Below, in pieces: positions 1 through 45,000 of a stretch of DNA of 45,000 bases (the stretch's first letter is position 1; each line of letters starts with the position of its first letter). Source of the DNA: Devosia insulae DS-56 (lineage in GTDB: Bacteria > Pseudomonadota > Alphaproteobacteria > Rhizobiales > Devosiaceae). A program made the translations under genes and the position numbers. Under the pieces are notes generated by a model, which saw nothing but the letters and a program-made list of their open reading frames with translations, made no database searches and was not told where the DNA came from. Location: positions 1 to 45,000 of the forward strand of contig NZ_LAJE02000198.1 in NCBI RefSeq assembly GCF_000970465.2, given 5' to 3'.

Positions 1-97
1 CCCCTGTCCCCTCCCCCTAAGAATGGGGAGGGAGACCCTCACACCAATATCGAGGCTAGCGTCTCCCTCCCCCTGTTTCAGGGGGAGGGGACAGGGG
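1..97. repeat. Nested intergenic palindrome
   Basis: The outer arms 1-18 and 80-97 are perfect reverse complements (CCCCTGTCCCCTCCCCCT and its complement). An inner pair, 25-36 and 61-72, is also perfect (GGGGAGGGAGAC / GTCTCCCTCCCC). The whole can fold into one long interrupted hairpin in RNA or a cruciform in DNA. Each arm is almost purely pyrimidine or purine. It lies just downstream of the minus-strand zinc-ribbon gene, so it could act as a transcription barrier, but there is no T-run. It looks like a dispersed intergenic element, and the left edge may continue outside the window. Confidence 0.75.
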
Positions 98-120
98 TGG
101 GGGTCAGCCCGCACCGGCGT

Positions 121-447
121 TTAGGATCGCTTCCGCTCCGTCAGCCCGTCGAGCCGTAGCAGCAGTTCGTCCAGCGCGCGCAGCACGTCGCCCATCAGCA
201 ATGGTTTCGGCGGCGGGGGAACCATCCAGGTGGCGCGCAGCCCGTTGAGCCGCTCCTTGCGCCGACGGCGCGCGGCCTTGGCTTCGGCGAGGGTGCGGCG
301 GGTGGCCTGGTTGCCGGGGTCCAGCGTGAACAGCTTTTCGCAATGCGGACACCAGGCGCCGCCGTCCGGTCGTACCAGCTTGGCGTTTTCGAGGAACTGG
401 CCACCGCAATGCGGGCAGGCAACGCTCACCAGGGCATAGGTCGTCAT
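121..447 (-). CDS. Small zinc-ribbon protein, function unknown
   Basis: About 108 residues. Two CPHC motifs near the N terminus (CPHCGG and CPHCEK, about 20 residues apart) form a treble-clef or zinc-ribbon style four-cysteine site. A basic stretch rich in Arg and Ala follows (AKAARRRRKER), then a short proline run and a leucine-rich C-terminal helix. I chose the ATG at 447 (MTTYAL) because it places the first CxxC close to the N terminus, as is usual for such ribbons. An in-frame ATG at 504 would add 19 residues, and neither start has a good ribosome binding site. The gene is divergent from accA. It may bind nucleic acid or be a structural zinc protein; no specific family was recognised. Confidence 0.6.
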   Translation of the reverse strand: MTTYALVSVACPHCGGQFLENAKLVRPDGGAWCPHCEKLFTLDPGNQATRRTLAEAKAARRRRKERLNGLRATWMVPPPPKPLLMGDVLRALDELLLRLDGLTERKRS

Positions 448-741
448 GGTCGAAGTGTGGTTCCGATCGTCGGGCTCCAGCGTTGTCATGAAAGCGTCAT
501 GCATTGGTTAATGCGGCGTGACAGAGCGGTGGAGTGGCGGGCCGCAGCTTCACCAAGTCTAGGCTCGGCGCTTGACTCAACCGGGTCGCATCGCCACTTT
601 CCGGCCACTTTGGGGCGCGAGTTGACGCGCCACTTCTCTGCTGGGCCCTCACCGTTTCGTTGAAACGACAGAGTGCACCAGTTCGTTGATCCTTGGTCGC
701 GCTCCCGAACTGTTCCGGAGAGCGCTCAGTTGGCGGGTTTG

Positions 742-1701
742 ATGCAGTCCTATCTCGATTTCGAAACGCCGGTGCGTGACCTGGAAGGCAAGATTGCCGA
801 GCTCAAGTCACTGGCAACCTCGGACCAGGCCGTATCGATCGATGACGAGGTGCGGCGCCTGTCGGTGCGCGCCGACGAGGCGCTGATCGATATCTACAAG
901 AAGCTGACGCCCTGGCAGAAGACCCAGGTGGCGCGCCATCCGCAGCGCCCGCATTTCTCCGACTACATCAAGGCGCTGATATCAGAGTGGACGCCGCTGG
1001 CCGGTGATCGCAAGTTCGCCGAGGATCCGGCGCTGCAGGCCGGCTTCGGCCGCTTCAACGGGCAGCCGGTGGCGATCCTGGGGCAAGAGAAGGGCTCCAA
1101 CACCGAGAGCCGCCTGAAGCACAATTTCGGCATGGCGCGGCCCGAGGGTTATCGCAAGGCCGTGCGCATCATGGATATGGCCGACCGCTTCGATATCCCG
1201 CTGGTGTCGTTCGTCGATACCGCCGGCGCCTATCCAGGCATCGGCGCCGAGGAGCGCGGCCAGGCCGAGGCGATCGCGCGCTCGACCGAGCGCTGCCTTG
1301 AGCTCGGTATTCCCAACCTCGCCATCATCATCGGCGAAGGCGGTTCGGGCGGCGCTATTGCCATCGCCACGGCGAACCGTGTGCTGATGCTCGAGAACGC
1401 CATTTACTCGGTGATCTCGCCCGAGCCGGGCGCTGCCATTCTGTTCCGCGACGCGGCGCGCGCTCCCGATATGGCGGCGGCGCAGAAGATCACCGCTCCC
1501 GACCTGCTCGGGCTCGGGGTGATCGACGGCATCATTCCGGAGCCGGCCGGCGGCGCGCATCGCCATCACGCAGAGGTGATGGCCTCGACTGCCAAAGCCA
1601 TCACCCAGTTCCTGACCGATTTCCCGGGCACCAGGGGACGGTTGGAGGTCCGGGAACACAGGCGCGACAAATTCCTCGCCATCGGCACCAATTTGAGTTG
1701 A
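742..1701 (+). CDS. accA: Acetyl-CoA carboxylase carboxyltransferase subunit alpha
   Basis: AccA pairs with AccD to transfer the carboxyl group from carboxybiotin-BCCP to acetyl-CoA, giving malonyl-CoA for fatty-acid synthesis in the cytosol. The protein is about 319 residues, the normal length. It begins with the family's MQSYLDFE N terminus, followed by a coiled-coil-like first 80 residues. The crotonase-fold core shows SFVDTAGAYPGIGAEERGQ and IIGEGGSGGAIAI, which build the CoA and oxyanion sites. An in-frame GTG at 673 would add 23 residues not typical of AccA, so I place the start at ATG 742. The gene appears monocistronic; the 237 bases upstream hold no gene that I can support. Confidence 0.95.
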   Translation: MQSYLDFETPVRDLEGKIAELKSLATSDQAVSIDDEVRRLSVRADEALIDIYKKLTPWQKTQVARHPQRPHFSDYIKALISEWTPLAGDRKFAEDPALQAGFGRFNGQPVAILGQEKGSNTESRLKHNFGMARPEGYRKAVRIMDMADRFDIPLVSFVDTAGAYPGIGAEERGQAEAIARSTERCLELGIPNLAIIIGEGGSGGAIAIATANRVLMLENAIYSVISPEPGAAILFRDAARAPDMAAAQKITAPDLLGLGVIDGIIPEPAGGAHRHHAEVMASTAKAITQFLTDFPGTRGRLEVREHRRDKFLAIGTNLS

Positions 1702-1759
1702 ACGTCGCCGACGCACGAGGCATGAAGCCAATAGTAAACGGGCTGTTAACCATGCCGGC

Positions 1760-1773
1760 TTACCACATGGTAA
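1760..1773. promoter_or_regulatory. Perfect 14-base inverted repeat upstream of the L,D-transpeptidase genes
   Basis: TTACCA-CA-TGGTAA lies 54 bases before the TTG start of the first L,D-transpeptidase. Its small perfect dyad and position suit a repressor or activator site. No factor can be named and no clear -35/-10 pair was found beside it. Confidence 0.3.
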
Positions 1774-1826
1774 CCGTCCGCTCGTAACCCGATTGTTCGG
1801 GCAGACAAGCATTTCGGGTAGCTGAC

Positions 1827-2855
1827 TTGGGCAGAACGCTCCGTTCCATCCTTCTCGTTGGCGCCGCCATCAGCGTGGCCGCGCTGCTGGCTGGCTGCGG
1901 CGGGTTGAAGCCGGGCAATGCCAAGGCAATGGCGCCGCTGAAGCAGGAAACCGTCAGCAAGCTGGCCAGCCTCGGCTCATCGCCCGCTGCCGCGATGATG
2001 GTCCGGATCTTCAAGGAAAGCTCGGAGCTCGAGGTCTGGAAGCAGACGGCCAACGGCAGCTACAAGCTGTTCAAGAGCTACGAGATCTGCGCCTGGTCGG
2101 GGGTGCTCGGTCCCAAGGTCAAGGAGGGCGACCGGCAGTCGCCGGAGGGCTTCTATACCGTCACCCCCGGCCTGATGAACCCGAACTCGAACTACTACCT
2201 GGCCTTCAACACCGGCTTTCCCAACAAGTTCGACCGCGCCTATGGCCGCACCGGCTCGGACCTGATGGTGCATGGCGATTGCTCGTCGCGCGGCTGCTAC
2301 TCGATGACCGACGAGTCGATCGCCGAGATTTACGCGCTGGCGCGCGAAAGCTTTAAGGGCGGCAACGCCTCGTTCCAGCTGCAGATCTATCCGTTCCGCA
2401 TGTCGGCGCAGAACCTCGCCAAGCATGCCGACAACCCGAACATGAGCTTCTGGAAGGACATCAAGGAAGGCTATGACCGCTTCGAGATCTCGAAGGCACC
2501 GGTCTCCTGGGATGTCTGCAACAAGGAATACGTGTTCGACGTGCCCGGCGGCACGGCGCTCGACGCGCTGGGCAGCTGCCCGGTGACGGTGGCGCAGAAT
2601 GTGCCGGATACGGTGAAGGCCAAGGCCGCCGCCGACGAGGCCGCGATGGCCAAGGAAGTCGCCAACCTCGCCGACAAGGCCGCCAAGGCCGCGGCCGAAG
2701 CGCAGAAGCTGGCGGACGAGAAGGCTGCGGCGAAGGCGCGTGGCGAGGCGATCGGCAGCTTCTTCGGCGGCATGTTTGGCGGCGGCGCCGAGACCGGGGT
2801 GATCGACCCGAGCAAGGTAGCGCCGATCCCGCTGCCGCGATTGCACCGAGCCTAG
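1827..2855 (+). CDS. L,D-transpeptidase family lipoprotein (YafK-like, YkuD fold) with alanine-rich tail
   Basis: 342 residues from a TTG start. The N terminus is a lipoprotein signal with lipobox LAGC (Cys24), so the protein should be membrane-anchored in the periplasm. The YkuD-type catalytic motif HG-x6-GC is present, with His149 and Cys157 in MVHGDCSSRGC. The preceding GDRQSPEGFY and PNSNYY blocks fit the YafK branch, whose members attach or cleave peptides on peptidoglycan. After the catalytic domain, residues about 255-300 form a repeated Ala/Lys/Glu helix (coiled-coil-like) ending in a glycine-rich stretch, which is unusual for the family. A paralogue follows after 14 bases, so the two are probably cotranscribed. 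The exact substrate (cross-linking or lipoprotein attachment) cannot be read from sequence. Confidence 0.85.
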   Translation: MGRTLRSILLVGAAISVAALLAGCGGLKPGNAKAMAPLKQETVSKLASLGSSPAAAMMVRIFKESSELEVWKQTANGSYKLFKSYEICAWSGVLGPKVKEGDRQSPEGFYTVTPGLMNPNSNYYLAFNTGFPNKFDRAYGRTGSDLMVHGDCSSRGCYSMTDESIAEIYALARESFKGGNASFQLQIYPFRMSAQNLAKHADNPNMSFWKDIKEGYDRFEISKAPVSWDVCNKEYVFDVPGGTALDALGSCPVTVAQNVPDTVKAKAAADEAAMAKEVANLADKAAKAAAEAQKLADEKAAAKARGEAIGSFFGGMFGGGAETGVIDPSKVAPIPLPRLHRA

Positions 2856-2869
2856 ACGGTCATCTTGCG

Positions 2870-3652
2870 GTGCGGGCCCCTCGCTCCCATGTTGGCATGG
2901 CCATCGCGATCGGGGTCCTGCTCCTCGCAGGCGTGCTGGTTGGGCGCTTCGTGCTCACCGAACGAACGGGAGATCGCGACATCGCCACCGAGCGCGTCTA
3001 TGACCGTACGCAGTTCGTTGCCGAACTGACGGCCGCCGGGTTTGCGCTCGGCGACAGGGCGCATGTCCGCATCTTCAAGCGCGAGCACAAGCTGGAGTTG
3101 TGGCTGCAGCGGGCCGATGGACGCTATGCGCTGTTCCGCGACTACGACATCTGCAGGTTCTCGGGCGAGCTCGGCCCTAAGCTCAAGGAAGGCGACAGAC
3201 AGTCGCCCGAGGGATTTTACCGGGTGGCAGAGAGCCAATTGAACCCCAATTCGCGCCATCACCTCAGCTTCAACCTCGGCTTCCCCAATGCCTTCGACCG
3301 GCAGCTGGGCCGCACCGGCTCGGCGCTGATGGTGCATGGCGGCTGCTCCTCGGTCGGCTGCTACGCCATCACCGATCCAAACGTCGACGAGGTCTATGCG
3401 GTGGTCGAAGCCGCGCTCAAACATGGCCAGGACGCCGTCGACGTGCACGTCTTTCCGTTCCGCATGACGGCAACGGCGCTGGCCGCCGAGGGCGGTAACA
3501 CCTGGGCGCCGTTCTGGCGTAATCTCAAGGCCGGTTACGACCTGTTCGAGGCGGCCGGCACCCCGCCCAAGGTTGGCGCCTGCCGCGGCGAATACCGCTT
3601 CGGCGCAGATGCGGAGGGGCCAAAATGCGCCGTTATCGCCGCCTGGTCCTGA
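2870..3652 (+). CDS. Second L,D-transpeptidase (YafK-like), membrane-anchored
   Basis: 260 residues from GTG 2870; an in-frame ATG at 2897 is an alternative that would begin directly at the hydrophobic segment. One N-terminal helix (about residues 10-30) anchors it, and there is no lipobox cysteine. The catalytic motif HGGCSSVGC gives His156 and Cys164. It aligns block for block with the upstream gene (KLKEGDRQSPEGFY, NPNSRHH, FPNAFDR, GRTGSALMVHG), so the pair is a tandem duplication. It lacks the Ala-rich tail of the first copy. Its last 28 bases overlap the next gene, which argues for one transcript. A periplasmic peptidoglycan-modifying role is inferred from the family. Confidence 0.85.
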   Translation: MRAPRSHVGMAIAIGVLLLAGVLVGRFVLTERTGDRDIATERVYDRTQFVAELTAAGFALGDRAHVRIFKREHKLELWLQRADGRYALFRDYDICRFSGELGPKLKEGDRQSPEGFYRVAESQLNPNSRHHLSFNLGFPNAFDRQLGRTGSALMVHGGCSSVGCYAITDPNVDEVYAVVEAALKHGQDAVDVHVFPFRMTATALAAEGGNTWAPFWRNLKAGYDLFEAAGTPPKVGACRGEYRFGADAEGPKCAVIAAWS

Positions 3653-4230
3653 TCGACCGGCTGATCCCGTTCCTCGCTGCCATCGTCGGGCTGGTGGCGC
3701 TGGCCGGGGCTGTCGCGGTGCAGCTCAATACCGATGCCAAGACCAAGGCGGTGACCGAGGCCGTGGCGGCGCTTCGCACCTCCGTCGATGAGCTCGGCAA
3801 GCGGGCCGAAGCTGCAGCTACGCCCATCGACGACGGCACCGCGGCGGGCCTGTTGGCGCTGCAGGACCGGATGGTGAAGCTTGAGGGTGAATGGACCGAC
3901 CAACAGGCCGCCGCCGCAGCGGCTCCCGCCGCTCTGCCGGGTGCCCCGGATGCAAGCACCGCGACCGCCGAGATCGACCCGAACCTGCCGACCACCGACT
4001 GCATCCCGCTCGGCACGCGCTTCATGGTGACGCCCGGCGAGAGCTACCCGATCTGCCAGTCGAAGGCGGTGATAAAGACCGGGCTGATCACCGCCGACAC
4101 GGTCACCATGGATGGGGTCGGGCAGGTGGTGGAGACCGGTTTCGGCACCATTGCCGGCACCAGCTGCACGGTGATGGTGTTCTCGGCCGACGAAGCCGGC
4201 TTTGCCGAGGTGCGGGTGACCTGCACCTGA
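3625..4230 (+). CDS. Single-pass membrane protein with coiled coil, function unknown
   Basis: 201 residues. A basic N terminus (MRRYRRL) is followed by one membrane helix at about residues 13-33. A heptad-like Ala/Leu/Glu segment (about 40-95) follows, then a low-complexity Ala/Pro linker and a C-terminal domain of about 75 residues with cysteines in TTDCIP, YPICQ, TSCTV and VTCT. Even spacing of these cysteines suggests disulfides in the periplasm. The start is supported by GGAGG at 3613-3617, 7 bases upstream. The gene starts inside the end of the second L,D-transpeptidase gene, so it belongs to the same envelope operon and may be an accessory or scaffold for those enzymes. No known family was recognised. 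Confidence 0.7.
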   Translation: MRRYRRLVLIDRLIPFLAAIVGLVALAGAVAVQLNTDAKTKAVTEAVAALRTSVDELGKRAEAAATPIDDGTAAGLLALQDRMVKLEGEWTDQQAAAAAAPAALPGAPDASTATAEIDPNLPTTDCIPLGTRFMVTPGESYPICQSKAVIKTGLITADTVTMDGVGQVVETGFGTIAGTSCTVMVFSADEAGFAEVRVTCT

Positions 4231-4322
4231 CGGCGGCAGTGGTTTTTGCTGGTGCACACGCTTTGTCGACCGGCTAGAGCTAGCGGCGGGCATTCGCCTC
4301 TCTGTGTTCTCCCGAGTTCATC

Positions 4323-5228
4323 GTGTCCTCACCTGCCGCTACGTCTGTGCATCAGTCCGCCTCGCTCAAGGGCATGGCGCTGGGGGTTTTCGCCTACACG
4401 CTGTTCTCGGTGCACGATGCGCTGGTGAAGGCGGTGATCCTTGCGCTGCCGGTGGTGCAGATCCTGTTCGTGCGCAGCCTGGTGATTGTCGTGATCTGCC
4501 TCGTCATCGGGCGGAAAAAGCTGGTGCTGGAGCTGATCCGATCGGGCAACAAACCGATGCTGCTGCTGCGCGCCATCCTGACGCTGGCGGCCTGGTGCAT
4601 GTATTATTCGGCCGGGCGCGAGCTGCAGCTCGCCGAAATGACGACGCTCTACTATTTCGCCCCGGTGCTGACGATTATCCTGGCGGTGATCTTTTTGAAG
4701 GAGCAGCTGACGCTGGCGCGGGTCGGCGCCTCGGCCATCGGCTTTTTCGGCGTGCTGATCGCCTGCAATCCGGCCGGACTGACATTCGGCATCCCGGCGC
4801 TGATGGTGCTGGGCGCAGCGTTCTTCTGGTCGGTGGCGATGATCCTGATGCGCACCATCTCGAAATCCGAGAGCTCGATGGTGCTGATCTTCTCGCTCAA
4901 CCTGTTCTACACGCTAGTGATGGGCCTCGCCTCGATCCCGTTCTGGACCGACATGGACCCGCTGCAGATCGCTATCGTGGTCGCCACCGGCATCGTCGGC
5001 GGCACGGCGCAATATGTGCTGGTGGAAGCGGCGCGGCTGGTGCCGGCAAGCGTGCTGGGCACCGTGGAGTATTTCGCGCTGATCTGGAGCTTTGTCTTCG
5101 GCTTCCTGTTCTGGGGCGAACAGCCGGCCGAACTGGTGTTCCTCGGCGCGGCCCTGGTGATCGCCGCGGGGCTGGTGCTCGCCTGGAGCGAGCGGCGTCC
5201 GCGGCGACAGGTGGTGGATGCGCCTTAG
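4323..5228 (+). CDS. DMT superfamily (EamA) transporter
   Basis: About 301 residues from a GTG start, with ten predicted membrane helices in two five-helix halves, the usual EamA arrangement and length. Helix-end signatures such as LYYFAPVLTIILAVIFLKEQLT in the first half and EYFALIWSFVFGFLFWGEQ in the second mark the two EamA repeats. It is an inner-membrane exporter or permease whose substrate cannot be predicted. Its TAG stop overlaps the stop codon of the convergent MFS gene within 5225-5228. No terminator separates the two, so the transcripts must collide or overlap. Confidence 0.88.
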   Translation: MSSPAATSVHQSASLKGMALGVFAYTLFSVHDALVKAVILALPVVQILFVRSLVIVVICLVIGRKKLVLELIRSGNKPMLLLRAILTLAAWCMYYSAGRELQLAEMTTLYYFAPVLTIILAVIFLKEQLTLARVGASAIGFFGVLIACNPAGLTFGIPALMVLGAAFFWSVAMILMRTISKSESSMVLIFSLNLFYTLVMGLASIPFWTDMDPLQIAIVVATGIVGGTAQYVLVEAARLVPASVLGTVEYFALIWSFVFGFLFWGEQPAELVFLGAALVIAAGLVLAWSERRPRRQVVDAP

Positions 5229-6610
5229 GCCTTGGCGGCCTCGGCGTTGCCGACTGCCGCGGTGACCGGACGGGGCCGCAGCCCCATCCAAATCAGAACC
5301 ACCGCGAGCACCGTCACGCCGACATTAACGGCCAGCGCCAGGTGGATGCCGGCGATAATGCCAGCCTGGGTGGCGGCGATGGCGCCGAAGATCGGGATGC
5401 CGATGGTGATACCGACCTGCTGGGTCATCGAGACGAGGCCGGTGGCGAGTCCCTGCTCGCTGTCGGGCACAGCAGAGGTGGCGGTTACCATCGATGCGAC
5501 GATCGCCGTAACGTGGCCGAAGAAGCCGATGAACAGCGCCGGGACCAGCACCCACAGCCAGATCGGATCCGGGCCGAGCAGCAGCAGCGGGGCGGTGAAG
5601 CCGGCCTGCACCAGCATCCCGACGGCAAGCACGTTCCGCACGCCACGGCGGGCAATGATGCGGCCGGCAATGATGCCGGCGACGATCGAGGAAAGGCCCG
5701 GGATACCGAAGATCAGGCCGGTGTCGAGCGGCGACAGATGCAGGGCATCCTGCAGGTAGAGCGTGACGAGGAAGATCAGGGCCGGCTCCATCGAGAAGAC
5801 GACGAGCGTTGCGAGGTTTCCCCACTTTACCGTCGGCCGGGCAAGGATGCCGACGGCCACCAGCGGTACCGTGGTGCGCAATTCGATGATGAAGAACAGC
5901 GCCAGCAGCACGAGGGCGGTAGCCAACATGTAGGGATTGGCGCTGGTGACGCCGTAGACGAGCGCCAACAAGGCCAGCGTCACGCTGACGGCGCCCGGCA
6001 GGTCGAGCTTGACGCCAACCGGCGCGCTGCTGGCGCGGAGCACGAAGGGGGCAGTTGCCAGGATCAGCAGGGCGACCGGCACGTTGATGAAAAAGGCCCA
6101 GCGCCAGCTGAGGGCGCCGACCAGCGCGCCGCCGACCAGGGCACCGACGGTGAAGCCGCCGGAGAGCAAGGCGCCATTGAGGCCAAGCACGCGGGCCCGC
6201 TGCCGCTCGTCGCCGAACGAGGTGATGAGCAGCGCCAGCCCCGCGGGCGTGGCGATGGCGGTGGCCAGGCCCTGCAGGGCACGGGCCGTCAGCAGCACAT
6301 CGGGGCTGGTGGCGAGACCGCCGATCACCGAAGCAATCGCCAACAGGCCGATGCCGATGAAAAACATGCGGCGGCGCCCGAACAGGTCGGCGATGCGGCC
6401 GAACAACAGGGTGAACCCAGCCGCCGGCAAAGCGTAAGCAGTGGCGATCCAGGCCAGCTGCGAGAACGGCAGGCCGACGGCTTCGCCGACCTCCGGCATG
6501 GCCACGTTGAGGATCGAGAAATCGACCGACAGCATGAAGCCGGTGCCAAGCAGCAGCAGGACAACCAGCCATTGCTGGCCTGTCATGGGGGGAGGAGCGG
6601 TGTTGCTCAT
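5225..6610 (-). CDS. MFS drug-efflux type transporter (DHA2-like)
   Basis: About 461 residues with some 14 hydrophobic helices, as in the DHA2 (14-TMS) branch of the major facilitator superfamily. Visible signatures are SVDFSILNVAMPEV in helix 1, the motif A-like GRIADLFGRRRMF between helices 2 and 3, ALQGLATAIATPAGLALL in helix 4, and WRWAFFINVPVALL in helix 6. It is probably an inner-membrane proton antiporter for small hydrophobic compounds. The start at ATG 6610 (MSNTAP) has GGAGA 8 bases upstream; a longer in-frame N terminus reaching 6784 looks like leader sequence. Expression is separate from the upstream SRPBCC gene, with about 200 bases between them. Confidence 0.87.
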   Translation of the reverse strand: MSNTAPPPMTGQQWLVVLLLLGTGFMLSVDFSILNVAMPEVGEAVGLPFSQLAWIATAYALPAAGFTLLFGRIADLFGRRRMFFIGIGLLAIASVIGGLATSPDVLLTARALQGLATAIATPAGLALLITSFGDERQRARVLGLNGALLSGGFTVGALVGGALVGALSWRWAFFINVPVALLILATAPFVLRASSAPVGVKLDLPGAVSVTLALLALVYGVTSANPYMLATALVLLALFFIIELRTTVPLVAVGILARPTVKWGNLATLVVFSMEPALIFLVTLYLQDALHLSPLDTGLIFGIPGLSSIVAGIIAGRIIARRGVRNVLAVGMLVQAGFTAPLLLLGPDPIWLWVLVPALFIGFFGHVTAIVASMVTATSAVPDSEQGLATGLVSMTQQVGITIGIPIFGAIAATQAGIIAGIHLALAVNVGVTVLAVVLIWMGLRPRPVTAAVGNAEAAKA

Positions 6611-6749
6611 CTTGTTTCTCCAGGTGTTGGGGGCGCGACGGCACGCTGCCGAAGTCGGCGCTCGCGGCGATTGTTGTGGGGTGAGCGGGGCGGCCTGGCC
6701 GGGGCTGATATCAGCGAGAGGCGCGGGCGAGGGGTTGGTCAGTGGCGGT

Positions 6750-6771
6750 CCACTGGCGCTCGCGCCAGTGG
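6750..6771. terminator. Strong GC-rich hairpin after the SRPBCC gene
   Basis: CCACTGGCGC (6750-6759) and GCGCCAGTGG (6762-6771) are perfect complements around a 2-base centre. The hairpin lies 44 bases beyond the minus-strand SRPBCC stop and upstream of the MFS start. There is no T-run after it on the minus strand, so it could stop transcription with Rho, protect the 3' end, or be an operator for the MFS gene. Confidence 0.45.
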
Positions 6772-6815
6772 AGTAGTGCTGCAATCAAGTTTGCTGCGCG
6801 CCGGCGTGGCGTGCC

Positions 6816-7766
6816 TCACGCCGCAGGCGCGGCCAGCTCGATCAGTTCGGTCTTGCCGCTCTCGATCAGCTGCCTGAGGCTGCCCTGGATCAGCGAGGTC
6901 CAGGCGTCCGAGCAGGTGTCATAGCACTCGACGGCCGGCGCAATGCCCTGGTGGGTGAACACCACTTCGGTCCTGCCGCCCTTCATGCCGATGTCGAACA
7001 TGATGGTGGTGCCGACCCACTCGGTCTTGTCCTCGACAAAGCTCAGTGTGCCTTCGACCACCTGCCAGGCCACCCGCTTATTGGGCACCAGTTCGGTCAC
7101 GACTTGCTTGGAATAGTGGAACTCCTGGTAGCGGTAGCTGAACACGTCGCCGAGCTTTTTGGTGCCGCCCTCGAATTCACCGCTCCACCAGGCGCGCGGG
7201 TCGATGATGGCGGCAAAGGCGGCCTCGGGGCTCTGATCCACCGTGAACGCGGTGGTGAAGCTGGTATCGCTCATGGCGTGGTCTCCTGCGTCGGGACGTG
7301 TGGGTTCGTTGGCGGTGAGCGCGGCGCCGACATTGGGCTGGCCGCTGCCTGAGGTGATGAGGGCTTTGAGGCTGCCGCGGATGTAGGTACCCCACGCATC
7401 GTGGCAGACGTCGTAGCACTCGTCGTTGGGCGTGAGGCCGATATGGGTGAAGGTCAGCCGGGTGCCTTCGCCGACCGGCGCGATGTCGAAGGCGATGGTG
7501 GTGCCGATCCATTCGGTCTTGTCAGCGATGAAGCTGAAATGGTTGTCGAGCACCCGCCAGGCGACGCGCTGGTTGGGCAGCCACTCGACCACCTTGAGGG
7601 TGCACCGGTGCAAGTCCTTGGCGTGGTAGAACCAGACATCGCCGAGCATGGCGGTGTTGCCTTCGACATCCTCAGACCACCAGCCGCGTACATTATTGAT
7701 GGCGGCAAAGACGGCTTCGGGGCTCTGTTTCACCGTGATGGTGGTGGTGTAGCTCTTGTCTTCCAT
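6816..7766 (-). CDS. Tandem SRPBCC (AHSA1-like) two-domain protein
   Basis: About 316 residues built from two homologous START/AHSA1-like domains, residues about 1-145 and 165-316, joined by a Gly/Pro/Thr-rich linker. Both copies share QSPEA-FAAI, a WWS turn, KTEWIGTT or KTEWVGTT, and C-YD-C near the end. Such domains form a helix-grip cavity that binds hydrophobic ligands. The start at ATG 7766 (MEDKSY) has GGAGA 7 bases upstream. An internal ATG at 7274 (MSDTSF) is also preceded by AGGAG, so the second domain could be made alone. The gene follows DUF1127 by 26 bases in one operon. The ligand is unknown. Both halves keep matching Cys pairs, so the duplication looks functional. Confidence 0.8.
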   Translation of the reverse strand: MEDKSYTTTITVKQSPEAVFAAINNVRGWWSEDVEGNTAMLGDVWFYHAKDLHRCTLKVVEWLPNQRVAWRVLDNHFSFIADKTEWIGTTIAFDIAPVGEGTRLTFTHIGLTPNDECYDVCHDAWGTYIRGSLKALITSGSGQPNVGAALTANEPTRPDAGDHAMSDTSFTTAFTVDQSPEAAFAAIIDPRAWWSGEFEGGTKKLGDVFSYRYQEFHYSKQVVTELVPNKRVAWQVVEGTLSFVEDKTEWVGTTIMFDIGMKGGRTEVVFTHQGIAPAVECYDTCSDAWTSLIQGSLRQLIESGKTELIELAAPAA

Positions 7767-7792
7767 TGCAGTTCTCCGTGGGTGAAGGGGGG

Positions 7793-8041
7793 TCAGCTGG
7801 CGTTGCGCTGGCGGATTTTGGTCCACAGCCGGCGGGCATCGCCGTCGAGGGCGTCCTCGACATCGGTGCGTTCGAGGCCGATATCGGCGAGCTGAACGGC
7901 ATCGAGGCTGGCCAGCTTGAGGATGGTCCGACGGCGGGCCTGCCAGGTGGCGAGGCGCACCGTGAGCTGCAGCAGGCCGCCGATGATGTTGCTTTGGCGG
8001 GACTTGTCGGCGGCGATTTCATAGAGTTCGAGCGTGGTCAT
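7793..8041 (-). CDS. DUF1127 domain small protein
   Basis: 82 residues. The C-terminal half (residues about 36-65, RRTILKLASLDAVQLADIGLERTDVEDAL) matches the DUF1127 pattern of a short helix pair with LADIGL. In Alphaproteobacteria, members of this family are reported as small RNA-binding proteins that affect metabolism and stress adaptation; that is family knowledge, not shown here. The start at 8041 is supported by AGGAGAT about 6 bases upstream. It leads the operon with the SRPBCC gene and is divergent from the regulator at 8143. At 82 residues it is longer than the shortest members (about 47). Confidence 0.8.
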   Translation of the reverse strand: MTTLELYEIAADKSRQSNIIGGLLQLTVRLATWQARRRTILKLASLDAVQLADIGLERTDVEDALDGDARRLWTKIRQRNAS

Positions 8042-8119
8042 GGCTGATCTCCTGTTGCTTGGAGGGTTGCGTTCTCTGTCGATGAACGGAACCTAGGCGA
8101 CGGGGAGTTCGGGGTGAGA

Positions 8120-8133
8120 GTGACAAGTGTGAC
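8120..8133. promoter_or_regulatory. Direct repeats in the divergent promoter region
   Basis: GTGAC occurs at 8120-8124 and 8129-8133, a 9-base period, ten bases before the regulator's ATG. The 101-base divergent gap must hold the promoters of both the DUF1127 operon and the regulator. The repeats are a candidate site for autoregulation, on position alone. Confidence 0.25.
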
Positions 8134-8142
8134 GGGATTTGA

Positions 8143-9363
8143 ATGGACTCGCTGATCACCGCCGCGGCGCGGGCGCTGGGGGCCGGTGATCCGCTCGGCG
8201 CGCTGAAGCGCGTGGCGTTGCGCGACGACGCGCCGGCGCTGGCGTTGCGCGGCATCGCCATGGCGCAGCTGGGCGATCTCGAGCGCGCCAAGGCGCTGCT
8301 CAAGGCGGCCGGCAGGGCGTTTCATGTGCGGGAAGCAGTGGCGCGGGCGCGCTGTGTCGTGGCCGAGGCTGAGATCGCGCTGGTGTCACGCGACCTCTCC
8401 TGGCAGCCCAAAGCCCTGGAGGCGGCGCAGCGTGTGCTGGAGGCACAGGGCGATCGGGTGAACGCGGCGCATGCCGCCAACCTTGCCGCGCGCCGGCTGT
8501 TGCTGATCGGGCAGGTGGATGAGGCGGAGCGGGTTCTCGCGCCACTCGACCTGCAGCAATTGCCAGCGGCGAGTGTTGCCGTGCACCAGCTGGTCAGCGC
8601 CGGCATCGCGGTGCGGCGGGTGCAGACCGGGCCGGGGCGGCTGGCGTTCGAACGGGCGCTCGCGGCGGCGCGGCAGGCCGGTATGCATTCGCTGGTCGCC
8701 GAGATCGAAGCCGATGCCCGGGTGCTGGAGACGCCGGCGGCGCGGCTGATCGGCGGCGGCAACGAGCGGTCGCTCACTCTGGCCGGCGTCGAGCAGGTGC
8801 TGGCATCCGAAGCGCTGGTGGTCGACGCGACGCGCAATGTGGTCCGGCAGGCGGGGAGTGTCGTGCATCTTGCGACGCGCCCGGTGCTCTTTGCGTTGCT
8901 GCGCGCGCTGGCCGAAACCTGGCCCAAGGACGTGTCACGGGCCCGGCTGGTTGCCGAGGCATTCCGCGGCAAGGAAGCCGACGAGTCGCATCGCGCCCGG
9001 CTGCGGGTGGAAATGGGGCGGCTGCGGTCCGAGCTGGCCGGGATTGCCGAGATCAACGCCACCATGGCCGGCTTTGCGCTGGTGCCCGTCGCGGCACGCG
9101 AGGTGGTGGTGCTGGCGCCGCCGGTGGAAGATCAGCATGCCGGGGTGCTGGCGTTGCTGGCCGATGGGGAGGCCTGGGCCAGCTCGGCGCTCGCCATTGC
9201 GCTCGGCACCAGCCCGCGCACCGTGCAGCGGGCCTTGGAGCAGCTGGCCGAGGCCGGCAAAGCGCAGTCGTTCGGCCGCGGCCGGGCGCTGCGCTGGATC
9301 ACCCCGCCGGTGCCGGGTTTCCCGACGGCTTTGTTACTCCCCGGTCCGCTGCCGGGCGATTAG
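8143..9363 (+). CDS. Transcriptional regulator with TPR-like N terminus and two helix-turn-helix regions
   Basis: 406 residues. The first about 200 are helical, Ala/Leu-rich and repeat-like (TPR style). Residues about 240-310 resemble a winged-helix of the OmpR/SARP type (a PVLFALLRALAETWPKDVSRARL stretch followed by RLRVEMGRLRSEL). Residues about 330-390 form a second winged HTH of MarR/IclR style (LALLADGEAWASSALAIALG, then SPRTVQRALEQLAEAGKA and the wing SFGRGRALRW). It is divergent from the DUF1127/SRPBCC operon and 37 bases upstream of the beta-propeller gene. Control of both neighbours is a reasonable inference. Two DNA-binding regions in one chain are unusual. The trigger is unknown. 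Confidence 0.7.
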   Translation: MDSLITAAARALGAGDPLGALKRVALRDDAPALALRGIAMAQLGDLERAKALLKAAGRAFHVREAVARARCVVAEAEIALVSRDLSWQPKALEAAQRVLEAQGDRVNAAHAANLAARRLLLIGQVDEAERVLAPLDLQQLPAASVAVHQLVSAGIAVRRVQTGPGRLAFERALAAARQAGMHSLVAEIEADARVLETPAARLIGGGNERSLTLAGVEQVLASEALVVDATRNVVRQAGSVVHLATRPVLFALLRALAETWPKDVSRARLVAEAFRGKEADESHRARLRVEMGRLRSELAGIAEINATMAGFALVPVAAREVVVLAPPVEDQHAGVLALLADGEAWASSALAIALGTSPRTVQRALEQLAEAGKAQSFGRGRALRWITPPVPGFPTALLLPGPLPGD

Positions 9364-9400
9364 AGGTTCAGGCAGTGCATTTGAGCAAGAGGTCAGTCCG

Positions 9401-10030
9401 ATGAAGCATGCGCATGCCGAGATTGTTCGCGAGTACGGCCCGTTCCCCGGAGTGGACTCGGTGGCCGGGGTCACCTTTGACGGCACCAATGTGTGGTTCG
9501 CCTCAGGCGATCGCATCAACGCCTTCGACCCCGAGAGCGGCGAGGCGGTGCGCAGCATCGATGTCGCGGCACATGCCGGCACCACGTTCGATGGTGAGCA
9601 CCTCTACCAGCTGGCCGAAGACGTGATCCAGAAGATCGATCCGCAAAGCGGCAAGGTGGTCAAGACCATCCCGTCGCCGGGTGGCGGTTCGGGGCTCGCC
9701 TGGGCCGAGGGCTCGCTGTGGGTCGGGCAGTATCGCGGCAAGCAGATCCTCGAGGTCGACCCCGAGACCGGCAAGGTCCTCCGCACCATCAATTCCAACC
9801 GCTTCGTCACCGGGGTGACCTGGGTCGAGGGCGAACTCTGGCACGCCACCTGGGAAGACGATGCGAGCGAGCTTCGGCGTGTCGATCCGGTTTCGGGGGA
9901 GGTACTCGAACAGCTGGACATGCCGTCAGGCGCCAATGTTTCGGGGCTCGAGTCCAATGGTCGCGACCAGTTTTTCTGTGGCGGCGGCAGCACCGGCAAG
10001 GTCCGCGCGGTCAGGCGCCCGGTTGCCTGA
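9401..10030 (+). CDS. Beta-propeller (glutamine-cyclotransferase-like/NHL-like) protein
   Basis: 209 residues with four or five repeats of a blade pattern: VTFDGTNVWFASGD, TTFDGEHLYQLAED, LAWAEGSLWVGQYR, VTWVEGELWHATWE, each followed by a DP-x-SG(E/K) turn. This resembles the propellers of bacterial glutaminyl cyclotransferase-like proteins, but no signal peptide is visible, so it is probably cytosolic. AGAGG lies 9 bases before the ATG at 9401. The gene follows the regulator at 8143 and is likely cotranscribed. Catalytic residues for cyclotransferase activity cannot be assigned. It may instead be a small ligand-binding propeller. Confidence 0.7.
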   Translation: MKHAHAEIVREYGPFPGVDSVAGVTFDGTNVWFASGDRINAFDPESGEAVRSIDVAAHAGTTFDGEHLYQLAEDVIQKIDPQSGKVVKTIPSPGGGSGLAWAEGSLWVGQYRGKQILEVDPETGKVLRTINSNRFVTGVTWVEGELWHATWEDDASELRRVDPVSGEVLEQLDMPSGANVSGLESNGRDQFFCGGGSTGKVRAVRRPVA

Positions 10031-10199
10031 GCGGCAACCCTGATCACAAATTGCGTCGCAACCCTGCGATCCTGCGGTCGTGATTTCTCAGCGTGGCCGG
10101 ATTAAGGTAAGCTTCCGACGTTAATTGGAGGGGTGCCAAGCGCAAGCTGATCGCCGCGCCCTCCTTTCTCCTCGCCGTGCCTGTTAGGGGGGCAATGCG

Positions 10200-11924
10200 A
10201 TGGAGGTGCCGATGCGTACTTTCCTCGGGAGGACGCTCCTCCCCGCCCTTGCTCGGTCGCGCGGGCGCTCTGCCCAGCGTGGCCTGCTCGCCCTGTTTGT
10301 TGGTCTGTTCTGCATCCTGTCGGCCGGTGCCGCCGTGGCCGATCAGTATCCGTGCGGGGAGCACACCTGCGCGGCCATTCGCGAGCAGGCCCTAAGCTCT
10401 GGTAGCTACAGGGCATTTGTGCGGATAGAGCTTAACCAACGCAGCCTGGACCTCGACATCGCCAAGGTCCGGTTGCCGGGCCACGGGGAGTTCGTGGTTG
10501 ATCTGGGGCAAGAATTCTCCTTCGACGTGACGCAGCCGGGCATCTATTCGCTTGAGGCGACGCCGTGTGAAGAGGACATCATCGCCGACGACTGCGAACT
10601 TCCCTTCGAGGAGTTCCGCTTCCAGGTGGGCCCGGCCGCGCCCGAAGTTGTCGGGATGGGTCCGCCTGGAGAGATCACCTTTCAAACCGACCTGCTCGGC
10701 AACGACTACACTTCGCTGAACGTCCAGACGGTTTTTCAGTGCCGCGACGCCTGCGAAGCAGATGGCCAATGTCGCGCCTGGACCTTCGTCATCGCCGGGA
10801 TAAAGGACGACGAGCCGGTCTGTTTCCTCAAGAACCCGGTGCCTGCTACCGCATTCGGCAACACGTGCTGCTCGTCAGGTATAGCACTGCCAAAGGTCGC
10901 GGCGGCGCCGGCTCCAGTCGAGCCACCACCTCCGGCTGAGGTAGCGCAAGTGGAGCCCACGTTCGACCTTCCCGCCCCCGCTCCGGGCAGGGGGATCGAC
11001 TTTACCGGCGAGTGGGACACGGCAACCGCCCCGAGTTCAGCCGGGTCAGGCAGCCAGTATCGCCTGGTGCTTACGCAGACCAGGGAAGGCATCGTTACCG
11101 GGCGCTACACTCTGTCGGCGGGCGGTGCTCAGGCGGGGATCATCCATGGCGGGGTGGTCATCGGCAACGAGCTCCACGCCATCTGGGTCGAGGACCAGGC
11201 CCGCGGCCGGGTGACGTTCAAGATGGCACCGAACTCAAGCACGTTTTCGGGCTGGTACAGCAGCGGCGACCGTGCCGTGGATCCGGCGAGTGCGGACGGG
11301 TCGTGGAACGGGCAGCGCCTGGCTGCCGATCTTCCGCAGCAGCCGGTCGAGCAGGTGCCGGAGGTCCAGCAGCCTGAGTTCCCGGACGCGGCCATGGAGC
11401 CCGAGTTGGAGCCCGGGCGGGCAACCGAGATGGCCGTCCTCGTTCGCAGCGCCAATGTCCGCGCCGGTCCTTCGACCAAGGACAGGGTTCTCACAACACT
11501 GCCGGGCGGTACCGGGGTGGCGCTCCTCAGATGTGTGCGCAAGTGGTGCGAGATCGATCTGCCTCGCTTTGACAGGGCCTACGTCTTCGAGGACCTCATC
11601 AGGCGTGGCGGGCGGCCGCAGCGTGCTCGCGTCGAGGCAGCGCCCGCCATGCCCGGGCGCGAAGCAGCCGAGCCGGAGGAAGCCGCCATGCCTGAGGCCG
11701 AAGAGCTGGTGCGGAACGCCGGTGGGCGCGGTGTGATCCTCGCCGATGTCGACGTCTACGACAAACCCGGCGGTAAAGGACAGGTCCTTGGCTTCATCAA
11801 CAAGGACAGCGTTGTCGCGGCATCGCAGGCGGACTGCCAGGGCAACTGGTGCCCGATTTCCGGTCCGGATGTTCCGGGCGGCGCCGGCTGGATCTGGGCC
11901 GACGGCTTTCTGGAGTTCCGCTGA
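10200..11924 (+). CDS. Exported multidomain protein: PAN/Apple domain and two SH3-like domains
   Basis: 574 residues. A signal peptide is evident (hydrophobic core at about 29-46, AVA-D cut near 47). In order: a Cys-containing beta domain (about 50-150), a PAN/Apple-like domain at about 157-235 with FQCRDACEADGQCRAWTF, a proline-rich linker, a beta-rich domain (about 265-365, WYSSGDRAVDP), then two bacterial SH3 domains (about 410-465 with SANVRAGPS, and 510-574 with WCPISG and WIWADGFLEF). PAN and SH3 modules bind carbohydrate, peptide or cell-wall ligands. A start at ATG 10212 is an alternative, with GGAGGT 4 bases upstream. The gene stands alone. A periplasmic or surface sensing/binding role is inferred; no enzyme motif was seen. 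Confidence 0.75.
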   Translation: MEVPMRTFLGRTLLPALARSRGRSAQRGLLALFVGLFCILSAGAAVADQYPCGEHTCAAIREQALSSGSYRAFVRIELNQRSLDLDIAKVRLPGHGEFVVDLGQEFSFDVTQPGIYSLEATPCEEDIIADDCELPFEEFRFQVGPAAPEVVGMGPPGEITFQTDLLGNDYTSLNVQTVFQCRDACEADGQCRAWTFVIAGIKDDEPVCFLKNPVPATAFGNTCCSSGIALPKVAAAPAPVEPPPPAEVAQVEPTFDLPAPAPGRGIDFTGEWDTATAPSSAGSGSQYRLVLTQTREGIVTGRYTLSAGGAQAGIIHGGVVIGNELHAIWVEDQARGRVTFKMAPNSSTFSGWYSSGDRAVDPASADGSWNGQRLAADLPQQPVEQVPEVQQPEFPDAAMEPELEPGRATEMAVLVRSANVRAGPSTKDRVLTTLPGGTGVALLRCVRKWCEIDLPRFDRAYVFEDLIRRGGRPQRARVEAAPAMPGREAAEPEEAAMPEAEELVRNAGGRGVILADVDVYDKPGGKGQVLGFINKDSVVAASQADCQGNWCPISGPDVPGGAGWIWADGFLEFR

Positions 11925-12044
11925 CGACAAACAGAAACGCCGGCTGGGACCGTTGTTCTGCCCACAGCTATGGTCAGTATGGCCAAGCCCGGATGGGATC
12001 TGCGGCAGCTCGATCGGGCCGGTCCTTCGACACGGGCGAAACGA

Positions 12045-12077
12045 AACCGGCCGGTCCCCAGAAGGAACCGGCCGGTT
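12045..12077. terminator. Convergent terminator between the PAN/SH3 gene and secA
   Basis: AACCGGCCGGT (12045-12055) pairs with ACCGGCCGGTT (12067-12077) across an 11-base loop. Both arms are also self-complementary. On the minus strand the stem is followed by T-rich TTTCGTTTCG, and on the plus strand by a T-rich stretch reaching TTTTT at 12089-12093. It lies 26 bases past the secA stop, so it probably serves secA and may also block readthrough from the plus strand. Confidence 0.65.
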
Positions 12078-12102
12078 GGTTATTCCAGTTTTTATGACGT
12101 TC

Positions 12103-14877
12103 TCAGAACGCGCCGTGGCAGTGCTTGAATTTCTTGCCTGAGCCGCAGGGGCAGGGGGCGTTGCGGGAGACGCCGACCAGCAGTTTGGGGTCGATGGGCC
12201 TGAGTGCCGGGTCGGCCTCGATCACGCCGGCGCCGGCAGCAGCGCCTGCGGCGGCAAAGGCGGCCAGCGACGGCGCGGGCCCGAGGGCGCGCGGCATGGT
12301 GCCGGTGATATCGTCATCGGCGTCGTTCTCGCCGGTGGTCGGGTCGATGTGGATTTCGTCGAGCCCCTCGAGATCGGCGAGCAGCGGCGCCGGCTGGCGC
12401 ATCTGGATCTCGACGTGGCTGAGCTGGGTGGTCACCAGCTCGCGCAGGCTCGCCAGCAGCTGCTCGAACAGCTCGAAGGCTTCGCGCTTATACTCGTTCA
12501 GCGGGTCGCGCTGAGCGAGGCCGCGCCAGCCGACCACCTTGCTGAGGTGATCGAGCGTGACGAGGTGCTCGCGCCACAGCCCGTCGATCGACTGCAGGAG
12601 GATCGACTTTTCGACCTGGCGCATGATGTCGGGCGAGTAGCGCGCCACCTTGGACGCGGCGAACTCGTCGGCGATCTTGGTGACGCGCTCGCGCACGGCC
12701 TCGACGTCGATGCCTTCCTCGTGCGTCCAGGTTTCGACCGGCAGGTCGACATTGAGGTAGGTCTTGCCGGCTGCAACCAGCTGTTCGACCTGCCATTGCT
12801 CGGGGTAGGAGCGCTCCGGAATGGCCTTCGAAATGATATCGTCCACCACCTGGTGGCGCATCTCGCTGACCGTCTCGGCGACGTCCTCGCTGTCCATCAG
12901 TTCGAGACGTTCGGTGAAGATCGCCTTGCGCTGATCGTTCATCACGTCGTCGTACTTGAGGATGTTCTTGCGGATGTCGAAGTTGCGGGCTTCGACGCGG
13001 GCCTGGGCGCGCTCGATCGCCTTGGTGACCCAGGGGTGGGTGATCGACTCGCCCTGCTCGAGACCGAGCTTACTCAGCATCGAATCCATCGATTCGACCG
13101 GGAAGATGCGCATCAGGTCGTCCTGCAGGCTCAGGAAGAACTTGGAGTGGCCCGGGTCGCCCTGGCGACCGGCGCGACCGCGCAGCTGGTTGTCGATACG
13201 GCGGCTTTCGTGCCGCTCGGTGCCGATGATGTAGAGACCACCGGCGGCCAGCACCTTGGCCTTGTCCTCGGCGATGGTGCGCTTGATGTCAGCGATCTTG
13301 GCGTCGCGCTCGGCACCCTCGAGCTCGTGCGCTTCCTTCTCGATACGCATCTCGAGGTTGCCGCCGAGCTGGATGTCGGTGCCGCGGCCGGCCATGTTGG
13401 TGGCGATGGTGACAGCGCCGGAAACGCCGGCGTCGGCGACGATCTGGGCTTCCTGCTCGTGGTGGCGGGCGTTCAGCACCGCGATATCCTTGATGCCCTT
13501 GCCGCGGAGGATCTCCGCCAGCATCTCGGATTTCTCGATCGAGGTGGTGCCCACGAGGATTGGCTGGCCGCGACCGCGCGCGTCGACGATCAGGTTGGCG
13601 ATCTCGTCGAATTTCTCCGCCGCGGTGCGGAAGATGGCGTCGTCTTCGTCCTTGCGCTTCACCGCCACGTTGGTCGGGATCGAGGTGACGGTCAGGCCGT
13701 AGATATCGCCGAATTCCTCGGCCTCGGTCGCCGCCGTACCGGTCATGCCGGCCAGCTTCTTGTAGAGGCGGAAGTAGTTCTGGAAAGTGATCGAGGCGAG
13801 GGTCTGGTTCTCGGCCTGGATCTTGACGTGTTCCTTGGCTTCCAGCGCCTGGTGCAGGCCTTCCGAATAGCGGCGGCCCGGCATCATGCGGCCGGTGAAC
13901 TCGTCGATGATCACCACTTCGTCATTGCGGACGATATAATCCTTCTCGCGCGCGAACATCTTATGGGCGCGCAAAGCCGAGTTGAGGTGGTGGACCAGCG
14001 CCACGTTCTCGATGTCGTAGAGGTTCTCGCCCTTGAGCTGGCCATTCTCGACCAAAGCCGCTTCGAGCTTTTCAATGCCCTGGTCGGTGAAGGTGGCGGA
14101 GCGCTGCTTCTCGTCGATCTCGAAATCGCCTTCGCCGAGCAGCGGGATCAGCGTGTCGGCCATCTCGTAGAGCGAAGAGCGGTCGGCCGAGGGACCGGAA
14201 ATGATCAGCGGGGTACGCGCCTCGTCGATGAGGATCGAGTCCACTTCGTCGACGATGGCGTATTCGTGGCCACGCTGCACCATCTGGTCGCGGCTGTATT
14301 TCATGTTGTCGCGCAGGTAGTCGAAGCCAAACTCGTTATTGGTGCCGTAGGTGATGTCGGCAGCGTAGTTGGCCTTGCGCTCGGCGTCGTCGAGACCGTG
14401 GACGATGATGCCGGTGGTCATGCCGAGGAAGCGGTAGATCTGGCCCATCCAGTTCAAGTCGCGACGCACCAGGTAGTCGTTGACGGTGACGAGGTGCACG
14501 CCCTTGCCGGGTAGGGCGTTGAGGTAGACGGCGAGCGTTGCCACCAGGGTCTTGCCTTCGCCGGTCTTCATTTCGGCGATAGAGCGGTTGTTGAGCACCA
14601 TGCCGCCGATCAGCTGCACATCGAAGTGGCGCATGCCGAGCACGCGCTTACTGGCTTCACGGACCGTGGCGAAGGCGGGCTCGAGAATATCGTCGAGGCT
14701 CTTGCCGGCCGCGAGCTGATCGCGGAATTCCTGGGTCTTCGCCTTCAACTGCTCGTCGGTGAGCTTTTCGAACTCGGGCTCCAGCGCGTTGATCGCAGCG
14801 ACCCTCGGGAGGTACTTCTTCACCTGCCGATCGTTCGCCGAACCGAAGATCGCCTTGGCGATTGCAGCCAGTACCAT
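12103..14877 (-). CDS. secA: Preprotein translocase ATPase subunit SecA
   Basis: 924 residues, normal for SecA. This is the motor that drives unfolded preproteins through SecYEG. The Walker A motif is MKTGEGKT (103-110), Walker B is [11 protein letters not shown] (210-220), and the second motor domain has [10 protein letters not shown] and GRAGRQGD. The extreme C terminus carries the zinc and SecB-binding tail [12 protein letters not shown] (Cys909, Cys911, Cys920, His921). The start at ATG 14877 has AAAGGA about 7 bases upstream. A TTGACA promoter candidate lies at 15010-14982. The gene is divergent from a periplasmic folding enzyme, so secretion and folding functions sit together. Confidence 0.98.
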
Positions 14878-14981
14878 TCGTGTCGTCCTTTGATTGTTCA
14901 GGGCCGGGTGGCGCTAAGGCGCTTCATCTCATCCGGCAGGCGGCGGGTCCTCACCCGTCAACACTCTTTGAAGTGGTGCGA

Positions 14982-15010
14982 CATGTAAGAGCGGGTGTTT
15001 TGCTTGTCAA
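14982..15010 (-). promoter_or_regulatory. Candidate sigma-70 promoter of secA
   Basis: Reading the minus strand, a perfect -35 TTGACA (15010-15005) is followed by a 17-base spacer and TACATG (14987-14982) as a weak -10. Transcription would start near 14975, giving a leader of about 98 bases. The -35 match and spacing are good and the -10 is only 3/6, so this is a moderate call. Confidence 0.5.
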
Positions 15011-15080
15011 CGGAACGCAAATGGGCGAAACCTCCGCGGCCGCGGGCCGGGGGCTCTGCGCCATCCGAGGAGAATTCCCA

Positions 15081-16022
15081 ATGAACGTCCATGCCCCGCG
15101 GGGTTTCCACAAAGTTCTGAAGACCCTGGCCGGTGCGCTGTTGCTTGGCACGGCGCTTGGCTTCGCCCCCGTCGCCGCCTTCGCGCAGGATGCTGCTGCC
15201 CCCGCCGCAGCCGCTCCCATCGCGCCCGAGACAGTGGTCGCGACCATCGGCGACCAGACCATTACCGAGGCAGATCTGGCGTTTGCCGCCGAAGACCTGC
15301 AGCAGGAGCTGCAGCAGGTGCCGCCCGAGGAGCGCCGCGCCTTCCTCGTCACCGTGCTGATTGACATGAAAGTGATGGCCAAGGCGGCGAAAGCCGCCGG
15401 CATGGCCGATACCGACCTGTTCAAGCGGCGCCTGCAATATCTCGAAGAGCGCTCGCTGCGCCGCGACTACTTCACCCAGAAGGTCGCCACCTCGGTGACC
15501 GAGGAGTCGATCAAGGCGGCCTACGACCAGCTGGTCAAGGATTTCAAGCCGGTCGAGGAGGTGCACGCGCGCCATATCCTCGTCGCCACCGAAGAAGAAG
15601 CCAAAGCGGTGAAGGCCGAGCTCGATGGCGGCAAGCCGTTCGAAGTGCTGGCCATGGAAAAGACCACCGACCCCTCCGGCAAGCAGAACGGCGGCGACCT
15701 CGGCTTCTTTTCGAAGGGCATGATGGTGCCGGAGTTCGAGGCCGTGGCCTTCACGCTCGAGCCGGGCAAGATTTCCGATCCGGTGCAGAGCCAGTTCGGC
15801 TGGCACATCATCAAGGTCGAGGAAAAGCGTATGAGCGCGCCGCCGCCGATCGAGCAGGTGCAGCAGCAACTGGGCCAGCAGGTGATGTTCAAGGCGTTCG
15901 ACGAGGCCGTCGCGGCGCTGAAGAAGGATGCCAAGCTCGATATCCCCGACGAAGCGCTCGCCGCAGCGGTCAAGAAGCAGGCCGAGCCGGCTGCCGAAGG
16001 CGCTGCCGGCACCGCGCCGTAA
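15081..16022 (+). CDS. Parvulin-type peptidylprolyl isomerase (foldase), periplasmic
   Basis: 313 residues. A signal peptide (residues 1-32, ending AAFAQD) directs export. A SurA/PrsA-like N-terminal helical region (about 45-155) precedes the PpiC parvulin domain at about 165-265, marked by EEVHARHILVATEEEAKAV, GDLGFFSKGMMVPEFE and SQFGWHIIKVEEKR. It should catalyse cis-trans prolyl isomerisation and chaperone outer-membrane or periplasmic proteins. The start at ATG 15081 is fixed by GAGGAG 8 bases upstream. The gene is divergent from secA, and the 203-base gap holds the promoters of both. The low-complexity Ala/Pro segments after the signal and at the C terminus are linkers. A strong hairpin terminator follows. 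Confidence 0.92.
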   Translation: MNVHAPRGFHKVLKTLAGALLLGTALGFAPVAAFAQDAAAPAAAAPIAPETVVATIGDQTITEADLAFAAEDLQQELQQVPPEERRAFLVTVLIDMKVMAKAAKAAGMADTDLFKRRLQYLEERSLRRDYFTQKVATSVTEESIKAAYDQLVKDFKPVEEVHARHILVATEEEAKAVKAELDGGKPFEVLAMEKTTDPSGKQNGGDLGFFSKGMMVPEFEAVAFTLEPGKISDPVQSQFGWHIIKVEEKRMSAPPPIEQVQQQLGQQVMFKAFDEAVAALKKDAKLDIPDEALAAAVKKQAEPAAEGAAGTAP

Positions 16023-16047
16023 GGATTGCCGTCGGACGCAAACTTTC

Positions 16048-16073
16048 AGAACCCCGGCCTCGGCCGGGGTTCT
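16048..16073. terminator. Rho-independent type hairpin shared by convergent genes
   Basis: AGAACCCCGGCC and GGCCGGGGTTCT are perfect 12-base arms around TC, 25 bases past the PPIase stop and directly before the TetR stop at 16075. On the plus strand it is followed by GTCATTT, a short T-run. It can serve both converging genes. Confidence 0.75.
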
Positions 16074-16074
16074 G

Positions 16075-16668
16075 TCATTTGACGAGGCCGCGGACCAGGA
16101 TCGAGGTAACCTTGTCGATGATATCGGCCTGGTCGGCGAGCCGGTCGGTCAGCAGCAGCTTCCAGGCATAGGCCGACATCAGGTCGGAGGCGGCGAGGCT
16201 GTCGGCGTCGGCGCGCATCTCGCCGCGCGCCTTGGCGCGCTCGAACATGCCGGCAGTGTGCTGGGTGCGTTCGATCGAATAGGCCTGCAACGCCTCGGCG
16301 GCCTTGTGGTCGGCCTGGGCCTCGGCGATCAGCGACTTATAGACCCCGCCAGTGTTGCCGGACCAGAAGCGCACCAGCTCGGTGAGAAAGCTGCGGATGT
16401 CGCCTTCGAGCGTGCCGGTATCCGGGTCGGGCATGCGCGAGCTTTTCAGCCGCGTATAGACGTCGAGCAGCAGATGCGCCTTGGATGGCCACCAGCGATA
16501 GATGGTGGGCTTGCCGGCACGGGCCCGCCGGGCCACGGCTTCGATCGAAAAGCCGGCATAACCGGACTCGCAGAAGATTTCCTCGGCCGCGGCGAGGATC
16601 GCCGCGTGGCTGTCCGGGTTGCGGGCGGCGCCGATGGATCTGCGGGGTTGGGTGTCGGTGGTGGACAT
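16075..16668 (-). CDS. TetR/AcrR family transcriptional regulator
   Basis: About 197 residues. The N-terminal HTH (about 20-65) has AILAAAEEIFCESGYAGFSIEAVARRA, then AGKPTIYRWWPSKAHLLLDVY, a classic TetR recognition helix. The C-terminal helical domain would bind an inducer. The start at ATG 16668 (MSTTDT) was preferred over a GTG at 16677; neither has a strong ribosome site. It is divergent from a small membrane protein gene, and a good palindromic operator lies between (16735-16779). Autorepression and repression of that neighbour are therefore likely. The inducer is unknown. Confidence 0.92.
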   Translation of the reverse strand: MSTTDTQPRRSIGAARNPDSHAAILAAAEEIFCESGYAGFSIEAVARRARAGKPTIYRWWPSKAHLLLDVYTRLKSSRMPDPDTGTLEGDIRSFLTELVRFWSGNTGGVYKSLIAEAQADHKAAEALQAYSIERTQHTAGMFERAKARGEMRADADSLAASDLMSAYAWKLLLTDRLADQADIIDKVTSILVRGLVK

Positions 16669-16734
16669 GGTTCTCACTGAAGCCGTGTCAGGGGTGCATG
16701 GCTGGGATACACGAAAAAGCTGGGCCCATCCACT

Positions 16735-16779
16735 TGAACGTTACGTTCCGTTTCGTTATGTAACGAGCCGTACCGTTCA
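16735..16779. promoter_or_regulatory. TetR-type operator region
   Basis: GAACGTTACGTTC (16736-16748) is a dyad of two 6-base arms around one base, typical for TetR repressors. A wider symmetry exists: TGAACGTTACG (16735-16745) and CGTACCGTTCA (16769-16779) match as inverted repeats with one mismatch, and CGTTAC/GTAACG (16739-16744, 16760-16765) lie within it. The region sits between the divergent starts at 16668 and 16795. It probably holds two repressor dimers. Confidence 0.65.
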
Positions 16780-16794
16780 TATAGGGTTTTGGAA

Positions 16795-17076
16795 ATGTCC
16801 ATTCAATCTTCCGCCGCCGCTGTCGCCGCACCCGCCAAGCCGGCCGGCCCGTCGCTGGCGGTGCGCACCCGCATGGCGCTGCTGGTGCTGGTTGCCGTCT
16901 ACCCAGTCATCACCGGGATCATCTATCTGGTGGCGCCGTTCACCGAGGGCTGGCCGGTGTGGGAACGTAACTTTGTCGTCGCGCCGCTGATGGTGATTGC
17001 CATGGTCTACTTCATCATCCCGGGCATTCAGTCGCGTTTCGGCCGTTTCATCGCGACCGGTCGGGTAAGCAAATGA
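16795..17076 (+). CDS. Small two-helix membrane protein, probably under TetR control
   Basis: 93 residues from ATG 16795, with an in-frame TTG two codons upstream. The N terminus is Ala/Pro/Ser-rich and probably cytosolic. Two hydrophobic helices follow, at about residues 30-50 and 60-80, and the C-terminal tail is basic. No family was recognised. The transcript must start within or beside the palindromes at 16735-16779, so the TetR gene next door very probably represses it. Such TetR-controlled small membrane proteins are often part of efflux or solvent responses, but that is only inference here. Confidence 0.65.
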   Translation: MSIQSSAAAVAAPAKPAGPSLAVRTRMALLVLVAVYPVITGIIYLVAPFTEGWPVWERNFVVAPLMVIAMVYFIIPGIQSRFGRFIATGRVSK

Positions 17077-17142
17077 ACGACTTGCTTCACAGCAAGGCTT
17101 GAGGCAAACGGATGGGCCTATTGTCGCCGCATAGGACGCAAC

Positions 17143-18375
17143 ATGGCCCATCCCGTTTCTCCCCTCGCGCCCAAGACTTACCCGGAACTGCCGGATGTCG
17201 CGGGAGTTCGGTTTGCGACGGCCGAGGCGGGGATCAAATACAAGAATCGCACTGACGTCCTGCTCGTCTCGATGGATGAGGGAACGGTCATTGCCGGTGT
17301 ATTGACGCGCTCCAGGTGCCCGTCGGCGGCCGTCGACTGGTGCCGGCAGAACCTCGGTGGCGGCAAGGCCCGCGCCTTGCTGGTCAATTCGGGCAATGCC
17401 AACGCCTTTACGGGCCAGAAGGGCAAGGCCTCGGTGGCGCTGTCGGCCGAGATCGTTTCGAAAGCGCTGGGCGTTGCACCGAGCGAGATTTTCCTTGCCT
17501 CCACCGGTGTCATCGGCGAGCCGCTCGATGCGCAGAAATTCGCCGGGGTCACCGCCGAGATGGCGACCCGCCTGGCGCCTGGTCCGTGGATGGATGCCGC
17601 CAAGGCGATCATGACCACCGACACTTTCGCCAAGGTGGCGACTGCCAGCGTCGAGTTCGACGGCGTGCCGGTGGTGATCTCGGGTATCGCCAAGGGCTCG
17701 GGAATGATCGCGCCGGATATGGCGACGATGCTGAGCTTTGTGTTCACCGATGCGCCGATCGCGGCGGGCGTGTTGCAGGGGCTGCTGCAGCCGGCGATCG
17801 ACACGAGCTTCAACGCCGTCACCGTCGACAGCGACACCTCGACCTCCGACACCTGCCTGGTGTTCGCCACCGGCAAGGCCGGCATCCCCGCCATCAATTC
17901 CGCCAGCGACCCGCGCGCCGAAGTGTTCGCCGAAGCGCTCGCCGACGTGCTGCATGAGCTCGCCATCCACGTGGTGCGCGACGGCGAAGGGGCGACCAAG
18001 ATGGTGAGCGTCACCGTCGAGGGCGCCGAGAGCGACAAGAGCGCCTTCCGCATCGCCCAGTCGATCGCCAACTCACCGCTGGTCAAGACCGCCATCGCCG
18101 GCGAGGACGCCAACTGGGGCCGTATCGTCATGGCGGTCGGCAAGGCCGGCGAGCCGGCCGATCGCGACAAGCTGGAGATCAGCTTCGGCGATATCCGCGT
18201 CGCGACGCAGGGCGAGCGCGACCCCGCCTATGACGAGGCGGCAACCAGCGCCTACATGAAGAACGAGGAAATCGAGGTGCGTGTCGGGCTGGGCCTCGGC
18301 GCCGGCACGGCGACCGTCTATACCTGCGACCTGACGCACGGCTACATCACTATCAACGGCGATTACAGGTCCTGA
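17143..18375 (+). CDS. argJ: Bifunctional glutamate N-acetyltransferase / amino-acid acetyltransferase
   Basis: 410 residues, the family's usual length. ArgJ moves acetyl from N-acetylornithine to glutamate, and some members also use acetyl-CoA, in the cyclic arginine pathway. It is made as one chain that cuts itself before a catalytic threonine; the motif DMATMLSF places the cut between Ala194 and Thr195. Upstream KGSGMIAPD and the TSDTC and EGATK motifs also fit. ATG 17143 has AGGA a few bases upstream. Its TGA overlaps the ATG of the next gene (TGATG, 18373-18377), so argJ, the acetyltransferase and the Nudix gene are translationally coupled. Confidence 0.96.
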
Positions 18376-19130
18376 TGGTTCCACTCAGCGTCAGTCAGAT
18401 CGAGGGCGCCACCCTTACGGCATGGCCGGCACTGCGGCAGGCGCAGGATGGGCTGTGGCTGTGGCGTTACGCGCAGGGCTATACCAAGCGCGCCAACTCG
18501 ATCCATTGCCTTGATCCGAGCGATGGTGGCTATGCCGAGCTCAGGCTGATCCGGCTGGCCGAATTGTCGAAGCGCCACCACATCCCGCCGGTGTTCCGGG
18601 TTACTCCGCTCACCGCGCCAGAGATCGTCGAGGTGCTCGATGGGCTGTTGTGGGAGGAGTTCGAGCCGAGCCTGGTGATGGCGATGGAAATGCCCAACGA
18701 GGATTTTCCGCTCGACTTCCAGGCCCGCTATTTCGAGCCGACCGATCCACAATGGATCCGGGCGCAGGCGCAGATGTCGGGCTACGACCAGCCGACCATC
18801 GACGTGGCGAGCCAGATTCTCGGGCATATCGCCTGCGAGGCGCGCGGTGTGCTGGTCTACCACAAGGCGGGCCTGCCGGTGGCGGCGGCGGTGGCAAGCG
18901 GCATCGGCATCTATCTCAACGTCGTCACCCACCCCAATGCGCGCGGCATGGGCTATGGCCGGGCGGTGATGGGCGCGGCGCTCAACTGGGTGCGCTCGAA
19001 GGGTGCCACCCATTCGGCCATCCAGGTGCTGGCCAGCAATACCCCGGCGCTCAACCTCTATGGCTCGCTCGGCTTCGGCGAAGTCTATCCCTATAGCTAC
19101 CGGCGCGCCCCGGATTGGGGCCGCGGGTGA
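18375..19130 (+). CDS. GNAT family N-acetyltransferase
   Basis: 251 residues. The C-terminal third carries the GNAT core: YLNVVTHPNARGMGYGRAVM has the R-x-x-G-x-G acetyl-CoA loop, and ALNLYGSLGF is the usual C-terminal motif B region. The N-terminal half (LWLWRYAQGYTKRANSIH) is a second degenerate GNAT-like part seen in two-domain members. The acceptor substrate is unknown. The gene is coupled to argJ by a one-base overlap and to the Nudix gene by GTGA at 19127-19130. An argJ-GNAT-mutT arrangement is known from related Alphaproteobacteria as I recall it, but the functional reason is unclear. Confidence 0.87.
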   Translation: MVPLSVSQIEGATLTAWPALRQAQDGLWLWRYAQGYTKRANSIHCLDPSDGGYAELRLIRLAELSKRHHIPPVFRVTPLTAPEIVEVLDGLLWEEFEPSLVMAMEMPNEDFPLDFQARYFEPTDPQWIRAQAQMSGYDQPTIDVASQILGHIACEARGVLVYHKAGLPVAAAVASGIGIYLNVVTHPNARGMGYGRAVMGAALNWVRSKGATHSAIQVLASNTPALNLYGSLGFGEVYPYSYRRAPDWGRG

Positions 19131-19525
19131 AGATCCAGCTGGTCGTCGCCTGCGCGCTGATCGATGCCGACCGGCGGGTGCTGATCGCCCAGCGTCCGGA
19201 AGGCAAGCAACTGGCGGGACTATGGGAGTTTCCCGGTGGCAAGCTCGAGCCGGGTGAAAGTCCAGAGGCGGCCTTGATCCGGGAGCTCGAAGAAGAGCTC
19301 GGTATTTCCACCCAGACGGCGTGCCTTGCTCCATTAAGCTTTGCCTCTCACTCTTACGAAAGCTTTCATCTTCTGATGCCACTTTACGTCTGCCGTAAGT
19401 GGCAAGGAGTGCCGCAGGCTCGCGAACACGCCGCCCTGAAATGGGTGCGCCCGCAGCAGCTGCGCGATTACCCTATGCCCCCGGCCGACGAACCGCTGAT
19501 CGCACCGTTGTGCGATCTGCTCTGA
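19127..19525 (+). CDS. mutT: Nudix hydrolase, MutT-type 8-oxo-dGTP diphosphatase
   Basis: 132 residues from GTG 19127, whose bases overlap the preceding stop as GTGA; this coupling decided the start over a TTG at 19115. A complete Nudix box is present: Gly38, Glu44, Arg52-Glu53, Glu56-Glu57 and Gly59 in GGKLEPGESPEAALIRE and the following LEEELGI. MutT enzymes remove 8-oxo-dGTP from the nucleotide pool and so prevent A:T to C:G mutations. ACALID and LWEFPGG also match this subfamily. It is the last gene of the argJ operon. Confidence 0.92.
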   Translation: MKIQLVVACALIDADRRVLIAQRPEGKQLAGLWEFPGGKLEPGESPEAALIRELEEELGISTQTACLAPLSFASHSYESFHLLMPLYVCRKWQGVPQAREHAALKWVRPQQLRDYPMPPADEPLIAPLCDLL

Positions 19526-19533
19526 GGGTGGCG

Positions 19534-19734
19534 ATGACGGGTCTTTGTTCTCAGATCAGGTGCTTTGTCGCCGATGAGGGCGGCGCGACGGCGATCGAGT
19601 ATGGCCTGATTGCCGCGCTGATCGCAGTTGGGGCCATTCTCGCCATGACCCTGACCGGCAGCAGCGTCAGTTCGATGTTCGAGTACGTGTCGAGCCGCTC
19701 GGCCGAGAACCTCGATAACATCAACGACCTCTAG
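19534..19734 (+). CDS. Flp/Fap type pilin, apparently orphan
   Basis: 66 residues. GGATAIEYGLIAALIAVGAILAM is the class III prepilin signature: a G followed by ATAIEY with Glu and Tyr at positions 5 and 6 of the mature protein, then a hydrophobic helix that packs in the pilus. The leader before the cut is short and basic/hydrophilic, as in Flp pilins processed by TadV. GAGGG lies a few bases before ATG 19534. It follows mutT by only 8 bases, so it may share that transcript. No tad/cpa assembly genes are in this window. They would have to be elsewhere. Confidence 0.87.
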   Translation: MTGLCSQIRCFVADEGGATAIEYGLIAALIAVGAILAMTLTGSSVSSMFEYVSSRSAENLDNINDL

Positions 19735-19738
19735 AACA

Positions 19739-20590
19739 CTACTTCCCCAGCACGTCCCTGAGCCGCACCGTGGCGCTGCCCGGGCGTAGTGGCTTTTGCT
19801 GGTTTTCATGTGGGGCCCAGCCGCTGAGCCAGATGATCTCGAGCGTCGCCCGTACGCGCCCGTCCGGGTCGCCCGCCAGTTCCGCATAGGCGGCGCTCGC
19901 TGCGGCGAGCAGCGTCCTGGTCGCCAGGCGGCCGGGGCGGTCGGCCAGCGGGTTCTGCGCCCCCAACCCCTTGAGCTCGCGCATCAACCGCAACAGGTCG
20001 GCATAGCGGATCGGATAGGTCTCGAGGTCGGTGACCGGCAGGGCGTAGCCCGAGCGCTGCAGCAGGCCGCCGGCATCGGCCAGCGGGATGAATGGCGCCA
20101 CCCGAGCGAAGGCGCCACCGGAGGTTTCGGCATCGGCGCGCAGGAACGCCTGGCGCAGCTCGGTCAGGCTGTCGCCGCCGAGCGCCGCGGCGATCATCAG
20201 CCCGTCGGGGCTCAGATGCGCGCGGATGCGAGCGAGAAAGCCCGGCACATCGTTGATCACCTGCAGGTCGAACAGCGAGACGATCAGGTCGTAACCGTCG
20301 CGCGGCAGCAGCAGCGCTTCGGGGTCGACCAGCGGCGCATCGGGCGAGCCGAGGACGGTCGATACGCGCTCAAAGGCGAAGGCGCCGCTGGCCGAGCGGC
20401 CCATCAGCGGCAGGCGCGCGCCATCCGGCGCCATGATCAGCGCCTGCTCGAAATCGCGCGACACGGTAATGAGCCGCGAGGCGAGGTCATCGAGCGCCAG
20501 CTGGGTGACGAAATCGTCCGGCTCGGCCGGCCGCCGGCCGAGATGCTCGGCGATCAGCATGCGGTCGAAAACCTTGGGGGGCAGAGCCAT
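19739..20590 (-). CDS. SAM-dependent methyltransferase-like protein, NDUFAF5/BioC-type
   Basis: 283 residues from ATG 20590 (MALPPKVFDR); an in-frame GTG at 20626 is an alternative. The start RM-AEHLGRR, the DLASRL segment, the YDLIVSLFDLQVINDVPGFLARIRAHLSPDG block and the C-terminal ATLEIIWLSGWAPHENQQKPLRPG block resemble the alphaproteobacterial homologues of NDUFAF5, a complex I assembly factor. The expected glycine-rich SAM motif I after the first strand is degenerate here (ALIMAPDG-RLPL). It converges with the Flp pilin gene, with only 4 bases between their stops, and is divergent from comF. Methyltransferase or hydroxylase activity cannot be judged from sequence. Confidence 0.75.
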   Translation of the reverse strand: MALPPKVFDRMLIAEHLGRRPAEPDDFVTQLALDDLASRLITVSRDFEQALIMAPDGARLPLMGRSASGAFAFERVSTVLGSPDAPLVDPEALLLPRDGYDLIVSLFDLQVINDVPGFLARIRAHLSPDGLMIAAALGGDSLTELRQAFLRADAETSGGAFARVAPFIPLADAGGLLQRSGYALPVTDLETYPIRYADLLRLMRELKGLGAQNPLADRPGRLATRTLLAAASAAYAELAGDPDGRVRATLEIIWLSGWAPHENQQKPLRPGSATVRLRDVLGK

Positions 20591-20679
20591 AGTCAATCCG
20601 CACGGCGTTCGAGTTCGGTTCGTCACGGGATCAGGAAAAGTCTCGCAACTTTCGCGGTTCCCGCTTTAGATGCGGCGTT

Positions 20680-21459
20680 ATGGAATTGGGGCGGGGTAAA
20701 GTCAAAGCAGGATCGGCCGCCATGGCGCGGCTGGGCAGCGCTTTGCTCGATCTGGTCTATCCGCCGACCTGCCTCGATTGCGGCGCGCCGACCGCGGCGC
20801 ACGCGGCGCTGTGCCCCCGCTGCTTTGCCGGCCTCAGGCCGATCACCCAGCCCTGGTGCCCGGTACTGGGTCTGCCGTTCGAGGTGTCGATCGGTCCCGA
20901 TGCCCGTTCCGCCGAAGCCATAGCCGATCCCCCGCCATTCGATCGGGCGCGGTCCGCCGTGCTCTACAACGAGGTGGCTCGCGCCATCGTCAGCCGGCTC
21001 AAATATGGAGACCGGCCGGAGCTGGCCGAATTCTGCGCTCGGCTGATGCACCCTGCTGGAATGGAGTTCTGGGCCGAGCGCCCGGTGCTGGTCCCGGTGC
21101 CGCTCCATCGTTGGCGCCAGTTCGAGCGTCGCTACAATCAATCCACTGAACTGGCTCGGGCGCTCGCCCGCCGCACCGGACTTTCGGTCGATACCGGGCT
21201 CGTTGCTCGCAGTCGCCGCACCCGGCAGCAGGTCGGGCTTTCGCACGACGCACGCCACCGCAACGTCGCCGGCGCCTTCACGGCGCATCGCGAGGTGCTG
21301 CGGCGGCTCAACGGACGTGGCGTGGTGATCGTCGACGACGTCATCACCACTGGCTCGACCGTCAAGGCCATCACCCGAGAGCTGAAGCGGGCCGGGGTGA
21401 TCAAAATCGACGTGATCTCGTTCGCGCGCGTTGTGACGGGCGCCGAACTCCCCATATAG
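20680..21459 (+). CDS. comF: ComF family protein (phosphoribosyltransferase fold)
   Basis: 259 residues from ATG 20680; ATG 20722 (MARLGS) is a plausible shorter start. The N-terminal CxxC pairs CLDCG and CPRCF form a zinc ribbon, followed by a type I PRTase domain with PVPLHRWRQFERRYNQS and the PRPP loop VVIVDDVITTGST. ComF is needed for DNA uptake in naturally competent bacteria. In other bacteria its role is uncertain, and there is no competence context here. It is divergent from the methyltransferase-like gene, and grxC follows 33 bases later. Confidence 0.9.
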   Translation: MELGRGKVKAGSAAMARLGSALLDLVYPPTCLDCGAPTAAHAALCPRCFAGLRPITQPWCPVLGLPFEVSIGPDARSAEAIADPPPFDRARSAVLYNEVARAIVSRLKYGDRPELAEFCARLMHPAGMEFWAERPVLVPVPLHRWRQFERRYNQSTELARALARRTGLSVDTGLVARSRRTRQQVGLSHDARHRNVAGAFTAHREVLRRLNGRGVVIVDDVITTGSTVKAITRELKRAGVIKIDVISFARVVTGAELPI

Positions 21460-21492
21460 ACCTCAACAAACCCCAGCGTTTTTGTAGGCGAG

Positions 21493-21747
21493 ATGAAAAA
21501 GGTAGAAATCTATACGACCCAGTGGTGCCCCTATTGCCACGCAGCCAAGTCGCTGCTGGACGAAAAGGGTGTAAACTACGATGAGGTCGATGCCGACGAC
21601 CCCGACGTCCGGATGGCGATGGTGCAGCGCGCCAATGGCCGCCGCACCGTGCCGCAGATCTTCGTGGGCGAGACCCATGTCGGCGGCTACGACGATATGG
21701 CGGCGCTCGACCGCCGCGGCCAGCTCGATCCGCTGCTCGCCAACTAG
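21493..21747 (+). CDS. grxC: Glutaredoxin 3 (GrxC)
   Basis: 84 residues. The dithiol active site CPYC is at Cys12-Cys15, followed by the TVPQIF cis-proline loop and the GG-DD-AAL glutathione-binding end. It reduces disulfides and glutathionylated proteins using glutathione and is cytosolic. TAGGCGAG lies just upstream of ATG 21493. The order comF-grxC-nitrilase-DUF1178 with short gaps of 33 and 9 bases and a GTGA overlap suggests an operon, with a redox/glutathione theme. Confidence 0.95.
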   Translation: MKKVEIYTTQWCPYCHAAKSLLDEKGVNYDEVDADDPDVRMAMVQRANGRRTVPQIFVGETHVGGYDDMAALDRRGQLDPLLAN

Positions 21748-21756
21748 GATATTTGG

Positions 21757-22620
21757 ATGCGCGTCGCCGCCCTGCAGATGAACTCCGGCACTCAGCCCGG
21801 CCCCAATCTCGACCAGCTCGAGCGCTTGGCCGGCGAGGCGGCGGGGCAGGGCGCGACGTACCTGTTGTCGCCGGAAGTCACGGTGGTGTTCGCCGAGAAC
21901 CGCGATGGGCTCAAAGCCGTCGCCGGACCCTGGGAGAACAACCCGGATGTTGCACGGGTCGGCGCCATCGCCAGAAAGCTGGGGGTCAGCCTCCATCTCG
22001 GCTCGCTCGCCGTGGCGCTGCCCGACGGGCGCTTCGCCAACCGTTCGGTGCTGTTCCGCCCGGATGGTTCGATCGCCGCCACCTACGACAAGATCCACCT
22101 GTTCGACGCGACGCTCCCCGGCCTCAGGAATTATCGCGAGAGCGAGACCTATGCCGGTGGCGATGCTGCGGTGGTGAGCGAGGCGCCGGGTTTCCCGCTC
22201 GGCATGACCATCTGCTACGATCTGCGCTTTCCGGCGCTGCACCGGGCGCTGGCGGAAGCCGGGGCCAAGGTGATTTCGGTGCCGGCCGCCTTCACCGTTC
22301 CGACCGGCGAAGCGCATTGGGAAGTGCTGCTCAGGGCCCGCGCCATCGAGACCGGCTCTTGGGTGATCGCCGCGGCGCAGGCCGGCACGCACGAGAACGG
22401 CCGCTCCACCTGGGGCCATTCGATGATCATCGACCCCTGGGGCCGGATCGTCAGCGAGCTCGGTGGCGACGGTCCGGGGATCGCCGTCGCCGATATCGAC
22501 CTATCAGCGGTGGATGACGCCCGCGGCAAGGTTCCAGCGCTTGCCAACGCACGCCGGTTTTCGCTAACGCTCAGCGCTTCGGGCCCCACGGTATTCGCCC
22601 GAGAGGACGTGTCGGCGTGA
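21757..22620 (+). CDS. Carbon-nitrogen hydrolase (Nit1-like, deaminated-glutathione amidase type)
   Basis: 287 residues, one nitrilase-superfamily domain. The catalytic triad is Glu40 (LLSPE), Lys112 (YDKIHLFD) and Cys153 (TICYDLRFP). The IHLFD and NYRES segments and the short single-domain form resemble Nit1/NIT2-type omega-amidases. The partner grxC just upstream supports a role in repairing deaminated glutathione, which is inference. Its TGA stop is shared as GTGA with the next gene at 22617-22620. Confidence 0.9.
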   Translation: MRVAALQMNSGTQPGPNLDQLERLAGEAAGQGATYLLSPEVTVVFAENRDGLKAVAGPWENNPDVARVGAIARKLGVSLHLGSLAVALPDGRFANRSVLFRPDGSIAATYDKIHLFDATLPGLRNYRESETYAGGDAAVVSEAPGFPLGMTICYDLRFPALHRALAEAGAKVISVPAAFTVPTGEAHWEVLLRARAIETGSWVIAAAQAGTHENGRSTWGHSMIIDPWGRIVSELGGDGPGIAVADIDLSAVDDARGKVPALANARRFSLTLSASGPTVFAREDVSA

Positions 22621-23042
22621 TCAGCTATTCCCTCATCTGTGACAGATCCCACAAGTTCGACGCCTGGTTCAAAAGCGCCGAGGCCTATGACGAGCAGGCG
22701 GCGCGCGGCATCGTCACCTGTCCGATCTGCAATTCGGTGAAGGTGGACAAGGCGCTGATGGCGCCGGCAGTGTCGCGGATGAACTCCGACAAGCTGTCGC
22801 TGTCGAGCGGCCACCCGCAGCAGGCCGAGATTCGCGAAATGCTGCGCGTGATGCGCAAGAAGGTCACCAGCGAGGCCGACTATGTCGGCGACAAGTTCGC
22901 CGAGGAAGCCCGCAAGATCCACTTCAAGGAAGCCGACCCGCGCGGCATCTACGGCGAAGCGACCCGTGACGAAGTGGCCGAACTGATCGACGACGGCGTC
23001 GATTTCCTGCCGCTGCCGCATGTGCCGGACGAAGCGAACTAG
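22617..23042 (+). CDS. DUF1178 family protein
   Basis: 141 residues from a GTG start overlapping the nitrilase stop. The N terminus ISYSLICDRSHKFDAWFKS with CPIC at about residues 36-39 is the DUF1178 signature: a conserved Cys/His set that could hold a metal. The C-terminal GIYGEATRDEVAELIDDGVDFLPLP is the family's conserved end. The function is unknown. Its linkage to a carbon-nitrogen hydrolase and a glutaredoxin is seen in this operon. Its TAG overlaps the stop of the convergent sigma factor gene at 23039-23042. Confidence 0.9.
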   Translation: MISYSLICDRSHKFDAWFKSAEAYDEQAARGIVTCPICNSVKVDKALMAPAVSRMNSDKLSLSSGHPQQAEIREMLRVMRKKVTSEADYVGDKFAEEARKIHFKEADPRGIYGEATRDEVAELIDDGVDFLPLPHVPDEAN

Positions 23043-23548
23043 CGGGCGAGATACTCACGCGCCAGCGTGCGGGCTCGCCGCAACCGCGCCTTGACGGTTT
23101 CGCGGGTCGTCTCCAGCCGCGCGGCGATCTCGTCGATCGTCAGTTCCTCCAGATCCCTCAGGACCAGCGCCTCGCGGTAGTGTGCGGGCAGCGACTGGAT
23201 GGCTGCCGCCAGGTCGAGCCGTAGCTCGTGATCGGGTCGAACGGCGATCTCGGCCTGTTCTCCTAACTCCTCCAGAGGCGCTGCCTGTCCGAAGCCCCGC
23301 CGGGCAAGGCGCAGGCATTCGCGCCGTACCACCGCGAACAGCCAGCCCGAGAAAGCCGAAATCGCGCGCAGGCTGCCGATGTGACGATGCAGCAGGCACA
23401 GGGCGTCCTGCACCGCATCGTCAACATCGGCCGTACGGCAGGTGGCCCGGGCGTAGCGGCGAATGTCTGGCTGAGCCACCGCGAGCAGCGAGGTGATCGC
23501 GGCGGCATCGCCATTCCGGGCCGAAGCAATGAGCTCTGTGGGCGGCAT
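23039..23548 (-). CDS. RNA polymerase sigma factor, ECF type
   Basis: 169 residues, the ECF size, with sigma region 2 at about 15-85 (DVDDAVQDALCLLHRHIGSL, SGWLFAVVRRECLRLARR) and region 4 at about 110-165 (LPAHYREALVLRDLEELTIDEIAARL, ETTRETVKARLRRARTLAREYL). Region 3 is absent. Its start ATG shares a base with the stop of the upstream DUF2892 gene (TGATG at 23550-23546), so the two are translationally coupled. There is no classic zinc anti-sigma gene next to it. The membrane protein upstream is therefore the obvious candidate partner. The gene converges with DUF1178, with overlapping stops. Confidence 0.93.
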   Translation of the reverse strand: MPPTELIASARNGDAAAITSLLAVAQPDIRRYARATCRTADVDDAVQDALCLLHRHIGSLRAISAFSGWLFAVVRRECLRLARRGFGQAAPLEELGEQAEIAVRPDHELRLDLAAAIQSLPAHYREALVLRDLEELTIDEIAARLETTRETVKARLRRARTLAREYLAR

Positions 23549-23766
23549 CAGGACCTGTCGACGGGTTTACGGCCAACCATGGCACAGGCCGGGCAATAGC
23601 CGAAGATGCCGGTCAGCATGACGTAGAGGCCGAGGGCGACTACCGCGTAGCCCGCCCAGCCGGACAGCAAAAGCAGCCCGGCAAGGATCAGCGCGACGCC
23701 GGCGACAAGGCGGACGATCTGCTCCCAGGCAAAGACATTCTTACGATAGAACATGCGCTGCTCCAT
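23548..23766 (-). CDS. DUF2892-like small membrane protein with CPAC motif
   Basis: 72 residues from ATG 23766 (MEQRMFYRKN), preferred because GAGGT lies 7 bases upstream; an in-frame ATG at 23841 would add 25 residues without a ribosome site. Two membrane helices (about 18-35 and 38-57) are followed by FGYCPACAMVG, with Cys58 and Cys61, and a short basic tail. DUF2892 proteins carry this YCP end after the second helix, often as one part of rhodanese or thiol proteins. It is coupled to the ECF sigma gene by a one-base overlap. The CxxC could bind metal or sense redox and might control the sigma factor; this is an inference. Confidence 0.75.
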   Translation of the reverse strand: MEQRMFYRKNVFAWEQIVRLVAGVALILAGLLLLSGWAGYAVVALGLYVMLTGIFGYCPACAMVGRKPVDRS

Positions 23767-23876
23767 TGCTTGCACCTCAAGGACAAGAGGTGTCGCGGCG
23801 GCAGAACGGTTCGCGACGGAGCGGATATTTTCGAGGGACATGCCGGTCGAATGAGCTGAACGCCAGCTAAACCGGC

Positions 23877-23894
23877 CGGTTCAGGCACGGTTCA
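23877..23894. promoter_or_regulatory. Direct repeats in the divergent region of the sigma operon
   Basis: CGGTTCA occurs at 23877-23883 and 23888-23894, a period of 11 bases, about one DNA turn. On the minus strand this reads TGAACCG twice. The site lies between the DUF2892/sigma operon and the small gene at 23954. It may be an activator or sigma recognition region. The evidence is repeat spacing and location only. Confidence 0.3.
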
Positions 23895-23953
23895 ACCCCG
23901 GCAACGCAGATTGGCCTCCACAAACGGCGCTTCCGGGCGCCAAGGAGGATAGA

Positions 23954-24199
23954 ATGCACCATTCCACCCTGACCCCTGCGGTCACCGCCACCGGCGGCGC
24001 TATCCGCGCCGTGATGAGCGAGGCCGCGTCGGCAGCGCTGAAGGCGCTGAAGCCTTTCGATGTCGCCATCGAAGACGCGCTCGACCGCAGCTACGGCGCC
24101 GGCCGCTGGTTCCTCTACTGGGATGAAGACCTCTCGGGCCACCCGATCCGCGGCACCATCACGCTGGCCTTTGGCCGCGATACGCTGGTGATCGGCTGA
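23954..24199 (+). CDS. Small conserved-looking protein, function unknown
   Basis: 81 residues with a strong AGGAGG 5 bases before ATG 23954, so it is probably translated. The N-terminal half is a helix rich in Ala (AIRAVMSEAASAALKALKPF), and the C-terminal half is aromatic and beta-like (GRWFLYWDEDLSGHPIRGTITLAFG). There is no signal peptide or membrane helix. It is divergent from the DUF2892/sigma operon. Its stop is 7 bases from the stop of convergent ubiG. No family was recognised. Confidence 0.65.
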   Translation: MHHSTLTPAVTATGGAIRAVMSEAASAALKALKPFDVAIEDALDRSYGAGRWFLYWDEDLSGHPIRGTITLAFGRDTLVIG

Positions 24200-24206
24200 C
24201 TGTGCT

Positions 24207-24944
24207 TCAGGCGGGCTTTGCCGCCAGCACCATGTAGTTGACGCCGAGGTCGCGGCTTTGCCGCCACGCGTCGGCCAGCGGATGGAACACCACGCCGGTC
24301 TTGTCGATGATCTTCAGGCCATTGCGGCTGCTGAGCGCCGAGATCTCATCCGGCGTCAGGAATTTTGAGAAATCGTGGGTGCCTCGGGGCAACCAGCCGA
24401 GCACATACTCCGCCCCGACGATCGCCAGCGCATAGGCGCGCGGCGTGCGGTTGATGGTGGCGGTGAACATCAGCCCGCCGGGCTTTACCAGGCTCGCACA
24501 GCTCTTCATGTAGAGCGGCACATTGTCGACGTGCTCTACCACTTCCATGTTCAGCACCACATCGAACCGCTCGCCCGAGCCATCGAGCGCCTCCGCGGTC
24601 ACGGCGCGATAGTCGATCTCGAGGCCCGACTGCTGGGCATGCAGTTGGGCAATGCGGATGTTCTTTTCGCCGGCATCGATCCCAACCATCGTCGCCCCGA
24701 GCCGGGCCAACGGTTCGCTCAACAGCCCGCCGCCGCAGCCGATATCGAGGATGCGAACGCCCTCGAGCGGGCGGCGCACCGTGCTGTCCTTGCCGAAATG
24801 GGCGATCACCTTGTCGCGCACATAGCCCAGCCGCACCGGGTTGAACTTGTGCAGCGGCTTGAACTTGCCCTTGGGGTCCCACCACTCGTCGGCCATGGCG
24901 GCAAACTTGGCGATCTCGTCGGGATTGATGGTGGTGTCGGTCAT
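24207..24944 (-). CDS. ubiG: Bifunctional ubiquinone 3-O-methyltransferase
   Basis: 245 residues. UbiG performs both O-methylations in ubiquinone synthesis using SAM. The SAM loop is [19 protein letters not shown] (about 68-86), preceded by the UbiG-specific N terminus [27 protein letters not shown]. Later motifs [12 protein letters not shown] and the C-terminal [14 protein letters not shown] match the family. The location near lysC is common in Hyphomicrobiales. It is transcribed away from the SnoaL-like gene only in the sense of lying downstream of it on the same strand, with a 54-base gap. Confidence 0.96.
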
Positions 24945-24998
24945 GTCAGATATATCCGCCGCTCCGGCCCCGGCCGCAAGGGGACGCTTCGGCGCAGG

Positions 24999-25376
24999 CT
25001 AGTGCCGCGGCTCTGAGCCATGGAACAGCTCCCAGCGCCAACCGTCGCTTTCGGCGACGAGGACCGCCGAAAGCCGATAGGGCAGGCGGTCCGAGCCGCC
25101 GGCTCGCTCCACCACCACATGACCCTCTCCGAAAAGCCAGACGCGTTGGGTGTCGCCGCCGCTATGGAGCAACGGAAGATCCCAGCATACCGTGTAGTCC
25201 CTGCTGTGGATGCCCGCGAACAGGGTTGTGATGGCCTCGCGGCCGCTGGCGATTTCGCCCGCCTCGGAACCAACAAGCAGCGCATGCGGCACAAAGAGGT
25301 CGGCGACCGCCGTGTCCCTGTCTCGCATGCGCCGATTGATTGCCTCCAGCGCCTGCCGCGCAATTTCGACCGTCAT
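24999..25376 (-). CDS. SnoaL/NTF2-like fold protein
   Basis: 125 residues from ATG 25376, with GGAGGGG about 5 bases upstream; a longer frame to 25448 would add low-complexity residues. The pattern ALEAINRRMRDRDTAVADLFVPHALLVGSEAGEIASGREAI, then beta strands ending in WRWELFHGSEPRH, is that of NTF2-like proteins such as DUF4440/SnoaL members (polyketide cyclase or ketosteroid isomerase fold). The ligand and reaction are unknown. It is divergent from lysC with a 134-base gap. Confidence 0.75.
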   Translation of the reverse strand: MTVEIARQALEAINRRMRDRDTAVADLFVPHALLVGSEAGEIASGREAITTLFAGIHSRDYTVCWDLPLLHSGGDTQRVWLFGEGHVVVERAGGSDRLPYRLSAVLVAESDGWRWELFHGSEPRH

Positions 25377-25510
25377 CGGCGCCCCTCCAATACCCCCCCA
25401 ACCTATAGCCGGCGGCCCGGAGTTGATAACCCCGGCTGTTTGTGGCATGTCCCCGGCCGAATTCTGAGCGTACCGGCGGGTTCAGCCGGGCAACAGTCGG
25501 GGTAGGGGCC

Positions 25511-26782
25511 TTGGGCCGTATCGTAGTCAAGTTCGGCGGCACCTCGGTCGCCTCGGTCGAGCGCATCCGTCAGGCGGCGCTGCATGTGAAGCGTGAGGTC
25601 GACGCCGGCAACGAAGTCGCCGTGGTGGTCTCGGCCATGTCGGGCAAGACCAACGAGCTGGTCGGCTGGGTCAATGACGCATCGAAACTGCACGATGCGC
25701 GCGAGTATGACGCGGTGGTCGCCTCGGGCGAGCAGGTGACGGCCGGGCTGATGGCGGTGGTGCTGAGCGAGATGGGTATCCCGTCGCGCTCGTTCCAGGG
25801 CTGGCAGGTGCCGATCAAGACCGACGACGCGCATGGCGCGGCCCGTATCGTCGAGATCGACCCGACCGAGCTCGAAAAGCGCTTTGCCGATGGCGTGGTG
25901 CCGGTCATCACCGGCTTTCAGGGCGTTGCCCCGTCGGGCCGGGTGACGACGCTGGGCCGTGGCGGTTCCGATACCAGCGCGGTGGCAGTGGCTGCTGCAG
26001 TGAAGGCCGATCGCTGCGACATCTACACCGATGTCGATGGCGTCTATACCACCGACCCGCGCATCACCCCCAAGGCCAAGCGGCTGAGCAAGATCTCGTT
26101 CGAAGAGATGCTGGAAATGGCCTCGCTCGGCGCCAAGGTGCTGATGATCCGCTCGGTCGAGATGGCGATGGCGCATAAGGTGCGCCTCACCGTCCGTTCC
26201 ACTTTCGACGATCCGAATGCGCCGCAGATCGCGCCGGACGGCACGCCGGGGGTTCCCGGCACAATCGTATGCGATGAGGAAGAGATCATGGAAAAGCAGA
26301 TCGTTTCGGGCGTTACCCTGGCACGGGCCGAATCCAAGATCACTTTGCGCGACGTCAAGGACCGGCCGGGCGTCGCCGCAGCGATCTTCGGGGCGCTCAG
26401 TGACGAATCCATTGTCGTCGACATGATCGTGCAGAACGTTTCCGAGGATGGCTCGACCACCGACATCACCTTCACCGTGCCCGATGCCGAGCACGACAAG
26501 GCGGTCAAGGCGCTGAAGGCTGCCGGCGAGGCCGGGCGCTTCGAGTATCGCACGCTGACCAGCGCCAAGGGCGGCGCCAAGGTCTCGGTGGTGGGCGTCG
26601 GCATGCGCAACCATGCAGGCGTTGCCGCTTCGATGTTCAAGGCGCTGGCCGACAAGTCGATCAACATCCAGCTGATCACCACTTCGGAAATCAAGACCTC
26701 AGTGCTGATCGATGACGAGTATGCCGAACTTGCGGTTCGCGCGCTCCATACGTATTACGGGTTGGACAAGCAGGACGCCTGA
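25511..26782 (+). CDS. lysC: Aspartate kinase
   Basis: 423 residues from TTG 25511, giving the family start (M)GRIVVKFGGTSVA; a longer frame reaching 25442 would add unrelated residues. Aspartate kinase makes aspartyl phosphate, the first step to lysine, threonine, methionine and diaminopimelate. The KFGGTSV motif and GFQGVAPSGRVTTLGRGGSDTSA form the active site. Two ACT domains follow at about 265-410 for feedback inhibition. A GC-rich hairpin lies between it and ptsP 65 bases later. The divergent SnoaL gene shares its promoter region. Confidence 0.95.
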   Translation: MGRIVVKFGGTSVASVERIRQAALHVKREVDAGNEVAVVVSAMSGKTNELVGWVNDASKLHDAREYDAVVASGEQVTAGLMAVVLSEMGIPSRSFQGWQVPIKTDDAHGAARIVEIDPTELEKRFADGVVPVITGFQGVAPSGRVTTLGRGGSDTSAVAVAAAVKADRCDIYTDVDGVYTTDPRITPKAKRLSKISFEEMLEMASLGAKVLMIRSVEMAMAHKVRLTVRSTFDDPNAPQIAPDGTPGVPGTIVCDEEEIMEKQIVSGVTLARAESKITLRDVKDRPGVAAAIFGALSDESIVVDMIVQNVSEDGSTTDITFTVPDAEHDKAVKALKAAGEAGRFEYRTLTSAKGGAKVSVVGVGMRNHAGVAASMFKALADKSINIQLITTSEIKTSVLIDDEYAELAVRALHTYYGLDKQDA

Positions 26783-26802
26783 GACGCCTAGACCCCGGTC
26801 AC

Positions 26803-26828
26803 GGCGCCGCTGGCGATAGGGCGGCGCC
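26803..26828. terminator. GC-rich hairpin between lysC and ptsP
   Basis: GGCGCCGC (26803-26810) and GCGGCGCC (26821-26828) pair perfectly with a 10-base loop. There is no T-run, so it might attenuate or protect mRNA in a polycistronic lysC-ptsP transcript rather than end it. Confidence 0.4.
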
Positions 26829-26847
26829 GGGCCGCCGGGCGGGAACT

Positions 26848-29109
26848 ATGGCCATAGCGATCAGCGGGCCGCGCGTGCTCCTGAAGCAGTTGCGCGAAAC
26901 CATGGCGGAGCCGCTGGCTTCGCAGGCTCGGCTCGACAAGATCGTCAGTCTCATCGCCGACAACATGCACGCGGACGTCTGTTCGTTCTACGTGCTGCGC
27001 GACGACGGCGCGCTGGAACTGTTCGCCACCCGCGGCCTTGCCGCCACCGCCGTGCACATGACGACGCTCAGGCTCGGCGAGGGCCTCGTCGGCCTGATCG
27101 CGGCGCAGGCCGAACCGCTCAGCCTCGACAACGCGCCGGCGCACCCGGCTTTCGCCTACCGCCCGGAAACCGGCGAGGATCCGTTCCAGGCCTTTCTCGG
27201 CGTGCCGGTGCTGCGCGCCGGCCAGACGCTGGGCGTGCTGGTGGTGCAGAACCGCGATTCGCACGCCTATGGCGAAGACGAGATCGAGGCGATGCTGACC
27301 ACGGCGACCTTGCTCGCCGAAATGATGTCGACCTCTGATTTCGACGCCCTGATCAAGCCCGGCCAGGATATCGACCTCAGGCGCCCGCGGCAGTTCGCCG
27401 GCAACGGTTTCACCGACGGCGTGGCGCTGGGCAAGGTGGTGCTGCACGACCCGCGCGTCGTCGTCACCAATTTCGTCGCTGAGGATACCGAGGTCGAGCT
27501 GAAGCGCCTGTCGGATGCGCTCGACCGGATGCGGGTTTCTATCGACCAGATGCTCAGCCATGGCGACATGCAGTCGTTCTCGGATCACCGCGAGATCCTC
27601 GAGAGCTACCGGATGTTCGCCAATGATCGCGGCTGGGTCGACCGGCTGACCGAGGCGATCAATAACGGTCTCACCGCCGAGGCGGCGGTGGAGCGGGTGC
27701 AGAACGACACCCGTGCGAGGATGATGCGGTCGACCGATCCCTACATCAAGGATCGGCTGCACGACCTCGATGATCTCGCCAACCGGCTGCTGCGCGTGCT
27801 CACCGGCGATGGCGCGACCAAGAAGGACCTGCCCGAGAACGCCATCCTCGTCGCCCGCAATATGGGACCGGCGGACCTGCTCGAATATGACCGGACCCGG
27901 CTGAGGGCGGTGGTGCTGGAGGAGGGCGCCGCCATCTCGCATGTGGCGATCGTCGCCAAGTCGCTGGGCCTTGTGGCGGTCGGGCAGGCCGAGAACATCG
28001 TCTCGATGTCGGAGACGGGCGACGACATCATCGTCGATGGTCAGCAGGGCACGGTCTACCTGCGGCCGACCCCGGATATGATCCAGGTCTATGTCGATAA
28101 GGTGCGGCTCGGGGCCAAGCGCCGGGCACATTATCTCGAGCTCAAGGACAAGCCGGCCATCACCAGGGATGGCCACGAGATTACGCTCTTGCACAACTCG
28201 GGCATCGTCGCCGACCTGCCGATGCTGCAGGATACCGGCGCCTCGGGCGTCGGGCTGTTCCGCACCGAACTGCAATTCATGATCGCCTCGCGGCTCCCCC
28301 GGTTGAAGGAGCAGGTCGAACTCTACTCCGAGGCGATCCGGCTCACCGAAGGCAAGCCCATCGTCTTCCGCCTGCTCGACATCGGCGGCGACAAGGTGAT
28401 TCCGTATCTGCGCTACGAGGCCGAAGAGAACCCGGCCATGGGGTTCCGCTCACTGCGCCTGGCGCTCGACCGGCAGGGGCTGTTGCGCATCCAGATCCGC
28501 GCGCTGCTGCAGGCCGCCAATGGCGGGCCGATGAAGATCCTCGTCCCCATGGTCACCGACGCCTGGGAGTTCCGGCAGACCCGGCTGGTGGTCAACAAGG
28601 AACTCGAGCGCATGAAGCATGCCGGCCAGACGGTGCCGAGCAAGCTCGAGCTCGGCGCGATGATCGAGGTGCCCTCGCTCCTCTGGGAGCTCGACCAGGT
28701 ACTGCCGGAAGCCGACTTCGTCTCGATCGGTTCGAACGACCTGGTGATGTTCCTCACCGCCGCCGACCGCGGCAACAAGCGCGTCGCCAAGTCGTACGAT
28801 CCGATCGCCTTGCCGCGGCTACGGGCGCTGAAGCACATCGTCGATATGGCGCGGCGCTACAACGTGCCGCTGACCATGTGCGGCGAGCTTGCCGGCCGCA
28901 CCGTCGAGGCGCTGGCGCTGCTCTCGATCGGCATGACCAATCTCTCGATGAGCCCGCCTTCCATCGGCCCGATCAAGGAGATGATCCTTGGCACCGAACT
29001 CACGCCCATTCGCAATTCCATCTCCGCCGCGCTGCTAGAAGGCGCGCATGGCCCCGGTATTCGCGAGCTGCTGCTCGACTGGGCCGGCCGGCAGGGGCTG
29101 GTGATTTAG
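26848..29109 (+). CDS. ptsP: PEP-protein phosphotransferase PtsP (EI-Ntr) with GAF domain
   Basis: 753 residues. An N-terminal GAF domain (about 20-160) is followed by the EI domains. The phosphorylated histidine is His365 in EEGAAISHVAIVAKS. The PEP-binding C-terminal domain includes SGVGLFRTE, DIGGDK, FVSIGSNDLVMF and the MCGELAG cysteine at 678. It starts the nitrogen PTS relay from PEP to NPr and EIIA-Ntr, a regulatory rather than sugar pathway. The GAF domain senses glutamine or 2-oxoglutarate in other species. ATG 26848 has no strong ribosome site. The order lysC-ptsP-prfA is typical for this order of bacteria. Confidence 0.95.
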   Translation: MAIAISGPRVLLKQLRETMAEPLASQARLDKIVSLIADNMHADVCSFYVLRDDGALELFATRGLAATAVHMTTLRLGEGLVGLIAAQAEPLSLDNAPAHPAFAYRPETGEDPFQAFLGVPVLRAGQTLGVLVVQNRDSHAYGEDEIEAMLTTATLLAEMMSTSDFDALIKPGQDIDLRRPRQFAGNGFTDGVALGKVVLHDPRVVVTNFVAEDTEVELKRLSDALDRMRVSIDQMLSHGDMQSFSDHREILESYRMFANDRGWVDRLTEAINNGLTAEAAVERVQNDTRARMMRSTDPYIKDRLHDLDDLANRLLRVLTGDGATKKDLPENAILVARNMGPADLLEYDRTRLRAVVLEEGAAISHVAIVAKSLGLVAVGQAENIVSMSETGDDIIVDGQQGTVYLRPTPDMIQVYVDKVRLGAKRRAHYLELKDKPAITRDGHEITLLHNSGIVADLPMLQDTGASGVGLFRTELQFMIASRLPRLKEQVELYSEAIRLTEGKPIVFRLLDIGGDKVIPYLRYEAEENPAMGFRSLRLALDRQGLLRIQIRALLQAANGGPMKILVPMVTDAWEFRQTRLVVNKELERMKHAGQTVPSKLELGAMIEVPSLLWELDQVLPEADFVSIGSNDLVMFLTAADRGNKRVAKSYDPIALPRLRALKHIVDMARRYNVPLTMCGELAGRTVEALALLSIGMTNLSMSPPSIGPIKEMILGTELTPIRNSISAALLEGAHGPGIRELLLDWAGRQGLVI

Positions 29110-29137
29110 GTAGAATGCGTTTCACCTGGACGTCCTT

Positions 29138-29270
29138 CCCCTCACCCGTCTCGGCTTCGCCGAGCCACCCTCTCCCTCAAGGGGAGAGGGAAGATGCGGC
29201 ACGATTGTGCCCCCGCTGTCCCTCTCCCCTTGAGGGAGAGGGTGCCCTGCGCAGCAGGGCGGGTGAGGGG
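29138..29270. repeat. Long composite palindromic intergenic element
   Basis: A 24-base perfect inverted repeat, 29167-29190 and 29220-29243 (core CCCTCTCCC-TTGAGGGAGAGGG), is flanked by a second pair, CCCCTCACCCG (29138-29148) and CGGGTGAGGGG (29260-29270). Each side also holds its own small hairpin: TCGGC-TTC-GCCGA (29151-29163) and GCCCTGC-GCA-GCAGGGC (29244-29260). The element fills most of the ptsP-prfA gap and ends 24 bases before the prfA ATG. It resembles dispersed palindromic repeats of Alphaproteobacteria rather than a simple terminator. Confidence 0.8.
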
Positions 29271-29293
29271 CAGTTCAAGTTGGACCACTCCTG

Positions 29294-30370
29294 ATGGCGA
29301 CCCTTCCCCAAGACAAGCTCGACGCTCTGACCAAGCGCTTTGATTCGATCGAGGCGGCTTTGTCGTCCGGCCCGTCGGCCGAGCAGTTCGTCAAACTGAG
29401 TAAGGAATACGCCGAGCTCGAGCCGGTAGTGCGGCCGATCCAGGCCTACCAGAAGCTGCTCGCCGATCTCGAATCGGCGGAAGAGCTGGTGAGTTCCGGC
29501 GACCGAGAAATGGTGGAGATGGCGGCCGCCGAGATCGGCGAGCTGAAGCCGAGGATCGAGCAGGCGGTGGCCGAGATCCGCATCCTCCTGCTGCCCAAGG
29601 ATGCCGCCGACGAGAGAAGCGTCATTCTCGAAGTGCGCGGCGGTACAGGCGGCGATGAGGCGGCTTTGTTCGCCGGCGATCTGTTGCGCATGTATCAGCG
29701 CTACGCCGACCTGCAGGGCTGGAAGTTCAGCCTCCTCGAAGAAAGCCCGGGCGAAGTCGGCGGCTACAAGGAAGTGGTGGCCAATATCACCGGCAAGGGC
29801 GTCTACGCCAAGATGAAGTTCGAATCCGGGGTGCACCGGGTGCAGCGCGTGCCGGCGACAGAAACGCAGGGCCGCATCCACACCTCGGCGGCGACAGTGG
29901 CGGTGCTGCCGGAAGTCGAGGAGATCGACATCGACATCAAGGCCGAGGATATCCGCATCGACACCATGCGGTCATCCGGCGCCGGTGGCCAGCACGTCAA
30001 CACCACCGACTCGGCGGTGCGCATCACCCACCTGCCGTCGGGCATCGTGGTGACTGCCAGCCAGAAGAGCCAGCACCAGAACCGCGCCACTGCCATGAAG
30101 GTGTTGCAGGCGCGGCTCTATGAAGAGCAGCGCAACGCCCGCGACACCGCACGGGCGGATGCGCGCAAGGAACAGGTGGGCTCGGGCGATCGTTCGGAAC
30201 GCATCCGCACCTATAATTTCCCGCAGGGTCGGGTGACCGATCACCGGATCAACCTGACGCTCTATAAGCTCGACAAGGTGATCGCCGGCGATGCGCTCGA
30301 AGAGCTGATCTCGGCGCTGATCACCGAAAACCAGGCGGCGCAGCTCGCCGCCATGGAGGGGATTTCCTGA
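29294..30370 (+). CDS. prfA: Peptide chain release factor 1
   Basis: 358 residues. RF1 reads UAA and UAG and triggers peptide release on the ribosome. The release motif GGQ is at 231-233 in [10 protein letters not shown], and the codon-reading PAT tripeptide is at 187-189 ([10 protein letters not shown]), which distinguishes RF1 from RF2. The usual methylation target of PrmC is the Gln of GGQ, and prmC follows 8 bases after the stop. ATG 29294 has only a weak ribosome site, and the repeat element lies directly upstream. Confidence 0.97.
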
Positions 30371-30378
30371 CACTGAAC

Positions 30379-31230
30379 GTGGGCGCAGCATGGCGGGGGG
30401 TACGCGACCTGTTCCGGAAGGCCGGCATCGACACGGCGGAACTGGATGCCCGGCTGTTCGCCGAAGCGGCCTTCGAGATGGACCGGCTGGAGCTAGTCAA
30501 TCGCGAGCGCGAGGCCGTGCCGGCAAAGCAGCTGAAGGCGCTCGAGGCTTTCGCTGCCCGCCGGCTCAAGGGTGAGCCGGTGGTGCGCATCCTCGGCGAG
30601 AAGGAATTCTGGGGCCTGAGCTTCAAGCTCAATGCCGCGACCCTGGTGCCGCGGCCGGAGACGGAGCTCCTGGTGGAGCGCGGGCTCGAGGTGATCGGGG
30701 CGTTGAACAGCCCACATATCCTCGACCTCGGCACCGGCACCGGCTGTATCCCGATTTCGCTGCTGACCGAGTATTCCGATGTCAGCGCGGTAGCGGTGGA
30801 TCTTTCGGCCGAAGCGCTGGAGATGGCGCGGCTCAACGCCAACCGTCATGGCGTCGGCAACCGCTTCACCACGCTCAAGGGCTCATGGTTCGATCCGCTG
30901 GAGCCAGGCGAGCGGTTCGACCTCATCACCTCGAACCCGCCCTATATCGAGAGCGCGGTCATTGCCGGACTGATGCCCGAGGTGCGCGAGCACGATCCGC
31001 GGCTGGCGCTGGATGGCGGGCCGGACGGGCTGGCAGCCTATCGGGCGATCGCTGCCGAAGCCGGATTGTTCCTTGCGGCCGACGGCGTGTTGCTGCTCGA
31101 GATCGGCTCCGGCCAGGGGCACACGGTCAGCGATATCTTTGTCGGCGCCGGCTTTGCCGAGGTCGACGTGGTGCCTGATCTGGCGGGGCTCGATCGCATG
31201 GTTGTGGCCCGTCTCAACTCTGCCCCTTGA
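30379..31230 (+). CDS. prmC: Release factor glutamine methyltransferase
   Basis: 283 residues from GTG 30379. PrmC methylates the Gln of the GGQ motif of RF1 and RF2. The signature NPPY is at 186-189 (SNPPYIES). The SAM loop ILDLGTGTGCIPISLL lies at about 114-129 and the substrate region at VPRPETELLVE. The N-terminal helical domain (about 1-80) recognises the release factor. It is in one operon with prfA. Confidence 0.96.
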   Translation: MGAAWRGVRDLFRKAGIDTAELDARLFAEAAFEMDRLELVNREREAVPAKQLKALEAFAARRLKGEPVVRILGEKEFWGLSFKLNAATLVPRPETELLVERGLEVIGALNSPHILDLGTGTGCIPISLLTEYSDVSAVAVDLSAEALEMARLNANRHGVGNRFTTLKGSWFDPLEPGERFDLITSNPPYIESAVIAGLMPEVREHDPRLALDGGPDGLAAYRAIAAEAGLFLAADGVLLLEIGSGQGHTVSDIFVGAGFAEVDVVPDLAGLDRMVVARLNSAP

Positions 31231-31544
31231 GTATCCGTTAGGGCCGCCCATATTTTGTGCTTGGAAAGGCAGGGCGAACCAGATAGGTTCCGGGTGCTGT
31301 CAACGGTGCGGTCGAGATCGCGCCAAGGTGACGGCCACCCGCTCATCGGCGAAGCTGCATTTGGCAGTGTTCGATTCTCGGACGAGGAACCGAGACGCCT
31401 TGATGAGCAAAAAGTGGTTCAACACGCGATAGCTCAGGCACTGCTGGAACGAGACCGCCCGCGCTGGATATTGCGCCTGCGGCCCCCGGTGCCGATGTCC
31501 CCATGTTGCCTTCAGTATTCTTTTCCAAGGCTTGAAAAGAGACG
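31231..31544 (+). other. 314-base leader or small RNA region upstream of DUF4167
   Basis: No protein gene is supported here. A weak promoter-like pair is CTTGGA (31260-31265), 17 bases, ATAGGT (31283-31288). A small hairpin is TCTCGG/CCGAGA (31376-31381, 31390-31395). Just before the DUF4167 ATG, CTTTTC (31520-31525) can pair with GAAAAG (31534-31539), which would cover the purine-rich ribosome site. The long unexplained leader could hold a regulatory RNA, but this is not shown. Confidence 0.35.
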
Positions 31545-32210
31545 ATGAGACCTAACAACCAGCAGAACAACAAGAACCGCTCCCGTGGTCGGAACAACAA
31601 TGGTGGCCGTAAGCACGGCAACCCGTTGAGCCGCAACTACGAGAGTAACGGCCCCGACGTGAAAGTGCGCGGCAACGCCTCGCATATCGCCGAGAAATAC
31701 CTGCAGCTCGCTCGCGATGCGCAGTCCTCCGGCGACAGCGTCATGGCCGAGAACTATCTGCAGCACGCAGAGCACTATTTCCGCATCCTGTCGGCGGCTC
31801 AGCCGCAGAACCAGCAGCGCGACCAGTTCGGTCAGCAGGCGGATGAGGACGATTACGACGACGATTTCGCCCCGATCAACGATCGGTTCGCGTCGCCCGA
31901 GCCACGTCAGTTCAGCCAGCAGCCGCAGCAGCACGACCAGCAGCAGCAACCGCAGCAGCAGTCGATCCCCGGCAGCGAACCGGTGGTGATGGCAGTGGTC
32001 GAGACCGCTGTCGCCGCGCCGCCGGCAACGGCCGCCGCCGAAGGCGAGGCGCCGCCGGCCGATGGCGAACCGCGCCGTCGCGATCGCCGGCCGCGTCGCC
32101 GGTCGCGCGGGCAGGGTGGTGAAGGTGGGGCCGATCCCGCCGGCGCGCCGCAGCCCGATGTCGGCGAGCTGCCGGCCTTCCTCACCGCCGGAAACACACC
32201 GGCTGAGTAA
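31545..32210 (+). CDS. DUF4167 domain protein
   Basis: 221 residues. The N terminus is rich in Asn, Gln, Gly, Arg and Lys (NNQQNNKNRSRGRNNNGG), then the conserved DUF4167 part at about 25-85 (NPLSRNYESNGPDVKVRGNASHIAEKYL, AENYLQHAEHYFRI). The C-terminal half is low complexity: Gln/Pro-rich, then Ala/Pro and an Arg-rich block (RRRDRRPRRRSRG). Such composition suits an RNA- or DNA-binding, condensate-prone protein. The family is largely restricted to Alphaproteobacteria and its function is not settled. A strong terminator follows. Confidence 0.9.
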   Translation: MRPNNQQNNKNRSRGRNNNGGRKHGNPLSRNYESNGPDVKVRGNASHIAEKYLQLARDAQSSGDSVMAENYLQHAEHYFRILSAAQPQNQQRDQFGQQADEDDYDDDFAPINDRFASPEPRQFSQQPQQHDQQQQPQQQSIPGSEPVVMAVVETAVAAPPATAAAEGEAPPADGEPRRRDRRPRRRSRGQGGEGGADPAGAPQPDVGELPAFLTAGNTPAE

Positions 32211-32234
32211 GCCGATACGCCTTGGAAAACCATG

Positions 32235-32265
32235 AGGCCGGGAGCAATCCCGGCCTTTCTTGTTT
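32235..32265. terminator. Rho-independent terminator after DUF4167
   Basis: AGGCCGGGA (32235-32243) and TCCCGGCCT (32248-32256) form a perfect 9-base stem with a GCAA tetraloop, followed by T-rich TTCTTGTTT. It ends right at the stop of the convergent antitoxin gene. Confidence 0.85.
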
Positions 32266-32648
32266 CAGGCTGCGGATTTCGAAGCAGTGGGCAAGCTCGC
32301 CTCGATGCGGATCGTCTCGAACGGAACGAAAAGCTTACCGGCCTTATCCCGCTCAATGACCTTCTCTTCAAGGAGAAGCTCGGCGTCCTCGTGGACGCGT
32401 TTGACGTCGCGTGAAAGAGCCCGCGCCAGACCGCGCAGGCTTGATGGACCGATCTCCTGCAGCTTGAGGATCAACTCCCAGCGCTTCTGAGAGAAGACGC
32501 GGAAGAACAGCGGCAAGCTGGTGAAAGAGTGAACCTCGCCTTGGTAGCCCTCCCCGCTGTCAACTGCCCGTGCCGCATGCATCAGTTCGTCACGGAAGTC
32601 CTCGTGACTTTGGACGCGAACGGTTAGGGTTCTCTTTGCTTCTTCCAT
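32265..32648 (-). CDS. TumA-like antitoxin, HTH DNA-binding protein
   Basis: 127 residues. The middle part, LPLFFRVFSQKRWELILKLQEIGPSSLRGLARALSRDVKRVHEDAELL, is a MarR/ArsR-like winged HTH, followed by EEKVIERDKAGKLFVPFETI as the wing. This matches the DNA-binding partner encoded beside TumE (DUF6516) toxins. It overlaps the toxin gene by 25 bases, with the toxin first, as in several such modules. It should neutralise the toxin and repress the promoter. The palindromes at 32918-32963 are the likely operator. Confidence 0.8.
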   Translation of the reverse strand: MEEAKRTLTVRVQSHEDFRDELMHAARAVDSGEGYQGEVHSFTSLPLFFRVFSQKRWELILKLQEIGPSSLRGLARALSRDVKRVHEDAELLLEEKVIERDKAGKLFVPFETIRIEASLPTASKSAA

Positions 32649-32917
32649 TGCTCTACATCCTTCAGAAAGTCCTGCATGAGAGTAGGTACGTCAGCGAAAT
32701 CATAGGCTAGCTGCCGCTTGCCGAGGTGTTTGTGGTCCCCCTTGCCGCGCTCGTTGTCATATCCGATCAGCCGCTCACCGCGGCGGCCGAAGAAGAGCCG
32801 GTACTTGTAGCCGTGACGACTGCCAGCCACGGGTTCGGGGACGCGCCAGACCACCGCCTCAAGGATCATCCCATCCTCGTCAGTTTCCTTCCGTTCGAGT
32901 ACGAGGACCGCATTCAT
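32624..32917 (-). CDS. TumE-like toxin (DUF6516 family)
   Basis: 97 residues from ATG 32917 (MNAVLVLERKE). The pattern WRVPEPVAGSRHGYKYRLFFGRRGERLIGYDNERGKGDHKH is characteristic of the DUF6516/TumE family. An ATG at 32965 would add 16 residues, but a promoter and operator lie over that segment. No ribosome binding site precedes ATG 32917, and the predicted promoter would start the RNA at about this ATG, so a leaderless transcript is likely. The stretch is visibly less GC-rich than its neighbours (27 of 60 bases G/C in 32641-32700, against 41 of 60 in 34441-34500), which suggests transfer. Confidence 0.78.
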   Translation of the reverse strand: MNAVLVLERKETDEDGMILEAVVWRVPEPVAGSRHGYKYRLFFGRRGERLIGYDNERGKGDHKHLGKRQLAYDFADVPTLMQDFLKDVEQWKKQREP

Positions 32918-32963
32918 GTTGGCATAGATGCCAACAGTTTGTGATGTTGTCAACGATGCCAAC
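32918..32963 (-). promoter_or_regulatory. Promoter and operator of the TumE/TumA module
   Basis: On the minus strand, TTGACA (32953-32948), an 18-base spacer and ATCTAT (32929-32924) form a promoter. The perfect palindrome GTTGGCAT-AG-ATGCCAAC (32918-32935) spans the -10 and abuts the toxin ATG. A second, imperfect copy (GTTGTCA with ATGCCAAC, 32946-32963) spans the -35. Two operators over one promoter is the usual set-up for toxin-antitoxin autoregulation. Confidence 0.65.
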
Positions 32964-33156
32964 ATCTGAAGCCCTTTTCTATGGCCGAACGCTCCCCATA
33001 TCAGCGTCAGGACCAGGGAGCGCCGCTGTGCGGGCCTCGGGTCTTGATCTGGTTTGATCGATCCTCCAACGGTTTCGTTTGAGCCAAATCAACGCTTCAG
33101 GCGTTGGATGCGTGCCTCATCGAGGGCGATCCGACGTGCCAGACGAGGAGAGTTGA

Positions 33157-35778
<2,622 letters not shown>

Positions 35779-35783
35779 ACCAG

Positions 35784-35809
35784 AAGGGCCGGTCGATCGA
35801 CCGGCCCTT
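35784..35809. terminator. Symmetrical terminator between clpB and the membrane hydrolase
   Basis: AAGGGCCGGTCGA is directly followed by its own reverse complement, TCGACCGGCCCTT, a perfect 26-base dyad. It is followed by TCTCATT on the plus strand. It lies 6 bases past the clpB stop and 3 bases before the stop of the convergent hydrolase gene, so it can serve both strands. Confidence 0.8.
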
Positions 35810-35811
35810 TC

Positions 35812-37341
35812 TCATTGGGCGCCCTCGGGGATCGTCGGCGTCACCCCGTTCATCATGTCGACCATCACCTGGTAGACGAAATCCGGATCGCCGGTCGGCT
35901 GGTGCGGGTCGATCAGGTCGTGCCCCAGTTCCAGCGCCAGCGGTAGGCGAACCACGTTCACCTTGGCGCCGTGGCTCTGCCAATGCAGCACCAGCTCTTC
36001 GATCTTGGCGCCGCTCACCGCATCGTCGGCTTCGTTGATCAGCATGCCCAGCTTCGGCGCCAGCGGGGCATTCGCGGCGGCCGCGTCCATCAGCGCGACG
36101 CCGAGGCGCAGCGCCTGGGCGAGGCCGTGGGTGGCGTAGCGCGGATAGGCGTAGGTCATGCCCGGTGGGTTATCGCGGGTCGCCGGGTCCCACCACACCA
36201 TGGCGTTGGGGGCGTTGAGCAATAGCGCCGTCGCCGCGCGGTTGGCCCAGCCCGGCACCAGGTTGGGGCTGAGAAACGGCGCGATGGCGATCGACTGGTC
36301 GGCATCGGCGCGGTGCTGGCCGATCCAGCCGGCGATGCTGCCGCCGGCCGAGAGCCCAGTAATCACCACTTCATCGCCCAGTCCCTGGGCGATATCGGTC
36401 GCCTGGTTGCCGACGGCGATCAGCTGTTCGGCGGTGAGATCGGCGAGCGCCAGGCTCATCTGGTCGGCATCGCCGTGCTGCGGGATGCGCGGCAGATAGA
36501 CGTTGTAACCGAGCGCGAAGAGTTTGGCGCCGAGCTTTTCAGCCTGTGCCGGGCAGTTGGTCAGGCCGTGAAAGAACACCACGACGCGGTCGACCTTGCG
36601 GCCATGCGTCAGAAGCGTCGACAGGCAGCGCGGGTTCAGCGGCAGCGTCGCCTCCTCGGCCCGCAACGCTTCGATCTTCGCCGTCGCCTCCTCGTAGCTG
36701 GCGGCCGGCGTGCTTGCCGCGGCGTTGGCCCTGAGGCTCTCGGTATCGAGCGGCAGCAGCGTCAGGACCGCAAAGGTGCCGACCAGCGCGAGCACCAGGA
36801 ACAGTGCCAGGCCTGCTCCAAGCTTGGGCACGGTGCGCCAGAAACCACGCCGGTCGCGCTGGCGCATCGTCTCTGGATGCCGGCGGTGCAGCACCAGCAC
36901 CAGCCCGAGGCCGACCAGGGCAAACGCCAGGGTGGAGGCGAAGCCGGTGGTCAGCTGGGAGATCACCGTGCGCAGCAGCAGGTTGCTGCCGCGGCTGGCG
37001 TAAGTTTCGGGATCGAGGCTACCCCGGCGCAGCAGGTCGGACAGCGTCAGCACCACCGGATAGGAGAAGAACGCCACCAGCACCCCGGCGACGGCGCCGC
37101 GCAACAGGGTGTAGCGGCGCGGCCGGATCAGCAGCAGCCACCAGAACAGCGCACCGGTCAGACCCACGCCGACCAACAGGGTCAGCCAGCTGACGCTGCC
37201 TTGCGGGCTGGCGACCAGCTCGTTGATGGCGATGCCGGACAGCAGCACTGACAGCAGCGCGACGACCGCGAAGGCGAGGCCGGCGAGGGCGGCCCAGCCG
37301 CCGTGGCGGGGCAGGGGCGTGCGGCGGTGTTGCTCGCTCAT
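35812..37341 (-). CDS. Integral-membrane alpha/beta hydrolase (paralogue A)
   Basis: 509 residues. Five hydrophobic helices fill the first 200 (about 17-38, 52-72, 80-100, 127-150, 172-196). A soluble alpha/beta hydrolase domain follows, with the oxyanion signature HGLTNCP at 258-264, nucleophile elbow GLSAGG with Ser331, and likely catalytic His474 (LELGHDLID). The sequence is a close paralogue of the protein at 40755, sharing PVVL, LPLDTE-type linker residues, GYNVYLPR, HGDADQMSLAL and the C-terminal GHDLIDP. The substrate is unknown; membrane lipids or lipopeptides are possible given the neighbouring cardiolipin synthase. It is divergent from that gene. Confidence 0.8.
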   Translation of the reverse strand: MSEQHRRTPLPRHGGWAALAGLAFAVVALLSVLLSGIAINELVASPQGSVSWLTLLVGVGLTGALFWWLLLIRPRRYTLLRGAVAGVLVAFFSYPVVLTLSDLLRRGSLDPETYASRGSNLLLRTVISQLTTGFASTLAFALVGLGLVLVLHRRHPETMRQRDRRGFWRTVPKLGAGLALFLVLALVGTFAVLTLLPLDTESLRANAAASTPAASYEEATAKIEALRAEEATLPLNPRCLSTLLTHGRKVDRVVVFFHGLTNCPAQAEKLGAKLFALGYNVYLPRIPQHGDADQMSLALADLTAEQLIAVGNQATDIAQGLGDEVVITGLSAGGSIAGWIGQHRADADQSIAIAPFLSPNLVPGWANRAATALLLNAPNAMVWWDPATRDNPPGMTYAYPRYATHGLAQALRLGVALMDAAAANAPLAPKLGMLINEADDAVSGAKIEELVLHWQSHGAKVNVVRLPLALELGHDLIDPHQPTGDPDFVYQVMVDMMNGVTPTIPEGAQ

Positions 37342-37436
37342 TGCTTGGGGCGACCCCTCGTTGGCTGGCCGAACGACAAGAGCACAGTATCGGTGGGCGC
37401 GTCTAAACTTGGCTCATGCCGATTGGCGACGATTTT

Positions 37437-37465
37437 AGTCGACTGCGGCAGCTCGGCTGTCGACT
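37437..37465. promoter_or_regulatory. Inverted repeat in the divergent hydrolase/cardiolipin-synthase region
   Basis: AGTCGAC (37437-37443) and GTCGACT (37459-37465) are perfect inverted arms 15 bases apart, 56 bases before the phospholipase D gene. It is a candidate operator for coordinated control of both divergent genes. Confidence 0.3.
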
Positions 37466-37520
37466 TTCTATGTTCGATCATTCCATTGTCTCAGAGAGGT
37501 TGCGAGCAAAGGGGAGGCGC

Positions 37521-38957
37521 ATGGAGGGATCGACGGTCGCGTTGCTGCTGCTGGCGCTCGAAATCGGCCTGCAACTGTTCTTCGTCGGCCGCGCCTTGCT
37601 CCGGCCCTATCGCGAACCGGTGTCGCGCCTCGCCTGGGTGATGATCATCGTCATCGCGCCGCTGGTTGGGATGATCGCCTATGTGCTGGTGGGCGAGACC
37701 AATATCGGGCGCACCCGCACGGCGCGTCTGCGCAAGGCGTTCGAGACGCTGCCGCCACCGTTCGGCACCCCGGGTGTCGAGGCGCAGTTGCCGGAGGGGA
37801 CACTGCCATTGTTCCGTGCCGGCACTTCGGTCAGCGGCTATCCGCCGGTCGCCGGCAACCGGGCGCAACTGCTCGAGAGTTCGGACGCCGCGATCGAGGC
37901 GATGGTCGCCGATATCGACACCGCCACCGACCATGTGCACCTGCTGTTCTATATCTGGCTGCCTGACAATAACGGGCAGAAGATCGTCGCGGCACTGCAG
38001 CGGGCGGCGCTGCGCGGCGTCAGTTGCCGGGCGATGGCCGACGATGTCGGCTCGCGCAGCATGATCCGCTCCGAGCACTGGCGCGCCATGCGCGGCGCCG
38101 GGGTGCAGCTTGCCCGCGCCATGCCGATCGGCAATCCGCTGATCGGCGCGATCTGGGGGCGGCTCGATATGCGCAACCATCGGAAGATCGTGGTGATCGA
38201 CAATGCCGTCACCTATTGCGGCAGCCAGAACTGCGCCGACGCTGCCTTTGCGCCCAAGGCGAAGTTCGCGCCGTGGGTCGATATCATGGTGCGGCTCGAA
38301 GGGCCGATCGCGCGACAGAACCAGCATTTGTTTGCGTCCGACTGGATGGGGCATGGCGAGGACGACCTGACCGAACTGCTGCAGCGCCCGCTGCCGGCTC
38401 AGCAGCCTGGCATCGTTGCCCAGGTGATCGGCACCGGGGCGACCGTCCGCCCCTCGGCAATGCCGGAAATCTTCGTTTCGGTGATGAACGCGGCGCGGCG
38501 CGAGCTGGTGATCACCACGCCCTACTACGTGCCTGACGAAACCATCCAGGCGGCGCTCTGCGCCAGCGCTTATCGCGGCGTCGAGACCACCTTCATCGTG
38601 CCCGAGCGCAACGATTCCTGGGTCGTGGCCGCTGCCAGCCACAGCTATTATGCCGAGCTGCTGGAAGCCGGGGTGATGATCCGCGAATACCAGGGCGGGC
38701 TGCTCCATTCCAAGACCATGACGGTCGATGGCGAGCTGGCGCTGATCGGTTCGGCCAATATGGACCGGCGCAGTTTCGAGCTGAACTTCGAGAACAACAT
38801 GCTGATCGCCGATATCTCGCTCACTCAAGCGCTGCGGCAGCGCCAGCAGAGCTATATCGAAGCGTCGGTGCTGGTGCATGCCGCCGAGGTCGAGGCCTGG
38901 GGCGGCACGCGGCGGATCTGGAACAATACGGTAGCGATGCTCGGACCGGTGCTCTGA
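37521..38957 (+). CDS. cls: Cardiolipin synthase-like phospholipase D (two HKD motifs)
   Basis: 478 residues from ATG 37521, with GGGGAGG just upstream; a longer frame from 37416 adds a non-hydrophobic leader. Two N-terminal membrane helices (about 5-25 and 37-57) precede two PLD domains with HKD motifs: His220, Lys222 and Asp227 (NHRKIVVID), and His396, Lys398 and Asp403 (LHSKTMTVD). This matches bacterial ClsA/ClsB-type enzymes that join two phosphatidylglycerols into cardiolipin. A related PLD function is possible. It is followed after 115 bases by two membrane hydrolases on the same strand. Confidence 0.9.
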   Translation: MEGSTVALLLLALEIGLQLFFVGRALLRPYREPVSRLAWVMIIVIAPLVGMIAYVLVGETNIGRTRTARLRKAFETLPPPFGTPGVEAQLPEGTLPLFRAGTSVSGYPPVAGNRAQLLESSDAAIEAMVADIDTATDHVHLLFYIWLPDNNGQKIVAALQRAALRGVSCRAMADDVGSRSMIRSEHWRAMRGAGVQLARAMPIGNPLIGAIWGRLDMRNHRKIVVIDNAVTYCGSQNCADAAFAPKAKFAPWVDIMVRLEGPIARQNQHLFASDWMGHGEDDLTELLQRPLPAQQPGIVAQVIGTGATVRPSAMPEIFVSVMNAARRELVITTPYYVPDETIQAALCASAYRGVETTFIVPERNDSWVVAAASHSYYAELLEAGVMIREYQGGLLHSKTMTVDGELALIGSANMDRRSFELNFENNMLIADISLTQALRQRQQSYIEASVLVHAAEVEAWGGTRRIWNNTVAMLGPVL

Positions 38958-39072
38958 GCCATCACCGGCAATCGTGCTAAATTGCCGACCCGATATTGAT
39001 CGGTTGGCGGCAGCGCCGCGGCCAGTCTAGCGCGGCAGAGAGTCAAGACGACCGAGCGGCTGGAGGAGCAAC

Positions 39073-40758
39073 GTGCAAGTACCGGCATGGCTGAAGCGGC
39101 TCCTCGATCGTTTCTCCGAGATGGGGCTGGTGGTCGGCTCGATCCTGTTTTCGCTTGCCCTGACCCCGTCGCTGTTGCCGCGCGAGGCGCTGATCCAGGG
39201 GGTGCTGTCGGGTTGTGCCTTCGGCGCCGGCTACGGTATCGGCGTCGCGCTCGAGTGGCTGTGGAGCTATATGGGCCTCAGGCTGCCGGTGTCGAAATAC
39301 ACGCACTGGCTGAAGATCGCCGTGACGCTCTGCTGCCTGGTGCTGATGGCGGCCTGCCTCTACCAGACCACCGGCTGGCAGAACTCGGTACGTGAGATCA
39401 TGGGGATGCAGCCGGTCGAGGCGGGTCTGCCGATCTCAGTCCTGTTGATCGCGCTGCTGCCGGCCGCCATCCTGATCTACACCGGCAAGCTCCTCGCCTA
39501 TGGGGTCGGCTTCTTCTCGCGCTGGCTGGTGCGCTATGTGCCGCGACGCGTCGCACTGGTGGGCAGCCTCGTGGTGGTCGGCATCATTGCGACGACGCTG
39601 TTCAACGGCGTCCTGATGCGCGGGGCGCTGCGCGCTGCCGACGCGTTTTTCCTCCAGCTCGACGGCGTCGCCGGCCAGTTCGGCACGCCGCCGAACGATC
39701 CGCTCAGGTCGGGCAGCGCCCAGTCGCTGATCGACTGGAGCACGATTGGGCGCGACGGGCGTATCTATGCCGATTCCGGCCCGAGCAAGGCCGAGATCGA
39801 AGCGGTGATCGGCCGTCCGGCGCTGGAGCCGCTGCGGGTTTCGGTCGGGCTCCGCTCAGCCGCAACCACCGAGGCGCGGGCGCAGCTGGCGCTCGACGAG
39901 ATGCTGCGCATCGGCGCCTTCGATCGCTCGGTGCTGCTGATCGTGACGCCGGTCGGCACCGGCTGGGTCGATCCGGCCGGCATGGATACGCTCGAGTACC
40001 TGATGGCCGGCGATGTCGCTTCGGTGTCGCTGCAATACTCGTACCTGCTGAGCCCGCTGTCGCTGGTGGTCGAGCCCGAGTACGGCACCGAGGCCGCGCA
40101 GGCGCTGTTCAACGTGGTCTATGGCCACTGGACCAGGCTGCCGCATGACAAACGCCCAAAACTCTATCTCAACGGCCTCAGCCTCGGCGCCCATGCCTCG
40201 CAGGCCTCGACGCAGTTCTTCGACGTGCTGCAGGATCCATTCCAGGGGGCACTGTGGGTCGGGCCGCCCTTTACCAGCGGCATCTGGCGTTGGGCCACCA
40301 ACAACCGGCAGGCGGGGACGCCCGAATGGCTGCCTAAATTCGGCAACCAGACCACCATCCGTTTCACCAACCAGGGTGGCGGTCTCGATGTCGCCGGCGT
40401 GCCGTGGGGGCCGATGCGCATCGCCTTCCTGCAGCATGCCAGCGATCCGATCGTGTTCTTCAGCTATGCGTCGCTGCATCGCGAGCCCGACTGGCTGAAG
40501 GGCGGACGCGGGCCCGACGTTTCGCCGATCCTCAACTGGTATCCGGTCGTCACTTTCCTGCAGCTGGGCATGGACATGGCGCTGGCGCTCGAGCCGCCGC
40601 CGGGACACGGGCACGACTATGCGCCGGCCGACTACATCGATGCCTGGCGGGCGCTGATCGAGCCGCCGGGCTGGGACGATCAGGGGATCGCCAGCCTCAA
40701 GGCGGCTATGGTCGAGCGCCTCGCCCGCATCGCCGACCAATCGGCAGTGAGCAAATGA
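39073..40758 (+). CDS. Integral-membrane alpha/beta-hydrolase, Abhydrolase_9 type
   Basis: 561 residues from GTG 39073 with GGAGGAG a few bases upstream. The N-terminal about 210 residues hold five or six membrane helices, including the conserved SLALTPSLLPREALIQGVLSG segment. The soluble domain has the nucleophile elbow LNGLSLGAHAS with Ser370, and C-terminal FLQHASDPIVFF and HGHDY motifs. This fits the bacterial alpha/beta-hydrolase family with an N-terminal membrane part (DUF2319). The substrate is unknown. It is coupled to the next hydrolase gene by an ATGA overlap at 40755-40758, and follows the cardiolipin-synthase-like gene by 115 bases. Confidence 0.85.
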   Translation: MQVPAWLKRLLDRFSEMGLVVGSILFSLALTPSLLPREALIQGVLSGCAFGAGYGIGVALEWLWSYMGLRLPVSKYTHWLKIAVTLCCLVLMAACLYQTTGWQNSVREIMGMQPVEAGLPISVLLIALLPAAILIYTGKLLAYGVGFFSRWLVRYVPRRVALVGSLVVVGIIATTLFNGVLMRGALRAADAFFLQLDGVAGQFGTPPNDPLRSGSAQSLIDWSTIGRDGRIYADSGPSKAEIEAVIGRPALEPLRVSVGLRSAATTEARAQLALDEMLRIGAFDRSVLLIVTPVGTGWVDPAGMDTLEYLMAGDVASVSLQYSYLLSPLSLVVEPEYGTEAAQALFNVVYGHWTRLPHDKRPKLYLNGLSLGAHASQASTQFFDVLQDPFQGALWVGPPFTSGIWRWATNNRQAGTPEWLPKFGNQTTIRFTNQGGGLDVAGVPWGPMRIAFLQHASDPIVFFSYASLHREPDWLKGGRGPDVSPILNWYPVVTFLQLGMDMALALEPPPGHGHDYAPADYIDAWRALIEPPGWDDQGIASLKAAMVERLARIADQSAVSK

Positions 40759-42224
40759 GCCGGGCCGGCGACTGGTGGTGGACGCCGGTTGCTGGCGCCA
40801 TCTTCGGCGTCGGCGCGATCGCAGCCGCTCCGGTGACCGGGCTTGGCGTCGCCGGCCCCGCCGGCCTGCTGCAGGCCGATACCGGTTGGGTGGCGCCGTT
40901 CTTCGGCACTTTCGTTGTGGCCACAATCGTCTGGTGGCTGCTCATCGGCTGGCCGCGCCGGCTGTCGCTGGCGCGCGGCGCCTTTGCCGGGGCGCTGGTT
41001 GGGCTCTGCGCCTATCCGGTGGTGCTGGCGATCGCGGATTTCGTGCAGGGCGTCGATGTCGCAACGCTCGGTGCGCGCAGCTTCGGGATCATCGAGCTTG
41101 CCGCGTTGACCGTCGTCACCACCGGCTTCGTTGCGATGCTGATCATGGCCGGGATCGGGGTGATCGCAGCACTGCTGCTGGGCCAAGCCTATCCGCCGGC
41201 GCCGGCGTGGCAGCCGGTGCCGTGGCTGCTGAAGGCGGGAGCAGCCGTGCTGACCGTCATCGTGCTGCTGCTCGGCGCCGCCTTCGCCTGGCTGTCGCAA
41301 CTGCCACTCGATGCCGAGGTGCTCACCGAAAATCGCCCAGTGAACCAGCCGGCGGCGGACTACCAGGCCGCGGCAGCGGCGTTTGCGGCAATCGCGGTGG
41401 AGGAAGCCAAGCTGCCGCTGCATCCGGAATGCGGTTCGCGCCTCTTCACCCATGGCGCCCGCGTGGCGAAGGCGGTGGTGTACCTGCATGGTCTCACCAA
41501 CTGTCCGCTGCAGGGGGATGAGTTGGCGCGGCAGCTGTTCGAGCTGGGTTACAATGTCTATGTGCCGCGCTGGCCCGGGCATGGCGAGGCCGACCAGATG
41601 ACGCTGGCGCTCACCGCGCTCAGTGCCGAGCAGATGGTCGAGAGGACCGATGCGGCGATCGACCTGACGCGCGGGCTGGGCGACGAGGTCACTGTGGTCG
41701 GCATGTCGGCGGGTGGCGCGATGACCGCGTGGGCGGCGCAATACCGGGCCGATGTGGCGCACACCGTTGCCGTCTCGCCCTTCCTCGGGCCGCATTTCGT
41801 GCCGCCCTGGGCCAACCGCGCCGCCGCCAACCTGCTGCTCAGGATGCCCAACATGATGATGCCGTGGAATCCGCTGGAGCCGCAGGGCGCGCCGGGGATG
41901 GAGCACTCCTATCCGCGCATCCCGACCCACGCCCTGGCGCAGTTCATGCGGCTGGGCGAGGTGCTCGAGTCTGCCGCACAGCAAGCGCCGCCACGCGCCG
42001 CGGGGCTCGGCATGCTGCTGAACGACGCCGATTTTGCCGTCAACAATGCGCTGGCGCGCCAGTTGGTGGCAGCTTGGCGCGCCAAGGGCCGGGCGGTGGA
42101 TCTCGAGGTCTTGCCGCGCTCCGAGCTGCTACCGCACGACCTGGTCGATCCGCGGATGCCCGGCGCCCGCACCGAGCTGGTCTATCCGCTGCTGCTCGAA
42201 ATGATCGCGCGGCGGCCCCAGTAA
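40755..42224 (+). CDS. Integral-membrane alpha/beta hydrolase (paralogue B)
   Basis: 489 residues from ATG 40755 (ATGA overlap with the upstream stop). Five hydrophobic segments (about 10-30, 47-65, 75-98, 112-143, 160-180) lead into the hydrolase domain. It shares with paralogue A HGLTNCP (245-251), GMSAGG with Ser318, HGEADQMTLAL and a C-terminal PHDLVDP with His461. The two copies therefore flank the cardiolipin-synthase-like gene on opposite strands. The hydrolase is translationally coupled to the Abhydrolase_9 protein, suggesting a stoichiometric membrane complex. The natural substrate is unknown. Confidence 0.83.
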   Translation: MSRAGDWWWTPVAGAIFGVGAIAAAPVTGLGVAGPAGLLQADTGWVAPFFGTFVVATIVWWLLIGWPRRLSLARGAFAGALVGLCAYPVVLAIADFVQGVDVATLGARSFGIIELAALTVVTTGFVAMLIMAGIGVIAALLLGQAYPPAPAWQPVPWLLKAGAAVLTVIVLLLGAAFAWLSQLPLDAEVLTENRPVNQPAADYQAAAAAFAAIAVEEAKLPLHPECGSRLFTHGARVAKAVVYLHGLTNCPLQGDELARQLFELGYNVYVPRWPGHGEADQMTLALTALSAEQMVERTDAAIDLTRGLGDEVTVVGMSAGGAMTAWAAQYRADVAHTVAVSPFLGPHFVPPWANRAAANLLLRMPNMMMPWNPLEPQGAPGMEHSYPRIPTHALAQFMRLGEVLESAAQQAPPRAAGLGMLLNDADFAVNNALARQLVAAWRAKGRAVDLEVLPRSELLPHDLVDPRMPGARTELVYPLLLEMIARRPQ

Positions 42225-42292
42225 GTTCTGATTCCGAATAATTGCCCGGGAGTGGCAAATGCGATAGGAACAAAAAGAGAACGATAGGAGCT

Positions 42293-42643
42293 ATGAAGAT
42301 GAAGCAGCGCTACCAGATCGACTACCTCGAATTTCCCTCCAGCAGCACGCTGCAGAGCCACCGTTTCTTCGCTGACGCTTTCGGCTGGAGCTTTACCGGC
42401 TACGGCCCGTCCTACGAGGCGATCAATGACGCGGGCATCGATGCCGGCATCGACTCGGGCGAGGGGCGGACCGAGAAGCCTTTGGCGGTGATCCGTACCG
42501 AGGACCTGGAGCTGGCCGAACGCGAAGTGCTTGCTGCCGGCGGGGTGATCACCAAACCGGCGTTCGACTTCCCTGGCGGGCGGCGATTCCACTTCCGCGA
42601 GCCCGGCGGCAACGAACTCGCCGTGTGGATCGAGAAGGCGTAG
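42293..42643 (+). CDS. VOC family (glyoxalase-like) protein
   Basis: 116 residues from ATG 42293, with AGGAG just upstream. One vicinal-oxygen-chelate domain: YQIDYLEFPSSSTLQSHRFFADAFGWSF, then the bulging YEAIND and the C-terminal FDFPGGRRFHFREPGGNELAVW. VOC proteins use a metal to act on or bind small molecules, often as antibiotic-resistance or glyoxalase-like enzymes. The metal ligands are not all evident. It follows the hydrolase cluster by 68 bases. Confidence 0.87.
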   Translation: MKMKQRYQIDYLEFPSSSTLQSHRFFADAFGWSFTGYGPSYEAINDAGIDAGIDSGEGRTEKPLAVIRTEDLELAEREVLAAGGVITKPAFDFPGGRRFHFREPGGNELAVWIEKA

Positions 42644-42650
42644 GCTCTGG

Positions 42651-42709
42651 TCATTGATTTGGTCGCGCTTTCGAACCGGAAAGGTCGGCACTTTGCCTGA
42701 AAGCGCTCC
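42651..42709. repeat. RIME-like palindromic intergenic element
   Basis: GCGCTTTC (42665-42672) and GAAAGCGC (42699-42706) are perfect arms of 8 bases. Inside are AACCGG and a nested AAAG/CTTT pair around TCGGCA. The TTGATTTGGTCGCG lead and the GCTC end match the layout of Rhizobium-type intergenic mosaic elements as I know them. It lies 24 bases before the MFS start, so it may also shape that mRNA leader. Confidence 0.6.
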
Positions 42710-42729
42710 GCAGCAAGCGAGAGCCGGGG

Positions 42730-44232
42730 ATGAACGACGTCAAATCGAGTGCCGTGCCGGCAACCTTCTGCCCGGCCGAGAACCGCATCTATGTGCTGGT
42801 TGCGGCGATCCTTGCGTCCTCGATGGGCTTTATCGATGGCTCGGTGCTGTCGATCGCCACCCCGGCGATCCGCGCCGATCTCGGCGCCAGCCTCGCCGAC
42901 GCGCAGTGGATCTCCAACGCCTACATGCTGTTCCTCGCCTCGCTGCTGCTGATCGGCGGCGCGGCGGGGGATCGGTTCGGGCTCAGGAATGTCTTTGCCA
43001 TCGGCATCGTGCTGTTCGTGGTGGCGTCCCTGGTCTGCGCCGTGGCGCCCGACCCAACCTTCCTGATCATCGCCCGCGCCGTGCAGGGACTGGGTGCGGC
43101 GCTGATGGTGCCGGGCAGTCTCGCCATTATCGCCAAGGCCTATCCGCGCGAGGAGCGCGGCAAGGCGATCGGGCTGTGGTCGGCATTTTCGTCGCTCACC
43201 ACCATTCTCGGGCCGGTGATCGGCGGGTTCGTCCTCACCACCATGGGCGATTGGAGCTGGCGGCTGGTGTTCGCCATCAACCTGCCGCTCGGCGGCATCG
43301 CGCTGGCGCTGCTGTTCCTCAAGGTGCCGGCGGACCAGCCTGAAGCGGGCCGGCGGCTCGATCTGGTCGGCGGCGCGCTGATCACCGTGGCGCTGCTGCT
43401 CATTGCGTTGGGCCTCACCGGCACTGGCGGCAATGCGCCGGTCATCAGCCACGTGCTGGTCTATTGCGGCATCGGCCTTGCTGCGCTCGTCGCCTTTCTC
43501 TGGTGGGAGGCGCGCAGCAAGACGCCGATGCTGCCGCTCTACCACTTCAAGAACGTCGCCTTTTCCGGCGCGCAGGGCCTGACCTTCGCGCTCTATTTCG
43601 CGCTCTCGGCGGTGACCTTCTTCCTGCCGATGACGCTGATCGGCGGCTGGGGTGTCACCGCCGCGGAAGTGTCGATCGCCTTCCTGCCATTCGGCATCGC
43701 GCTCACCGTGCTGTCGCCCTATGCCGGGCGGCTCTCCGACAAGGTCGGACCCGGGCCGATGATCACGCTGGGCGCGGTGATCGTCGCCATCGCCTTTGCG
43801 CTATTGGGACTGCTGGCGCCGCTGCAGAATGTCTGGCTTGGGGTGCTGCCGCTCACCATCCTGATGGGGTTGGGGATGAGCGCGGTGGTGTCGCCGCTCT
43901 CGACCGCGGTGATGACGTCGGTGGAAGATCGCGACACCGGGCTCGCCTCGGGAGTGAACAACGCGGTAGCGCGCGTTGCGGGCCTCCTCGCTGTGGCGCT
44001 GATGGGCGGTGTCGCCGCTTTCGTGTTCGAGCGCTCGCTCGGGGGCTTTGCCGAGTTGTCGCTGTTCTTCGGCATGCAACCCGATGCGCCGCTCGCCGCC
44101 GATGCCGAGATCGCGCGACAGGCCGCCAACAATGCCGCCTTTGCCGCCATTTCCTACAGCAATGCGGGTCTTGCGCTGCTGTCGGCAGTGATTGCCTGGT
44201 TCACCCAGGAGAACAAACTGCGGAAGCGGTAG
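42730..44232 (+). CDS. MFS transporter, DHA2 (14-helix) multidrug exporter type
   Basis: 500 residues with about 14 helices. Signatures are SSMGFIDGSVLSIATPAI in helix 1, the motif A-like GGAAGDRFGLRNVF between helices 2 and 3, and GLGAALMVPGSLAIIAKAYP with LGPVIGGFVL (motif C) in helices 4 and 5. The EmrB/QacA-like size and the late GMSAVVSPLSTAVMTSV block agree. It probably exports toxic small molecules using the proton gradient. A RIME-like palindrome precedes it and an ATTCCCGC repeat follows. Confidence 0.9.
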   Translation: MNDVKSSAVPATFCPAENRIYVLVAAILASSMGFIDGSVLSIATPAIRADLGASLADAQWISNAYMLFLASLLLIGGAAGDRFGLRNVFAIGIVLFVVASLVCAVAPDPTFLIIARAVQGLGAALMVPGSLAIIAKAYPREERGKAIGLWSAFSSLTTILGPVIGGFVLTTMGDWSWRLVFAINLPLGGIALALLFLKVPADQPEAGRRLDLVGGALITVALLLIALGLTGTGGNAPVISHVLVYCGIGLAALVAFLWWEARSKTPMLPLYHFKNVAFSGAQGLTFALYFALSAVTFFLPMTLIGGWGVTAAEVSIAFLPFGIALTVLSPYAGRLSDKVGPGPMITLGAVIVAIAFALLGLLAPLQNVWLGVLPLTILMGLGMSAVVSPLSTAVMTSVEDRDTGLASGVNNAVARVAGLLAVALMGGVAAFVFERSLGGFAELSLFFGMQPDAPLAADAEIARQAANNAAFAAISYSNAGLALLSAVIAWFTQENKLRKR

Positions 44233-44248
44233 GCTGCTCCAAAACAGA

Positions 44249-44270
44249 CATTCCCGCTTTCGCGGGAATG
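44249..44270. repeat. Palindromic REP-like repeat/terminator
   Basis: CATTCCCGC (44249-44257) and GCGGGAATG (44262-44270) form a perfect 9-base stem around TTTC, in the context of the widespread CATTCCCGC/GCGGGAATGAC repeat seen in many proteobacterial intergenic regions. It lies 16 bases past the MFS stop, between converging genes, and may act as a terminator. Confidence 0.7.
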
Positions 44271-44301
44271 ACGTCTTGCATGTGGAAGGGGATGGGCGCT
44301 G

Positions 44302-45000
44302 CTAGTTCAGCGCCGCAACCGTCATCGGGGCGGCGTCGCGGTTCATCAGGTCGCGGATCTGCGCGATGGTCTGCTCGAAATTGCCCTCGTATTGCGCCGA
44401 GAGCGACTTGTCGCGCGGCAGCTTCACGCTCAGGGGGTCGACGAAGCGGCCGTTGACCTTGATCTCGAAGTGCAGGTGCGGGCCGGTAGAGTTACCGGTC
44501 GAGCCGACATAGCCGATGATCTGGCCCTGGCGTACCCGGACGCCCGGCTTGATGCCGTCAGCGATGCGGCTCTGGTGGCCATAGCCGGTCTCGAAGCCGT
44601 TGACGTGCTTGATCTCGACATACTTGCCGTAGCCCGAGACCCACTGGGCCTTCTCGATCACGCCGTCGCCCGAAGCATAGATCGGCGTGCCGGTCTTGGA
44701 TGCGAGGTCGACGCCGGTATGCATGCGGCGCGACTTGAAGATCGGGTGGACACGGTTGCCGAAGCGGCTGGCAAGACGACCGCCGCCCTGCAGCGGCCGG
44801 CGAGTGAGGAAGCGCTTGCCGGTCTCGCCGTCCGGATCATAGAAATCCACGGTGCCGTCGTCGGTGCGGAAGCGGAACAGCTCGCGCGTCGTGGTGCCGA
44901 GTTTCAGCGCCACATAGAGCAGATCCTGGTGGCCGGTGGCGTCCTTCTCGGTCTCGAGAATTTCGATCGAGTCGCCGGCGCTGATGCGCTTGGTCAGGTC
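44302..45000 (-). CDS. M23 family murein endopeptidase (partial, N terminus outside the window)
   Basis: At least 233 residues are visible, and the frame stays open to the window edge. A GTG at 44913 is internal: the frame continues upstream as LTKRISAGDSIEIL and further. The LytM/M23 domain has zinc ligands in RMHTGVDLASKTGTPIYASGDG and HLHFEIKVNG, plus the conserved GYGHQSRI and VGSTGNSTGPHLH. It cuts the peptide cross-links of peptidoglycan in the periplasm, as MepM-type enzymes do. The SAGDSIEILE stretch upstream resembles the OapA/LysM-like N domain of MepM-type enzymes. The gene converges with the MFS gene. Confidence 0.92.
   Translation of the reverse strand, partial: DLTKRISAGDSIEILETEKDATGHQDLLYVALKLGTTTRELFRFRTDDGTVDFYDPDGETGKRFLTRRPLQGGGRLASRFGNRVHPIFKSRRMHTGVDLASKTGTPIYASGDGVIEKAQWVSGYGKYVEIKHVNGFETGYGHQSRIADGIKPGVRVRQGQIIGYVGSTGNSTGPHLHFEIKVNGRFVDPLSVKLPRDKSLSAQYEGNFEQTIAQIRDLMNRDAAPMTVAALN

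Follow-up and report, generated by a model that had tools for sequence, protein, structure and literature searches.

The genes of the locus

The window analysed here, by which we mean the whole stretch of 45,000 nucleotides from the soil bacterium Devosia insulae DS-56, carries behind clpB a block of four genes, for three membrane hydrolases (called H1, H2 and H3) and for a phospholipase D-like enzyme (called PLD), laid out as follows.

33157..35778, plus strand: clpB, the left flank, outside the system, used as species marker
35812..37341, minus strand: H1, membrane hydrolase of 509 aa (reading frame, domains, hydropathy, motifs)
37342..37520, no strand: divergent upstream region of 179 bp common to H1 and PLD (sequence comparison)
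37521..38957, plus strand: PLD, cardiolipin-synthase-type enzyme of 478 aa (reading frame, domains, two HKD motifs)
39073..40758, plus strand: H2, Abhydrolase_9_N plus Abhydrolase_9 protein of 561 aa (reading frame, domains, motif)
40755..42224, plus strand: H3, paralogue of H1, 489 aa, ATGA-coupled to H2 (reading frame, domains, motifs)

All four genes are real, each reading frame lying where the initial annotation had placed it, and the sequence equally shows that H2 and H3 overlap by ATGA at 40755 and that H1 and PLD diverge, lying on opposite strands with 179 bp between them. The start codon of H2 is GTG, preceded by GGAGGA; that of PLD is most likely at 37521, with AGGGGAGGCGC directly upstream, rather than at 37416, where the longest frame starts. 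The G+C content of the block is 0.66-0.69, against 0.62-0.66 in its surroundings. As checks for a mobile or phage origin, a tRNA search of the window found none, and a PHROGs search returned generic esterase/lipase matches only for H1 and H3 and no match for H2. A scan of the block for sigma-70 promoters saw none where 0.7 were expected; terminator-like sites numbered 8 against 3.3 expected, and one of them (37446-37462) overlaps a conserved GTCGAC element.

Two families of hydrolases and a second cardiolipin-synthase-type enzyme

The hydrolases had been introduced as three polytopic α/β hydrolases, a description of which the polytopic nature stands, by hydropathy only, whereas the proteins divide into two families instead of forming one. 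H1 and H3 are 42% identical and the alignment of H1 with H2 is not better than chance; to judge from these comparisons, H1 and H3 are old paralogues and H2 is unrelated to them in sequence. The nucleophile elbows reported earlier are all present (GLSAG with Ser331 in H1, GLSLG with Ser370 in H2, GMSAG with Ser318 in H3).

H1 and H3 have Abhydrolase_6/Hydrolase_4 domains in Pfam and five predicted transmembrane helices each, which in H1 are N-terminal, ahead of the α/β-hydrolase domain; their relatives in the family f17 have about two, counted by eye. H1 further contains HGLTNC at 258, a candidate acid in NEADD at 436 and a histidine in GHDLIDP at 473, while Ser318, Asp426 and His461 of H3 are invariant in all eight aligned members of the H1/H3 family, in the Ser-Asp-His order of α/β hydrolases, the roles of Asp and His being assigned by position, not structure. 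Fold and catalytic triad rest on sequence only, because the two AlphaFold predictions were of low confidence (mean pLDDT 38.4 and 40.2, from shallow alignments of 6 and 5 rows). Hydropathy and the positive-inside rule predict that the hydrolase domains of H1, H2 and H3 lie outside. Among the PDB matches of the H1/H3 profile, monoacylglycerol lipases and LipS come first (E 5e-7 for chain 4lhe_A, a thermostable monoacylglycerol lipase), but the alignment to monoacylglycerol lipases spans only about 100 residues, approximately positions 241-342 of a profile 488 positions long; with no full-length match found, H1 and H3 are, by profile comparison, distant relatives of these lipases and not members of their family.

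H2 is, by its domain matches, a member of the Abhydrolase_9 family, being covered almost end to end by PF15420 (Abhydrolase_9_N, the N-terminal transmembrane domain; 202.3 bits, cut-off 27) and PF10081 (Abhydrolase_9; 369.4 bits, Pfam gathering cut-off 26). Members of this family are termed 'alleged lipases' in the available part of a recent paper (PMC11878206), and the label 'novel transmembrane lipases' goes back to a source paper of 2011, known through citation. Literature searches on the family showed no biochemistry of Abhydrolase_9 among the matches listed, the available part of PMC11878206 included.

PLD is the two-HKD, cardiolipin-synthase-like enzyme that it had been taken for: its HxKx4D motifs begin at residues 220 and 396, and it scores 332.4 bits against the cardiolipin synthase model TIGR04265, above the cut-off of 290. 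It has two PLDc_2 domains and PLDc_N in Pfam, as well as two N-terminal hydrophobic segments. By family assignment it is the second cardiolipin synthase of the genome, the other Cls, on contig C260, being 31% identical to it.

Distribution of the genes within Devosia

The divergent pair of H1 and PLD is found in 5 of the 19 genomes of the genus. These five form one clade, the closest ClpB relatives (ClpB 97-100%), so that the linkage may be inherited inertia. H1 and PLD have a single 179-bp upstream region in common and are therefore perhaps co-regulated; an element TTTTAGTCGACT-N14-GTCGACTTT at 37433-37467 is exact in four of the five genomes and has two changes in the fifth. This element has one site in its own genome at up to three mismatches, hence no sign of a regulon.

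H2 followed by H3 occurs in three of the 19 genomes, at two chromosomal places and each time with the ATGA overlap: in the window, in Root413D1 (locus L002) and, at the other place, in Devosia sp. ZB163 (G015), whose H2 and H3 are 63% and 52% identical to those of the window. The arrangement of all four genes was seen only in the genome of the window and in Devosia sp. Root413D1 (G004). The related G007 is without H3 and the complete genome G003 without H2 and H3, while both keep H1 and PLD; two further genomes of the genus (G005, G008) and one of the same family (G220) have no H1/H3-type partner beside H2.

Neighbours of Abhydrolase_9 across the order

Abhydrolase_9 was found in at least 63 of the 347 genomes sampled in the order (62 above the curated cut-off, the 63 taking in one weak match below it and some fragments) and H1/H3-type genes in at least nine. 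All nine also carry Abhydrolase_9, with the two genes neighbours in seven (Fisher 1.3e-7 for co-occurrence, kinship ignored). Counts for the order and the class are lower bounds, because the best 4 or best 6 candidates per genome were scored and E cut-offs of 1e-20, 1e-75 and 1e-50 were used in three of the searches. In f17, an H1/H3-type gene stands divergently beside Abhydrolase_9 in six of the seven genomes carrying one, and in those six a DLH-type α/β hydrolase follows Abhydrolase_9 at -11 to +19 bases. More generally, α/β hydrolases or patatins account for 27 of the 115 proteins adjoining Abhydrolase_9, in 21 of 59 loci (kinship ignored), against at least 2 of 106 control proteins four genes away.

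Of the 56 stretches fetched in the order around Abhydrolase_9, 55 enter the 59 loci (L118 was excluded because no H2 gene was called there), the other four being the genus loci L027, L028, L029 and L031. The window, L030 and L032 are not among them, and the stretches do not cover 7 of the 64 order matches, which are fragments or lie at contig ends. Neighbours were counted with a codon-usage gene caller, which missed H3 in G004 and called no PLD in L178. Among the controls, proteins of at least 1500 aa and L130:2-550, which runs off the end of its stretch, were excluded, giving 106 of 107; of the 14 with GxSxG, 10 were scanned singly, the rest of the control drawing on 25 of 140 families. The Fisher test by locus assumes 59 control loci.

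Possible functions of the locus

This distribution raises a question of function: Do the four genes serve one process or two? We favour, with a probability of roughly 0.45, two neighbouring pairs, H2-H3 being a periplasm-facing pair for lipid-ester hydrolysis and H1 serving as the hydrolase of PLD, a second cardiolipin synthase. H2 and H3 would be translationally coupled serine ester hydrolases anchored in the inner membrane, with periplasmic catalytic domains. H2, of the transmembrane-lipase family, would probably take one acyl chain off a membrane lipid, and H3, to which monoacylglycerol lipases and LipS are the closest relatives of solved structure, would cleave the mono-acyl product, the sequence of these steps being a guess. 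PLD would convert two molecules of PG into cardiolipin and glycerol, or catalyse a related phosphatidyl transfer; PLD-type Cls enzymes vary in acceptor. H1, divergent from it, may answer to the same upstream region. We count in favour of the two pairs that H1 adjoins PLD in all five genus genomes that have this PLD, and against them that G003 has H1 and PLD without any Abhydrolase_9 and that 38 of the 59 Abhydrolase_9 loci have no hydrolase or patatin at ±1. The lipid-remodelling system of the initial annotation is supported in its general part, as membrane lipid ester chemistry, by the hydrolase and patatin neighbours of the H2 family and by the H2-H3 coupling in two contexts.

A bolder extension, which we regard as speculative and on balance improbable, would make Abhydrolase_9 the core of a widespread, unnamed module of periplasmic lipid turnover in Hyphomicrobiales: together with a partner that can be exchanged for another ester hydrolase (H1/H3-type, DLH-type, Abhydrolase_6-type or patatin), the transmembrane lipase would strip lipids step by step in the outer leaflet of the inner membrane. 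One Devosia clade would have joined this module to a dedicated second cardiolipin synthase and its own hydrolase for local cardiolipin remodelling. How cardiolipin and other phospholipids are turned over in the periplasmic leaflet is, in general, little understood. A coupled partner would narrow the function of Abhydrolase_9 to a testable one, lipid-ester hydrolysis with a second hydrolase, for which Devosia would be a convenient organism.

The neighbourhood is no proof of a lipid substrate, because α/β hydrolases cleave many esters, and the hydrolases might instead act on non-membrane esters that reach the periplasm (from plants or soil, xenobiotics, fragments of storage lipids) in scavenging or detoxification. 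Such a role would suit the patchiness within the genus, where H2 and H1/H3-type genes each occur in 6 of 19 genomes, the DLH-type hydrolases among the partners elsewhere and the presence of Abhydrolase_9 relatives in 50 records of plasmids, of which several are megabase-sized. Six plasmid neighbourhoods of Abhydrolase_9 relatives have no partner in common, a cardiolipin synthase standing beside none of the six and an esterase of the PHB depolymerase family adjoining one, and H3 relatives on plasmids are partial only (6 records). The hydrophobic anchors of H1, H2 and H3 nevertheless argue for the membrane, as do patatin-type phospholipases beside the H2 family in 4 of the 59 loci, and we hold this alternative to be unlikely, if still worth serious thought.

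Somewhat less credible is the reading that unrelated hydrolases came to lie together behind clpB by chance and have stayed there in one clade. It would account for the confinement of the H1 and PLD pair to the five closest ClpB relatives and for the genes missing from G003 and G007, yet chance is unlikely to have coupled H2 and H3 in a second context or to have linked H2 with the H1/H3 family in a distant clade of the H2 tree (in which the window and G004 had their partner labels assigned by hand).

The specific pathway first proposed, in which PLD makes cardiolipin or a phosphatidyl derivative and H1, H2 and H3 trim or process the product, fares worse, and we think it quite improbable. The adjacency of all four genes in the window and G004 and the presence of every family in G220 would agree with it, as would the association of close PLD relatives with Abhydrolase_9 (12 of 19, against at least 63 of 347 overall; Fisher 8.8e-6) and with H1/H3-type genes (4 of 19, against at least 9 of 347; Fisher 7e-4), kinship being ignored in both tests. 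However, the set is incomplete in G003 and G007 despite their H1 and PLD, the four families are unlinked in G220, and PLD relatives stand apart from these hydrolases: close relatives outside the genus have one of them as a neighbour in 0 of 17 readable neighbourhoods, the 48% identical relative in the genus genome G006 likewise stands apart, and in three f40 genomes the close relative overlaps a gene of unrelated type, to judge from its sequence presumably an endonuclease/phosphatase. We accordingly reject the four genes as a conserved unit, their linkage beyond one clade having been seen nowhere within the samples searched; co-occurrence beyond close strains extends to H2 with the H1/H3 family and not to PLD.

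That the hydrolases strip amino acids or acyl groups off modified PG or cardiolipin, as hydrolases of such a type exist (AhyD, PMC13123819; AcvB, PMC13197417; both in the parts available), is very improbable, since LPG_synthase_C (MprF/LpiA type) was absent from the one genome concerned in a search whose control matched 7 of 14 named genomes.

Comparison with known systems

Literature searches for DUF2319, for Devosia with cardiolipin synthase and for a hydrolase and Cls operon with phospholipid returned nothing, and a broader search gave no such locus in titles among the matches listed. In the available parts of the papers, AhyD recycles Lys-PG (PMC13123819) and AcvB is an aminoacyl-PG hydrolase (PMC13197417); AhyD and AcvB/VirJ hydrolyse esters at the membrane or in the periplasm as part of lipid turnover, a likeness to the role proposed for H1-H3. 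Unlike the aminoacyl-PG systems, this genome has no match to an aminoacyl-PG synthase family, and unlike AcvB/VirJ, H1-H3 have no VirJ-type domain among their Pfam matches. The available part of PMC11878206 makes no mention of a coupled H1/H3-type partner for Abhydrolase_9, in contrast to H2-H3. PLD has in common with ClsA-type cardiolipin synthases (TIGR04265) the two HKD motifs and an N-terminal PLDc_N, while both it and the other Cls of the genome fall under the narrower PRK12452 and ClsB cut-offs. Finally, H1 and H3 have a core region in common with monoacylglycerol lipases and LipS, from which they differ by five predicted transmembrane helices and a conserved linker.

Gene Content and Protein Families

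Four genes of the D. insulae window concern us here:

35812-37341, minus strand: H1, alpha/beta hydrolase
37521-38957, plus strand: PLD, two-HKD phospholipase D type
39073-40758, plus strand: H2, alpha/beta hydrolase
40755-42224, plus strand: H3, alpha/beta hydrolase

Reading frames are present for all four where the initial annotation had placed them, and its structural observations hold when checked on the sequence: the nucleophile elbows Ser331, Ser370, and Ser318 all lie in GxSxG, PLD has two HxKx4D motifs, and H2 and H3 overlap in an ATGA at 40755. The longest frame of H3 begins inside H2 (window 40404-42224), but translation almost certainly begins with the ATG at 40755, not at 40404.

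In Pfam, H1 and H3 match Abhydrolase_6/Hydrolase_4; they share 42% identity and, judged by sequence, are paralogues. H2 matches Abhydrolase_9_N plus Abhydrolase_9, whose members PMC11878206 describes as alleged transmembrane lipases, and its comparison with H1 gave no alignment. PLD matches PLDc_2 with PLDc_N and exceeds the NCBIfam cut-off for cardiolipin synthase (332 vs. 290 bits). A further cardiolipin synthase (356 bits, 31% identical to PLD) is encoded on another contig, C260, of the same genome.

Two Modules within Devosia

Four related loci were found in named genomes: three lie in Devosia (Root413D1, 66-14, and ZB163), and the other one, in a Porticoccus assembly, matches only in part. 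Within the genus sample (19 genomes, own one counted), orthologous PLD (≥94% identity) occurs in five genomes, the same five that have H1, with the two genes adjoining and divergent in every case. ClpB, the species marker from the left flank, was found in 18 of the 19 and places these five as closest relatives (97-100%, next 94%), so that they form one clade, within which PLD (94-96%) is more conserved than H1 (81-89%). A 48% relative of PLD in genome G006 has none of the hydrolases nearby. Abhydrolase_9 is present in 6/19 genomes, a domain-search count outside which stands G010, where H2 is cut off at a contig end. H3-type genes occur in three (the window, Root413D1, and ZB163), always directly 3' of H2 with a four-base overlap.

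The combinations are patchy: ZB163 has the H2-H3 pair at another location, without PLD; 66-14 has H1, PLD, and H2 without H3; and the one-contig genome G003 has H1 and PLD with neither Abhydrolase_9 nor H3, no remnant of which was detected beside PLD at E 1e-3. Given this distribution, the four-gene set is two modules, meeting in two of the genomes seen.

PLD Relatives outside the Genus

The order sample comprises 347 evenly drawn genomes, own counted, and its counts are lower bounds. PLD relatives (E ≤1e-75) occur in at least 30 of them. Neighborhoods were fetched for the best 18 of the 29 other than own (E <1e-120); in the 17 with a called PLD gene, two of them contigs of only 4 and 5 kb, no H1, H2, H3, or DLH-type gene was found among called genes. 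Three genomes of family f40 have a 227-aa gene overlapping the close PLD relative; we take it to resemble endonuclease/exonuclease/phosphatase proteins. Among the 19 genomes with close PLD, 12 have Abhydrolase_9 (Fisher 8.8e-6) and four have H1/H3-type genes (Fisher 7e-4), neither value being tree-corrected; this phyletic overlap weakly suggests a functional tie of PLD to the hydrolases without linkage. The proposal that the four genes together make and then process cardiolipin is not supported.

Hydrolase Neighbors of Abhydrolase_9

The furthest-reaching finding, absent from the initial annotation, is the association of Abhydrolase_9 with neighboring hydrolases. At 59 Abhydrolase_9 loci, the immediate neighbors on both sides (115 proteins) were scanned, with proteins encoded four genes away (106) as controls. 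Alpha/beta hydrolases or patatins account for 27/115 adjacent proteins, in 21/59 loci, versus 2/106 controls (one alpha/beta hydrolase, one patatin); Fisher tests, with kin kept in, give 5e-7 when proteins are counted and 5e-6 when loci are. The remaining 38 loci have neither directly adjacent. The 27, assigned partly by cluster, comprise 11 of DLH type, seven of H1/H3 type, four of another alpha/beta-hydrolase cluster (one below Pfam's cut-off), one of DUF900 type, and four patatins.

Patatin-like phospholipase genes adjoining Abhydrolase_9 (four genomes)
Locus L029, 7574-8602
Locus L108, 8329-9171
Locus L130, 10383-11468
Locus L132, 10525-11517

The same patatin cluster appears two to four genes from Abhydrolase_9 in loci L027, L103, and L106.

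Plasmids also carry the family: a 12-kb plasmid of Cupriavidus pauculus (NZ_CP082867.1) bears an Abhydrolase_9 gene, and two Enterobacter plasmids have one each, with similar identity to H2 (44%). These copies hint at horizontal spread; an esterase lies beside Abhydrolase_9 in one of six annotated plasmid loci.

Across the order sample, H1/H3-type genes occur in at least nine genomes and Abhydrolase_9 in at least 63; all nine have both (Fisher 1.3e-7, kinship uncorrected), and the two adjoin in seven. They are divergent neighbors in six of the seven f17 family genomes carrying an H1/H3-type gene, with a DLH-type alpha/beta hydrolase closely 3' of Abhydrolase_9 in the same six; G224, the seventh, has its H1/H3-type gene next to the DLH-type one and its Abhydrolase_9 at a different site. 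By eye, the membrane portion is shorter in the f17 proteins; linker and catalytic domain are in common. In genome G220, from the same family as the window, two H1/H3-type genes, a PLD gene, and an Abhydrolase_9 gene are all present without linkage to one another. At E ≤1e-50, a class sample of 385 genomes, order members included, gave H1/H3-type genes in the own genome only, a lower bound. The Abhydrolase_9 tree (midpoint root only) places the Devosia group at a wide distance from the f17 group, so the association either is ancient or has two origins.

Topology, Regulation, and Comparison with Known Systems

Hydropathy gives five transmembrane helices each for H1 and H3, whose positive loops fit an N-in orientation and an outside catalytic domain. 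H2 has four helices above threshold; counting a fifth (residues about 40-64), which is our own reading, its pattern is consistent with an outside domain. The topology of PLD is ambiguous by hydropathy. PDB matches of the H1/H3 profiles, extending over roughly 100 residues, are to monoacylglycerol lipases and LipS. In the simplest model, H2 and H3 would carry out deacylation in steps, acting in the inner membrane's outer leaflet, alongside a second cardiolipin synthase perhaps coregulated with H1.

Between H1 and PLD lies TTTTAGTCGACT-N14-GTCGACTTT (window 37433-37467), exact in four of the five genomes, with two changes in G003, and overlapped by a terminator-like stem. Because it is the single such site in the own genome at ≤3 mismatches, it is perhaps a private operator or regulator site.

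Among lipid esterases of the periplasm or membrane that have been described, the nearest we know of are aminoacyl-PG hydrolases such as AhyD or AcvB (PMC13123819; see also PMC13197417 and PMC13135905), but the D. insulae genome has no match to the aminoacyl-PG synthase family. The association of Abhydrolase_9 with partner hydrolases is modest, new, and testable.
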